Shown here: in pieces, positions 1 to 64,000 of the stretch | How the letters are laid out: the number at the start of each line of letters is the position of its first letter | Numbering within the stretch: position 1 is the first letter of the stretch | Assembly: GCA_964036195.1 (NCBI GenBank) | Contig: OZ038457.1 | Span: 5,490,635 to 5,554,634 of the forward strand | Source of the DNA: Sphaerolaimus hirsutus | Taxonomy: Eukaryota; Nematoda; Chromadorea; Monhysterida; Sphaerolaimidae | Length of the DNA: 64,000 nucleotides | Direction: 5' to 3' | Position numbers and translations under genes: made by a program | The notes under the pieces: model-generated | The model's input: the letters and a program-made list of their open reading frames with translations, nothing else | What the model was told of the DNA's origin: nothing | Databases searched by the model: none

Positions 1-365
1 TGATGCATTTGTGGCTTTTTGATTGCCTTGATTTGAAATATGCACTTCATTTTGACACTACATTACCATAACCCTGAAAATGAACCCCCAGGGCCAAAAA
101 TTTTCAAATCATAAAATGATGTGTTTGTGGGTTTCTGATTGTAGCGATTTCAAATATGCACTCCATTTTGACACCACATTACTAAAACCCTGATAATGAA
201 CCCCTGGGCACAAAAACTTTCAATTTGTGAAATGATGCATTTGTGGGTTTTTTATTGCACTGATTTGAGATGTGCACTCCATTTCTACTCTACATTACCA
301 TAACTTTTTAAGTCTAACCCCTGGGGCTAAAAAATTGAAAATTGTGAATTGATGCATTTGTGGAT
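1..365. repeat. Tandem satellite, about 117-bp unit
   Basis: Units starting gatgcatttgtgg recur at about 2, 117, 234 and 350. Each carries tgcact(c/t)catttt, acattac and a (t)gaacccc(c)(t)ggg block. Copies diverge by perhaps 15-25 percent by eye. The array is cut by the window start. Confidence 0.8.
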
Positions 366-459
366 TGATGATAGTGATTTTTTGAAATATTCATACCATT
401 TTCCAAATTAGGGGCTGAGTTTACAGGAGTTTCCAAACTAGGGGCTGTGTTTACAGGAT

Positions 460-1895
460 TTAGAGGGGGTCCCCATGGGGTGCCATTTTTGGGGGGTCTC
501 CAGGGGGTGCCATTTTCTGGAGGTACATATGGGGGTGCCATTTCAAGGGGGTCCACATGGGATGCCATTTTTTGGGTGGTCCCCAGGGGTGCCATTTTTT
601 GGTGGTCCTCAGGGGGGTGCTATATTTTTTTTTGCGGGGGGGGGTCCATATGGGGTGCCATTTTGAGGGGGGGTCCCCAGGGGGAGCCAACTTTGGGTGG
701 GTCCCCAGGGGGTGCCATTTTTGTGGGGGTTCCTAGGGGGTGCCATGTTTGGGGGGTCCCCAGGGGGTGCTATTTTTGGGGGGTCCCAAGGGGGTGCCAT
801 TTTTAGGGGGTCCCTAAGGGGTGCCATTTTCTGGTGGTCCTCAGGGGGTGCCATATTTGTGGGGCCCTAGGGGGTCCCATTTTTGGGCGGTTCCCAGGGG
901 GTGCCACTTTTGGGGGGTTCCCCAGGGGGTGCCATTTGGAGGGGGGTCCCCATTGGGGTGTCAGTTTTTGCAAGCCTCTGAGAAGTGGGTACCTAAAGCA
1001 GGATTCTCTCCAACCTTCAGTTGGGTTTTGTAGAGTCACCAGGGGGAGCCAACTTTGGGTGGGTCCCCAAGGGGTGCCATTTTTGTGGGGGTTCCTAGGG
1101 GGTGCCATGTTTGGGGGGTCCCCAGGGGTGCTATTTTTGGGGGGTCCCTAAGGGGTGCCATTTTTGGGGGGTCCCTAAGGGGTGCCATTTTTTGCTGGTC
1201 CTCAGGGGGTGCCATATTTGTGGGGCCCTAGGGGGTCCCATTTTTGGGCGGTTCCCAGGGGGTGCCACTTTTGGGAGGTTCCCCAGGGGGTGCCATTTGG
1301 AGGGGGGTCCCCATTGGGGTGTCAGTTTTTGCAAGCCTCTGAGTAGTGGGTACCTATAGCAGGATTCTCTCCAACCTTCAGTTGGGTTTTGTGGTTCTCT
1401 ACAATTTATACCACAAGGATTTACAAACACAAAAAGAACAGCAAAGCACAAATGTAACCAATTGAAGATTACAACAAAGTTTGACACCTTGCAAAAACCA
1501 CACTATCATATCACAAAACCTATACCACACAGAATGCACAGGGTCCCCAGGGGGGTGCCATTTTTGGAGAGTCCCCAGGGGGAGCCAACTTTGGGTGGGT
1601 CCCCAGGGGGTGCCATTTTTGTGGGGGTTCCTAGGGGGTGCCATGTTTGGGGGGTCCCCAGGGGGTGCTATTTTTATGGGGTCCCAAGGGGGTGCCATTT
1701 TTGGGGGGGCCCTAAGGGGTGCCATTTTCTGGTGGTCCTCAGGGGGTGCCATATTTGTGGGGCCCTAGGGGGTCCCATTTTTGGGCGGTTCCCAGGGGGT
1801 GCCACTTTTGGGAGGTTCCCCAGGGGGTGCCATTTGGAGGGGGGTCCCCATTGGGGTGTCAGTTTTTGCAAGCCTCTGAGTAGTGGGTACCTATA
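460..1895. repeat. G-rich minisatellite with higher-order duplication
   Basis: Imperfect 26-30-bp units built on GGGGGTCCCCAGGGGGTGCC followed by ATTTTTG cover 460-960, 1035-1320 and 1545-1860. Each unit contains the small palindrome GGGGTCCCC. A larger block ending in gcaagcctctgagaagtgggtacc and the Cys-like spacer occurs three times (ends near 1020, 1385 and 1920). The reading frames that run through the array on both strands are by-products of the repeat, not genes. Confidence 0.85.
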
Positions 1896-2340
1896 GCAGG
1901 ATTCTCTCCAACCTTCAGTTGGGTTTTGTGGTTCTCTACAATTTATACCACAAGGATTTACAAACACAAAAAGAACAGCAAAGCACAAATGTAACCAATT
2001 GAAGATTACAACAAAGTTTGACACCTTGCAAAAACCACACTATCATATCACAAAACCTATACCACACAGATTGCACACTGCACACCATCATACCAAATCG
2101 CAAACTGTCTACATTTTACTACCGTGTTTCATGCCCAACCATTTTACAGAAGTTTACAAAAATCCATTCCAAAACATTGCATCTTTGGTATTGGTCTTGT
2201 TATTGTTGGTAGATTACATACCGCATTTCAAAACACATGCCTAGCATGTGGGCAAACTTAACTAAAGTATCATATTTTCTCCAATGGTATTAATTGTAGA
2301 GAACCACAAAACCCGACCGAAGGTCGGAGAGAATCCTGCT
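1895..2340. mobile_element. Terminal-inverted-repeat element bordering the minisatellite
   Basis: The left end starts AGCAGGATTCTCTCCAACCT and runs on into gttgggttttgtggttctc. The reverse complement of the same sequence lies at 2293-2340. The inverted repeat is about 46 bp and differs by a few bases. The left end and about 140 bp of interior are also present at 1359-1530, so part of the element has been duplicated with the minisatellite. Confidence 0.6.
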
Positions 2341-2504
2341 AGTTTACAACAATCAAGGTTACATAAAAGTAGAGTTGCATAAGACCGCGTTCACGCAGTT
2401 TTTGTGACGACAAATATGTCAATTGTTCAACCATTTTTGGGGTGTGAAAATAAAATTTTTTGATCTGTGACGCCTCGATCGATCATGATCTCACTGCTCA
2501 CGAC

Positions 2505-2996
2505 CAGAGTTATTAGAAGTACCGAACTTTTTCAAAGTATGCGTATGGGTAAAGTATTTAGTTTTTACTCACCCCCCCCCCGAGTACAGAAAGTGTAAAC
2601 TAAAAACTATTTACTTTTACTCGCGAGTAAATGAGAGTCTATATAATTTTTTTGTTCCCAGAATGCGTAAATGTGAGTATTTTTCCTCACGAAAGTGTAA
2701 AAGCGGGTAAAATTACGTTTTCTTTCTGGAAAAAGCACTGAATGTTTACCGTAGACAACAAAAAGTGTTTTCTTTCTATTGATGAGTGTTCTTTATGAAA
2801 AGCAGGGGTCTCGAATGACAAGAATATTCTTTCTGTACTCGAAAATTACTATACTGTACTCGAGTACTTTCAAAAAGTAAGCGTACCTACAGGCGAGTAC
2901 AGATACTTTTTTCAAAGTATGCGTATGCGTATTTACTCGGTACTCGAGTATGCGTTCTTTTCGAGTAAAAGTAAAAGGTACGCATTAACAACTGTG
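2505..2996. mobile_element. hAT-like MITE filled with GTACTCGAGTAC/AGTAAA motifs
   Basis: The left end CAGAGTTATTAGAAGTACC pairs with the right end GGTACGCATTAACAACTGTG. Flanks ctcacgac (2497-2504) and tctacgac (2997-3004) match at 6 of 8 positions, compatible with an old 8-bp hAT duplication. The interior is repetitive: aaagtatgcgtatg occurs several times, as do gtactcgagtac and runs of agtaaa. Confidence 0.55.
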
Positions 2997-3390
2997 TCTA
3001 CGACAAACATCAAATTTCATAGATAACGTAGTCATGCTCACTAGATTGCATTTTTTCTTGTTATTGGGGATTTGTCGGTGTTTTGTTAGAAACGGCGTTG
3101 TCCTAAGCAACGAGGCTGTGCAATATCGCAAAAAATACGCTGCCTTAGGGTTGCATTATTTGAGTGGTGTGAGGTGTCAAAAATACTGTTTCGTTAGTTC
3201 CCGCATTTAAGGTTTGATACACAGCTACGGACTACGGTACATTTTCCCGATTTTCCCAATAAATCCTAATGTCACCCCCCCCCCCCCAATTTCGAGTGGG
3301 GGTTGATAAAGAATAGCTATATTTAAAACGCGAGACCATCCAATTAGGTAGACCCGATATTAATCTTTCAATCTTGTTTCGTAAACCCTA

Positions 3391-3619
3391 GTGGCGGCAG
3401 TCCCAAGCCCTGTAAAAAGTAAAGTAAAGTTTCAAATGTAAAATCAAATGCAAAGTAAAGTGTCAAATGTAAAGTCAAATGCAAAGTAAACTGTCAATTG
3501 TCATCCAAAGTTCAGTAAAAAAATCTTTTCGTTTTTTTTTTGATTGACACTCTACTTTGCATTTGACTTTACATTTGACACTTTACTTTACACTTTACAG
3601 GGCTTGGGACTGCCCCCTG
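3391..3619. mobile_element. Palindromic MITE, TGTAAA/GTCATG family (copy 1)
   Basis: Ends GGCGGCAGTCCCAAGCCCTG and CAGGGCTTGGGACTGCCCCC are inverted. The interior holds repeated tgtaaa, aagtgtcaaatg and their complements, so the whole copy can fold into one hairpin. The same family occurs at 3636, 25377, 32353, 34162, 39267, 40722, 43080 and 53115. Confidence 0.8.
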
Positions 3620-3635
3620 ATTTACTCTTGTGTCA

Positions 3636-3811
3636 CTTCCACACCCTGTAAAATGTCATGCAAGGCGTCAAAAGTCATGTAAAATGGCATGAAAAATGTC
3701 AAACTTCCAGTAAAATAAATAAAATAAAATAAAAGTTGCCATTTTACAAGGGATTTTACATGACATTTGACACTTTACATGACATTTCACATGTTTGGTA
3801 GTAGCCCCTGG
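3636..3811. mobile_element. Palindromic MITE, TGTAAA/GTCATG family (copy 2)
   Basis: It starts ccacaccctgtaaaatgtc and ends cacatgtttggtagtagcccc, with inverted inner motifs (gtcatgcaaggcgtcaaaag versus tgacatttgacac). Only about 17 bp separate it from copy 1, so the two lie nearly back to back. Confidence 0.7.
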
Positions 3812-4121
3812 CTTATCGCAGTCAAACGATGGATGCAGTTCGTTGAGACGCTTCCCGCAGTCGCGCTTTTTACCTCCGATTGAAGCGTCGTTGCCGAGCA
3901 ACCGTTCCGATATTGTGCGCGCGCGTGCGCCGGAACGCAGTTTGTCTTAGGCGTTTGCCTTTGCGCGGTCAAGGGTAGTCCGGTTGAGGATGTAGACTAT
4001 GCTGAGGGGATGCTGTGTTTACTGAGAATTTTAACCTGTTTTGACGGATAAGGTCATGTGTGAAGTTTTGTGGCGAGTTCACTGGCGGCAAAACAACGTG
4101 GTGTGTTGTCAATTCAGATGG

Positions 4122-4831
4122 TACACTCCTGGAAAAATGTCTTTAGCCTTTTGATTTTTTTGGTTCAATGGCGAAACAAACATTAAATATGAGTCACTGA
4201 GGGGTGAAACTCATACATAGGGGGGTCATTATGTCGACCCCACACAGTAGAAATATGGCCCCCTTCCTGCGTATATAATCAACATTTCGTAAACCCTGAC
4301 TGAACGCAGCACCTTCCGCGAAATTTTTTTTTGCTTTTTTACATTTCGCTTAATGCGCACAGTCATGAGCTGGCACAGTGCCACATTTCGTTTTGTTCAT
4401 GATTTCAAAAATCTGCACCATGCCGAGTCGATATTTGTCTGCCAACCGATGGCAGACAATTTTGAACATGATGAGAAATCAGTGTGAGTGCAGGGTATCA
4501 GATCCACCGCGTATACCATTTTGAATATATTTGAACAGTGCATCATTTTTTCACATCGCATCGCAGTCTTTTTCATCGTTTTTTCCTGGTTTTAACGTTT
4601 TCACAAAGAGGCTAAAGACTTTTTTCCACTGGAAATTTGACTTTGGATGGCTGTCAAATGAGCAGCAACGCACCCAGAGAGGTAAAAATCGACATATGGC
4701 ATAAAGGCACCTTACTCTACAAGAATTCATCCCATGTATATACCTACGCAGATCGCGCGTTAGGTGGGGAGACATTGAATTTTTTTGTTCCCGATCAGTA
4801 GGCTGAAGACATTTTTCCAGGAGTGTATATG
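4122..4831. mobile_element. TA-flanked element with CACTCCTGGAAAAATGTCTT ends
   Basis: The left end CACTCCTGGAAAAATGTCTT(T)AGCC and the right end GGCT(G)AAGACATTTTTCCAGGAGTG are inverted over about 25 bp. TA lies immediately outside both ends, as in Tc1/mariner insertions. The interior of about 660 bp has no transposase frame. Confidence 0.65.
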
Positions 4832-5473
4832 GTAGATTACGCTATAAACTGCTGTCAGTAGACCATTTCTCAGTTTTCTTGCCGCCGCTGGCAAGCAATG
4901 CAGCGGTAATGATTTTTTCCCACTTGCCTGGTCTTGGTCTAATTGAAATTCTCACCTGACATTTACTTCATGGTAGGTGCAAATTGATAAACAGCTTGCC
5001 TCGGCTTGAGACATTGACATTTTGAAACCCGGCTGCCATTTTTGACAGGTTTTTCAATGCCGGACTTTCGAGTTTCGAAGCTATGACAGGAAAGTGAAGT
5101 CAAAAGTTTGTTGCACTTTGCACCCGATTTTCAGACCAGCTGCTGAAAAAACATTTGCTTCTACATCCCATCCCATTCTGTCGCACCTTACGATTAGGCT
5201 TTGGAGCGGCTATTTGCATAGTAGTTCTCCCTGTAATTATATGCAAACAGGGGCCGCGCGGCCGCATGCAATCGAATCAAAGTTGCAAATTGCACAACCC
5301 CCCGACAATTCCACGCAAAATGTATTAAACCCCCCGGGGGCTGTCGTATTCTAGAAGGTATGCATAAAATGCATACTAAATACAGAGACAGTTGCGGCGA
5401 CAGTGAAAAGGGCGTGAAATCCCGGCCGCTTGAGGACTTGCCGCCGCCGCGTCTTCGACGGCGATTGAATTGA

Positions 5474-6095
5474 ATTTGCCCGATACTTTTCTCGGGCTGC
5501 CCGATCCATTGTGAATGTTCGCAGTTGTGCGTCAAATTGTTTTTGCACCGTGCTTCTGTGTTTGGCACGGTGAGCATTGAAATATGAGAAAATATGATTT
5601 CAGAAAGACTCTCAAAAGGAGAATATAATCAAATCTCTCCAAAAGAACACCGAGAAATGTGGTATTTTTTACATTTTCTTCTCATAAATAGAATATAATA
5701 AAATCTTTCTGGAAAAACATGGATAAAATATAAATAAATACTGTATTACCTCGATTATCCCCCTTGAATTAACCCCCCTCGAATCAATCCCCCCTCAAAA
5801 TGGGCTGGGGAACTAAACCGCCCCTCGAAATACCCCCCCCCCCGAATGACGTACATCATGTATGCAATGGGTGTATTTCGAGGTAATACGGTATAATATT
5901 TTTTTTGTATTTTCTGATATTGAAAAATATAAATCTCCCTAGTTGTTCAGTTCTATGCACTGTTAGCTTCTGGTCAATTGCTCCCGGTCAGCTAAATAGA
6001 TGCCGGGCAGAATCATGGCAGCGTGCAATCCACGTAGAAGCCAATCCAAGCCAATCCTTTTTCGGGCAGCCCGACAAAACGTGTCGGGTAAATAC
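5474..6095. mobile_element. GCCCGACA-type MITE with a nested CCGTATT element
   Basis: The left end TTTGCCCGATACTTTTCTCG followed by GGCTGCCCGA is inverted relative to TCGGGCAGCCCGACAAAACG at 6060-6090. A CCGTATTACCTCG element (5739-5893) sits inside. Related ends occur at 20965-21170 and 46698-46740. Confidence 0.55.
5739..5893. mobile_element. CCGTATT-family palindromic MITE (nested)
   Basis: It starts TACTGTATTACCTCGATTAT, runs through C-rich blocks (ccccctcgaa) and ends GTATTTCGAGGTAATACGGT. TA lies at both borders. Confidence 0.75.
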
Positions 6096-6099
6096 AATA

Positions 6100-7955
6100 A
6101 CGACCCAGATGAATACTTAGCCCTTTGCCCCCCCACACTTTTTCTACGTTTGGCTATGGCATCTGCACACACTGATGCACGTGATGGCTTCAACTGGCTG
6201 TCGCCACACATGGCCGTTTTAGGGCTTTGTACTCGTGTTTTGCTTTGCTCTTAGAGGGAGTAGGATGTTTGCAGACACATTTATGGGTGGGGTAGGGTAA
6301 TAAAGGGCGGAATTAGATTGGGGGTTCATTTTTGTTTTTGGGGTTGTGTTGTGGATGGGGTGTCCGCTATCGAATTACCCTTTTTTCCAAGTGTCCACTT
6401 TAAATTTTTTTAACAGTTTTTAACTTTACTTACTTCTTGTTCTACACTTTTGAATTGAACACTTTTACCTACTTTCCTTTCCTAAACACTTCCAACATAT
6501 TTAGGTAAACATATTTAACTTGTATTTTGTCATGTGCCAAACATAACGCCTTAAATATGGAAAACACTCAATCTTATTGGCATATCTGGAGCAGTGTGTA
6601 GTGTTTGGAACAATATGTGTAATTTGGTGCCAACCCCTTGCGTACTAATGACACATAATTTCCAGCTTAATATAATATTAAATTTCCAGCTTAATCAAAA
6701 ACTTTTCAAATATCATTCAGAAACATTTTAGTCTCCACCTCCACCAAATTTTGGATACCTATTTTTATTTTGGAGGTCCAGGAACCCATATATGAGTAGC
6801 CACAACCTCTGAAATTTTCTGCTTTTTGCCCACATTTGGCGCCCTTTGAATTCCGACCGTAGAAATGGATACACAGATTTAGAGTACTTTTAGATAGTAC
6901 ACAATGCATCGTAAAGGGAGGAATTTCGAGGCTATACGTAGCTTCCAAACTGTCATCTGCTATTGCATTTCTGTGCTTTCTTAGAGAAAGTGTCTTTTTG
7001 GCTGCACATTTATCCAGTTATTTTTCCTGTTTTTTTTTGTTGGTTATCGGCAAAAAGTGAAATTATTTATGTTTCCTTAGGTAGCTATTTTATCGTAGGT
7101 TGTTCATTTTTTATACCTACGGTATCTATAAATGTACGGTGCTATAATAGTTTCCCTTTTAACACAAATAATTGTTATGTCAAGTAGGGGATTTTCAAAT
7201 TTAATTACTTGGTTGCTTTCTACAAAGAAACGAACAATTTATGTGTTTCAAAGCTACATTGTTAAATCTGTGCACATTACATATTTAGGTTGTTATGTTG
7301 TAATTAAATAGGATGATTTTAAGTATTTTCGGTCATAAAAATCTGGTGATATTCCCTTCCCTGGTTAATTTGTCAGTGCCGTTAAGCACACATCAAACAG
7401 TTAAACACCCTCGCAACGAACAACGTCTATTTCTGGTTCCTAAAAAATCGCACCTGACCCGACGGTCATTAGCACTTTGAATATAAATATGTGGACTTTT
7501 TTCTGTGTGGATTTCAAATCCCTATGGACATCGGGGCAGCCCCCCCCCCCCCCCGCCCGCGCCGAGGTACAGCCAGCTGTCTGTGTCAGGAAATGTGAAA
7601 CTTTATGGATAATTGTGGTGAGGTACGCTGTCTCTAAAAACACATTTTTTCAGCGGTTTATTCCATCTGAAAAATCTAGCCTTTCGAACTGGCCACTTAA
7701 ATATTAGCTCGAAATCCTGTGAGAAATTGCCCTGCAATCTCACCGCTATCCATCTGGCCATAAGCCCGTGAAATTCCTTCAAACCTTTGAAGAAATTCTT
7801 GAGCGAGTCAAGTGAATAAATGGCCAAGTGAAGAAATTTTTTCATCCATATTTTAGTCTGGCTGTCCAATTTGCGAACGAAACTGGCATTTTCAGACGTC
7901 GTTAGCATGTTCGAATTGATGGAATAAATTCAGAACGAGTTCATTCGGTAAATTG
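6100..7955. other. Upstream non-coding DNA
   Basis: AT-rich sequence with a G-rich patch (6260-6360) and a C-run at 7539. I see no supported gene or bounded repeat here. Confidence 0.5.
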
Positions 7956-7967
7956 GGTTCCGCACCG

Positions 7968-8493
7968 CAGGGGTCTCGAATGGGGGGGGGTTACCCCCCC
8001 CCCCCCAAACCGCCCAGCTATCTATCTATCCCGGAGGCCGCTCAGCTATCTATCTATCCCGGAGGCAAAATTTTGGGCTACTACCCCCTTAACCCGCTAT
8101 CAAAACAAATCGCCCAGCTATCTATCTATCTGGAGCGATTTTTCAGAAACTATACCCCAATTTTCGCTCAAAATCGCTATTTTTCATACCTATATATAGA
8201 TTTTCACCTCCAAAATCACTAGTTCACGCTTCTAACTGCCTATTTTCAGTTATTTTAAGTACTATATGCTCTTGTACACCCATTTTGAGCTATTTTACAC
8301 CTACTTTTAGCGATTTTTCTCCCTTTTCTTCCTTCTATGCCCCGAAAAAGCCTATATACAAACCACCACAACCACCCCCCCCCCAAACCCCCCCCAACCC
8401 CCCCCCAGAAAATTTTTCAGCTATCTATCCCTCCGGAGGAGCGATTTGCTATCTATCCAACCACTCGGAGGGTCAAAATTCAAGATACCCCTG
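7968..8493. mobile_element. hAT-like MITE with perfect 8-bp target duplication (AGCTATCTATC repeats)
   Basis: The element begins CAGGGGTCTCGAATGGGG and ends AATTCAAGATACCCCTG. The flanks ccgcaccg at 7960-7967 and 8494-8501 are identical. The interior holds repeated cagctatctatctatc, C- or G-runs, and ggagg motifs. Related fragments occur at about 12030-12120, 26020-26125 and 56535-56620. Confidence 0.85.
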
Positions 8494-8624
8494 CCGCACC
8501 GTATTCTGCGTAATTTAATTGGTGATCCTGAAATATCAAGCTTTTTTTCTGGCCTACCGCATCTCCTTTCGTTTGTGTGTTTTTATTCAACTCGATTCGT
8601 TTAGCGTTCGAAACCCGACCCGAA

Positions 8625-9119
8625 TCACTCTGAAATTGGCCAAAAGTCTCCTGATAACCCGAATTTGTGTTCGGGACTTCGGGTTGCTCTGGCCCGTGTT
8701 CTCGCACAGGATAAACTGCCAAATTTCGGCTCGCGTAGGGTGGGGAAACTTTTTACTCCCTTTCTATGATAGGGTTCAAAGGGGATTGATTTTTCCTGTG
8801 GAATGTTTATCATCTGGAACTGGTTATGGAATTTTTGTCGGGATTTGAATCGAGGTGTGTCCGTTGAAGCCATAAATCGGGATCCGTTTGAACCATTTCG
8901 TCCTTGACTCGTGTTCGATTTAAGCCGCTTTCCTCCTAAATAGATGACTTTATCCTGCGAACATGGGTCGCCTGCAACTTCGCTGATCACGTATTCATGG
9001 TGTTCTTTATTGGATAAATAATTACATGCAGTGAAGGCGGTGTTCAGGGGTGCATACCCGAACCCTATCACATTCATATTTACCGTATTTCTTTTAATAT
9101 TTAGAACGGCAGCCTCCAA
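8625..9119 (-). other. Unassigned 164-codon open frame
   Basis: This is among the longest uninterrupted frames outside slo that are not made of repeats. It has a stretch GYAPLNTAFTACNYLSNKEH that faintly recalls an ankyrin repeat, and otherwise Ser/Arg/Lys-rich sequence. No splice context, codon bias or recognisable domain supports it, so it may be chance or a decayed gene fragment. Confidence 0.12.
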
Positions 9120-9447
9120 TTGAACGGCAACTCCAATTGAACGGCAGGTTTTGGCACTTTATTGTGCTCACGAAAATACTAGAACGGCACCTCGAATTGA
9201 ACGGCACCTCCAATAGAACGGCAGGTCGAAATTGTTTGGAGTGTGGCAAATCCCAAAAAAAATAAAAATAGATGGTGACGAAGCATTCAAATATATTTAT
9301 ATTAAATTTGAAATGGATTCTCATCAAAAAAATAAGGATATGTTTTAATGAGGAATGTGCAAAAAAATTGGTGAAAATAGAACGGCAGACGGCAGCTTAC
9401 AATAGAACGGCAGGTAAAAAAGTTGACGAAAAAATAGAACGGCGTCT
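9104..9447. repeat. Dispersed AATAGAACGGCA repeats
   Basis: About ten copies of (c)aat(t/a)gaacggca occur in 340 bp, in clusters at 9104-9215 and 9378-9447 with AT-rich DNA between. All have the same orientation. No terminal inverted repeat was found. Confidence 0.6.
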
Positions 9448-9700
9448 TCTATTATGTAGGTAGCCACCAGACCAAAGTTTTTCCCCATCAACTTTTTTTT
9501 CCCTTATTCATCGAGCCCTGAACTCTGCGAGAAAATACATGGCTACACACAACTAATACAGTCAACAAGGCTGTCGGTCACGATCACGTCAAGACAGATT
9601 TTTTTATCATTACCATTGTGACTAACCTAGTTGTTCTGTAACCTCTGGTGGCACCGTGCGTGGTTATTACTGCATGGCTTCAGTGTGATTAGGTCATGAT

Positions 9701-10068
9701 TAGGGTTGGCCGATGTTTTTTTAACGTTTTATTTTAACCATTGTTTGATCACTATTCCGTGCGAAACTTCACTTGAAGTCACGAACATACGACTATAAGA
9801 CGATTTACGATGTCGACAAACATGGACATTTTTGACACAAATCACCACTTATAATGCTATCCCATAGCTCCACAGCCATTATATCTCATATCATACAGAG
9901 ATTATATTATATCTCATCATCACAGAGTATTGTCACTTGTCTGATATACCTATATAAATATGTTGACCCATAGCCATATCTGGGAGCTTTTAAAAAAACG
10001 TTTTTTTATTTAAAAAAACGTCTTTTTATTTTAAAAATGAAGTTGAAAAAAGTTGTTTTCCAACCCTA
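9701..10068. mobile_element. hAT MITE with perfect 8-bp target duplication (TAGGGTTGG ends)
   Basis: The element begins TAGGGTTGGCCGATG and ends TTTCCAACCCTA. Both flanks are gtcatgat (9693-9700 and 10069-10076). The interior is rich in tttttaacgttttattttaa-type reiterations at both sides and has no coding frame. Confidence 0.85.
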
Positions 10069-10159
10069 GTCATGATCTCCATGCGTCAGTCTAGTCTCGA
10101 AGTGAGTTATAGTTCGATGAGTTGATACTGACAATGCATGTGGAGTTGAATATTTATGT

Positions 10160-10320
10160 TTTTGTTGGAAGCGTGCCAAGGATAAATGACGTGACTACCG
10201 AGATGTAATGAACAAACTTTTTTCGTTGTTAGAACCTGTCAAATGTTTAACGGCAACGAATGTTTTTATATTGAAAATGATCATATCCGTTGTTCTTCGT
10301 TGGCGGGCTGCCAACGTGAA
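10160..10320. mobile_element. MITE with TTGGAAGCGTGCCAA ends
   Basis: The left end gttggaagcgtgccaaggat and the right end ttggcgggctgccaacgtg are inverted. The family recurs inside slo introns at 24075, 32722 and 40940. AT-rich interior with no coding frame. Confidence 0.5.
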
Positions 10321-10869
10321 CTACTCATGCAGTGTGAAGTCATCGCCCATCGTCAATACTTGCTGACTGGTGGTTCCATTTGCGGAATCCAACCGCTTAG
10401 CTCGCTTAGCTTATCTTTCTGGCTGTGTTCAGATTGAGATTGAAATCATTTTTCTGCGTATTTTATGTTGGTGTAAGCCGTTTAGTAGGAAAATCTATGT
10501 GGCAGATTCTACATTATGAAGCTACATATTTTAATTCTTTTTATTGCTACGCCGTCTATTTTTTATCCTTTCATATGGCTCCACTGAGCGATATTCACTG
10601 TAAAAGGTTTCTCTTCTCTAGTTTGTCTCTTAACGATTATCAATCGGAAAATATAAATTTCAAATAAAATTGTCAAAGATCATATAAGTACCTGCTTCAA
10701 TGTAAATAATTAATTCGCATTTGCAGCGCGTTAAAACACGTGTATTTTCCACCCATCCATATCCACGTTCACAAATTCATCCCTCATCGTCACGTCCGCA
10801 CCTCTCTGCCCATGCATGTATCCAAATCCACATTTGTTCCACATACTCCACACATATAGTCGAGTCGAT

Positions 10870-11040
10870 AGATACAGGCGGCCGCAGTTGCAGCGGCGAC
10901 ACGGCTCGCATCGCAGTGCATTGGTTCATGTGCCGCGCGGCGCACGTGCCCTCATCCATTGCATTGCCCTGCATCGCCGCCGCGCCGCCGCGCATGACTA
11001 TGAGTGCGCGTTATAAAGCCCCGCTGTGTTTTAAGGGGTG
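10870..11040. promoter_or_regulatory. CpG-rich island with a TATA-like site (candidate upstream promoter)
   Basis: The island is GC-rich (cgccgccgcgccgccgcgc at about 10975) and ends in ttataaagcc at 11011, a good TATA-box match, followed by gtg/agtg initiator-like bases. Drosophila slo is known to use several tissue-specific promoters upstream of the common exons. Assignment to slo here is inference from position only (about 6 kb upstream of exon 1). Confidence 0.2.
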
Positions 11041-11129
11041 ATAGTGGGGGGGTGGAGGGGTGGTAGGGGGGAGTGATGTGTTGAGGGAAGTGGAATGAGG
11101 GCTGTGCTTGTAGTTTAAGTTTGAGGAGA

Positions 11130-11196
11130 TAAATCAAGTGGTTATGGCTCTCGTGTTCTATAATAGAGGCGCGGGTTCGATTCCCGCCTGTGGCAG
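11130..11196 (+). tRNA. tRNA-like sequence, probably a decayed tRNA or tRNA-derived SINE head
   Basis: An A-box-like stretch (aatcaagtggttatggc) is followed by a perfect T-arm (gcggg ttcgatt cccgc) with a B box GGTTCGATTCC. A normal anticodon stem cannot be folded and no 5' acceptor strand pairs with the 3' ctgtggc, so a functional tRNA is unlikely. Confidence 0.35.
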
Positions 11197-11429
11197 TGCA
11201 CATTTTGCACTCTTTCTTCACTCTAAAAAAACAACACGAAATCCGTAAATATGTTGTTATCATATTCAAAAATGTATTTGTTTCATTTTTCCGAAAAAAG
11301 AACTGAATCTCATGATTGCCAGCTGGAACTAGCCCACGATTCGCAAATTATTACTGCGCCCTTCCACCATCCCACCAAATGCGAAGTAAAATCCCCGCTG
11401 CAACTGCACCGCGTCACTATCAGCATTTA

Positions 11430-11615
11430 TCACACAGCGGCGGCTGGTCTGAGCGGGGGAACGCCTGTGCGGCCGGGGCGGCCCCGGCTTTGCATGCGGC
11501 GCGCGGACTTGTGGAGCGCCGGCCTGGTAGGATAGCGTAGATAGAGCGGCGGCCGTTGCGCCGCGCCGCCCGCCGCGCGTCCACTGCCGCCCTGCTGCCT
11601 TGTGGACGCGATGGC
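11430..11615. promoter_or_regulatory. CpG-rich island of unknown function
   Basis: A strongly GC-rich patch (ggccggggcggccccgg, cgcgccgcccgccgcgcg) stands in otherwise AT-rich DNA upstream of slo. No convincing reading frame is present. It could be an alternative promoter or untranslated exon, or simply a CpG-rich repeat. Confidence 0.2.
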
Positions 11616-12240
11616 AAATGTTTGGTGATAAATTCCTTCACTGGGCCAAAGTTCTATTTAGAATTTATTTTGCAGCATTATTACCTTTCACTTTAATATA
11701 CATATTGCAACTTAAATATTACTTAAATTGAACCTTATTTGCAGTATGCGATAACATAATTTACTAGGTGATGTTTGTTGTGTTCTATTCGGGGTTTAGT
11801 AAATTTGAACCCCCTTGGAGGGTTCATATAGATAGTGAATTGCTACTCCATAGGAATAGATATGGAAACTGACATGCCACCATGTGAATCTGACATAATG
11901 TAGAAACTGACATTCCCAAAGGTGAAACTGGCATGCCCAGCATGAAACTGACATGCCCATGTACATGCCATGACACAAGGCATGTGCAACACTGCATCAA
12001 TTGTGGCAACTATTGATAACTATCCATATTGCAAATTTGTGTATTGATAGATAGATAGCTGAGCAGCTCAGGGGTTGGATAAATAGCTGGAGCATTTGGG
12101 GATATACCCAACCCCCACACTGACCCCCAGATTATATTTTTATGAGTTAGTGCTAAATGTGTGTGTGTTTATTTATTATGTATGCATAAATATGAACACA
12201 TTTATGTAGATTGGAACGTCCTGTGCACAGTGCATGTATT

Positions 12241-13340
12241 TACCGTATTTCCTAAAAATACCCCCCCTTGAAATACCCCCCTCTCGAGACTAGGGTGTCA
12301 AAAAAAAATTTCTACGGAAAACGGAAACGGAAAAAATTTTTCAGCGGCCGGAAAACGGAACGGAAAACGGAAAAAAATTTGCACTTAGCGGAAAACGGAA
12401 ACGGAAACGGAAAAAAAATTCAGCAGCCGGAAAACGGAAAAAGAGGCCGGAAAAACGGAAACGGAAAAATCTAATTAGCACGGAAATGGAAAAACTTGCT
12501 GAAATTTTGCCGGAAAATGGATAAAATTTGGTGAAATTTTGCTGGAAGTGGAAAAAATTTGCAGTAATTTTGCTGGCAACAGAAAAATTTTCACATCATT
12601 GACAATCTGCATGAATTTTTACAAGTTTGGATGATCAGAAAACAGAAAGTTGGGCCAGAAAAAGGTAAAATGAGGCGGAAAAATGGAAAATTGAGGCGGA
12701 AAATGGAAAAAAGGTGGAAAAACTGGAAATTGTGGCGGAAAACGGAAAAAAAGCGGAAAAACTGAAAATTGAGCCGGAAAACGGAAAATGAGCCGGAAAA
12801 ACGGAAACGGAAACAAAAGTTGCCGGAAAACGGAACGGAAAACGGAAAAAAAATTTCAGCAGCCGGAAAACGGAACGGAAAACGGAAAAAATTTGCCTGC
12901 GGAAAACGGAAACGGAAAACGGAAAACGGAAATTTGACACCCTACTCGAGACCACTATGAAACAATCACCCACCCCCCTCGAAATACCCCCTGCCCAGAT
13001 TGAGTGTAAAGAGAATGTACATGACAAATACTGCAGTTTGTGTTCTGCGTAGTGCAGAACACACGTTAAAACAATGTTGGACTCACGTTAGAACAGTGTT
13101 TATACCATCTACGTACTAATATTAGTATACAGGAGTTGATACATGTCAGTTATTGATGCATTTTTGTACCCCAGCGCACGTCACAAACCACGATTTTGTA
13201 CTAGGATTTCAAAAAAATTCCTGTGAAATAATACCCCCCCCCTCGAAATACCCCCCCTCGTTTAACCCCCCCCCCCTCTCGGGAGCACTATGAAACAATC
13301 ACCCCCAGGGGGGGGGGGGGTATTTCGAGGAAATACGGTA
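12241..13340. mobile_element. CCGTATT-family element, long form, split by a hAT insertion
   Basis: The left end TACCGTATTTCCTAAAAATA and the right end TATTTCGAGGAAATACGGTA frame the region. Between them are C-rich blocks (cctcgaaatacccc), an internal region at 13000-13090 shared with the copies at 54300 and 51720 (gcagaacacacgttaaaa), and a complete 654-bp hAT insertion (12291-12944). Confidence 0.8.
12291..12944. mobile_element. hAT MITE filled with CGGAAAACGGAAA repeats, perfect 8-bp duplication
   Basis: It begins TAGGGTGTCAAAAAAAAATT and ends GGAAATTTGACACCCTA. Flanks are ctcgagac at 12283-12290 and 12945-12952. Nearly all of the interior is (A)CGGAAAACGGAAACGGAAA reiteration with short interruptions (aaaatttgc, gcagccgg). 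It is inserted in a CCGTATT element. Sister copies are at 39796 and 55968. Confidence 0.9.
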
Positions 13341-13734
13341 TTCATTTCTCGTCTCATAACCCAAAAATTTTTAAAAAACTTGAGTACTTCAATTTGAATT
13401 TCGAAATTTGATTATATATCATGGTCTATTTCAAATTTATTCCCACTTCATAAGCAAAATTGAAAAATTAAAAAACTCATATCGAAAAATTACAAAAAAA
13501 ATTATTTCCATCGTTCGCTACCCCACACACACACTATGGGGCTCATTCCAATTTCTATCCCCTCGGCTGTTGTCCAATGTCCATGTCTGGATTTGTCATC
13601 AACATTCGCCAGATGGTAAATATATACAGCGCATACGTGATTTTCCCTCACTTCAAACCTGAGAGTGTTCAGAATCACCTTGTTTCCTTGAATGCCGCAG
13701 CTATATAGCCGTGCCACCGTATTTATATAAATAT

Positions 13735-13935
13735 ATACATGCGTCGCGGCGCATGTAGAATATACGGACCTCTGCTCGGCTCTCGGATCGATTTCGGTCC
13801 GGCACGAGTGCGTCCATTCTTAAGCAGCCCCATTCTACATCGCCGCAATGGCTCTTTGTAACTGGCCGCCGCAGATGTTTTTTTGTGCGCCGCGGCGGCG
13901 CTCCACGCCGCTCTACCGATTGCGTGATGAGTGTT
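13735..13935. promoter_or_regulatory. CpG-rich patch upstream of slo
   Basis: GC-rich DNA with cgccgcggcggcgctccacg at about 13887. No supported gene. The open frame that crosses it on the minus strand has no domain and uneven composition. Confidence 0.15.
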
Positions 13936-14205
13936 GATGTGTTAATTAGCGTCTGGATTATGAGCTTTTGTTTCTGCCCTGCTCCACCCATACTCTTTTG
14001 ATAAAGATGTTGAGATGTTTGCGGGTTTGACGTTTTGTTGTTATTTTGCGTCGCGAAAATATTTACGACATTCTTGAATGTAGATTGAAAAATGAAGCTT
14101 GTAAAACTGATCTTTCCGAACTGAAAGCTTCCGTCGGTTTTCAAATATCGCTATTGAGATCGAGTCCAGAATCTGATACCAATTTGGTTTAAAATTTCCT
14201 CATTA

Positions 14206-14285
14206 CCGTGTATCTTCGAATAAGTCACCCCCATAGAAAAATTTCCCCTTCGAATACCCTCCCCGTGTTAGCTGGCTGACGTACG
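14206..14285. repeat. Degenerate CCGTATT-family half element
   Basis: taccgtgtatcttcgaataagtc is followed by cccc-rich and ttcgaataccctcccc sequence. No matching right end was found. Confidence 0.4.
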
Positions 14286-14764
14286 GGACTGCCCCTGACC
14301 CATTCTCAGATCACTCTATGACCAGATACAGGACTGAAATAGTATGTCAGGATTCTGCTCTGATGGGAAATATTCCGCTAAAATCCCACGAAAACGACCT
14401 CCCCGTTCCTTTCGTGTTCACAATTGCGCACTTATGCATAAAATTTTCATCGTAAACACAAATTGCCACTGGATATTCTTACATGCCGTTTTTAAGCACG
14501 TGCCAAGCGTAAGGCTCTGAACATAAGGTTATACTAAAGCTTCATTTCGTATCACCTAACCAGCAATATCAGTAGCGTATATTTATACGAAATTGCGCGT
14601 GCTCGAACGCGCGGCCATAAATGCTTGCCGCTCTGTTAGAGCGCAGCGCACTGCATGTTCTACGTTACATCTACGTGAGTAAATACATCTGAATTTAACA
14701 CGGCCCATTGCGATATGGTGCAATTCAATATTGCAGCCGCGCCGCCGCGCCATTGCGGCCACGC

Positions 14765-14957
14765 AAACTAGTACACCATCGAATGTTGGGAAACTCGTAA
14801 ATCTGTTTTCAAGGCATTTGAGTTGACCAGAATGAATTATTTTTGATCGCTGTCAACTGTAGTTGACAGATTCTCCATTCCGGTAAACTCAAATGTGTTC
14901 AAAACAGATTTACGAGTTGCCCAAATTTCGATGGTGTAAATACTAGTGTGCGTAGCA
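14765..14957. mobile_element. Palindromic MITE with a central GTCAACTGTAGTTGAC
   Basis: The arms cacgcaaactagtacaccat and atggtgtaaatactagtgtg are inverted, and so are aaactcgtaaatctgttttc and gaaaacagatttacgagtt (one mismatch). The centre is gctgtcaactgtagttgaca. Related copies at 24790-24960 and 29855-30020 share the centre. Confidence 0.7.
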
Positions 14958-15196
14958 CCAATGTACCTCCTGCCCAATCTGGCGATAGTGGCAGCGCGGC
15001 TGCAAAACTCCGGCTTAGCGGCAACTTTTCAAATTACGCCGGCGGTAAGCCGCCGCGCGACGCCGCTGCAAGTGGTCATGCTGCAGCGGCGATTCAATCG
15101 ACTGGAGAAGAGTCCCAATCGGATTTGCGTCGCTGCGGCTGCATTTGCGCCGCGCTGCGCCGCGGTCTGGGGGAGGTCGTTGCAGGGCCTGTCAAG
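14958..15196 (+). other. Candidate upstream untranslated or alternative first exon of slo
   Basis: GC-rich DNA (gccgccgcgcgacgccgctg) ends in GTCAA|gtgagtgtg, a near-consensus 5' splice site at 15196. Two overlapping frames are open, neither recognisable. Its position (1.7 kb before exon 1) and donor fit a promoter-specific leader exon, but nothing else supports it. Confidence 0.2.
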
Positions 15197-15284
15197 TGAG
15201 TGTGATAGGAAAGTTATGTGTCAAGTTGTGTGTGACTGGAGAGTGAGACCCCTGATCAAATGCACATTCTTTATTTTGTTCAGT

Positions 15285-15465
15285 CAAACACGGCACAGTA
15301 TTCTTCAAATCCGAAGAAAAAACTCAAAAAAAAACTTTTCTGTTTCCGTGTTCTCCAATAAAAAACTCATTTGAGTTTTGAGTTTTTCAAAATTATTGAG
15401 TTTCCGTGTTTCTGTGTAAAGCAAAAACACAGAAACTCAATGTGTTTCTGTGTTTTTTCAATCGT
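15285..15465. repeat. Low-complexity repeats of ACACGGAAAC/GAGTTT
   Basis: Short inverted and direct repeats (tttccgtgtt, aaaacacagaaactca, gagttttgagttttt) recur several times. No target duplication was recognised. Confidence 0.4.
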
Positions 15466-16261
15466 TGGTTGTGAGTGCCCAGTGAATGGGCGAGTGTGAC
15501 TGCTGAAGTGAAGTTGCTGGTGAAATAAGTGATTATGATTCTCGTCACTTTTCTTTTCCCTTACAACGTTTCACTTTTTAAGTGTATTATTGTCGGCATT
15601 ACTTATGATTCTTTACCACGTACAGCTTCACTTATATTTATTTCAAATATCACCCATCACTTTTTCGCCACTTGACAAAGTGCCAAACCAGCCCCAGTAG
15701 GCCAGTTAAAAGTTGATTATCATTACCACGTGCCCAGAACTCGGTCGCGTTCCCCAGATTAGAACAGCCTCCCCAACAAAAGTGGGCTTTAAGTGAACTC
15801 AACTCAACTCAACTCTCATGAACCACTTGGGGTCGTATTAGAACGTTGATTACTTCTCGGTGGTGCCATGAAATCCATTATACTTGAGTTGACCACTTGA
15901 TATGTTCCCCCGGCCGCCGGACGGACCCCCGGCTATGCATGATTGATTTTTAGATTTCTATGCTTGCGTGGGCGCCCTGGGTTTTGGTAGGGCTGCTATT
16001 TAGAGATGTTGAAAGAATGTTGGGGATGTTTATTAGGGTTTTAGGAGCCTTGTCGTTTAGGATATACCTATTTATGTATTTTTACATGTTCTAGTTTGCA
16101 AAGGAAATTTATGCAACACTTTTGCTGATTTTTTCCGTCAAAATAGTGAGTATACATTTAGAAAAATTTAGTTTGACTAATTTCCGTCGTAAAATAGTGT
16201 CCGGAGCCACATTGTGATTCTACACGCCAATTTACAGTAGAAATCTAGGAAATTTATAAAA

Positions 16262-16285
16262 AAGCTTATAAATAGCTGTCATATT
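16262..16285 (+). promoter_or_regulatory. TATA-like sequence upstream of slo exon 1
   Basis: gcttataaatagctg is a full match to the TATA-box consensus, about 660 bp before the exon 1 ATG. The surrounding 15.6-16.8 kb is AT-rich without coding signal. Such matches are common by chance in AT-rich DNA. Confidence 0.15.
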
Positions 16286-16930
16286 TACATTTACAATTTA
16301 CATTTTTACAATTTACAGACGATTAGTGAGATTGTTTTACGCCAACGCGAACATTTACCTATTATCATTTCATACTACCCCGTTGCCGCTGCAAATTGTA
16401 AGACGGCAATATGTTTGATTTTACCTGACACTGACGAGGCGTCGGCTGATATCTGGCCGCAATTACGGGCTTTACATCAGGTATAAAAATTACTTATTTT
16501 TATGCTATTGTAGATTATCTCTGTAGATAATTTCCCAGGGTTTCTCCCATTCATATGGAATTCATTTGGATCCGGATTGATTTCGGATTCCTCGATAATC
16601 TCTCAAAAAATCATTTTTTTTAAGATATTTTATCGTGATACTCGAAAAAATGATTAAAATTGTCACCGTTTCTGGTCGGACTGGCGGCATGAGATAATGC
16701 AGGTGTAATGAGATAATTGTAGCTCAAAAGCACAGTGCTATTTCCCAAAACAACTTTCAAAAACTTTTCAAAAACTTTTCAAAAACTCCATTTAAATCAA
16801 AACCACAAAACCCCCCACCAAGGCGCTGGGCGGAGCGACCCTCCAATTACCACTCGTAAGCTGCCGCCCCTGCGCGACTTATTGGACCGGCCGCGTGTCC
16901 AAGACGTTCATCTAGCTGCACATCGGCACC

Positions 16931-17019
16931 ATGGACGTGATGGGCAAGGGCGGCGGCGGCATGCACGGCGCTCCCTACGCCCAGGCGGGATACGGGTACA
17001 TGCACTGCAATCAGACCGG
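16931..17019 (+). CDS. slo: slo exon 1: start codon and glycine-rich extracellular N-terminus
   Basis: The ATG sits in a good context (caccATGG), and an in-frame TAG at 16913-16915 lies just upstream, so the start is bounded. It encodes about 29 residues rich in Gly, Met and Tyr ([10 protein letters not shown], then a [11 protein letters not shown] end). The donor is GG|gtttgt, leaving two bases of a Gly codon. The next exon begins with one base that completes GGG, so the phases match across a 5.5-kb intron. The exon lies in a short GC-rich island in AT-rich DNA. Weaker alternative: translation from the internal ATG at 22511 in the next exon, or from other promoter-specific first exons. Confidence 0.75.
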
Positions 17020-20000
17020 GTTTGTTGGGGCTCGTTTGGGCGGCTCTAAACGGCGGGTTTCGGGCTTGTGCTCGTGTTTGGGCCCGTTGTATATCGTTGT
17101 CCTCGTATACCGTTGAATATGCAATGGCGCTTGGCGCTAGTTGACATCGGGTGTCAACTGGTTTAGGTGTCAATTCGAATTTCGTTTCCGTCAACTGAAC
17201 GAATTGACACCTGGTGTAAACCAGGCAAGCATGGCGGGAAAAAGATTGTTTTATCGATTCCCATTCCCCGCACAAGAAAAGTGTCGGTCGTATTAAATTT
17301 TCAGTACGATCCAATTTTTTTGAAATTGTATTGTCACCGTGAACTCATTCATTGCCTTAGTGTCAAGTGCAGTGCAATGCAATAAATCAAAAAGTCGCCG
17401 AAATTATTCGAGCAACATCACAGCGCGTAATCAACTATCCCCAAACTCCAACCACAATCTGAATCCCACAACCTTATCACGCTTGTCACGTTCTCATTTC
17501 GTCCCCCGAACGTTCGTCCGTTCTCCATTTGTCATCAGCGCGTAGCTCAAGGCATGTTCCGGTTGACCTACACGGGAAAGAGGCGCTCACTCACACGTAA
17601 CGTGTAGAAAAGCGTTGCTCTGCATACATATTTGGGGGCGGCCCCCCGGACCCGGTACTTTTGCCCTCGTTGAAAGCGATTATACTCTGAGTCGACTGGT
17701 AGTAGAAAATGCCTACCTATTTACGTAAATACATAGCATAGAGTTGAGTTTGGCTAATATTTGGGCTATGTATATGTGTAGGTATTTATGTACCGTATAT
17801 CCTCGAATAAGAGGGTGGGGAGTTTTTTGAGGGGGGGGGGGGCTTATTCTTTCGTCAGAATACCAAGGAAAATACACGATCAATATATTGTTTGAATCGG
17901 GTTAAATTGGTTCGATACACCTGTAATTCCAGCATTGAAATAAATGCTAGTGAACATCAGCTGCAGAAGAATATACCTACCCTAAATCCTCGAATAAAAC
18001 CCCAGGGGAGTTATTCTTTCGTCGGATGTTTTTGAGGGGGGAGTTATTCAAGGGGGGGTTATTCGAGGGCGGGACTTTTTTTCCCTCAGAAAACTTGATT
18101 TACGTCATTGTATGGATGCAGTCTGTCAACTCCTGTAATTCAGGTCCAACTGTCCAACAATGAGAGGATACACTGCATACACATCATGTATCTGCTGTCG
18201 CTGTGGTAGGCTAATATTGTTTTCTATTGTATCCTTTTCACCCAGAGGGGGGAGTTATTCAAGAGGGGGAGTTTGTCGAGGGGGGGATTCCTCACCTCGT
18301 AAACAGGGGGAATTATTCAAGAGGGGGAGTTTGTCGAGGGGGGGATTCCTCACCTCGTAAACAGGGGGAGTTATTCAAGGGGGGAGTTATTCGAGGGGGG
18401 TCTTATTCGAGGATTTGCGGTAGTTGTGCTTTTAAAGGACACGTTTATAAAACGGTTTTTTTACATGGGCGTCTTTCCCGCCCATCAAAGAGGGGGAGTT
18501 TTTGAAGATGGGGCTTATGTGAGGATATACGGTATGTATTCGTAGCTTTAGCCGCAGTGCCCCGAAGACAAGTGCTTAGCTGCTTACCCAAACAAGCGAT
18601 GTGTTTTTGGGTCGCAATATACGTTATGTACACAGATTCGAGTAAGTACACTGTTTGGTATGCGAAAAATCGTGTGTGGGTTGGTAAATCGCCGTCGATG
18701 ACTGCGAGTAAAGGTAAATTACTAGACTAGGTACACATTTACACCTCAAAAAGTACTTCCGAGGAAACGTGTTGCCTCAATTTTCAAAAAAAATTCCAAC
18801 ATCTAGTTATCGATATTTTTGACACCTGTCACAACTTGCAGACAACGATGATGCTTTAGATTTCACTATCTCCACCAATTTTTTCTCTGAAAGCTAGATT
18901 ACTTGTACCTAGGGTTCAAACGGGACCAGTTTTTTGGACTGGGACCGGGACCAGACGTTTCTAATGTCGGGACCGGGACTGGGTGGTCGGGACTGGGACC
19001 GGGACTGGCTTTTTTCAATTGTCGGGACTGGCGTGTCGGGACCGGGACCGGGACCAGGACCGGGACCAGGACCGGGACCGCCCCAGTCCCGACTTTTTGC
19101 TGAACCATGTACCGGGAATGCGGTCCCGTTTGAACCCTACTTGTACCTAAAATATCCGAAATTATTTGCTGCCATATCAATGTCGTTCTGGTCGGTAACA
19201 TTCCTGCGAATTAGGTAGTATCCCATTAAATCGGCAGCATATTATTTCGAACAGGTACAATGAATCTTAATGAAGCGAAAAAAATCTGGCTTATTTTTAT
19301 CTCGATCTAACTACCGTATTTCCTTGAAATACCCCCTTGAATTAACCCCCACGAAATGCTCCGAACTCTGAGCAACCCGAGGAAAAAGTAACCCCCCTCG
19401 AATACCCACCGTATGGAATAGGGTATATCATGTATCCAATTTACATGATATATTAATTGCTGCCAATTTGAAACGCAGCTACACAGACTAGTTTGTGCAG
19501 ATATACATAACATGAATGTAGGAATATGTCCTGTTTGGACACATCTATTACCAGTTTTGGGTATGTATTTTAAGTCCAATTTTTGATACGATCCTTCACG
19601 AAAATTTCTAGCAAAATAATAACCCATTTTCGAATGAGCCCCCTCTGATTAAACCACATCAAAATTTGCTAGCAAAATAATAGACTCCCGGGGGTATTTC
19701 GAGTAAATACGGTATACGTATATTGCCGTATTTCCTCGAAATACCCCCCTCGTTAAACCCCCCTCAAAATTTCCACCGTGAAAAAATAAACCCCGGGGTA
19801 ATTCGAGGAAATACGGTATGCATTTATGGAATGCGGTGATCAGTGTTTTTCTTGGACACGGTTTCTTTATTTTTGTGTTGGAAAAACTGAAGTTCTTATT
19901 TGAAGAAAAGACAAAGGCACTCGAGGAACGTTACGGAACGCTAAACGTGTGAATTTTCACACTTGAACGTCACGTTTTTGCGTAGAGAACGAATTCAATT

Positions 20001-23000
20001 GAAATCGAAATTGAATCCATTGTAGAATCACTCGTTTTTACTTTCATCTAAAAAGTTTCACTTTTCACTTTCTACAATGTCGCAGAACAGTGCACTTATG
20101 TAGCGACTTTTGCAGCGGCTTTTACAGGCCTAGATCCAGTGGCCATCATTTATATATAAGCACCAACGGCCAAATGCCGCCGCGCCGCCGCTTTTCATGT
20201 AAATATAATATACTCGGTGGACATCACACTTAGTATGGAAACCTACCATAACCCATCTGAATAATGAACCAAAAATTTTACAGTTTTTTCATCACAATAT
20301 TTCGTTTTTACTATGGAATAATTAATTACTAAATTAATCACAAGATTTTATTCATTAAATTATGGTAGGATTCTGCGCATACTTTGCGGTCCGCCGAGTA
20401 TACTGAAAAACGACGGCCTCCGGGCTCCAAGTGTTCACTTCAGCCCAGTTCATAGAGTATACTTCGTCTCACCTTTGCGTACCTGTAAATAAATACGCAA
20501 AAACTTTAGCAACAACGTTCCGCCCGCCGTTCCTGACGCTTTTCATTTTTTTTCCTCGCAGCCGCTATTCGCGCACAGAATATTTACGTAATTTTATTAT
20601 CGCACGTTAAACCAAAGTCCGGCATTTTTAGCGTCAAAATCGGGCAGCCATTTTAGTCGGCGCTAATTAGCGGAGGCGCGGCGGCAGGGGCGGCGCGTTT
20701 AGGGCGCCGCGCCGTGGAAATCATGTGAAAACGGCGGCCCCGGTCTCTGGCCCAGCCGCAGTCGCAGTCCGACTTACTATAGCGCGAACGTGCAGTCGGG
20801 CCGCGGCGGCACGTGCAGCGCGGCGCATGAAGCCCCGTGAATGGGCCGCCGCTGCAACCTGTTGCGGTGATGCGCCCCGGCCAATTGGTGGGCACAGCTG
20901 GCGCCGGCGCTCACTTTGTCAGTCTGGCGAATGCGCTGAATTGTAGTCGCTGGTGCGGCATTTTATTGGCCCGACGAGTTTTTGTCGGGCAGCCCGATTT
21001 ATTGGGAATGTGTGAAATTACGATCAGCGATGCTCGATTCTATCTGAAACTACGATTCAATGTGGTTATCAGCAATTGTTCAGCCAATTGCAGCCCCATT
21101 CAACCGGGCAGCAGATAGCTTACAGATAATGAATCGGGCTGCCCGCAAAAACGTGTCGGGCAAATTTAATTTCGCCCCGATTTCTAAATCTCTTCTACCG
21201 TCGGAGTCACTCGATATTTTTTCGCTAACCGACCGGTTGCCAATTCGTTTGCTATTTGCATGATGCATCCATGTTTTGCGGAACAAATGTAAATGGCGCC
21301 GCCCTCGAACGTTACCACGTTCGGAGTGTACGGAGCTTCCGAAGAGGCGTGAGTTCTGTATAGATTTTTATGGTTTATCGACGATCGACAATTTTTTCTT
21401 TGTGTGGTCTAAAAACAGTTTTCGAGTGAATCTAACTGTGAATTATTGATAAGACATGTTATTTGTTTTTATTTGGATCATGTACCTGCCAGCCGTCGGC
21501 ACAATATGTTTACACATGGCACCTGGTGCCTTACATGACATTGTCGGGCGATGCTCCATGTTGCGAAACTGTAAAATGCATTGCACTGCACTCAAGGACG
21601 TATCCAGGGGGGGGCGGGGGGGGCTGCAGCCCCCCCCCTTCCCGGGGTGAGACCTAAAAAGTCCCGGAAAATGCAACTTTTACTATATATTTTTCGGTGT
21701 TTCTTAAAAATTTTGCGCGCAAGCGCGCAATTTCTTCCCCATGCATAGTATTTTCAACGGATCGCTCCATGTAAACCAATATCCTTGGAAATGAATTTAT
21801 TTCTGCAACTTTCGCGGCATATGTATGCATATTTACATACATATAAAGCGGTTCCTGGCGCTGGCGCCAACGCCAATAGCGCCATAGCGTGGCGCCTTTG
21901 TATGGCGCCAGCGCCAAAACGCCTTTCCGTCCCTATATAGGGAAAATTTTAGGGGGGGGGGCTGAGCCCCCCCCGCTCGCCGGGTTCCGTAAACAAGCAG
22001 CCCCCCCCGCTCCAAAATCCTGGATACGTCCCTGACTGCACTTCACATGGCTAATAAGACACAGAAAATAGGTATGCATTCATGTCATCGATATCATTTA
22101 GTAATCAGGACTCAGGAGCAGTGTTTCCTGAAGCCGACACGTAGGAAAATAGGTAATTTGTAATTTGTGGTGAATCTATGCAGAGTACGCCATATGTTTA
22201 TGTTTATTGTGCTGGGGATGGACCCCCTCCAAAGCGTATACCAAATTCGGGGGTGACATTTTACGTGGGATCCACCACACTTTTGCGTCTTCCCATTCAG
22301 TTATACTTTTTTAAAATTTTTAGATAGTTAACAGTTGAAGTGAGTTGAAACCGCCAGCGCAATAACAAAACGCTAAAACACAAAAATCCGGTGGACCTCC
22401 ATAAAACGTCACCCCCAATTTCTTCCTGTCCCAACCCCCTCCTTATCCTCACCCCCCCCATTCTCGCACCCCAATAACCCCCCCCCCCCAATCTCAGGGA
22501 GCGTCTCATAATGACGGAGCAAGAGCGCGAGTGCCTGCAAGACCGCAAGTACTGGTGCTTCCTGCTCAGCTCCATAGTGACCTTCTGCGCCAGTATGTTG
22601 TTGGTGGTCGCCTGGCGCATTGTGACCCATGTTTGCTGCGCCAGGCCGGACAGGGATTTGTTGTTGGCGCCTGACCATTTGGAGGATACTTATGCGCCTA
22701 TTGGGGATGATAGTGGTGAGCGGGGGGGGGGGGGTGGTTTTTGGGAGGTTTTTAGATTCCAGGTGTTTCCTTAGATAGGTTTTCAGATTAGATTCCAGGT
22801 GTTTTCTTATTTCGGGGGTCAATTTGGCATCTTGTCAAGTGATGATTAGTGATCGGTAATACCGAAATTGAAATTGATACCGGTAATACCGAGTTGAGCG
22901 ACAAGTATTCTATTGTTACATGATTCTCATAGATTCACTCAACTTGTCAAATATGCCTCGGCAACCTGTAAAATTGACACCAGAAAAGCGCCTTTCAAAA

Positions 23001-26000
23001 TCCCGGCACCAGCGCAAAACCCCACCCCTCTCCAAACCCCACCCTCAAACGGAACCACACCCCCAAACAGAACCCCCTCTCCAACCCCCACCCTCAATCA
23101 TACCCCCCAATTCAGTGTCCCGAGCGGCAGTGACCCCGGCGCCCGGCGCGGACGCGGCTGGCGCTGCCGGCGGCACAGGGGCGCCAGCCGCCAAGAAAGA
23201 CGACGAGGCGGCGCAGATCGGATGGGTGACTGAGGCGAAAGATTGGGCGGGCGAGTTGATTTCTGGACAGACTTTTACTGGGCAGATTTTGGTTGGTCGA
23301 TGGGGGTTTTGGGGGGGGGGTTGAAGGGGGTTTTTGAGGGGGGGGGGGTGTATTTGTGTTGGGTGGAGTTTTGTTGCATAGATGGTGTAATGATGCACAC
23401 TACATTACATTTTTTCTCGTTGTCGGAAGTTATGTAGGTATTTTGTTCTATGCGGCTTCATTAATGAGTTTGCATGGAACAAACTCCTTCGACAACCCCC
23501 GACAACAAAAAAATGTGATTAAGAGTGCATGATAACATAATCCATGAAATTTAATGATTGTCCTAGGCAGTGAGGCTGATAAAAACATGATCGAACGATA
23601 TCTCACACATCAAATATTTTATTTTCATACCAAAAAATGTTAAAAACTCGCTGAAAATGGTTGAATTTTTTGCCATCACGTAAAAACGGTGTGAACGCGA
23701 TTTAAAAAGTATTTGTTTTGCCGCGCAGGTCGTGTTGGTGTTCGTGCTCAGTATCGGCTCTCTGGTCATTTACATTTATGATGCTTCTCAGTGAGTATAT
23801 TTATTATTTACATTTTTTTATTAACACCAGTGAAGGATGTATTCATGAAAGTTTGTATCGAGTATGGTGATTGAAAATTTTCTGGCGCTAGCGCCAAACA
23901 CAAAAAAACATATGGCGCTCGGCGCCATAATTATGAAAGCGCCATAATGCCAATTTCACGATAATACGGTGGACGCAACGACGATATTTGCAACCGTCGT
24001 TGCGTAGCTTTAGACTTCTCTGGACTTTTGATAACTTCCGATAAATTTTGATAAAACCTTAAATGTGCAGCTCTCGTTGGCAGCGTGCCAATGACAACTA
24101 TCGCACGCGACTGTCTGGAAATTGCTGCTTTCCAAACCTGTTACGTTTACGTTTCAACAACAACAAAGTTTCTCATTATTTTACGTAGAGGTGTTGTGCA
24201 TGTTGTTTTAGTTATCATTTGTTTTCGTTATCATTTGTTTTTGTTATCATTGGCACTCTGCCAACTTACACGACACCTCTAACCACGCGTTTAATAGTGT
24301 CAAGTCACTGGAGCATAGCTCTTTTCACAATGAAATCACAAAATGCATCATTTCATGACTACATCCCTCACTGATTTCACTTGTTCATTCTTGCACTACC
24401 TAGTCATGATCATTTGATCATTGAAATTTATCCCACTTTTGCAGTCCCCAGTTCCAAGTGGAAACGTGTAATTCCTGGTCGGAAAGCCCCTCCCAGCAGA
24501 TAGATTTGGCCTTCAACATTTTCTTTCTTATCTACTTTTTCATCAGGGTTGGTTAAAAAATTGTTTTTTTTTATTGTTTAAAGTTGTTTTTTTAATAATG
24601 TGAAATTAATCCATCGATAAAAGTCTTGCCCCCTTTCAGTTTATCGCCGCTAGCGACAAGGTGTGGTTTCTGATGGAGTTATACAGTTTTGTGGATTATT
24701 TCACTATTCCGCCGAGCTTCGTCGCTATTTATTTGGAGCGCAACTGGCTAGGTGAGTTATTTTTACTTCCAAATCCCGATGGATAATGTTTACCGGAATG
24801 AGTTTTTGTAATCTTTGTCAACTGTAGTTGACGGACAAATCATCCCGGTTCAATCACAAGTCATCTCCAGATGTATTATTAGTTTAACTGATTTTTACCA
24901 TCAAAATCGGCTGCTTCATAGAAAACGGTAAATCTTTAAATTTTGTTAGCTAACAAAACTTTTGAAACTTTTTTGTTTTTGAAAAAAAAGTTTTTTATCA
25001 TATAAAAACAAAATTTCATGGCTCAATAAGGAGCTCAATTGGCTCGATAAATCAATACTCTAATACAGAGTTTCTTTCCTATGTTCGCATAATCTTTGTC
25101 CTGTTAGCACACCCAATTGCAAAATTATCATGCACCTTCAAATTTTCTCGTAGGTTTGCGTTTTCTGCGCGCGCTGCGTCTGATGACAGTGCCGGACATT
25201 TTGCAGTATTTGAACGTGCTCAAAACCAGCCAGTCGATACGCCTTGCCCAGCTTGTGTCCAGTTTTATTGCTGTTTCATTGACTGCCGCCGGATTCATAC
25301 ATTTGGTTGGATGATTTTCTGGATGCTTTTTTTATTTTTATGGAAGCCTGTGTTTGGAACCTTGCCAAGTGATCGCCTCAGGGGCAGTCCCAAGTCCTGT
25401 AAAGTGTGACGTCAAGTGTCAAATGTCATTTAAAATGTCAATGAAAGCAAAAAAAAAATTATTACTGAAATTTGCATGACAATTGACACGTTGCCTCACA
25501 CTTTGCATGACAATTGACAAATTTGTATGACATTTGTCATGACATTTGACACTTGACATTACACTTTACAGTGCTCGGGACTGGCACCAGGCCTCATTTT
25601 ACAAATTTACCTAGATTGTTATCGTTCACAAACAAAAATCCCCCCTCCCCCAACTGCAGTTGGAAAACAGCGGCGACCCATTCAAAAACTTCGAAAATAC
25701 CCACCGCATAACCTATTGGGATTGCGTCTATTTTCTTCTTGTCACAATGTCCACCGTGGGCTATGGCGACATTTACTGCACCACCGATTTGGGAAGGCTT
25801 TTCATGGTGTTCTTCATACTTGGCGGTTTGGTATGTTTGGAATAAACTGTTGTTTTTTGAATTGTGAAATGTGATTTCTCCCAGATGGTGTAGGCGAAAA
25901 TGAAGTGGGCAAAAAGATATTGAGCAAAAATTGCGGTCATTTTTTTACAACATCTCAATAAGATACCTGGCCTATTGGGGGGGGGGGGATGTTCAGAGAA

Positions 26001-29000
26001 TAGTAGCCAAAATGTTTGCCACCGCGATAAATGAATAGCTGAGCGGCCCCCGAGATAGATAGATCGGAGGGCGGTTTTGGGGGAGGGTGACCCCCAACCC
26101 CGAATTGGACACCCCTGATGTCACTCTAGAATATATTTATAAAACATAAAAAATATAATCGCAGGCGATGTTCGCTTCCTACGTGCCCGAAATCGCCGAG
26201 TTAGTGGGCAATCGTCAAAAATTCGGCGGCGAGTACAAATCTGAACACGGAAAACGGCACATAGTCGTATGCGGCTATATTACCTACGATTCAGTGTCGC
26301 ATTTTCTGCAGGATTTCCTTCATGAAGACAGGGAAGATGTCGATGTGCAGGTGGTCTTTTTGCACAGGTTCGTGTTTTGCAAAGGTTGTTGTTTTTTGTT
26401 TTATGAAGTGATGTACTCTTATACTGAATGACAAGTGAAGTTTCGAATTTGTGTGCATCAAAATATGTACGCGGCATCGAAAAGTTTACTTGTAACTCGA
26501 GAGGGACTGTAAGCTGGTACACCACACTGCTGAGACAAGTCTCTCATGCTGTAAAATTATAGTCAGATAATTTTATCAAATGTTAGCATTTGCGCATTTT
26601 TGGCATTTTACGACATTTTACTGAGTGCGGTACTAGCCCCAGGATACCTATAGGTAATTACAACACTATCACTTGTAATTAAAATGACGTAATAGACTCA
26701 ACTCATAGGCACTATGTAAATATAATGATTAGTGTATTTGTGAAGCTACAGCACATTAATTATTATTTTTTTAAATGTGATTTGCTCACAGAATGGCACC
26801 TGACTTGGAGTTGGAAGGTCTATTCAAACGGCACTTCACAAAGGTCCAATTTTTCACTGGCACTGTGATGGATTCGCTCGATTTGAACAGGGTCAAGGTA
26901 GGTTATTGAATTTGGAGTGGAATGAATGTGGTTCAGTAAGTATAGTACACTCCAAAATGAGTTACCCGTAGCAAACTCTCAATGTGTCAGGCTGTAGAAT
27001 AAATAATCCCCCCTTGATGGGCATAGGCCAATTTGTGTCTTTGTATTACTTAGAATATGATGGGCAAGAATTGTTATTGATGAATCAATAACGATCACAA
27101 ATATGTCATCTCACCGTCACCACCCGTAACAAATGCAAAAAAATGCGAGGATATCTTGGTGAAAATGGTGTAAAAACTGAACCCCTTGAATACGACCCCC
27201 CTAAAAACCCGATGCAAGGACTAATTTAAGGCTACCTATACTATATTTTTATGAATATTTTTTCAATGGCGCAGGTGCAAGCGTGCGATGCGTGTTTAGT
27301 ATTAGCAAACAAGTATTCCCCCGATCCCGATGCGGAAGATGCAGCGAATATTATGCGAGTTATTTCAATCAAAAATTTCTCAGCCGATATCAGGGTTATA
27401 GTGCAGTTGATGCAGTATCATAATAAGGTGTGTTTTTTGTAGTTCTAATGTTTTATATTGTATTGGAAGTAGACAAAAAATTCAGAATGCGTCTCTAACA
27501 TAGACATTGGAAAGCGGTTAAAGTTTTTATCCGGTACATTTTGATGAAATATGTAGCATTTTTCATATCATAATGGAAAAAAATATTTGAAAAAATAAAC
27601 TAGCGACGTCAAAAACGATGAATTTTCGTGTGCTAAACTTGCTTCAAGGCAAGCAGGCATGGGTAAATTATGATGAAAACACCATGTCTTTTCACCATTC
27701 AGGCATATCTACTCAACATCCCTTCGTGGGATGGCAAACGTGGCGATGACGTCATTTGTCTAGCTGAACTGAAGCTCGGTTTTATAGCACAAAGTTGCCT
27801 AGCTCCCGGATTTTCTACAATGATGGCCAATTTATTTGCGATGAGATCATTTAGAACGGTTGGTTGCGCGGTTGAGTGCCATTTTTGGATTAGGTGTTAG
27901 GCAAAAAATTGGACCTGGCAAAACCTTGAAAAATAGCAAAAACATCTTTTAACTGATAGTGCACGCGGCATGTTTAACTGATCGGTTTTACTGTGGCTAT
28001 TAATTCTAATTTAAATCGTTATCATTTTGAAACCAAAAACTAGCTCTAAGAAAATTAGGTACTAAAACTCCGAGTTCAGATACGCATCGGACCAGTAGAA
28101 CCCTCTCACATTGTCAAAAGTGGCCCGCCAAATGAAAAATTTCAGATTTCGAACTAGCCGAAAATAATATGGATAAGGGTACATAATGTACTCCGTTTAC
28201 ATGTGCACACTAATTATTTATAATAGGTATTTACATTGACATTTCGACCTTTTTTATGTTAAGCGGGAATTAGAGCTCAGCGTCGATTCGACGTGAATGA
28301 TGATGACGTGAAATGATAAAAATTGAATTTTTCAATTCGCTCTAGTTGTGGCTGATAACACTCAGTATTGGACACAATTAAGGTATTGATTCATTCAATT
28401 CAATTCAATTCAATTCTTCATATACCACTCAGTCTTTGCGAGGCAGAAGGGTACAAAGTACAAAAATGCAAAGTAAAAATAACGCAGCGAAAGTCTAACT
28501 AACATAACATACAGTAAAACAACGCACGCCAGCAACTCCAATAAGCGAAAGTGCAGCCAATACAATCAAATAACAATTGGAAGCGCCAAATGAAAATACA
28601 CTACATAGTACAATCATGTGAGCGTGGCACGTAAGGGACCGTGACGTAAGCAGTCCCCCTGTGCCACTAAGCGTTTACATACATAAAAAATGCGCATTAA
28701 CAGTAGATAAGGCATTGATATCCGTGTAAATTTCGAGGTTTGTTTCATTAGTCCAGAAGTGAGATCTAAGTGAAAGTATGTACTCGTAGTATCAATTATC
28801 AGAGTGTATCAGGTTCACCAGTTTACTGAGGATCGTACCATGTCATCTTGACAGGAAAGAGCCAGCACTCTGCCCCCCCTTCCACCTTCGATGCTCTACG
28901 CGAGCCTTCGGTAGGGGGGAAGTATATTGGCATGAGAAAGGTAAACGTTGAAGAACGATGGGCCGTAGCCCGCAAAGCGACTACTGCTAGTAAGTGAGCT

Positions 29001-32000
29001 AACTAGAGAATAAAACAGGTTAAAACCCCTACTAGTGCCTATAATGGTCCGCAAAGTCCCAACATATGTTTATCCAAGTCTCGTATTTTCCTGCTAAAAG
29101 TAGCTCTCGCAGCTTGACAGGTTGAAGATTCTAAGAGACGCCTAAGATCGGTTTTTATCTTTTTGTCGCAGCCTTCTGCACAGCAGTCTTTCTTCAATGA
29201 CCGCATTGTCTCCGCCCTCCAAGCAATCGTTGTGTCTGACACACAGTTTTCTAATATGTGATCTCCCGTTAGCCAGAAGTCGAAACCCACCCTCCGACAA
29301 AACGGGCAGCATGTCCGAAAATTGTAGACCCGTAGCATGATCCACACTCGTGTAATTAATTTCACGACGTCATTTCACGTCGTCATTTCACGTCGAATCG
29401 ACGCTGAGCTCTAATTCCGGCTTTACAATAGAAAATTCGAGTCATCAACGACAATTTCGTGATGAAAATGAAACATTTCGGGCTTGGAAAAATTTGTCGT
29501 AATTTGTTGTAGTCGAAAAATTTTCCATGAGCATAATCATCAGAATCATGATTTTTATAATTAATTGGTTGACAGCGCCATTTCAGTGTGCCGATTTTTA
29601 TCATAAGCTAACATAAACAACTAATAAACAACAATAAACAATAAACAACATAAACAACAATAAATAAATAGCTAACATCAAATTACTTTTCTTAGTCCTA
29701 TTTTAACACCCAACCCGTCCAGTCGCCGCACACGCCCACCTGGCTGAACGATTATCTGCGCGGCGCCGGCATGGAAATGTACACGGAGATGCTGAGCGAC
29801 ACTTTCGTCAGCATGACCTTCCCCGACTGCACAGAGTGAGATCGCGCCCTACGTAAATTGGTTGACACCGAAAGTTCCGAAACTGATAAATCTGGTTTTG
29901 ACACTTTTGAGTTGACCGCAATGAATTATTGTTGTTCTCCGTCAACTATAGTTGACGGACTCCTCATTCTGGTAAACTCACATTTGTGTAAAAAAGATTT
30001 ATCCGGTATGGAAATTTCGGTTAGCAACTATTAGGTTGTCAACTAAGTAACCTTAATTTTTTGCGTATGTGTGATCGCAAAAAATTAATGTTACTTAGTT
30101 GACAACCAGATAGTGTGTGCAGATGACCATTGAACATTGTGTTTTGTTTTGTTTTTGATGATTGAGATAAGAAGCAGTGCTGTGCATTTGAGTCTGAAGT
30201 GCGATTTTTTTGCGGTACCACTAACAACATCACCAATGAGCTATTTAGCGCTGTAAAATATCGTATATCCTCGAATAAATCCCTCGTGGAACAACTGGTT
30301 CTTCTTTCGAGTAACCCCCCTATCAGCCAAATGAGGATAAATGACTCCCCTGGGGATTTATTCGAGGGTTTACGGTGATCAGCTAAAACCAGGGACGTAG
30401 CCAGGATTTTTGAGCGGGGTGGGGCGGATTGTATACGGAGCCCGGCGAACGGGGGGGGGGCGCCCCCCCCCCTTAAAATTTGACCCCTGTGGTAAAGGAA
30501 TGCCGCCTTGACGCCAGTGCCATTCGTAGGCGCCGCGCAATGGCTCTATTGGCGTTGGCAATGGCGCCAAATATCGCTGTACATGAATGTATTTTACATA
30601 CATATATTTACAGCGACCGGGACAGATTTTGGGTGCTTTTTTGTCCCAAACTATAGGTATCAATCAAATATACTGTAGGGCAACGAAATTAGCGCTTGCG
30701 CGCAAAATTTTTCCGAGCTACCAACAAAATCGCTTTACGAAAGTGCCATTTCTGGCATATTTTTTTGTCCGACCCGCCCCGCCCCCCCTGGCTACGTCCT
30801 TGGCTAAGACTATTTGTACGCGATGTATCGAGCTAATTCAACAGGCGTATATTCTTGATCGAGTTTTTACCTTGAATAGCACCTCATGTGAGCCAAGTGG
30901 GGCCGTAATAATCCTATCTGCCATAAAACCCACACGTGTGGTTTACACTATATTATGCACTAAGCATAGGTGAATAAACATCAAAATGTCAAACCAAAAT
31001 ATTGAAGAAAAAAGGTTTCTCACCAGGCGCTCATTCAAGAATATACGGTAACTTTGCGTGTAGGTGAGTGAATAGCGATGGGAAAGTGTCTGACTTCTTG
31101 CGTTGGTTCAAACAGCGCCATGGCACTAAAAATTTAGCACTTAGGTAACTGTTCTTACCACTTTCACGTTTCTAATCACTCAACAACGAAAATGGTCCCT
31201 TCAAACTGTGCCCACGAATCCATGTTCTCATTCCGTCACAACCTATATTCGTCACGTGTCCATTGGTCAGTCCGAGTCGACGCCCGACTGGCTCAACTTG
31301 TACCTTTGCGGCGCGGGCATGGAAATGTACACGGAGGCCTTGTCGAACACGTTCGCCGGCATGAACTACACGGAAGTTTGCACGTGAGGTCTTGAGGTTC
31401 TAAGTGGATGTGTTTACGTTGTAATATGCTCGGCGGACATCACACTTACTTTGGAAACTTACCATAATCCATTTGAATAATGAACTGAAGATTATATACC
31501 GTTTTTTCATCACAATACCTTCTCATTTTTATGATGGAATAACTAATCAGGAAATTTATGACAAGATTTTATTGATTAAATTATGATAGGATTCTGCACA
31601 TACTTTGCGGTCCGCCGGGTATACATGTAGTGGTGGTTGTAAATTGTTGTAGTGGTTGTAAATGGAATATTGGATGTGTAGACGTGAAGATGTAATACAT
31701 GTAAAGTGAAGATGTAATGTACTTTAAGTACCATTTGTTGATTGGTGCATTATTGTGGATGTTGTTAGTGGCTGCCGCTAATTGGGTAAACTGGGTGCAT
31801 AGCACTGCATCACATCGAAACGTACAGTTGGATTTAATGCATTTCAATCAGTCTCGAACGCGTCAAGTTACAAGTTCTGGGGAAAGTTTCGAATTCCGAG
31901 TGGAATATCGTTCAATTGTCCATTGCCGCTCACAATCCCGCGTACAACCCTGCAAAATGAAAACAGATGCAAAAAATTTCTTACAGGGCGCGTTGAATAG

Positions 32001-35000
32001 GTTCCCATGCCCTGTAAACAAACACTTGTCGAACAATTTGAAACTTTTTCCACACTGTCGCTCTACAACGGTTCCCGATATACCCGCCCAACAAATCACT
32101 TCACAACCCCCTTTTCTATTTACAGACTGCTTTTCACCAAACTTGGCATTTTGCTGCTCGCGATAGAAACTCGCAGCCAAGACAAACTTGATCCGAAAAT
32201 CTCTATAAATCCATCGCCCAGCGTGCGGATTCAGGCGAATACGCAGGGATTTTTTATCGCCCAAAGCGCTGATGAAGTTAAACGGTTGGTTGTTTTTAAA
32301 TTTAATTAGTTTTTTAATTTTTTTGGGTGATAATTGAGTTGATAAGTGCACACCAGGGACCGGTCCCGCACCATGTAAAATGGGGAATGTCAGAAGGTTT
32401 GACGAATGTCATGTAAAATGTAGAAGTGAATTGTACCGTGCACTCTACATCAACATTACTGAAATATTTGTCTAACTTTTAGCATGACATTTTACAGGGC
32501 GTGGGACTGCCGCCAGTTAACCGTTGGACAGCGGTCAACTGGAAATTTCAAATGCATTCAAGTCTAAATACAGTATCTTGTCAATTTCTTCCGGGGTCAA
32601 AAATAATTTAACAGTTACCGCTAACTGAAACGGATTTGGAGCGCATTTTTCAATTGATGCTGTCAACTAGTGCGCACAGCGCAATTATAATCCGGTTACT
32701 TTACACCCTGCACGCGTGGTTCCCGCTGGAAGTGTGCCAACGATGGTTAACGCGTCCGAGTTTCACAAAAAGATGACAAAATTGATTGTTGTTATAATGT
32801 GATTCATTAACATATTCACATCGATGACTTTTTTCATATTTTTACGGAAATCGCATGATTTAATAATCATTGGCACGCTTCCAACACGTGACATAAGTCA
32901 GTGCGAGGGCAGAGTATCACGTATGCCGACTATACCATATGATTTTTGTTGATTTTTTAAAAAAGATTGTTTTTACAGGGCTTTCTACTACTGTAGAAAT
33001 TGTCACAGCGACATTGCCGATGTCACTATGATCAAGAAATGCAAGTGCAAAAATCGTGAGTTTATCTGTTGACAAAAGATTTATTATTCATTTGATAGGG
33101 AAATTCCTTTACATATTTTTCTTGGTGGGAGCAACTGCAATTTTACACCCATTTCAAACAATTCATGGATCGAAAAGTTTCATCTTCGTTTCCCGTGGAG
33201 TGTATGGTGAATTTTCGTTTTTCATATTTTTGAATGGAGTATTACATTTAGTGCTTGTCATTTTGGAGAATTTTCTGTCATTTTAGCGCATGCCTGTATC
33301 TCAAATTAGAAACTCGCCACCTTTTTGTGGTATCAGGGTCTAGATTTATTCAGCCCGACAGTTTTTTTTTCGGCGACCCGACTCATAGTATCAAAAAATC
33401 CGCTGCCGGGTTTCGATGTGGTTCTAACTGATATTTTGGATTTGCATCTAAAAACGCTGTATAGATGTTTTTTATCTGCTGGTTGATGCCTAGGTCGATT
33501 CAGATTTGAAAACAGCAAGTGTTCGATATTTTTGCACACAGTTTGGCTTGTCTTGTAAAGAAGAAAAAAAACAAGCGCAAATGCTTGTTGTCTTAAAAAC
33601 TTGCGGTTTAGCTTTTGAGCATCAACTAGCGGCAACATCTGTTCTGCCGTGCCGTTTTAAAAATAGTTTTTAGTGGTAAAAAACCACATGTCAAGTACGT
33701 TTAGCTGACTAAGATGATTAACATGAATAGAAGCACCCGTTGTGTTACGTAGAATTACTATCAACATATTACAACTAGGTACCGATGTATAAAGTATATA
33801 TTTATGTACCACAAATTCTGGAATCGGATGTATTTTTAGACATCGCCATATAAATACCATGTTCCGTATTACCTCAAATTATCCCCCCTTGAATTATCCC
33901 CCACTCGAATTAACCCCCCTCAAAATGGGATGGGGAAATAATACCCCCCTCGAATTAACCTCAAATTTGAAATTCCGAAAATTTTGATATTAGCAGAGCA
34001 ATCACTATCATATACCTATGTACATTTGAAATCTAGGTATTTACATGTTCTCATATTAGAAGTTCCGTTTCCCTGGGAATTTCAAGAAAGCGGTTATGGG
34101 AGAGTTTGTGGTATGTAATTATGTGTCATACAAGGAAAGTACAAGGATGTCATTAGTGTTACCCCCTGGTCCTGGAGCACTAGTACCCTGTGAAATGCAA
34201 CATGTCAGATAAATTTGTCAAATCTGATGTAAAGTGTCCCGTAAAATTTTCTCAATTTTGTTAAAGAAAATATTACCAGGCATTCCACATTTTACATTCC
34301 ATTTCACAGATTCCTGTGACATTTTACATGCCATTTTACAAGGTGCGCCTGGCCCCAAAATCTACAGTCTTCTCCTAGGCGATATGGTTGAGTTGACTGC
34401 CACAGTTGACGATCCCATCAACGAGTCCATTTCACTGTCAACTAATAATTTGCACCAACTTTCTCTTTTAGTGGACAGTTTCCGAAAAGGAGTGACCAAA
34501 CTGCAGAATGCCTCAAAATTAACAACAGGTATTTTTGGGAGCCCTCCCCGCATCTAATGATACGTTTTCTGGTCCTCCTATTTATTTGTGTTCACACACT
34601 AAATCCTTTTATTTTGTTCAAACTTTACCTGGGTACTATTCCGCGCCTTGTCAAATGACAAGCGACGACAAAAATTAATTTACTTGATTTTTTTTCACTG
34701 TGTTTGTAACCTGACAATGTGCGGAATTGGCCTTTGTAATAACATGTGCTGTTTTCACGCAATGGGATCGGGAACAAACACCTATGAGAGGGGTTCTTAT
34801 GAAGTATTTATTAGGTATTTACTTTCACTTGCAAAATAATCTTGTGTAAATATTTGTGTACTTTGTCCTACAGTGGTGGAATTGCGACATTTAATGGCGC
34901 TGCGACCAGTTTTATTTATATTTACTGATGTGGCTCCTCAGAGTTTGACGCTTTGGCGCCGGCACCATTTTAGGCGTACCTACATTACATGGTAGATTCT

Positions 35001-38000
35001 CTATTTAGGTATATTTTCGGTAAGACGCCATTTTTTGTGTTGCGCCTCCATCGGTCGTCGCGCCATTTTTTTATTACTTCAATCAAGCACAACCAAAATT
35101 GTCCCCCTAAATGTCGTGCTCATTTGTTTTTCACTTTTGTATATTTTTTTTGTTCTGTGTTTCTTTATTTTTTTGCATCCTGTCAAATTGTCGATGTAAT
35201 ACCAGCCGATTCCGCGAGTGGTTGAGTGACAAAAAGTTATAAGTAAAGTTATAAAGTGGTAAGTGACACTGACACCACTTGCAACCTTACTACTGTCTCG
35301 TCACTTCTCCATTTGCGCAATTGCTACCTGGCTGACCGTCCGACGAATGAGGCATCCACTTCTAAAAGTCGATAACTTTTGAGTGATGCGAGCGGTTGAG
35401 CGAGCAAGCCCATTGCACATGCATTGCTGGCAGAGAATTGAAAACTAAACTAAAGATGCCATCGGAATTGCCTCAAAATCAACTTTTCGGATTTATCAAC
35501 TTTTAAAAGTAGACAGAAGCCTCAAATCAACCCTCCACTCAACCCCCACCAACTCCTCTTGTAAATACCTAGGCGGCTCGGAACAACACCGTCGCCGGCC
35601 GGGCGACGTGCACAGCATGCAGCCGCCGGCGGGCGTGTCGCACAGGTCGCTGGCGCGCCGGCTGCGCCGCCGCAAGCGCAGACAGCTGCTCGACGCCGCC
35701 TGGACGCCCGAGCTGGAGAAGCAGTTCGACTACGACAATGAGTACTATGAGGGCGATGAGTGCTGCCTGGTGCTGGAGCAGACGCAGGCGCTGCTGCCGG
35801 CGGCTGTTGTCGCCCTGCCGCTTGAGGCTCAGATTGATGTTGTGTGTGGTGGTTTTGTTGTGACCTTTTTTTGTGTTGAATGTTTGTGTTTTTTAGTTGG
35901 GTTTAAAGTGGTTCAGGAGGTTGCGTGGGGCTTCTGGATGTAAATATCTGGATGTTTCTCGTTCCCATTTCGCGACCACATATCTAGCAATGATATTTTT
36001 CATCCGCAGATTTCTGTACTTCGGAGGAAATTTTAAAAGAAAAATGTCAAAATCCTAAAAACCCGTAAAGTATTGCCGAAATACCCCTCCAAACCCCCCA
36101 CCACCCCATCCACCACTAAACCCAACCCCCCTGAACCCTGAAACTTGTCGCTCGCACGGCTTTCAGCGCCAATTGCGCCGGGCGCACACCGCTGCCGCTT
36201 CGTGGGCCGCCGGCGACGCGCGGCCGCTCAGCGTCGCGTCGCTCAGGTCGGCCGACGCGCAGCCGGACGGCAGGATAGATTTTTGTTTGTTTTGTGTTTT
36301 GTTTTTGTGTTTGTGGTGTTGTACCGTATTACCTCGAATAATCCCCCCCCCCCCTTGAATTAACCCCCCCTCGAATTAACCCCCCTCAAATTTTGCTGGG
36401 GAAATAATAAACCCCCATGGGGGTATTTCGAGGTAATACGGTAGTTTGTGTTTGTTTTTTTTGGTTTTGTGTTTGAGTCTGTTTGAGTGTGTTTTGTGGT
36501 AGGTGAAAAAATGTTAGTGTACGTTTCCGCTGCACTTCGCGTGCGGGCTTATTTTTGTTATTCAGTTTTCGCAATTTTCGTTCAATCTTTCCTATTGATT
36601 CCCGCGGGGCATTGGCTAAGTTTGACGCACTCCTAAGCAGAGAAGAGTAAATCACGTGCATTGTATTTATTCATCATACGTGTATTCATGTTGCATATCG
36701 GCTACCGTAGTCCTCGAATGTAATCCCCGTGGCCACATTTTCCACCCAAAAAACTCTTTCGTTCAACTTTCAAGCTCCGTGCAATCAGCGCTATCAACGC
36801 AATCAAACTGCAATAACTAAATTAATCCCCCCCCCCCTTTCACAGTTGTCTCGGCGGCGGGCGCGCGGCCCGTGCAGAACGGCAAGGCCAACCAGCCGGC
36901 GCTCGGCGCCCTCGTCAACGACATGTCCGTCAAAAATGCGTCGGTTTTGGGGGCATTGAAAATTGTTTTAGGGCGGTTAATAGTAAAGTGTGGTTGTGCT
37001 ACCGTAATGCTTCAAATAAGGCGACAGTGCAGATTTTTACGCATTTTTGTCTTGGGAGCTAGGTATTCTAAAAGGGAACTATTCAAGTGCGTGATTTTAT
37101 CATTTATAACAAAGAGTGTTTCACAGTAACTGCGATTGCATCTGAATGACTTATTTGAGGTAATACGGTACCTAAAATTGACACGTTTTGCAATACATAC
37201 CCATGCTTAATAACCTATCCTTAATTACTTAAATACTAATAAAAACCCGAGGCTATTATAAATATTTCCTCACAGTAAGTCCACCCGGTTTTAATAGGAA
37301 ATTTAAAAGCACAAAAAGTTATCCTTGCTGATAAATGCGTAAATACATTATTATAAATTATATTTACATGTAAATAAATAAAATGCATTTAGATATGTAA
37401 GCTGGTGCATCATTGGTCGCGATACGATGATACATTTAAGAAATAGCAGTCTTTTAAAATATTGGCTGAGTGAAAATTCATTTGCTACATTCATGAACAT
37501 TTTAGCCAAATTTCAGGTACAACAGTTATTACGATTATTATAGGTAGGCTTCAGCGCGGATAGACAGCTAATTTTTTTAATTAGTCAGCTTGTAATCGCC
37601 TGTGGTCGATGCTCGGGGGTAACTGCTAATATTCTGTGCATAAAATATTTTGTTGCAAACCAAATATCCACGTTCACGAGCAAAAATAACACAAAAATAT
37701 GTCAAGTTACAATTTTGTTTCAAAGCTTCATTCCTGTTGTTTTTTTGAGCTCGGCTTAATTATATTTTCACAACACAACGAAGCTTATTAGCAGTCGCCC
37801 TGCCCCCAAAGCACTTTTGCCGCCGTGTTCGAAATATCGCATTATTTATAGCGTTTTTTGCCCAGGGCTGCGGCAAATTGCATGGGCCTATATTTTGTGT
37901 TTCGAATGGCTTCATTTTGCGGCAATCGCTTGAACTGTTGCGAACAATTATAGCCAGAAATAGAGCTTTTGTGCATTCGAACCACCTTTTGTAATGGTGA

Positions 38001-41000
38001 GACTAACGAAGGATAAGGGTGGGACCGCCTGGGGTCAGTCCAGCGGCGTGTCAAGTGTAATGTTTGACAGACTCAAAAAAATTTGTAAAATAATTTCTGG
38101 TAAAGGAAATGCAACACGTGATGACCAGTTAAGTTACAAGTTTCTGTTGCTCTTTCTACAAACATTCTACCGATATTTTGAAGCTTTGTCAGAAATTGTC
38201 ACTTGACACGGAACTTGACACGTCTTGAAAGTGGCCCCTGCGCAAACCGCAAACCGATAAAAAAACCAGGCTCCAAGTCGTACACACTCATTGGCATTGC
38301 GCCAGCCGAACAGCGCGGCATAGTGTCTCGGCCGTGCAGAAGCGGGTCGCACAACTCGCTGCCGCTGGCCGGCCGGGGCGGCGGCGCGGCCGCGGGCGAC
38401 CTGTCCAACTTGATGCTGGGCGACGGGTTGGCCACGGGCGGCGCCGAGCCCGGCCACAAGAGCCTCAACGGGACGCCGGCCGCGCTGCACGTGCAGCTGG
38501 CGGACGGGGCGGCCACGGCGGTGGCGCACAGCAATGGCAAGCCGTCGATGGACTACCGGGTCGCCTACGAGATACAGAAGCTCATGTGTGTTGCCGTCGC
38601 ACCCCAAGCCTCACTCGACTCGCCCGTGTGTGTATTCGTGCGTGTTGTAGCTTTTGTACTGCGTCTCGATTTACCACTGCACTTAGAATGCGAGTTTTTG
38701 ATTGCAGTGCCCTGTGTTTGCGTTTTTTTCCCTTTTATTGGACTGATGTGGGCTAGTTTTTTCTTCGATCGTGCATGCTGAGCGACGACTAAATGGCTCG
38801 GGTAATTTCCTGGATTCGGATATTCATCGGATGCGAATTCTTATTTATGTGTTTTAACTCGTTTTTTTTGTTAAAACAACTCGGAGATGGTACGATCCTG
38901 TTTATCTATTGCAGGGACCAAATTCTAAGCTTGTCATGTGGTAGTACCGCACCCTGTAATATGTCATGTCGATTAAAATAGAAAAGGAATGATCTAATTA
39001 CTGAACTTTGATGATTAGTCAAGAATCAAGGTGGAACTTGAAGGCAATCTGCAACTTTCCTTGATTCGTGGCACTTGACAAAGTGCGAAATCGTATCCTG
39101 CATTTGGCGCCTCGTCTCTTCATTCATAATTCTAATTACTTTTATCCAATGATAAGGACAGCCTGAAATCTGATGCGTTTGATTGTTACCCTGACTGTTA
39201 TTTCTGGGGTCAATTCCACAAGTGAACAAGTGACAAGAAAAGTGAGTGGTATTTAAGTGTAGATATGGTGGCAGTCCCAGTCCCCGTAAAAAGCCCTGTA
39301 AAATTTCAAATGTCATGCAAAGTGTTAAAAGTCAAGAACGTACGTTTCCCATTTTACATGGCGTTTTACATAACTTTTGACACTTTGCATGACATTTGAC
39401 ATTTGACAGGACACTTTACAGGGTCTGCGCTTGGCACATGGTGGTAAGTCACTGAAGTGGTGGTTGGTAGTGATGAGTCAGTTGACAAATGAATTCTTTT
39501 CACTTGAGGCTTGCAGAATTGGTCCCTGCTCTGCCTACCTATAATGCTTGCCGCATGCTGCCTTAACATCATCCTCCACAACCTCTCACCCCCCTCAAAT
39601 TTTTTTCACACGATTATTATATTTACGTAAAAATGTCTTTCCCTCAGCGGTATGTAGTTTCTCTCATATACTTTGGGCACCTTCCAACTATATTGTCTTA
39701 GAGTTTGAATCCACTTTCTTTATTGTACTTGCGCACCCGTCAGTTATTAAAAGATCTCTCGCTGTTTCTCACTTATTTAAATGATCAGTGCCAACTAGGG
39801 TGTCAACAAATTTTTTTTATGGAAAACGGAAACGGAAACGGAAATTTTTTTGCACTTGCCGGAAAACGGAACGGAAAACGGAAAAAAATTTGTCTGCGGA
39901 AAACGGAAAACGGAAAGAATTTTGCCTGCGGAAAAGCGGAAACGGAAAATTTTTTGCACTTGCCGGAAAACGGAAACGGAATTTTTTTTGCACTTGCCGG
40001 AAAACGGGAAAAAATCGCTTGCGGAAAGCGGAAGGGAAAACGGAAATTTGACACCCTAGTGCCAACGGTGCGGGATGTCGCTTTGGGGTATGTTTCCCAG
40101 TTTTATCACAAAGTGTTGATGATCGATAAAAAAAATTTAATAGGAATTTTGGAGTACAAATAGAAATGAAAAGAAATTTAAATTTGATTATCTTAACAAA
40201 GTGTTCTGCGGTGACCGTTTGAAAAATTGTTGTATACTGGGAAGCTTCCCACTCTTTTGTGTGAACTGATAACCCGCACAAGTAAATTATTGACGATGTA
40301 TGACGTTTCTGTCACGAAGCCACCAGCAATTTAAAACTCAGTGAAAAAGGGAGAACATTGCATTCTGGGGCAAACTTCAGGCACAGAAAAGTTGGCGCAC
40401 AATTTTAGCGCCAGCCTCGTGTCATCCACTCACTTCGAATTTGAATCCGAGTCGACCCACCCCAAATCGACATCCCCAATCGACGACACTGTACATATCG
40501 ACAAACACTGCTCACCCCACACCCCTCCCCTCTACACAACATTCACCTTCACACAGGCCTTCAACGGGGGGTCGAAAGGCGTCCTTTTCGATCCCGCCCG
40601 ACGGCACCAGGGGGGTCGATTTGGGCCGCGAGTTCGAGCCGGTCGAGATGAAGTACGATTCGACGGGCATGTTTCATTGGTGCCCGGCTAGGCCCATTGA
40701 GGAGTGCTTGTTGGTGGGTTGGGGGACCAGACCCTGTTAAATGCCATGTCAGATGTTTTGTATTTTTACTGATAGTTTGACATTTTTTCATGAGATTCTA
40801 CATGACATTTTTTCATGATATTCTACATGACTTTTGAACTTGGCATTACATTTGACACCTTCCAGCTTACAGATAATTTAGCACTTTACATGGTGTGGTA
40901 GTGGCCCCCGACTCAATTCGATTGCTAAAAACGTGATTCGTGCTGGAAGCGTACCATCAGTATTTAACGCATGCGATTTTCATAAAAGGACCAAAACTCC

Positions 41001-44000
41001 ATTGCTGTTACCATTTGTTGCTTCGCGTTTAAGTCTTCATTAAAAAAACCTTTTTCATATTTTCACAAAAAACGCATGCTTTTATCATCATTGGCACGCT
41101 TCCAAGGTGAGACATAAACAACTTCCCGTACACAGTGTTACGTCACTTTTGTCTCAGTATACCCTTCACCTTTGACCCAACCCCCCGCCCCAGGACCGGC
41201 ACCAAGCCGCCATGACGGTGCTCAACGGGCACGTGGTCGTGTGTCTCTTCGCCGACAAGGACAGCCCCTTGATCGGCCTGCGAAACTTCGTCATGCCCCT
41301 GCGCGCGTCCAATTTCCACTATCACGAGTTGAAGCATGTGGTTATTGTTGGCGACGTGGAGTATTTGAAGAATGAGTGGAAGACACTGTGTAATTTGCCC
41401 AAGATCTCCGTGTTGAATGTGAGCTTTTTTTGTTTGATTTTGGAGGGTTTTTTGTCGGGAGATAGAGATAAGGTATGTAAAGTTGTACAAGATTTATGTA
41501 CTTTTCACTTGATATATCACTATTTATTAACATTTAATATCTTTCATGTAACTTGTCCACTGCGGAATTGGACCAGCACCCAAAATGGTAAATATTTATA
41601 ATTATCCCAACACAACCAATCAGGGGCAAATTGCGAAACTTGTCGAATGAGAAAACTCAGATGTTATGTGACAAAATAACTTGAAAGCGAAACGTAAAGT
41701 GATCAACAAGTGTCTAAGTGAATGTCAAGTGACAAACTAACTTGTAAATAATGATGGCGAACAAAAATTCGAGAAATCGATAACATTTTATCCAGACGGT
41801 TTACTACTTTACTTCTAAGTGACGTGACCAGTAAATCCGACACGAAATTTCACTTATCACCCTCACTGTTCCTATCACTTATCAAAGCTCCAAAATTGGC
41901 CCAAATCCAAAAAAAACTTTCAAAACTCAGGGCTCACCCCTGTCCCGAGCGGACCTGCGCGCGGTCAACATCAACCTGTGCGACATGTGCGTGATCGTGT
42001 CGGCGCGCGTGCCCAACCAGAACGAGGACACCACCCTGGCGGATAAGGAGGCCATCCTGGCGTCGCTGAACATCAAGGCGATGCACTTTGATGATACTTT
42101 GGGCTTTTATCCTGCGGGCACTTCGGGTGGGTTTTTAAACTGGTATTTTGATGGTGTTATGTACTTTTTTAATATAGGTTTTTCAATAAATATTTGGGAC
42201 AATGACAGAGCCTGTAAAATGTTATGCAAAGTAGCAACATGGCATGCAAAATAGTAAAACATACGAATTGATTATGATACCAGAGTAAATATTGTCCCCA
42301 CACACATTCAATCGTCAACCTAAATTTCGAAAACTCACGAATCTGCTTTGAACACATTTGAGATATAAAAAACCAACCCGGCCAACGATTCAAAAATGCA
42401 TTCGAAAATCATCCGCTATATACTATGGTTCGCAGCGCTTTCGCCCACGTCGATGGTGGGGTCTCCGTTGGGGCCCGACGGCAACCTGTCGCTCGGCGGC
42501 ATCAACGCTGTCGGGAGAATCAAGGGTTCGGTTTTTAAATATTAGTTCTCGGGTTTAAATTAATTGTGAAGTGACGAATGGTAACGATGGTAAATAAATA
42601 CGCTGTAAAAAGTGTTTAAATTTTCAAGTGTTTTTTTCTATAATCACTATTCGAATTTCGTATTATTTCCAAAAACAGTTTTCAAAAATTTCGAATTTGA
42701 ATTGAATTTAAATTTTTTCCCATCATTAATGGGGCAAGTTCCACCCATTTTCAAACACGTATTAAGTACCAAACCCGCAAGTGGACAAAAATCACGTCAA
42801 CAAGGTAGTACACCTAAGTGAGAAAAATCACAAGTCCACTTAATTGACTCTTTATAGGTATACTGACTAATTACTGCCTCAACCTAAAACCAAACTCAAC
42901 CTCACCCTCGATCAATCCCCCCAGGCGCCCGTTTCGGCACCAACGTGCCCATGATCACCGAACTGGCGCAAGACAGCAACGTGCAATTTCTCGACCAAGA
43001 TGATGACGATGACCCGGACACGGAATTGTACCTGACGCAGCCGTTCGCCTGCGGCACCGCCTTCGCGATATCAGTGCTGGTGCCAGCTCCCAGACCCTGT
43101 AAAGTGTCCTGGAAAGTGTCAAATGTCATGCAAAGTGTCAAAAGTCATGGAAAGTGCCCTGGAAAATGGCAAACGTACGTTTGCCATTTTTCAGGACATT
43201 TTACATGACTTTTGACACTTTGCATGACATTAGAAACTTTCCAGGGTACTTTACAGGCTCTGGGAGTGGCCCCCAGGACTCGCTCATGTCCACGACCTAC
43301 TTTAATAATTCCGCCTTGACCCTGATTAGGACGTTAGTCACTGGAGGGGCCACACCTGAATTAGAGCTCATTTTAGCTGAGGGGGCGGGTTTGAGGGGCG
43401 GTTACAGCACGCCGGACACGCTCAGGGCCAGGGACAGGTGCCGCATTGCCCAGATTCCATTGCAGGATGGACCGTTTCTGGGGATTAGGGTGGGTTTGGG
43501 GGGTTTGATATTTTAGTGTGAAGTTTTTAAAAGAGTGGAAAGTAAATATTAGAATATCTTTTTATATTGTTTTTATTTTTTCCGTCCAAAATAGCATTAA
43601 AACTTTCAAAAAATGAATAATCGAATTAATTGGAAAAAATTAAAAAAATTCAACCACTGGACGAAATGAATTTGATAGAACAATTGAGAAACAATTTAAC
43701 CATCCAAAACCACAACAATCAAATCAAACACAAAACTCAACCTCCACCCCCCCAGTCGGGCTCAACCTACGGCGAGATGTTCACCGAGGCCCTATCCAAG
43801 CACGGGCTGCTGTGCATCGGCCTGTACCGGTTACACGACCAAGTGCCCCCCGAGACCAACAAGCGATACGTCATCACCAACCCGCCCAGCGAGTTGAGAT
43901 TACTTACTAGCGATTATGTGGGTTGGGGGTGCGATGGGGTTTTTAGTTTTTGTTTTCAAATGATGTTTTTTTAAAGTGAGGTTTAGAACTGTTTTTTTAA

Positions 44001-44378
44001 AATGTCGGCTAAAGGTTGTAGTGCCGATTTGACTTGGTACAAAATGGCTCGAGGTTTATTTTCATTTGTGCCATCGCGACATACACACTTCTTCATGTTT
44101 GGAGAAAAAGAACATTCAATTTAAAAAAACATAAGTACTGAACCACTAATTCTTTACACGCGCCCTCTGAGTCTCTGACCGATAACCAAATCAGCATTAC
44201 CCGTGCCACCGTCATGTTTTTTGTGGTTCACCAGTTTTGTTTTTGTAAATTGAATATTTTTCTCCAAAATTCATCAACAAACATTCTTCAATTTCCCCTG
44301 CGGCAGGTGTTCGTGTTGGAGCAATTCGACCCGGGTTTGGAGTACGAGCCCGGCCAGGCGCACTCGCTGTCGCGCTGA
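16931..44378 (+). CDS. slo: slowpoke BK channel gene (Ca2+- and voltage-activated K+ channel alpha subunit), whole coding span with introns
   Basis: Multi-exon gene for the pore-forming subunit of the large-conductance Ca2+-activated K+ channel of the plasma membrane, which tetramerises and repolarises neurons and muscle. The order seen is: glycine-rich N-terminus, S0 helix, S1-S4 (S4 with RFLRALRLM), S5, pore with TVGYGD, S6, RCK1, a CRNCH motif, a variable linker, and RCK2 with the Ca bowl DQDDDDDPD. Core exons 16931-17019, 22498-22715, 23116-23291, 23729-23790, 24445-24547, 24640-24751, 25154-25305, 25660-25830, 26165-26367, 26792-26897, 27275-27427, 27703-27858, one of 29723/31271, 32126-32284, 32979-33055, 38306-38585, 40557-40713, 41194-41418, 41931-42126, 42436-42525, 42925-43079, 43277-43489, 43756-43917 and 44307-44378 sum to 3600 nt in one frame, 1199 aa, close to the usual length of about 1200 aa. 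Additional cassette exons probably lie at 35.5-37 kb. Boundaries were called by eye. Confidence 0.97.
17119..17230. repeat. Inverted repeat with TTGACACC/GGTGTCAA arms
   Basis: gttgacatcgggtgtcaact, ggtgtcaattcgaatttcg and cgaattgacacctggtg form nested hairpins about 100 bp downstream of the exon 1 donor, in the first slo intron. Confidence 0.5.
17791..18534. mobile_element. Compound CCGTATATCCTCGAATAAG elements
   Basis: Start TACCGTATATCCTCGAATAA; end GAGGATATACGGTA. Between them are a further left end at about 17976, a right end at about 18403 (cgaggatttgcggtag) and two direct copies of a 62-bp G-rich unit (about 18245-18365, gaggggggattcctcacctc). This subfamily carries ggggagttattc blocks. 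The array probably arose by insertion of one copy into another plus local duplication. Confidence 0.7.
18910..19139. mobile_element. hAT MITE filled with GGGACCGGGACC repeats, perfect 8-bp duplication
   Basis: Begins TAGGGTTCAAACGGGACC and ends GGTCCCGTTTGAACCCTA. Flanks cttgtacc at 18902-18909 and 19140-19147 are identical. The interior is gggacc(g/a) reiteration with short interruptions (gtcgggactgg, tttttcaatt). Lies in the first slo intron. Confidence 0.9.
19312..19714. mobile_element. CCGTATT-family MITE, long form
   Basis: Starts TACCGTATTTCCTTGAAATA and ends GAGTAAATACGGTA. TA is present at both borders. The interior shares gatatatcatgtatccaat-type sequence with the copy at 50356. Confidence 0.75.
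19722..19818. mobile_element. CCGTATT-family MITE, short form
   Basis: A 97-bp copy consisting of little more than its two inverted ends (GCCGTATTTCCTCGAAATAC and ATTCGAGGAAATACGGTA) and C-rich blocks. It lies 8 bp from the long copy at 19312-19714. Confidence 0.75.
20210..20402. mobile_element. TACTCGGYGGAC MITE (copy 1)
   Basis: Ends tatactcggtggac and gtccgccgagtata are inverted and bordered by TA. The whole about 190-bp sequence, including catcacacttagtatggaaa and aggattctgc, recurs at 31425-31623. AT-rich interior, no coding frame. Confidence 0.8.
20640..20935. promoter_or_regulatory. CpG-rich island in slo intron 1
   Basis: About 290 bp of very GC-rich DNA (ggcgcggcggcaggggcgg, gccgcggcggcacgtgcagc) within the AT-rich first intron. 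Open frames exist on both strands but none is recognisable. An internal slo promoter or alternative first exon is possible, and a CpG-rich repeat is equally possible. Confidence 0.25.
20965..21170. mobile_element. GCCCGACA-type MITE (short copy)
   Basis: The left end GGCCCGACGAGTTTTTGTCG + GGCAGCCCGATTTATT is inverted relative to AATCGGGCTGCCCGCAAAAA + CGTGTCGGGCAAA. It is about 205 bp long and non-coding. Confidence 0.65.
21593..22034. mobile_element. hAT MITE with perfect 8-bp duplication (GGACGTATCCAGG ends)
   Basis: Begins CAAGGACGTATCCAGG and ends CCTGGATACGTCCCTG. Flanks actgcact at 21585-21592 and 22035-22042 are identical. The interior has long G and C runs near the ends and a cluster of ggcgctggcgccaacgcc repeats at about 21850-21920. 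The same family is at 30390-30802. Confidence 0.9.
22498..22715 (+). CDS. slo: slo exon 2: S0 transmembrane helix
   Basis: It follows a C-rich tract ending in ctcag. It encodes [20 protein letters not shown] and then the hydrophobic S0 helix [19 protein letters not shown], followed by a Cys-rich cytoplasmic turn (HVCCAR) and [16 protein letters not shown]0 is particular to BK channels and places the N-terminus outside the cell. The donor is AGTG|gtgagc, leaving one base. Residues about 30-102. Confidence 0.95.
23116..23291 (+). CDS. slo: slo exon 3: S0-S1 linker
   Basis: The acceptor is ccaattcag. It encodes an Ala/Gly-rich stretch ([14 protein letters not shown]) and then the strongly conserved segment [17 protein letters not shown] just before S1. 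The Ala/Gly-rich part is longer and more GC-rich than in other slo proteins I know, while the second part is invariant in the family. The donor is ATTTTG|gttggt, a weak GTTGG-type 5' splice site. Confidence 0.95.
23729..23790 (+). CDS. slo: slo exon 4: S1 helix
   Basis: A short 62-nt exon behind gccgcgcag. It encodes the S1 helix [20 protein letters not shown]. The donor is TCA|gtgagt, a strong match to consensus, leaving two bases of a codon. Confidence 0.95.
23875..23960. repeat. GGCGCTAGCGCCA hairpin repeats
   Basis: tctggcgctagcgccaaac and atggcgctcggcgccataat lie in slo intron 4. The same motif fills the hAT element at 60648 and parts of those at 21593 and 30390. No duplication was identified for this fragment. 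Confidence 0.45.
24075..24265. mobile_element. MITE with TTGGCAGCGTGCCAATG ends
   Basis: The left end cgttggcagcgtgccaatga and the right end atcattggcactctgccaac are inverted, in slo intron 4. The interior has three tandem copies of gttatcatttg(t)ttt(c/t). Non-coding. Confidence 0.6.
24445..24547 (+). CDS. slo: slo exon 5: S1-S2 loop and S2
   Basis: The acceptor is cttttgcag. It encodes [19 protein letters not shown], the extracellular loop, and then S2 ([16 protein letters not shown]). The donor is CAGG|gttggtt. The following intron is only 92 bp (24548-24639), the shortest in the gene. Confidence 0.96.
24640..24751 (+). CDS. slo: slo exon 6: S2-S3 and S3
   Basis: The acceptor is ccctttcag. 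It encodes [20 protein letters not shown] followed by [18 protein letters not shown], the S2-S3 turn and S3. This is among the best conserved parts of BK channels. The donor is CTAG|gtgagt, leaving one base of a Gly codon. Confidence 0.97.
25154..25305 (+). CDS. slo: slo exon 7: S4 voltage sensor and S5
   Basis: The acceptor is tctcgtag. It encodes the S4 sensor [20 protein letters not shown], the S4-S5 linker with [11 protein letters not shown], and S5 ending GFIHL. The S4 arginines typical of BK channels are present. The donor is TTTG|gttgga. The downstream 354-bp intron carries a palindromic MITE (25377-25591). Confidence 0.97.
25377..25591. mobile_element. Palindromic TGTAAA/GTCATG MITE in slo intron 7
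   Basis: Starts AGGGGCAGTCCCAAGTCCTG and ends CAGTGCTCGGGACTGGCACC+AG. The terminal ggcaccag could itself act as a 3' splice site, although the intron used here ends later at 25659. Interior aagtgtcaaatgtc and gacatttgacacttgac are inverted. Confidence 0.8.
25660..25830 (+). CDS. slo: slo exon 8: pore loop, selectivity filter and first half of S6
   Basis: The acceptor is caactgcag. It encodes [20 protein letters not shown], the pore helix [11 protein letters not shown], the selectivity filter TVGYGD and the start of S6 ([11 protein letters not shown]). The filter is intact, so the channel is expected to be K+-selective. The donor is TTTG|gtatgt, phase 0. Confidence 0.98.
25975..26125. repeat. 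Fragment of the AGCTATCTATC hAT family in slo intron 8
   Basis: It contains a G-run, aatagctgagcggcccccgag, atagatagatcgg and ends ggacacccctg, matching the 7968-8493 element in reverse. The left end is not clear. Confidence 0.5.
26165..26367 (+). CDS. slo: slo exon 9: end of S6 and start of RCK1
   Basis: The acceptor is aatcgcag. It encodes [20 protein letters not shown], the end of S6 and the gating linker, then [20 protein letters not shown] and [18 protein letters not shown], the first Rossmann-fold strands of RCK1. The aspartates of the HEDREDVD segment are kept. The donor is ACAG|gttcgt, leaving two bases. Confidence 0.97.
26792..26897 (+). CDS. slo: slo exon 10: RCK1
   Basis: The acceptor is tgctcacag. 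It encodes [20 protein letters not shown] and [15 protein letters not shown], core RCK1 sequence. The donor is CAAG|gtaggt, phase 0. Confidence 0.96.
27275..27427 (+). CDS. slo: slo exon 11: RCK1
   Basis: The acceptor is atggcgcag. It encodes [40 protein letters not shown] and [11 protein letters not shown], a very conserved RCK1 block. The donor is TAAG|gtgtgt, phase 0. Confidence 0.97.
27703..27858 (+). CDS. slo: slo exon 12: RCK1
   Basis: The acceptor is caccattcag. It encodes [40 protein letters not shown] and [12 protein letters not shown], which interdigitates with the pore-proximal part of RCK1. The donor is AACG|gttggt. It is followed by two alternative exons of equal length. Confidence 0.97.
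28267..29418. mobile_element. TIR element interrupted by a LINE insertion
   Basis: Ends ggaattagagctcagcgtcg (28267 region) and cgacgctgagctctaattcc (29399-29418) are inverted for about 45 bp including attcgacgtgaa. The interior is occupied from about 28393 to 29365 by a minus-strand LINE fragment. Confidence 0.65.
28393..29365 (-). mobile_element. 5'-truncated non-LTR retrotransposon (LINE) 3' end
   Basis: On the minus strand a 108-codon frame (29365-29039) contains CPFC followed about 20 residues later by HILENC, the CxxC...HxxxxC arrangement found at the C-terminus of LINE reverse-transcriptase proteins (typically CPxC...EHLLxxC). It then ends [12 protein letters not shown] and a stop. 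Downstream is a roughly 640-bp 3' UTR ending in a (GAATT)n tail (seen as attcaattcaattcaattc at 28396-28420 on +). The reverse transcriptase core is absent, so the copy is dead. In a slo intron. Confidence 0.65.
29723..29835 (+). CDS. slo: slo exon 13a: alternative RCK1 exon (SPHTPTW form)
   Basis: The acceptor is cccgtccag. It encodes [20 protein letters not shown] and then [16 protein letters not shown], ending in a two-base partial codon at GA|gtgaga. It is 113 nt long, exactly like exon 13b at 31271, and both start in phase 0 and end in phase 2. Including both would break the frame, so the pair is expected to be mutually exclusive, as is known for this position in insect slo genes. Confidence 0.95.
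29855..30022. mobile_element. Palindromic MITE with a central GTCAACTATAGTTGAC
   Basis: Directly 20 bp downstream of exon 13a. Arms aactgataaatctggttttgac and aaagatttatccggtatgg, and gagttgaccgcaatgaatta versus attctggtaaactca, are inverted around ccgtcaactatagttgacgg. Same family as 14765. Confidence 0.6.
30031..30110. mobile_element. 80-bp mariner-type hairpin MITE with TA duplication
   Basis: Begins TTAGGTTGTCAACTAAGTAA and ends TTACTTAGTTGACAACCAGA with TA directly outside both ends (30029-30030, 30111-30112). Such ends are typical of mariner transposons. The loop is only about 14 bp, so the copy consists of two terminal repeats. Confidence 0.85.
30258..30375. mobile_element. CCGTATATCCTCG-type MITE
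   Basis: Starts tatcgtatatcctcgaataa and ends ttattcgagggtttacggtg. Both outermost bases have diverged. C-rich blocks lie inside. Confidence 0.6.
30390..30802. mobile_element. hAT MITE (GGACGTAGCCAGG ends), 8-bp duplication 7/8
   Basis: Begins CAGGGACGTAGCCAGGATTT and ends CCCCCCTGGCTACGTCCTTG. Flanks gctaaaac (30382-30389) and gctaagac (30803-30810) differ at one base. The interior carries G/C runs and ggcgttggcaatggcgcc. Same family as 21593. Lies between the two alternative exons 13a and 13b. Confidence 0.88.
31271..31383 (+). CDS. slo: slo exon 13b: alternative RCK1 exon (SESTPDW form)
   Basis: The acceptor is attggtcag. It encodes [20 protein letters not shown] and then [17 protein letters not shown], ending AC|gtgagg. 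It shares the GAGMEMYTE core with exon 13a and differs on both sides. Equal length (113 nt) and equal phases support mutually exclusive use. The next exon begins with A, so 13a gives Glu (GA+A) and 13b gives Thr (AC+A) at the joint. A TA-flanked MITE begins only about 41 bp downstream (31425). Confidence 0.95.
31425..31623. mobile_element. TACTCGGYGGAC MITE (copy 2), 41 bp after exon 13b
   Basis: Ends tatgctcggcggac and gtccgccgggtata are inverted. The interior is about 80 percent like the copy at 20210 by eye. It is close to the donor of an alternative exon. Confidence 0.8.
32126..32284 (+). CDS. slo: slo exon 14: end of RCK1
   Basis: The acceptor is tatttacag. It encodes [40 protein letters not shown] and [13 protein letters not shown]. 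The last stretch is invariant in the family. The donor is ACG|gttggt, leaving two bases of an Arg codon. Confidence 0.97.
32353..32516. mobile_element. Palindromic TGTAAA/GTCATG MITE in slo intron 14
   Basis: Starts CAGGGACCGGTCCCGCACCA and ends CAGGGCGTGGGACTGCCGCC+AG. It begins about 70 bp after the exon 14 donor. The interior has aaaatg(t) and gacattttac motifs. Confidence 0.75.
32722..32890. mobile_element. MITE with GGAAGTGTGCCAACGATG ends
   Basis: Left ccgctggaagtgtgccaacg, right ttggcacgcttccaacacg, in slo intron 14. Related copies are at 10160, 24075 and 40940. The interior resembles the 40940 copy (ttttttcatatttt(t)ac, atcgcatg). Confidence 0.65.
32979..33055 (+). CDS. slo: slo exon 15: CxxCH haem-binding motif and RCK1-RCK2 linker start
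   Basis: The acceptor is tttttacag. It encodes [20 protein letters not shown] and then CKCKN. The CRNCH sequence matches the CxxCH motif that binds haem in BK channels, and IKKCKCKN is a family signature at the start of the variable linker. The donor is AATC|gtgagt, leaving one base, so the next exon must begin with two completing bases. Confidence 0.96.
33862..33962. repeat. CCGTATTACCTC half element
   Basis: ttccgtattacctcaaatta followed by ccccttgaattatcccccac and ctcgaattaacctcaaatt. No right end was recognised. In the long intron between exons 15 and the linker cassettes. Confidence 0.5.
34162..34357. mobile_element. Palindromic TGTAAA/GTCATG MITE, diverged
   Basis: Starts ccccctggtcctggagcact and ends acaaggtgcgcctggccccA. 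Interior gaaatgcaacatgtcag and cattttacatgccatttta. More diverged than the other copies. Confidence 0.6.
35348..35527. mobile_element. MITE with TGAGGC..ACTTCTAAAAGTCGA ends
   Basis: Left aatgaggcatccacttctaa+aagtcgataac, right atcaacttttaaaagtagac+agaagcctcaaa. Sister of 51041-51692. It ends about 45 bp before the acceptor of cassette exon A. Confidence 0.6.
35573..35838 (+). CDS. slo: slo linker cassette exon A (GC-rich, basic then acidic)
   Basis: Behind a C-rich tract ending acctag there is an open, GC-rich, clearly coding-like block in the correct phase after exon 15 (C+GC gives Arg). It reads [60 protein letters not shown] and [17 protein letters not shown] do not recognise this segment in slo proteins. 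The position and phase suggest an optional linker exon. The 3' boundary is uncertain: GAT|gttgtg at 35839 or GTT|gtgtgt at 35842, both phase 0. In most insect genes the linker is spliced variably, so inclusion may be tissue-specific. Confidence 0.65.
36167..36246 (+). CDS. slo: slo linker cassette exon B (short or extended form)
   Basis: The acceptor is ggctttcag after a C-rich tract. In phase 0 it reads [20 protein letters not shown] and LSVASLR, with a donor CTCAG|gtcggc at 36247. A longer form could use TTTT|gtttgt at 36285 and would end in phase 1 instead of phase 2. The short form joins in frame to an acceptor at 38340 (AG+A, then [11 protein letters not shown]). The long form joins in frame to the exon at 36846. 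Not recognised by homology; supported only by phase, base composition and context. Confidence 0.5.
36322..36443. mobile_element. CCGTATTACCTCG short MITE between linker cassettes
   Basis: Starts TACCGTATTACCTCGAATAA and ends TATTTCGAGGTAATACGGTA; 122 bp, TA at both borders. It starts about 38 bp after the alternative donor of cassette B (36285). Confidence 0.8.
36846..36943 (+). CDS. slo: slo linker cassette exon C ([12 protein letters not shown])
   Basis: A strong polypyrimidine tract ending tttcacag precedes a GC-rich block reading [20 protein letters not shown] and [12 protein letters not shown] when entered in phase 1. Possible donors (36930, 36944) all leave phase 0, whereas the known acceptor of the next exon (38306) needs phase 1, so either another exon, another boundary or exclusive use is involved. 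The peptide looks like a real linker but I do not recognise it. Confidence 0.45.
36999..37170. mobile_element. Diverged CCGTATT-family copy
   Basis: Starts taccgtaatgcttcaaataag and ends cttatttgaggtaatacggta. The C-rich blocks are lost, leaving aaataaggcg and the inverted ends. In the intron after cassette C. Confidence 0.5.
38306..38585 (+). CDS. slo: slo exon 19: Ser/Gly/Ala-rich RCK1-RCK2 linker
   Basis: It reads [80 protein letters not shown] and [12 protein letters not shown]. From acceptor attgcgccag it enters in phase 1, which fits a direct joint to exon 15. An internal acceptor gccgtgcag at 38340 enters in phase 2 and fits the short form of cassette B. The donor TCAT|gtgtgt leaves two bases that give ATG with the next exon. 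The low-complexity Gly/Ala content is typical of the disordered linker between the two RCK domains. Confidence 0.85.
39267..39438. mobile_element. Palindromic TGTAAA/GTCATG MITE
   Basis: Starts gtggcagtcccagtccccgt and ends cagggtctgcgcttggcac. The centre caagaacgtacgtttcccat resembles the centre of the intron-forming copy at 43080 (aacgtacgtt). Confidence 0.75.
39796..40058. mobile_element. hAT MITE filled with CGGAAA repeats, perfect 8-bp duplication
   Basis: Begins TAGGGTGTCAACAAATTTTT and ends GGAAATTTGACACCCTA. Flanks gtgccaac at 39788-39795 and 40059-40066 are identical. Interior: ggaaaacgg(a)aacggaaa with aattttttgcacttgcc spacers. In the intron before exon 20; sister of 12291 and 55968. 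Confidence 0.92.
40557..40713 (+). CDS. slo: slo exon 20: linker end and start of RCK2
   Basis: The acceptor is ttcacacag. It encodes [20 protein letters not shown] and [11 protein letters not shown], then the conserved [20 protein letters not shown] that opens RCK2. RKASFS resembles a basophilic kinase site (inference). The donor is TTTG|gtgggt, phase 0, and a palindromic MITE starts within about 10 bp of it. Confidence 0.95.
40722..40914. mobile_element. Palindromic TGTAAA/GTCATG MITE abutting the exon 20 donor
   Basis: The left end ttgggggaccagaccctg begins within about 10 bp of the splice donor at 40714. The right end is tggtgtggtagtggcccccg at about 40914. The intron continues to 41193, where a second MITE (40940-41115) follows. 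Confidence 0.7.
40940..41115. mobile_element. MITE with TGGAAGCGTACCATCAG ends
   Basis: Left gattcgtgctggaagcgtac, right ttggcacgcttccaaggtg. Interior attgctgttaccatttgttgc and tttttcatattttcac. Together with 40722-40914 it fills most of this 480-bp intron. Confidence 0.6.
41194..41418 (+). CDS. slo: slo exon 21: RCK2 Rossmann fold
   Basis: The acceptor is cgccccag. It encodes [60 protein letters not shown] and [15 protein letters not shown]. It is 75 whole codons, phase 0 at both ends. The donor is GAAT|gtgagc. Confidence 0.98.
41616..41910. mobile_element. MITE with (C)AGGGGCaAATTGCGAAacTTG ends
   Basis: Left tcaggggcaaattgcgaaac, right aaagctccaaaattggccca. Interior cttgtcgaatgag and aagtgataagtgac-type repeats on both arms. 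It belongs with 49132-49315, where the ends are better preserved. Confidence 0.45.
41931..42126 (+). CDS. slo: slo exon 22: RCK2
   Basis: The acceptor is aaactcag. It encodes [60 protein letters not shown] and PAGTS. The donor is TCGG|gtgggt, leaving one base. High G+C at third positions contrasts with the AT-rich introns on either side. Confidence 0.97.
42436..42525 (+). CDS. slo: slo exon 23: RCK2 variable loop
   Basis: The acceptor is ggttcgcag. In phase 1 it reads [20 protein letters not shown] and [10 protein letters not shown]. The 90-nt length is a multiple of three and phase 1 is kept at both ends, so it could be skipped without a frameshift. This loop is a known variable/alternative site in slo. 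The donor is CAAGG|gttcgg. Confidence 0.88.
42925..43079 (+). CDS. slo: slo exon 24: RCK2 with the Ca bowl
   Basis: The acceptor is ccccccag. It encodes [20 protein letters not shown], the Ca bowl ([20 protein letters not shown]) and [11 protein letters not shown]. The acidic Ca-bowl run DQDDDDDPD is complete, so high-affinity Ca2+ sensing by RCK2 should be intact. The donor is GCTG|gtgcca; its GT lies inside the terminal repeat of the element that forms the next intron. Confidence 0.98.
43080..43276. mobile_element. Palindromic MITE that constitutes an entire slo intron (introner-like)
   Basis: The 197-bp intron between exons 24 and 25 is one copy of the TGTAAA/GTCATG family. The left end GTGCCAGCTCCCAGACCCTG pairs with the right end CAGGCTCTGGGAGTGGCCCC+CAG, the inner arms (aagtgtcaaaagtcatg and catgacttttgacactt) pair exactly, and the centre is aacgtacgtt. 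The donor GT is at bases 1-2 of the element, and the acceptor AG closes its right end, so the terminal repeats supply both splice sites. No other intronic sequence remains. Confidence 0.92.
43277..43489 (+). CDS. slo: slo exon 25: RCK2
   Basis: The acceptor gcccccag is supplied by the right end of the palindromic element 43080-43276. It encodes [60 protein letters not shown] and [11 protein letters not shown]. It is 71 codons, phase 0 at both ends, with donor TAGG|gtgggt. Confidence 0.98.
43756..43917 (+). CDS. slo: slo exon 26: RCK2 C-terminal part
   Basis: The acceptor is acccccccag. It encodes [40 protein letters not shown] and [14 protein letters not shown]. It is 54 codons with donor TTAT|gtgggt, phase 0. 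Confidence 0.98.
44307..44378 (+). CDS. slo: slo exon 27: terminal coding exon and stop
   Basis: The acceptor is tgcggcag. It encodes the last conserved strand [16 protein letters not shown] and a short tail QAHSLSR before TGA at 44376-44378. The tail is short compared with the longer, variable C-termini of other insect slo proteins. I found no obvious polyadenylation signal close downstream, so the 3' UTR is not delimited. Confidence 0.95.
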   Translation: MFVLEQFDPGLEYEPGQAHSLSR

Positions 44379-44479
44379 CCCGGCCGCCGCAGCGTGCCGC
44401 TTGCTTACCCACCTACTACTGCCGCCCTTGGTGCGTGCTTGGGCTGGTTTCGAGTGTTGATGAGTGGTAATTGTTACCG

Positions 44480-45340
44480 TGGCACCGCGTACACTAGTTG
44501 ACATTGGAAATTCGTGGAAACTGAATGTCAACTGAATATTTTAAAGCATCACACTTAACAGGAACAATGAAAATTAAATGTCACGATGTAAAATTAACTA
44601 CCTAGGTATGCTCTTTCACGGAGCATGCCTATTGCGCACAAATACCCATTCCGCACATTTGCCTGCTACGCACAAAATCAAACCCATCACGCACAATTGC
44701 CCATTACGCACACGACTGATCATTTGTGCGTAATGGACATTGTGCGAAACGGGTATTTGTGCGGAATGGGTATTTGTGCGTGCCGGGCTTATTACTGAGA
44801 ATGAATCCCCCCAAATTGAAAAAATTTAAAAATTCAAAATGCTTATCACTTGACTTATCTGAAAACTGCAAAAAAAGTCAATTTTCAAGTTTTTTGTCAC
44901 TTGACAAGGTGGAAAAGTGACAAAAAAAACTTGAAAATTGACTTTTTTGGCAGTTTTCCGAGAAGTCAAGTGATAAGCGTTTTGAATTTTTCAATTTTTT
45001 CAATTTGGGGGGAGGGGGCTATTCATGCTTGGTAATAAGCCCGGCACGCACAAATACCCATTCCTCACAAATACCCGTTTCGCACAATGCCCATTACGCA
45101 CAAATGATCAGTCGTGTGCGTAATGGGCAATTGTGTGTGTTGGGTTCCATCCTCTTCGGGTCTTTCAGATAGGATTGTGCGTAACCGGCAAATGTGCGGA
45201 ATGGGTATTTGTGCGTAATAGTATACCGTCCTCTTTGGGTCTTTCACATAGGAATATTGAAATCACATTCACATAATCAACCAAAATTAGGTTGAATTTA
45301 GTTTGATGTCAACTAGTGTGTGTGGGCTGATTGCGACAAA
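44480..45340. mobile_element. TAGTTGACA-ended element containing a large nested palindrome
   Basis: Outer ends gcgtacactagttgacatt (44490) and tgatgtcaactagtgtgtgt (45303) are inverted. Inside, 44620-45230 folds around about 44905: gcacaaatacccattccgca, cccattacgcacacgactga, tgataag and caattttcaagttttttgtc all recur inverted on the other arm. It starts about 100 bp past the slo stop codon, so it may lie in the 3' UTR or just downstream. Confidence 0.7.
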
Positions 45341-45423
45341 CGTTCACGAATTATGTTGGCGAAAAGTCAAATTCAAGTTTTTTTCATATGTAATGTTTTC
45401 CATCCAAATCCTCCCTCCCCTAG

Positions 45424-45806
45424 ATCTCATCGGAACGCACGCTGTCGGCGGCGGGCCGGCGACGGACGCACGACCACCGCATCGACATGGACATCAACAG
45501 CAACATCGACATCGACTTAACCGCGCAGCGGCACCTACCACAGACAAACTTCACCAGCCGCAGAAGCGACAGCCGAGCGAACGCCGGCGCTCATCCGCTG
45601 GCACCAGCACCGAATCGTCTCGCTACGGCACCTACACGCGACTGCACACCGTCCACTACTACCGGCTGCGCGGCGACGACCCGACACAGAGCGGCGAAGG
45701 GCACACCCGACTGCCCGACGCCCGACCGCCTCAGGAGACGATCGATTTCAGCCGGTCGGCGCTAAGCGACAGATTTCCCAACATCGTGCGCCCGCCGCAC
45801 TTGTGA
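45424..45806 (+). CDS. Coding-like GC-rich block of unknown affiliation, frame changes inside
   Basis: A tract ending ctcccctag precedes 380 bp of GC-rich, codon-like DNA. The frame starting at 45424 reads ISSERTLSAAGRRRTHDHRI and DMDINSNIDIDL. The frame two bases on reads best in the second half: SSAGTSTESSRYGTYTRLHT, VHYYRLRGDDPTQSGEGHTR and ETIDFSRSALSDRFPNIVRP, with a stop at 45804-45806. It could be an alternative slo 3' exon, the last exon of another gene, or a degenerate copy. Splicing in place of exon 27 would remove the conserved [10 protein letters not shown] strand, which argues against a simple slo alternative. I do not recognise a family. Confidence 0.4.
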
Positions 45807-45829
45807 TCGCGCGCCCGCGGCCCGGCCAC

Positions 45830-47470
45830 CGGGTTTTCAACGGTGTCTGTTTCTGTTTGTTCGAGCGAGTTTTTCAAAAATATGTAAATATCCACGTAAT
45901 TTACGTTAGTTCCCGATACAATTTCATCGATGGGTATTTTTGAGAAGGAGGGTTCCCCAGCTCACTCAGATCTCGGGATATTTCGAGGGGGGGGGGGGCG
46001 GTGATTTATTGAAAAGAAAAAAAGTTATAAAATAACCTGAAATTCTCGAACGGTAAACGGTGAACGGGCCGCGGGAGACTTTTTAATCGTCGGTTGTCGA
46101 TTTTTAGGTCGAGTCCAATGCATAATGGTGCGAAATTGTGCGTTCTGCTTGCGCTGTGTTCACTGAAACTGGCTGAGTTTTTTGGTAAAATATTTGGATT
46201 TTATGACACCAGTTGACCGTCGCTTCGTGGTCAACTGAAAAATCTGTTTAAACCTGTTGCAGGACATGGAGTTATGTGTACTTAAAACGAATTTTTCAGT
46301 TGACAATTAGGCTTCAGATTGAATTCAAAGTAGCATGGTGGCTATCAATTTGAAGCACATTGCAAGTAGGTAAGCATAAACCTTATCACCAGAAAAAATG
46401 TTCTTGGACCATAGTTCGTGGGGAAGGGGATACACATTTACACCTTCAGTGTACAGTTTCACGTGAACCGAGCGACAGTCAAGTTGTGATGCTTTCGTAT
46501 TCGAAATGTTCATTTTTAATGGTTCTTAATGTTCTCGGGCGGTTTTTTTTCTCTAAAACAATGTCATTTGTATCATTTTCATGGATTCAAGCCGTTACAG
46601 GTATCAAAATTTCATCGTTGTGCGTTTGGGTGTAGTAATTAATACCTGCTTGCTTTCGTGGAGTTGTGTGCACAGTGACTTCAGGAGCGAGATTTTATTT
46701 ACCCGACAAATTTATCGGGCAGCCCAACTCTTTGATATTATAACTTTTGAAATTTTGATATTAAAAGCACCTCAATTGAACTTGATTTTGCAGTCAAGCT
46801 AAAAGTCAGATATTTTTCAATATAAAATGGATACAATATTCTAGAATATATCGGGCTAATAAAATCTCGCCCCAGGATCGGTATTTTCAACATTTCGAAA
46901 ACTGGTGCTTTTCTTTTTAACACGATGAGATGAGAGCTGAGGGACTGTCAATATCATAGATGTTTCAAATGACAAGAATACTTTTGTACATAACGAGTAT
47001 TTCTTCTGGCTATTTCTATTTGCTCATCGATTTTTTAATGACAATCAACAATTTTTTATAATCTACAACTTCATCAAACATTCAACCAATCATGTTTTAG
47101 GTGGGAATAAAATAGTTATATTTTTCCTGCGGCAACCCAACCATACAATAAAGGAATTTTTCATTTCGATACAATACTTAGTAATATGTATAGCTGGATG
47201 TATACCACAAATCCTAGAATTAATGTAGTCCCTTTAATACCCCCCTTTTAACTGGACAAGTGGGACAAATTGAAGCAATAAACTGAAAATTAGGTGAGCA
47301 TAGATTGCTTTTGCCATCTAGGGATAATACACGTAAATACACAACAAATCAAGTTTAATTTGTACATTCAGGATTTACCTACGTTGTTGTAAAATATCCC
47401 CAGAATTTTGAAAAACATTTTGTCATTCAACAAACGTCTAAAGTGGAATTGTCTAAAAAACGATCAAATA
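45830..47470. other. Non-coding DNA downstream of slo
   Basis: AT-rich sequence with a G-run near 45970 and one GCCCGACA repeat fragment. No supported gene. Part may belong to a 3' UTR. Confidence 0.45.
46698..46740. repeat. GCCCGACA-type MITE end fragment
   Basis: acccgacaaatttatcgggc+agcccaac matches the ends of the copies at 5474 and 20965. A possible partner, atatcgggctaataaaatctcg, lies at 46846. Confidence 0.4.
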
Positions 47471-47840
47471 TACCGTAAATCCTCTAATAAGTCCCCAGGG
47501 GAGTTATTTTTTCGTCAGAATATTTTGAGGGGGGAGTTAATCGAGGGGGGGGAGTTATTCGAGGGGGGGGGGGTTGTTTTTTCCTCAGAATATTCAGTAC
47601 ATCAGTACGTACATCGCCGCTCTAAGTAAAACATTATTTTGTGTTTACGTTGCAAACGCAGCACTGGCTTTGCATTCGATGAATCAGACCATGGCTTTTT
47701 TGGTCTGTCTGGCTTCATCAAAAAAATTTATGGTGTGACACGACTTAGTTGCATCGAACATAGGGGGAGTTATTTTTTCCTCATGCTCGAAACAGGGGGG
47801 AGTTATTCGAGGGGAAGGACTTATTCGAGGATTTACGGTA
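47471..47840. mobile_element. CCGTAAATCCTC-type MITE, long form
   Basis: Starts TACCGTAAATCCTCTAATAA and ends CTTATTCGAGGATTTACGGTA (outer 20 paired). Contains ggggagttattcg blocks and an interior with catcgaacatag. TA borders. Confidence 0.75.
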
Positions 47841-48831
47841 TATATATAATGCAGTGCGCTGCATCGAAAAGTATGGTGAAATGTGGTTTGGTTGCCGCGC
47901 GAGCGCACGCTGTTAGGCGACCTGGTAATTTTTATCATGTCCAATTTAATTTAATCACAATCGTCACAATTTATGCTTGAGCATTTTTCGTTTCCAAAAA
48001 TGATATCCGCTGCATTTGCACTTGGACACTGTGCTTCATTGATCCTTTCCCACTCAAATGTCGCTTCAATGAGCCTTTTTTCTTTCACGCACGATTTCCT
48101 TCACGGTGATTTTTTGTTGTAAATATTGTTATCAGCTGTGCGTCGATGTGCGAAATTTTGTCGGCTCTAGTCTCTTTTAGATTTTTTGGGGTTTAAAACC
48201 GATAGCGATGAATTTGAGTATTATTCGTAATTGTCTGTATTTCATTTTGTATTTCAATTTATTCGAATAAATTTGTATTCCAATCAAGTACAGAGTTTAG
48301 TTTCTGCTTGGGGAAAAACACTGATATTTATGGGTTAACAAATGCGGAAATAAAAAAACAACTTTTAAAAAACTGAGAATTTTAGATCTGATTCATTATC
48401 ATTTTTTCTTTATTTTTGTGTGAATTTATCCCAAGCTGAAACTAGGCTCCCATCTAATTTACTATTCATAATTCTTTCATCGGCAGCTAATGTTGTACAG
48501 TTCCCCATTTCGCTGTTTCACATTTATCTTCTAGAAGACAAGTCGGTTGCATTTTCAGTGCATTTCTTGCTGTGATACTTCCGTTGTGCACTGTATTTTT
48601 TCGTTTATTTACTAAAGACATCAACTCAACACTTTTTGCGGCTTTTGTTACACCTTTCGTACTTACACGTGTTTCCACTTTTCATCACAAATCTTGGTAT
48701 TTTTTCGTTTGTTCCGAACCCAATGAAGATTTATCATCATATTGAAAATTCGAACTAATCCAGTGTTGTGCTAGGCACACTGAAGTTTTCAGTTATGCGT
48801 CTGAACGTTTTTGGTGAAATGTGCGGAACTA

Positions 48832-49038
48832 ATGGCGGCCCGCACGCTAGTTGACACACGTTGATCAACTAATTTGTGTCAACTCAGATTTCGGCTTCAC
48901 GCTTCGCAGGGGGATCTCCAAATGCACATGCGGTGATTTTGTAAAAAAATTATTGCATTGGAAGATCGCTGTGCAACACGTGACGCCGAAAGCCGCGTTG
49001 ACAAGGACCAGTTGACAAAACCAGTATGTCAACTAGTG
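48832..49038. mobile_element. MITE with GGCGGCCCGCAC..CTAGTTGACA ends
   Basis: Left ggcggcccgcacgctagttg+aca, right tgtcaactagtgtgtgggcc+gcc. Interior gccgaaagcc and tttcggcttc are also inverted. The ends relate it to 44480-45340. Confidence 0.75.
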
Positions 49039-49131
49039 TGTGGGCCGCCAATGATCTCAAAAAGTAAAAATATGTTTTTCTGAAAAAGACAGACTCATCG
49101 CGAATTCCTCATCTTTTGTCCAATTCGTATC

Positions 49132-49315
49132 TGGGGCCAGTTCCGCAAGTGGAGAAGTGAGAAGTAAATCGGCAAAAGCGAAGCGAAGTGGCAAAAGCGA
49201 TGTGAAATAACTTTTCATTTTTATTTTTTTACTTCGCTTTTTCCAATTCACTTGCCATTTCACTTCGCTTTTGACATTTTACCTCTCACCTCTCCACCTG
49301 CGGAACTGGCACCTG
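49132..49315. mobile_element. Palindromic MITE, GGCCAGTTCCGCAAGTGGAG family
   Basis: Left ctggggccagttccgcaagt+ggagaagtgagaag, right cctctccacctgcggaactg+gcacctgg. Interior aaagcgaagcgaagtg versus cacttcgctttt. Its outer bases (CTGGGGCCAGT / ACTGGCACCTGG) resemble those of the TGTAAA/GTCATG family. Related: 41616 and 60405-60572. Confidence 0.75.
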
Positions 49316-50355
49316 GTCTTAACTTTTTTAACGTTAAATACGTGGCAGTTCAGTACATTTCCGTTTCTGCATTTGTAATTTGAACGCATAACTCAAAAAT
49401 TCAGTGCGCCTACGTACCGCTTCCGCTTATAAATACGTCCATCTTTCAACCACCTTACTATTTTTACTATTTTTACATATTTACTACACACATTTACTAG
49501 CCGACCTGCCAATTGGCATGCGCGAAGGGGCTAAATTCAAGCGAAACATTGCGCCATGCATCATGAGCTACTAGCTACTTGAGTGTGTCCAAGGCACGCA
49601 TTGTCTCACTTCATGTCGCCGCCGCGGCACACTTTTTGCCGCGCTTACACGCCTACAACTTCAATGGACTTCTGATTTCGGTCTGGATGAGTTGTTTTTT
49701 TCTTGTGGAAATGGTCTTTTTTCTTTATTTTGATTGTTGTGCGTATGTCATTGTAAATATCATAGGAGCGCCGTTCTATTGGGAGGTGACCTATTATTTT
49801 TCTCCAGAAGTTGCTTGCTCAGCAGGTGAAAGCGTGACAAAATTCATTGTGTACTACACAGCTGTCATTACTCATTCGTAATTTATGTAATTTGTTGAAT
49901 TTCTCTATCGACGATGCGTTCAGGTGAACATTCATCAACATCAGATCAACCTATAATCAACATTTGCTGCTTCATAAGCAGGTGAATTTATTAAGCCTTT
50001 TCACCTACGTGGATTGAGCGTATGGAGGTTGTGCCAGTGTTGCTAAAATACTGGCAGTTTTGGAAAGCGTAAACGCCGGTGTAAATAATACCTTTTCTCA
50101 ATGTAGAGTGGGTATTTATACAAAAATCTTAGGTATTTTTTGAAATATTTACCTGGGAATAAGTGAAGAAGAAAAAGTAAACATAAAATAATAGGTATAG
50201 CCTATATGTGTGTGTATAGGTGTGTGTAAATACTCATAAGTCGGTAAACTGCACCGATTACATTGAAATATGTAAATATTTATGTCCCAAAGATGAAGTT
50301 TTCCCACCATAACACATTGGTTTCAGTAAGGGACATTATAGAACACTTTATAAGA

Positions 50356-50772
50356 TACCGTATTACCTCGAATTATCCCCCCCTTGAATTAACCCCCCCC
50401 TCGAATTAACCCCCCCTCAAAATGGGCTGGGGAAATAATAAACCCCCCCTCGAAATACCCCCCCCCTCAAACGATGTACATCATGTGTGCAATGTATATG
50501 ATGTATTTATTACTGCTAATTTGCATTGCAACTACACATAGACTAGTTTGTGTAGCTATCTACGTTTTTATGTCCAAATATATCCTGTTTGGTCACATTT
50601 ATTACCTGTTTTGGGTACGAAAATGCCTACTTTTTACTATGATCCTTACGAAAATTTCTGACTAAATAATAAAACCCCCCCTCGAATAAACCCCCCCCTC
50701 GAATTAACCCCCCCTCAAATTTTGCTGGCGAAATAATAAACCCCCATGGGGGTATTTCGAGGTAATACGGTA
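50356..50772. mobile_element. CCGTATTACCTCG MITE, long form
   Basis: Starts TACCGTATTACCTCGAATTA and ends TATTTCGAGGTAATACGGTA. The interior shares tgtacatcatgt and actagtttgtg with the copy at 19312. TA borders. Confidence 0.8.
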
Positions 50773-50845
50773 GGTTCATAATTGTTCATAAAATTATGGT
50801 AACTTTTTCTCACAAACAACGTAGGTACCGTTCAATAAACGTAGG

Positions 50846-51881
50846 TACCGTATTACCTCGAAATACCCCGGGGGGTTTATTATTTCGCCAGCAAAATTTG
50901 AGGGGGGATAATTCGAGGGGGAGGCTTATTCGAGGGGGTCTATTGTTTCGCCAAATTTTTTTGGAAATTCCCCACACTCAGACGTAGAAAAATCAAACAA
51001 TTACATAGATGGATATGTGTTTATAGGCATATATAAATAACTGAGGCGCTTACTTCTAAAAGTCGACAAGTCCAAAATATGAAAATTTCGAGTTAGGCCC
51101 GGAAACGTAATCTGGGGCTACTTCCGCACATTTTTTATCATTTTCCATAAAATTTTTGACCTCACATGCCCATATGGCAAAGTGACAAATTTGACATTTT
51201 TGGGGAAAAATTCAAAAATTTCGGGCAAGAAGCCGGCAAGTCCACCTAGTTTAGTGCAAGCAGTCGACAAGTCCATTCCTCCGCTTCCTTTTTTATGGGA
51301 AAAAATAGCAAGAAATGTGATATGTCCACTATGGACAGCTACTTCAAAAAGTCGACAAGTGCATAAATTGCCCATAAGGCAGCCTCGGCTTCCCCGGGAA
51401 CAAAAATGTTTGTTAGTGCAAGAAGTCGACAAGTCCAATTCCCTCCCAAAAACAGTTTTGCTCTGACCGAATGGAAATTTATGGACACCCAATTTTTCAC
51501 ATAAAGGTTGAGAATTTGAGCTGAAAATGGGCTGAAAATTTGACACTATTGTCATATGGAACTAAATGGAAAGCATGAGAGAGCCAAATTGGACACGCAC
51601 CACGGGCCTGGAATTGGGTCCGAAACTTCAAATGCGATTTACTCAAAATCACATTTTGTGGACTTGTCGACTTTTAGAAGTAGAGGCCTCAACTGTATAT
51701 AAACCCTTCGCTAACGTCACTCAGTCATCGGTTTTAACGTGTGTTCTGCATTATATAGATCACAAACTGCGGTATTTGTCATGTAATTTACGTTCTCTTT
51801 ACATTCTATTTTAGGGGGGTATTTCGAGGGGGGGGGGGTTAATTCAAGAGGGGGGGGGGGGTAATTCGAGGAAATACGGTA
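50846..51881. mobile_element. CCGTATT-family element split by another MITE
   Basis: The left end TACCGTATTACCTCGAAATA at 50846 and right end CGAGGAAATACGGTA at 51867-51881 enclose G/C-rich blocks and an internal region (tgtgttctgcattatatag) shared with 13030 and 54340. A complete TGAGGC element (51041-51692) lies inside. Confidence 0.7.
51041..51692. mobile_element. MITE with ACTTCTAAAAGTCGACAAGTCC ends
   Basis: Left tgaggcgcttacttctaaaa+gtcgacaagtcc, right ggacttgtcgacttttagaa+gtagaggcctca. The motif gtcgacaagtcc recurs internally at about 51246, 51350 and 51424, so the terminal repeat is also reiterated within. No target duplication was recognised. Confidence 0.7.
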
Positions 51882-52735
51882 TACATATACGAAATAACTG
51901 GGTATTCCTGATATCCATAGTCTATTTTCGCAACTCTTAGTTGTAAATAGGTACAATAGAAATACCAACAAGTAAATATATATTTACGCTGAAAAATTGG
52001 TTTACGTCCTCACGGATTCATGGCTTGTCAATGTCAAGTAGAACGTCAATTTTGAAGTGGACAAATTTCATGTCAAAGTACAACCAAAAGTTCATCCCAG
52101 TTCAACCAAAAGTTACGTTTTCTCTAACAACATTTAATGATTCCTTTTTTACCTTTTTTGTCCTTGTACCTTTTTGACCTTTGTACCTTTTTTGTCATTT
52201 GACAAGATTTACTTAGTAGGATCCAAATTACTGTCAAATTGTGCAAAAGCTTTGATGAATGCGTCACACACAAGCGCAATAGTTTTGATCGCAGAACTCT
52301 TAAAGACCACATATTGCGGCTTTCGCATAATCCTTTGTTGCTAATGCTCAGCGTCAGCGACGTTCACATTGACCACAGGGCAGTTACGTTTCTTTAGTTT
52401 CTGGGCACGCTCACTCTGTAAACTGAAAACTGTAAACATTCTTGAAAGTGAATATTTGGGGAAGTGTTTCCTGGAAACATGATGATATTTTTGACTTTCT
52501 CAGAATTCATCGTTTGTCAAGGGGAAATCAAATGTAAACTCGAGAGTTTTTTGGCTGGCTATACAATTTTGGAACAGTTAGATTTGAATACTTATGTCTA
52601 GAATTCATTGGACAGTTTCCAATTGTTTGGCAGTACTTTTTTCGTTCCGATCCTTTTGCAAAATCATCTATTCCTGTTTGGTTTCTTACGATGAATGTCC
52701 ACATTCCATTGCGCATTTGAGCATTAAGTCATGAG

Positions 52736-53778
52736 CAGGGTTGGTTTTATAAAAATTCATTTTAGTAAAATTGTATAAAAATTTTATTTTATTTAAATTT
52801 TATTCTTGTTTCATTTTATTTTATTTTATTTTATTTTATTCCCAAAAGTCATTAATAAAATAAAATGACTCATTTTACAAAAATTTTACAAAAATTGTAC
52901 AAAAATTTTACAAAAAATCAGAAACATGCATGCAAGGCCAGAAAAATGTTATAATTAGACCTTACATGAAAAACCTGTGACAAATTTTTCCCTTACTTTT
53001 CAAAAGTTGCATGCAATATGTATTGTTAGCTAGCTGCAAGTGTAAAGTTACAATTATTGATAAGAATGGTTTGCATTTTCAGAGGAAGGACTACTGGAGT
53101 GTGCTGGGCACATTTGTAAAATGTCATGCAAAGTGTCAATTGTCATGACAAATGTAAAGTAAAGTATCAATTGTCATGCAAAATGTCAAGTGTCATGTAA
53201 AATTTCAAGCAAAGTGGCAATTGTCATGACAAATGTCATGCAAAGTGTAAATTGTGTATCCAAATCTTGTGTTTTTGTATCCATAGTATGTTTTATATCC
53301 AATCTTATGTTTTTGTATCCAAATGTTCACATAAAGTTTTGGAGTTAACAACAACATAATTTGGATACAAAACATAAGATTTTGAAATAAAACATGAGAT
53401 TTGAACACAATTTAATTGTTACATGTCATGACAATTTACACTGTACTTTACATTTGTCATAACAATTGACACTTTGCATGACATTTTACATGACATTTGA
53501 CACTTTACAATGCTTGGGACACCCCCCAGATCCATGAATAAATAGGTAGAGACTCGAGCAATGAGACAAAATTTTACAAAAAATATGAATTTTTATACAA
53601 TTTTACAAAAATATCAATTTTTATACAATTTTACAAAAAATTTACAAAAATTCGAATTTTTATACAATTTTTATTTTTATTCTTAAATTTTCCATTTTAT
53701 TTTATTTTATTTTATTCTTGAATATTCCATTTTATTTTTATTTTATTTTTATTTTTTTCTGAGATTTTGCCAACTCTG
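52736..53778. mobile_element. hAT MITE filled with TAAAATAAAAT repeats, perfect 8-bp duplication
   Basis: Begins CAGGGTTGGTTTTATAAAAA and ends GAGATTTTGCCAACTCTG. Flanks gtcatgag at 52728-52735 and 53779-53786 are identical. Both sides are (TTTTA)n/(TACAAAAATT)n reiterations. The middle (about 53115-53528) is a TGTAAA/GTCATG palindrome, i.e. a nested insertion. Confidence 0.9.
53115..53528. mobile_element. TGTAAA/GTCATG family copy nested in a hAT MITE
   Basis: Repeats of aagtgtcaattgtcatgac and their complement run from about 53120 to 53510 and it ends gcttgggacaccccccag. The interior also contains catccaaatcttatg-type repeats (tgtatccaa, acataag) at 53250-53400. Longer than other copies (about 410 bp). 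Confidence 0.65.
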
Positions 53779-54173
53779 GTCATGAGTGCCATTGAACATA
53801 ATACTTTAGCAATACCTAAGTCATTCGATCGAGTAAAAACAACGAGGGAATACTGAAAGGGCCATAGAATGACATCATTTTATTCGAAGACCCTTTCCCA
53901 AATCGTCAGTTTCAAAAAAGAGTCAGTTTACAGAGTAAGCTTTGTTTTTGTAAATCTACGCAGATACTTATTTACGCTCCCAATCCCAACATTTTGCCGC
54001 ATTTTTAGCATCTAGCTCGCGTGGAGAAAAAGATGATATCGTAAACGTCACATCACGGAAAACTGTGTTTTATCAACGTGGGATGGGATGCATTGTGGCG
54101 GTAATTTCGTGTCTACGACAAACCTGTTGTATGGAGGGATAGTGCGGCTTAGCTGGACTGTATTGAATGTAGG

Positions 54174-54627
54174 TACCGTATTTCCTCGAAATACCCCCCC
54201 CCTCGAAATACCCCCCCCCCTCGAAATACCCCCCCTCAAAATGGACACTATGAACTTATAAACCCCCCCCTCGAAATACCCCCCCCCCCCAAATTTAGTG
54301 TATAGAGAACGTAAATGACAAAGGCTGCGGTTTGTCATCCCGACAATGCAGAACAAACGTTAAAAACGATGACTCTGTTATGTGAGAACAGTGTTTGTAC
54401 GTCTACACACTTATAAATGTCTTTAGAGTTTTATAAATGGCGATTTTTGTTGCATTTTTCGACGTCTGCGTACGTTTCAGACGACATTTGAGTACTGGGA
54501 TTTCAAAAAATTTCTGGCGAAATAATAAACCCCCCCCTCGAAATACCCCCCCCCTCGTTTAACCCCCCCTCAAAATTCTCACTCTGAAACAATAAACCCC
54601 CCGGGGGTATTTCGAGGAAATACGGTA
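54174..54627. mobile_element. CCGTATTTCCTCG element, full long form
   Basis: Starts TACCGTATTTCCTCGAAATA and ends ATTTCGAGGAAATACGGTA. Several direct cctcgaaataccccc blocks flank a non-C-rich interior (54300-54500) with gcagaacaaacgttaaaaa. Possibly the best-preserved long copy in the window. Confidence 0.85.
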
Positions 54628-55238
54628 GTTGTGCAGTGGCGCCATGGCGCAGAATGGCGCTGGCGCCAAATTAATTTAAATGCATGGCGCCAGACAACGA
54701 GCAGGCCTATGAATTTCATGTTGGGAGCCTGACGTTCTAGATGAACCTTGCCCTTTGGTTTTTGGCGTTAGTTTTTCCTTCTGTTCTGTCTCGACGCCAT
54801 TTTTCGTAGGCGCTATCACCATTTTTTCTGGCGTCCACTAAAAAATGGCGTCAACTTGTGTGCAGTAATTTGTAACGACCGTAATTTAAAAACTTATGCG
54901 CCAGTACCGGGGAGCCGATCCATCACTAGGGAATGAACCACTGTGCGATGGTATGACAATTTGATCCAACAAAACAATAGTCACGCACGCTTGCGCTCAG
55001 CCAGGCCCAATTCTATCGGGAGAAACTCGTTTTTATTGTTCCGTTCGAATGCGGAGCAATTCATTTTGCTGATTGAAATCGGCCGAATAAAAATAGGGTT
55101 CAGTCAGTATGCAAAGGCGATTTTTTACATCTTTTTACTTTTCAATTTCTTTGAATAACTCCCCCTGGAATTTGCTCGGCACGACACCCCACCTCTGGTT
55201 TTTATGTTATTTTTAGTGATAATCACACCATATACGAC

Positions 55239-55390
55239 TACCGTATTTCCTCGAAATACCCCCCGGGGGTGATTGTTTCAGAGTGAGGCTTTTGAGGGGG
55301 GGGGGGTTAAACGAGGGAGGGGGTATTTCGAGGGGGGCACTAATAAATTCATAGTGGCCATTTTGAGGGGGTATTTCGAGGAAATACGGT
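55239..55390. mobile_element. CCGTATTTCCTCG short MITE
   Basis: Starts TACCGTATTTCCTCGAAATA and ends TATTTCGAGGAAATACGGT; 152 bp with G-rich blocks and caaattcatagtggccattt-like interior. Confidence 0.8.
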
Positions 55391-55668
55391 TGCGGGATTT
55401 TCCTTCTGACTTCGGTGCGACTGCAAAAAAAACAAGGCAGGCAAAATGCTGACAAAATAGTGGCCGCTAAGTCTCTAAACCCCGTTCTTAATATTATTAT
55501 TTTTGTTTTAAGAACATAAGTTATGGATATCAAAGCACCTTTTGGTGGCCCTTGTATCGCTTCACCCCCGTGTTATTCATTCGCGATACTCCTTTCCCCA
55601 TTTTGTTGTGTAAAATATAAAAAGAAATCGATCTGTAGTGGCTGTAAAATATCTGTAGGGATAACCTC

Positions 55669-56903
55669 CAGGGTTGGCAAAATCTCAGAAAACAATAAAA
55701 ATAAAATACAAATAAAATGGAGAATTGAAGAATAAAATAAAAAATAAAATGGAAAATTAATAAAATAAAAATACAATTTTACTAAAATTTGAATTTTTGT
55801 AAAATTTTAGTAAAATTTTACAAAAACTCCAGCGTATGTAAAATTATATAATAAGTTTTCTATATTTTCACCTTAAAAATCACTAATTCATGTGATCTTT
55901 CCCATTTTATTCATTCCATACCATGAAAAAAAACAATACATTGAACCACCAAGCCCTCCATCCAAACTAAGGTGTCAACTTTTTGTTTTCCGTTTTCTGT
56001 TTCCGCTTTCCACAGGCAAATTTTTTTCTGTTTCGGTTTTCAGACTGCTAGACTTTTTTTCCATTTCCGTTCCTGTTTTTCCGGCTCATTTTCCGTTTTC
56101 CGGCAAATTTTTCCGGTTTTTCCACCTTTTTCCGTTTTCCGGTTCAATTGTCTGTTTTTCCAACTTTTTTTCACTTTCCAGCTCAATTTTCTTTTTTCTG
56201 TTTCAGCCAAACTGGTAAACATGCATGCAGGTTCTCAATTATGTGAAATTTTCCTATTTCTAGCGAGATTTCTGAAAAAATTTTTATTTCCAGATAAATT
56301 TCTGCAAATTTTTTTCTGTTTCAGGCAAAATTTCAGCAAAATTTTTTCCGTTTCCGTCATAATTTCAGCAAATTTTTCCGTTTCCGTTTCCGTTTTCCGG
56401 CCTTTCATTTTTCCGTTTTCCGGCAAGTGCAAAATTTTTTCCGTTTCCATTTCCGTTTTCCGGCATGTGCAAAAAGTTTTCCGTTTCCGTTTCCGTTTTT
56501 TGTTGACACCCTATTCCAAACCCCCAAAAATAATTTTTTTAGATATCTTTCCATCCGTAGGAGCAATTAGGTATATGTATCTATCCAGCCCTTGCGAGGT
56601 CACAATTCAAGATACCCATGTCGCAACCCGTATCACAAGTCAAAATTCAAAAAAAATTTATATTCATCTGCATTCTTCTAGCGTGCACATTGTTTTGTGG
56701 TTTTGCACGCAAGATTCTAATTTTTTGTAAAACTTTTGTAAAATATTTGTAAAAGTGGTTTCATTTTATTTTATTAATGACATTTCAGAATAAAATAAGA
56801 TAAAATAAACAGAAACATGAATAAAATAAAAATAAAATACAGTTTAAATAAAAATAAAATACAATTTTAGTAAAAAAGAATTTTCCTAAAACCAACCCTG
56901 ACA
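55669..56903. mobile_element. CAGGGTTGG hAT-type element with TAAAAT repeats and nested insertions
   Basis: Left end CAGGGTTGGCAAAATCTCAG, right end TTTCCTAAAACCAACCCTG. (AATAAAAT)n reiterations lie next to both ends. Inside are a truncated AGCTATCTATC-type element (about 55860-56620) and, within that, a complete CGGAAA hAT element (55968-56513). The flanks give no clean 8-bp duplication, so the two ends may belong to different copies. Confidence 0.6.
55968..56513. mobile_element. hAT MITE filled with TTTCCG repeats, 8-bp duplication 7/8
   Basis: Begins TAAGGTGTCAACTTTTTGTT and ends TTTTTGTTGACACCCTA. Flanks atccaaac (55960-55967) and ttccaaac (56514-56521) differ at one base. The interior is the complement of the CGGAAA reiteration. 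Third copy of this family, more diverged in its left half. Confidence 0.85.
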
Positions 56904-58417
56904 CCTCCACGTTCAGGAATCGTTCACTGGCACATTCTTGTTTCGTAGACATGTCAAATAAACATGGTTTGTTTGAAGCTTGAAGTAGCCCTACCCCAGG
57001 ATAATATTGAGTGTCATGAAAGTAAATTGGATCATGCTGATCAAGGAAATGCATGTAAAATTACCCCTAATATCCACTTTATTTGTCTATTTCACTCGTT
57101 TGAACCTTAACCCGAATCGACATCGAGTAAATAATTTCTCGTCAATTTTAGCTGATTACAAACCGTAGAAACAGTCACTCTAATAAAAATGCTGGGTGCA
57201 TTATTCCGTATTTTACATGTATGTTCAAATCACCTGTTCATATTACAGAGCGCGATTCTCTAAGTAGCAACGATGGAAAAAATTTGAAAACAAAAAATTC
57301 CGGATTCGAACAGGATAATAATTTTTTGAAACTTTTATTAATGCAAGTAGTCTAGAACAAAATATTCATGCATTCGAACACTCTGGGATATCTAAAAAAT
57401 TTCCTTCACAGTCCCCCGAATAAAATAATTTATTTACCTATTTAAATTTATTTGGGATTTTGTCATTTCATCCAAGATCTTCCCTGAAGTTGGTGTGAAA
57501 GTAAGCAGAGTCATTCAATCATAACTTTTATGTAGACGGGTAAAAAATATTCATTATGCATGAAACTTAAAAATTGTAATACTTGAAAAAAAGGGCACAC
57601 ATTTATTGCTATTTGAAAACTTTTTTTCATACTTAAATTTCTATTTTCCCATCGCAAAAAGCCAGAGAGAGCACATAGCGCTGATAATGGGGAATTGACA
57701 GAAATTGCACTTGTACATATTATGCACTGTAATGCGATGGGGTCTTTCAGTTTTATGCATTTCAATTTTTGTAGCGGCAGATGCTTCCATTTGGCTAATT
57801 GCCTTCACATTCCACCATTTGAACGCGACGCCACCCATCCGTGTTCATATTTTTATTGGCTCAGTTTTATCGCAATTTTTCTCTTATTATATATTTGTAC
57901 TTATAATTAATTAGACACAAATTCATTACTAGATAATTTTCATATTTTCACGTAGGTATATTAATTACCACTGACACATAATTTACCTCCAAAGGTTGGA
58001 GAGAAACGTTCCAAAATAATTACCTTAGATGAACGCGGTAACATTTTAAATACATACAAAAGCTAAAAAAATACACACAGTATTTCAATGTAAATCATAT
58101 AGTAAGTGCCCCGACGAAAAATCTGAAATATGGACCCCTCAAATAATTCCCCGTCCAAAACCCACAAAAATAACGCCACCAAAGTTCCAAAGAACCTTGT
58201 TCGAGCATAATATGCAGTAAATACTTTTAATGAAAGATCCCAGCGCACTTCAAGTCAAATATGGCTGCAGCAAGTAGCGAGAAGCTATTTCGTTCCATCA
58301 TTCCGAGTGATAAAACTGCAGCCTCCATTGCAAAAAGGTGTCTTGTGATCTTGTCTTTTCGCAAGCACCTCAACTATTCATATCCCTATTCGAGTATGAA
58401 AAGCGAGCTTCATAGAT

Positions 58418-58571
58418 TACTGTATTTTTTCGAAATACCCCAGGGGGTTTATTTTTTCAGTAAGCAAATTTTGAGGGGTGGGGGTTAATCGAGGGATGGT
58501 GTACTTTTTCATATGCTCTCTCAGACATGGGGGTATTTCGGGGGGGGGAGGTACTTCGATGAAATACGGTA
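58418..58571. mobile_element. CCGTATT-family short MITE
   Basis: Starts TACTGTATTTTTTCGAAATA and ends ACTTCGATGAAATACGGTA, with G-rich blocks inside. TA borders. Confidence 0.7.
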
Positions 58572-59644
58572 TACCTACTCATATTTAGCTGCACTTCCGT
58601 AGTAATTACCCTGTTTGTGCAATCTAAACGCGAAAATGGAAAATCCAGGTAGGTTTGTAAATGCTATAGAAGCTGTACTCGATCCGTCAACTCATAAATA
58701 TAGTTGGAAAATGACTGGCTTGATTGCGAGCGGCAGCGCCGCCGGCCCACTAGTGACGATGGCAAAACCCTGGAAAAAGAACGTTAACTTTTTATTGTTT
58801 TTTTTCTTCTAAAATGACTTTTTCGACTATTTTACGCAGAAATATTTTTAGTTTGATGTAAATTTGTTCAAGTATCGTTTTTGAATCTTTGAATTTAGTT
58901 TCTTTATATTTAGCATACTTGTTTGGAATTTCATCTGTCATTTTTTTGCATACATCTAAATCTATTGCGGTTGTCAAAGCTGTTGACTCAATCAATGTCC
59001 TTCAATGTGAATGTTTGACATGGTGCCTTTCAATTTTTCATGCATTTTCAACCATAACTTCTGTAGAAATTCAAAAATACCTTTCGAGTTTTCGAAGTTT
59101 TCTTCAAATTCTATTTTCAACCTTTTTTCACATGGTTGAAAAAAATCGAACAAGTTTTTCAATTTTTATTTGGCAACGTTAGCGTCGTGGCAGTTTGCGG
59201 CTCGCATGCCCGGTTCCAGCTTGAAATGGATGGCTAATTCGTACGACTTATGCGAGGGACTGCCTGTGCTCTGGCATCTGGGGCTTATGTTGGTTTTTGT
59301 CAAGTGTTGGTGTTATGAATGGCTAAAAGTTGCAAATTTTGTGTACATTTTGAATTTACTCCTATTATTTTAACTTCTTTTAAAGGCTCTTAATTTTCTC
59401 GTAAACTTACTCTGAATGTCTCTTTAAAGTGCGCTGTGACAATTGACATGCAAAGTCTAAAATATCTGGCAAGTGTTGTTCACCCTAACTTCGAAAATTT
59501 GTCAAAATCACTCGACTTGACAAGTGACAACTGTCAAACCTACCCTCAAACGGGCCGCACGGCAGAGATGTTTGCAGCTGCGTCGTGATGTGACTGCGCG
59601 TTTGTGCGTGCGCGTGCGTGCGTGCGTGCCGCTCACGCGCATGG

Positions 59645-59719
59645 GACGTAATTCATGTGACACTGACATGCGGTCGCCGCCCATGGTGAACTTCGGCAAA
59701 TGGAAGTTCCGCAAATTAG
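59645..59719 (+). CDS. Weak candidate first coding exon (MVNFGKWKFRKLG)
   Basis: A GC-rich spot in AT-rich DNA contains an open frame with ATGs at 59641 and 59683, reading GRNSCDTDMRSPPMVNFGKW and KFRKLG, followed by a fair donor (TTAG|gtaata). The frame stays open upstream with R/C-rich, CGTG-repeat-derived sequence that looks non-coding. No partner exon is identified before the window ends, so this is only a possibility. Confidence 0.2.
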
Positions 59720-60404
59720 GTAATAGTGACCGACTACTTTTCTGTTTAGCTTAGATATAATTTATTTCACTACATAAATATAATCTAACTGTGATGAAAA
59801 CTACCGCGCAGCGCGGTAGTTTCATATGGGAACCCCCAGGCCCCAGAAACCCCCCCCCAAGCCAGCCACAAGTTTCAATCTAAACTAATTTGATGGTGCG
59901 AGTGAAAGTGCTCTTTCTCATAGAAATCGACGATGACCCGTAGCCTTGAGGCGTGAATTCTTGACGTTGACGTAAACTTTACGTGGAATTTTAATAACTT
60001 ATTCTCTCTTGTGAGTTGCAGCCAATGCGTTGTAGATGTTTACAAGGGATGCCATTACAGTGAGTGACGGTCTCGTCAACATTACTATGGATTCCATTTT
60101 CCAGATGAGAATTGAAATTGCAATTTGTGAAGAAACAGTGTCTACTCTAAATTCCATCACTACCTGCACAACAAACTTTTGTTGCCCAAGCAAAAGTTGG
60201 TTGTGCATCAGGTTTTGTTATGAAGTCATGAAGTAAGTCCAATAATGTTGGGGACTCCAGAGACCATAACCCATACGTGAATAGTGCGAGTAATGCGTCT
60301 GACTGACCAAAATAAAAAAGAAAGTTTTGGTGATTTCCGTGCCAATAAACTTTCCGTGCCGGGCGTATTTTTTGCCCACTACTTGCGAATGGAATCTGGC
60401 CCAG

Positions 60405-60572
60405 GGATTACCTAATTCCGTAAGTGAAAGAACAATTTTTGAGTGAGAAGTAAAACGTTGAAAGAATAGTAAAATTACACGTAAAAAGTCATAAGGGGAT
60501 AAAAAGTTTGCGCTTTACTTCTCGCTTCAAAATATTTTTTCCCTTCACTTCTCCACTTGCGAAATTGGCACA
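60405..60572. mobile_element. MITE related to the CCGCAAGTGGAGAAGTGA family
   Basis: Left tacctaattccgtaagtgaa, right cttctccacttgcgaaattg+gcac. Interior agtgagaagtaaaacg and ctttacttctcgctt are inverted. Confidence 0.55.
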
Positions 60573-60647
60573 ATGTTTCCCGAACGCCTTAGCGTGCGAT
60601 GGCGTCATCTACCTATCACACGGGAATTTCCCAGTTAGTGTGACAAG

Positions 60648-60855
60648 TAGTGATGTAAAAGCGACATGGCGCTAGCGCCAAAGCAAAAAGCGCCATGGCG
60701 CTTTTGGCGCTTGGCGTTATTTTCCTGTGACGCCATTGGCGCTTGGCGCCATGCCTATGAGAAGCGCCATGGCGCTTTTGGCGCTTGGCGCTATTTTTGA
60801 CCGGCGCCGGGAACAAAATGACTGGCGCTGGCGCTGGGCGCCTTTCACATCACTA
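60648..60855. mobile_element. hAT MITE filled with GGCGC repeats, perfect 8-bp duplication
   Basis: Begins TAGTGATGTAAAAGCG and ends CTTTCACATCACTA. Flanks gtgacaag at 60640-60647 and 60856-60863 are identical. The interior is atggcgcttttggcgcttgg-type reiteration with many GGCGCC sites. Confidence 0.92.
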
Positions 60856-60869
60856 GTGACAAGTGACAG

Positions 60870-63610
60870 GCGGGCGTGCAGTGCGACAGTGACTCCAGTG
60901 CGGCGTGGGTTGACCTGTCAGCGTGTGACATGTCACGCATATATGTCAGTTCCTGATTAGGTACTGAGACGAATACTTGCTCCGTCACGGGGTGGGTGGA
61001 TATCCTGTCACATTTGTCATTCATGCTTTATGCGCTGTGGTGTTCACTTGGAGCTGACTTTCAAAGTGAATGAATAAATGCACATTTGTTTAGGAAGGTT
61101 TTTTTTATGTAGGAAATATAAATATAATCCATAATGTAATTGTAAGAGCGTTTTTACGATGGGAAAAACACCACCCCACAAAATTTTAGACAAACAAATG
61201 CAACAATAATTCACGGAACGTAAACTACTATGTATGTTGTGAACTAAATTTGGGCAAACTTTCTCAGACATTGCGACGGCTTTTCGACGGCAACGGGGAC
61301 TGCATGGCATGCACAGCCATGCAGTGGGCTGCGCAGTACCCCGTCAGAGCACTGCATCGCAAGATCGACGCCGCTACATGGGCTGACCGAGTTCGCCATG
61401 TTTTCTAGTGGTTGTAGTGCTCTGCACTATATTGTTTCCTTACCCCCCAATTTTAATTACTGTTTTCGTGCGCCAAATCTATTTAAGTCAATTTAGCTAG
61501 GTTATGTCTAACTTAGGTGTAACTGCATTCCACATGGCATAAGGTGAGAGGGGAATTTCACATTTTTCACTTTGAAATGCCGCAGCGCGGCGTGTGGCCG
61601 CCTTTGGGCTCGCCGGCACACTGTTGTGACTCTCTGGGCGGTCTAAAGCACATTCTACCCTTTACTTATCTTTGGGCAGAGGCGGAGACTGACGGCTGAT
61701 AGGTAGGTGGCGACCGGAAGCCAGGAACAATGAATTTCACTCAAAAAAAATACAAAAGCACTGTTCCGCGTTCCTCCCCATGTTGACTAGATTGTCGTGC
61801 GTCATCTAGTATCGGTGGGTGGTAGGAACAGCTTCTGATAACGCCCCAAGTGACAAGTCGCAGTCCAAAAAAATACTTTTCCGCCGCCCTAGCATAAATA
61901 TCTCCTCGCGCTCGGAAGGGTGTGGCCATCGGGCTGAAACCTTTCTCACGGGCGCTAGCTGACCGGATAGTCACAATAGTGGGTCGCGGGGTCGGAGGTG
62001 ATAAGCATTTCGCGCCCGCGAGCGTTTTCTAGCTACCGTAACTTATGAATACAAAACCCCCAAACAAAGTTTCCATGTGACATGTAGAAATTGTTGTACA
62101 TATCGTTTCACGCCAATGCCTTTCATTTCCACGAGCTTAATTAATCGTTCTGTATCTTAATTAATTAACATTAGTTGTAAGCTTGTGTTGGCTGTCTAAT
62201 TATTGATTAGCTTAAATTGCTGTGTTGGATCATGATGCCGTAATTGCCTTTGTACATACTTTGTTCATTCCGTTTTAGTAAATATGTGTTGCACTGCACT
62301 GTTCCCTGTTTTAAGTTGTCTTATATTAAGTAGGAATTTGTAGGTAATTATGGAAGTGAGTAATTGTCGTATCAAGTGAACTTGTAAATTATAGGTTAAG
62401 CCCCATGTCGCATGAAGCTTTTAATTACTTTTATTAGCTGATATTAAGTTGTACTCTTTTCATAAGCAGCTGTGTTACGTACAATTTTACTAAGTGCTTA
62501 CATCAGAGCTTATGTGATTTGAAAGTGATTTTGTAACCTCGCAATTTTATGTCTTTTTTAGCTTCTTATTCAAGTCGATTATGGTAGTCTTGATTGCCTT
62601 ATAAGTAGCTGAAATTGTTTTTTCCCGCAACTTCGTCGATGCGACGTAAGCTGATTTGCTTCTACTCTGCCGCTATTGTTCTTCCATCGCCCTAAAAAAT
62701 AAACTCTCTTCTCAACCCAACTTGGACCCCCTTTTTGTATTGGCACTAAGTACTAACTGATTTCCCTTAGTTAGCTAATTAACCACTGCTCTAATTACCG
62801 CGCTGCTTATGCTGAGTGTGAGTGCCGTGCATGCTGCGGGAAACGGAACAGCGTGAGCCACCGAGTGGTTCATCGCACGTTCTGAAAAACCTACCGTCTT
62901 CGGACACGTTTCCTTAAAATTTACAACACGCATTTATAACCTGGACCTCCGGGCCCAGTGCAGTGCACTGCAGCGGCAAGCGGCCGGTGAGGTGGGAATA
63001 GAGGGAAAAGTGCGGTAAAAGAAACCTCGTGAATCGTGTAGTCGAAAAACAGCTGAATACACGGATTCATGACATAATCAATGTTTCTCAAAATATATCT
63101 TCCACAATCTATAATAAAAAGCGAGTCATAGTGAAATCGTCGTTAATTAGGTAGTGCTTGCTAAAAATATCTAACTGTTTGCTTGGTTTACTTCTGAAAT
63201 AATGTGACAGAATGGACTTAAAGCCTGACTCATTGCGGCTGCTTTCGAGTTTTCTGATAATTACATGCACTCCTTTAATTGGCTCCTTAAACTTGAAAAC
63301 AAATGTTCAAATTAATCTGCGAAATTTTTATAGCGTTTTTGGCGTTTCTGTCTCATTTTTCTCTTGAAGCAGAACAAAATAATGGGCATGTACTGTCTAA
63401 AACCAAGAAGTGTCTTACATTCTGGGATATAACTTTGCAGTTTAACCATTTCAGTACATAAATATAACCCAACACGTGCCATTTTTGAGCTGCAACAAAT
63501 CGGTTTTCGATCACTTCCCTGTAGTTTGATTAGGTGAAAGCAGCAGTGCACTGAAACAAACAAAATAGAATACCTAACCAAATTGACGCTCACATATACC
63601 CAGTTAAATT
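60870..63610. other. Intergenic DNA without recognised features
   Basis: Mixed composition with short GC-rich spots (61270-61410, 61575-61720, 61960-62030) and a poly-AT stretch (62100-62600). No gene, RNA or bounded repeat could be supported. Confidence 0.45.
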
Positions 63611-63615
63611 GTATG

Positions 63616-63737
63616 TACCGTATTTCCTCGAAATACCCCCCGGGGGGTGATTGTTTCATAGTGGTCTCGAGAGGGGGGGGGGGTCAAACGAGGGGGGTAT
63701 TTCGAGGGGGGGGGGGGTATTTCGAGGAAATACGGTA
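63616..63737. mobile_element. CCGTATTTCCTCG short MITE
   Basis: Starts TACCGTATTTCCTCGAAATA and ends TTTCGAGGAAATACGGTA; 122 bp with long C and G runs and gattgtttcatagtgg inside. TA borders. Confidence 0.85.
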
Positions 63738-64000
63738 GTAAATTATTGAAAATGGTGAGGCTTCGAAAGTATCCTAATCTGTATAATGTTATATTTCTAC
63801 CTTGGTATTTTTCTTAGTTTAGGGCAATTTCCATTTTCTTGTTTAAAATTTGAAGATGGATTTCGCATGACTTCTCTTTCTCGCGATTTCCGGTTACGGT
63901 TAAATACCTAGTCTTGTTGTGTTGCCCCACGGTTCATGAAAAAACGCGCATTTACACGCCATCAATCTTACTTTTTTTTCTGTACGTTTTAGGAGTGCAC

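Follow-up and report, generated by a model that had tools for sequence, protein, structure and literature searches.

The question raised by this locus is how the slo gene acquired an intron whose whole length is taken up by one hairpin-forming repeat. The window, i.e. the whole stretch of 64,000 nucleotides that was analysed, was described in an earlier note, which took positions 43080-43276 for a 197-bp GT...AG hairpin belonging to a dispersed family and for an intron made by a DNA transposon. The origin of new introns is an old question. Judged from the DNA presented below, the slo intron is very probably an introner, that is, a non-autonomous palindromic DNA transposon which would have inserted in an exonic CTG (Leu) codon and then become a spliceosomal intron.

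The slo intron and its relatives in the window

The 197-bp intron (43080-43276) starts with GTGCCAGCTCCC and ends with GGCCCCCAG. Together with its borders it reads ...ATATCAGTGCTG|GTGCCAGCTCCCAGA...TCTGGGAGTGGCCCCCAG|GACTCGCTC..., with GT first and AG last, and it is located between the codons for ISVL and DSLM. The RNA fold calculated for positions 43060-43296 was one long hairpin of -153.7 kcal/mol, while the mean of 200 shuffled sequences was -62.8 (z = -19), thus the hairpin is far beyond chance and the sequence and the fold both bear out the earlier description of this segment. When the 197 bp were excised, residues 3-117 of the joined 118-aa slo peptide could be aligned without gaps to residues 960-1074 of Drosophila Slowpoke (E 7.3e-61). 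When they were retained, the slo frame was shifted (197 = 2 mod 3), and reading on from the upstream exon met a stop codon within the element (ORF 42888-43208). The features of the locus are collected in Table 1.

Table 1. Positions of the slo intron, its target copies, the neighbouring exons and the related sequences in the window
Feature	Position	Strand	Remarks and basis
slo intron	43080..43276	+	one family copy plus the right target copy; GT first, CAG last
Left target copy, CTG	43077..43079	+	conserved Leu codon closing the upstream exon; sequence
Right target copy, CAG	43274..43276	+	contains the acceptor AG; presumed former CTG; CWG duplication of the family
5' inverted end, GTGCCAGCTCCCAGA	43080..43094	+	contains the donor GT
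3' inverted end, TCTGGGAGTGGCCCC	43259..43273	+	sequence, window BLAST
Upstream slo exon	42925..43079	+	ends ...FAISVL; start from acceptor-like AG and frame only
Downstream slo exon	43277..43489	+	starts DSLMSTTYF...; end from next in-frame GT only
Diverged family relative	39268..39435	+	about 73-75% identity; no intron sign
Diverged family relative	25381..25588	-	CTG-like target copies at its ends
Two adjacent diverged family relatives	3394..3791		BLAST, flanks
Diverged larger palindromic family relative	53115..53509		BLAST, flanks

The leucine closing the upstream exon is common to Drosophila Slowpoke and another BK channel, the two best alignments. A left copy which is CTG for a conserved Leu and a right copy which is CAG suggest that the target was originally CTG, and that the copy at the acceptor became CAG by a T-to-A change. 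The earlier note had placed both splice sites within the ends of the element. This is correct for the donor, but the acceptor dinucleotide is part of the 3-bp CWG target duplication. A further correction concerns the left limit: the palindrome begins at CTG, the last codon of the exon, and this triplet is target duplication and lies outside the intron. Two further AGs, in an ACAG 20 nt and in a GGGAG 10 nt upstream of the end of the intron, would have to be skipped by splicing, which counts against the introner reading of slo.

Elsewhere in the window related sequence was found by BLAST at about seven places, with 70-95% identity over 22-193 bp. The other copies claimed before, at least seven, are thus present as related sequence, but they are partial or diverged, and their flanks, inspected by eye, are unlike exon junctions. 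The window also contains, at 314-2040, a tandem-like sequence with long open frames on both strands and repeated peptides of the GVPRGCHFWG type, which is probably a satellite.

A dispersed family with a CWG target duplication

In the first search of the genome 40 of the 2,843 candidates were scored and 80 matches were reported; those other than the slo copy had 85-92% identity to it. A strict two-ended pattern detected 822 full-length copies, while the reversed control pattern detected none, and with eight patterns, differing solely in the target triplets and the following base, the number of intact copies found in the 348-Mb genome came to at least 1,318. With at least 80 matches reported and at least 1,318 intact copies found by pattern, the slo intron does belong to a dispersed family. 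The latter figure counts copies with intact ends, duplicated loci included, and not introns. The slo copy itself was counted neither among the 822 nor among the 1,318, since small insertions in both of its ends let it escape the strict patterns.

Of the 822 copies 100 were listed, and the first 90 of these served as a sample; 82 non-redundant copies were left after removal of eight near-duplicates. Twenty loci (L009-L028) were read at their ends alone and enter no count; beyond 118 loci, the statements made here rest on pattern counts and protein matches. The consensus of the 82 copies has a near-palindromic body of approx. 189 nt, which starts with GTGCCAGTCCCAGACCCTGTAAA and ends with TTTACAGGGTCTGGGACTGCCCC. 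The ends of the family element are GGGGCAGTCCC, with the CWG duplication; GTGCC is found at the 5' end and, in reverse complement, GGGGC at the 3' end, and the consensus has an ACAG 19 nt upstream of its end. Matched letters beginning with CTGGTGCCAATCCCAAGCCCTGTAAAGTGTAAAGTAAAG, seen in the CTG...CTG and the CTG...CAG listings, represent another subfamily, which is very uniform and shares these ends.

The left triplet was CAG or CTG in 85 of the 90 sampled copies, the pattern having imposed only its last G, and it was some other triplet in five. Both sides carried the same W in 73 of the 85 (44 CAG/CAG and 29 CTG/CTG), and the discordant combinations occurred 8 and 4 times. A duplicated CWG target and palindromic inverted ends, both marks of DNA transposition, are therefore found together in this family. 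When the joined flanks of the 90 copies were compared with all of the fetched loci, no true empty site was found. Apparent empty sites of L042, L071 and L116 were rejected, as each of them lay in the copy's own locus, where an end of the element resembles the flank.

Copies in coding exons and a possible choice between AG and TG

The proposed mechanism is the following. The palindromic element would insert at a CWG in a coding exon and duplicate the 3-bp target; its 5' end would then serve as the donor, while the duplicated CWG would give the 3' splice site, and selection would retain those sense insertions which splice. At slo the change of the acceptor copy from CTG to CAG would have yielded an ordinary GT-AG intron.

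The plain length of ORFs across the junctions was a weak test, since the GC-rich flanks hold long chance ORFs, and it was replaced by a codon model with shift controls. A codon-use score was calculated on each side of the junction in the 82 non-redundant copies, exact excision meaning the removal of the element and one CWG. The sampled copies themselves were used to train the model, which was seeded with sense-strand genes recognised by eye, and the controls share it. Upon exact excision 36 of the 82 copies had both flanks scored as coding in a single sense frame, versus 11 and 10 copies when the join was moved by 1 or 2 nt. In the antisense direction the corresponding values were 14 for the exact join versus 9 and 10 for the shifted ones. 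Short and untranslated exons escape this test, so that the excess, about 25 coding copies, is probably an underestimate. Thus a substantial share of the sampled copies lies in exons in the GT-forward direction, and the exact removal of the element with one CWG restores the reading frame. In case of the CAG/CAG copies 17 of 40 were coding with the exact join (7 and 6 with the shifted joins), while the values were 5 of 8 (0 and 3) for CTG/CAG and 1 of 4 (0 and 0) for CAG/CTG. The CTG/CTG copies, 12 of 25 versus 4 and 0, have, at the level of the DNA, an in-frame coding join at a TG end.

When the two flanks were called separately, strand and phase agreed in 20 of the 28 copies above threshold in the final model (20 of 27 in the first run of the codon test), and 19 of these 20 were sense; the fraction 20/28 was attained by none of 2,000 shuffled pairings. 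At a stricter threshold the agreement was 13 of 17, matched by 3 of 2,000 shuffled pairings. Since 93-97% of the agreeing shuffled pairings were sense too, the sense bias is a property of the single flanks and adds no second proof for the junction.

Protein domains were searched with Pfam in 28 usable peptides, which represent 26 copies and the two halves of one of them. In 7 of the 26 copies the junction is spanned by a match that reaches or exceeds the curated cut-off. Among the CTG/CTG copies these are an arginyl-tRNA synthetase (L054, C1:8233086-8233277, 7.6e-27), an elongation-factor domain in a Snu114-like protein (L088, C1:20014882-20015063, 4.9e-11), OSCP1 (L035, 4.4e-17) and an E1 dehydrogenase (L056, C1:8335220-8335412, 4.4e-5, barely above the cut-off); among the CAG/CAG copies they are OSCP1 again (L036, 3.4e-19), a PRPF8-type PROCN domain (L095, 4.3e-67) and a COMM domain (L083, 1.3e-4, just at the cut-off). 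The domain ends at the junction in an S9 peptidase (L042) and in a FAT4-type cadherin (L049), and in L064 a calpain protease domain precedes the junction and domain III follows it. Most of the other scanned copies gave no match, a match below threshold or a one-sided one; in the first batch 6 of 10 had no match. Taken singly, both halves of the arginyl-tRNA synthetase peptide match the profile, in segments that follow directly on each other (179-219 and 220-277), and the joined peptide aligns without gaps to the cytoplasmic arginine-tRNA ligase (E 1e-31). When this piece was compared with the genome, only the two halves beside the element matched (E up to 0.001). The joined Snu114-like peptide aligns in the same gapless manner to the U5 116-kDa protein (E 2e-37).

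The earlier proposal of a transposon-made intron is hence supported genome-wide by sense copies in coding exons, by exact excision which restores the frame and by Pfam domains spanning the junctions, and these observations suggest that an intron was gained in the same way at slo itself. Similar introns which reach both splice boundaries appear in unrelated genes (36 of 82 copies; several genes), and the marks of DNA transposition described above accompany them; in these parts the family agrees with the definition of introners.

When the target is CAG, its duplicated copy supplies the AG, while a CTG target leaves the exact end without an AG. Of the 1,318 copies, 468 have a CTG end, some of them inside conserved genes, such as the arginyl-tRNA synthetase. 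We give an even chance to the reading that the target decides the splice rule: CAG would lead to GT-AG introns and CTG to GT-TG introns with TG|G as the working site, which would drift to AG, and slo would be a case of completed drift. We likewise put at about one half the chance that splicing of the copies which still have a CTG end takes place at TG before a G.

The base following the copies bears on this point. It is G in 361 of the 468 copies after CTG (77%) versus 431 of the 850 after CAG (51%), and this excess suggests splicing at TG|G. With CTG as the right copy, G follows 307 of the 395 CTG...CTG copies (88 without) and 54 of the 73 CAG...CTG copies (19 without; p = 0.54). With CAG on the right, G follows 121 of the 209 CTG...CAG copies (88 without) and 310 of the 641 CAG...CAG copies (331 without), which is a weak effect of the left copy (p = 0.017). 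The right copy affects the next base for either left copy (p = 5e-7 and 4e-5), and the effect persisted after removal of eight CAG...CTG rows clustered on C9 (p = 6e-4). The discordant copies are unequal as well, 209 CTG...CAG versus 73 CAG...CTG (p = 2e-16, some duplicated loci included), as expected if AG were favoured at the acceptor, i.e. with a drift towards AG.

The strongest alternative, to which we give a little less than an even chance, is that the CTG-ended copies use other nearby in-frame GT-AG pairs or are poorly tolerated, and that the G after CTG reflects a cutting preference of the transposase. An in-frame, stop-free GT-AG alternative was indeed present within the scanned range in 9 of the 13 coding-like CTG-ended copies, at +9 nt in case of the arginyl-tRNA synthetase copy; however, 4 of the 13 had none, and the alternatives found alter the conserved stretch. 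A cutting preference is favoured by the copies scoring as non-coding, in which G after CTG is equally common (10 of 11, versus 9 of 18 after CAG), and it would explain this excess unless the exons concerned are untranslated. A pure cutting preference, however, predicts equal sides, while in fact the right copy matters and the left one barely does. The coding-like CTG/CTG copies are not younger than the CAG/CAG ones: the mean divergence is 0.078 (14 copies) versus 0.088 (21 copies), in sets picked by eye. In human U2 introns, TG 3' splice sites lie no more than 28 nt away from an AG (Szafranski et al. 2007, PMC2374985), and the ACAG near the end of the family consensus is similar in this respect. 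In the part of that paper on which we draw, the human TG is an alternative site only and never the sole one, which argues against the use of TG here, where it is proposed as a working site. The idea that the CTG copies lie antisense to genes with an inner GTAAAA donor was dropped, because the coding-like CTG/CTG copies read sense.

If the target does decide the splice rule, many copies, some of them in core genes such as the arginyl-tRNA synthetase, would break the AG rule and drift singly towards AG. One family whose ends are intact and whose target copies can be read would show several stages of intron creation, from insertions at CAG through insertions at CTG, which lack a normal acceptor, to CTG insertions which have gained an AG, as in slo. 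Such a family allows a direct test of two points, the sufficiency of insertion alone for a working intron and the ability of an animal spliceosome to take TG as its working acceptor.

Source of the element and duplicated loci

The remaining alternatives concern the slo intron and its family. It is improbable that the intron position in slo is old and that its content was replaced when the repeat inserted later and the earlier sequence to either side of it was lost. It is true that slo is an intron-rich conserved gene and that relatives of the repeat also occur in non-exonic DNA of the window. The slo intron, however, equals the element and one target copy to the base, the exact fit and the frame are found elsewhere too, and the replacement would have to remove the previous intron precisely on both sides, gene after gene. 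Precise excision of the DNA, e.g. in somatic cells, with no part for splicing, is highly improbable: exact removal together with one target copy would be expected and an AG would be unnecessary, but it gives no reason for the sense direction (36 copies, with the antisense 14 near the controls of 9 and 10) or for the change of the acceptor copy towards CAG. Spread through RNA, in which excised introns are reverse-spliced, has been proposed for fungal introners; here it has just as little to recommend it. It would also yield sense-only copies with intact ends, but the CWG duplication and the long inverted ends mark DNA transposition, and the relatives in the window lie outside exons and on the opposite strand as well.

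With insertion of a DNA transposon as the preferred origin, the element most likely derives from the PHIS superfamily, from a transposon of the NuwaI type. The comparisons made here refer to parts of the cited papers. The CWG target duplication is shared with NuwaI/PHIS (PMC4482050). NuwaI ends usually start with GGG; in the slo-intron family the 3' inverted end does so and the 5' end has GT instead of GG, and this GT may have arisen from GG. The definition of NuwaI is based on autonomous elements, which have a DDE transposase and a Myb/SANT protein, and the group is found in animals, one crustacean among them (PMC4482050), whereas the slo-intron family is known from short copies only.

In the part of a survey of DNA-transposon introners that we cite, such introns are given for only two animal groups, and a donor from the element with an acceptor from the target duplication is one of the types described (Gozashti et al. 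2022, PMC9860276). In introners of the Chrysochromulina type (PMC9860276), as in the present family, there are many similar introns per genome, the donor lies in the element and the acceptor comes from the duplication, and insertion is in the sense direction in coding exons with the length of the mRNA unchanged. According to the portion cited, they have 4-bp duplications and no inverted ends, in contrast with the 3-bp CWG and the wholly palindromic element found here. GT-TG introners are known as IE-B and IE-D of Micromonas (PMC3879977), with 25 and 6 members there; Micromonas is a green alga, while the slo-intron family by itself has both kinds of end, TG and AG, depending on the target base, and the use of TG is putative. 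The introner elements of Amoebophrya (PMC7789003) are similar in being hairpin introns with inverted repeats and with direct repeats of 3-5 nt at the exon borders, but this organism is a dinoflagellate whose splice sites are highly varied, with no single family rule in the part of the paper used. Among the openly available papers listed, no title or beginning of an abstract described the slo-intron family or an animal TG-ended introner family. What appears to be new here is the palindromic element, the CWG duplication and a target base that would set the AG or TG end. A paper of 2025 reportedly describes the horizontal transfer of introners.

Some of the loci are duplicated. Within approx. 20 kb (C1:22.17-22.19 Mb) there are three near copies of the PRPF8-type exon pair (L093, L094 and L095), each with the same copy of the family, 97% and about 91-94% alike; L093 is without some 70 nt of the upstream exon immediately before the donor. 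These represent either a tandem duplication or haplotypes in the assembly. PRPF8 acts in the choice of the 3' splice site. The Snu114-like spliceosome gene may be partly duplicated as well: its piece gave further one-half matches in the genome on C1 (20014783-20026823) and C13 (19278933-19279103), plus three weak ones, and because of these half matches the genome may contain another working copy of the gene. Finally, one OSCP1-like gene carries two copies of the family less than 1 kb apart, a CTG one at C1:3591983-3592163 (L035) and a CAG one at C1:3592806-3592998 (L036).
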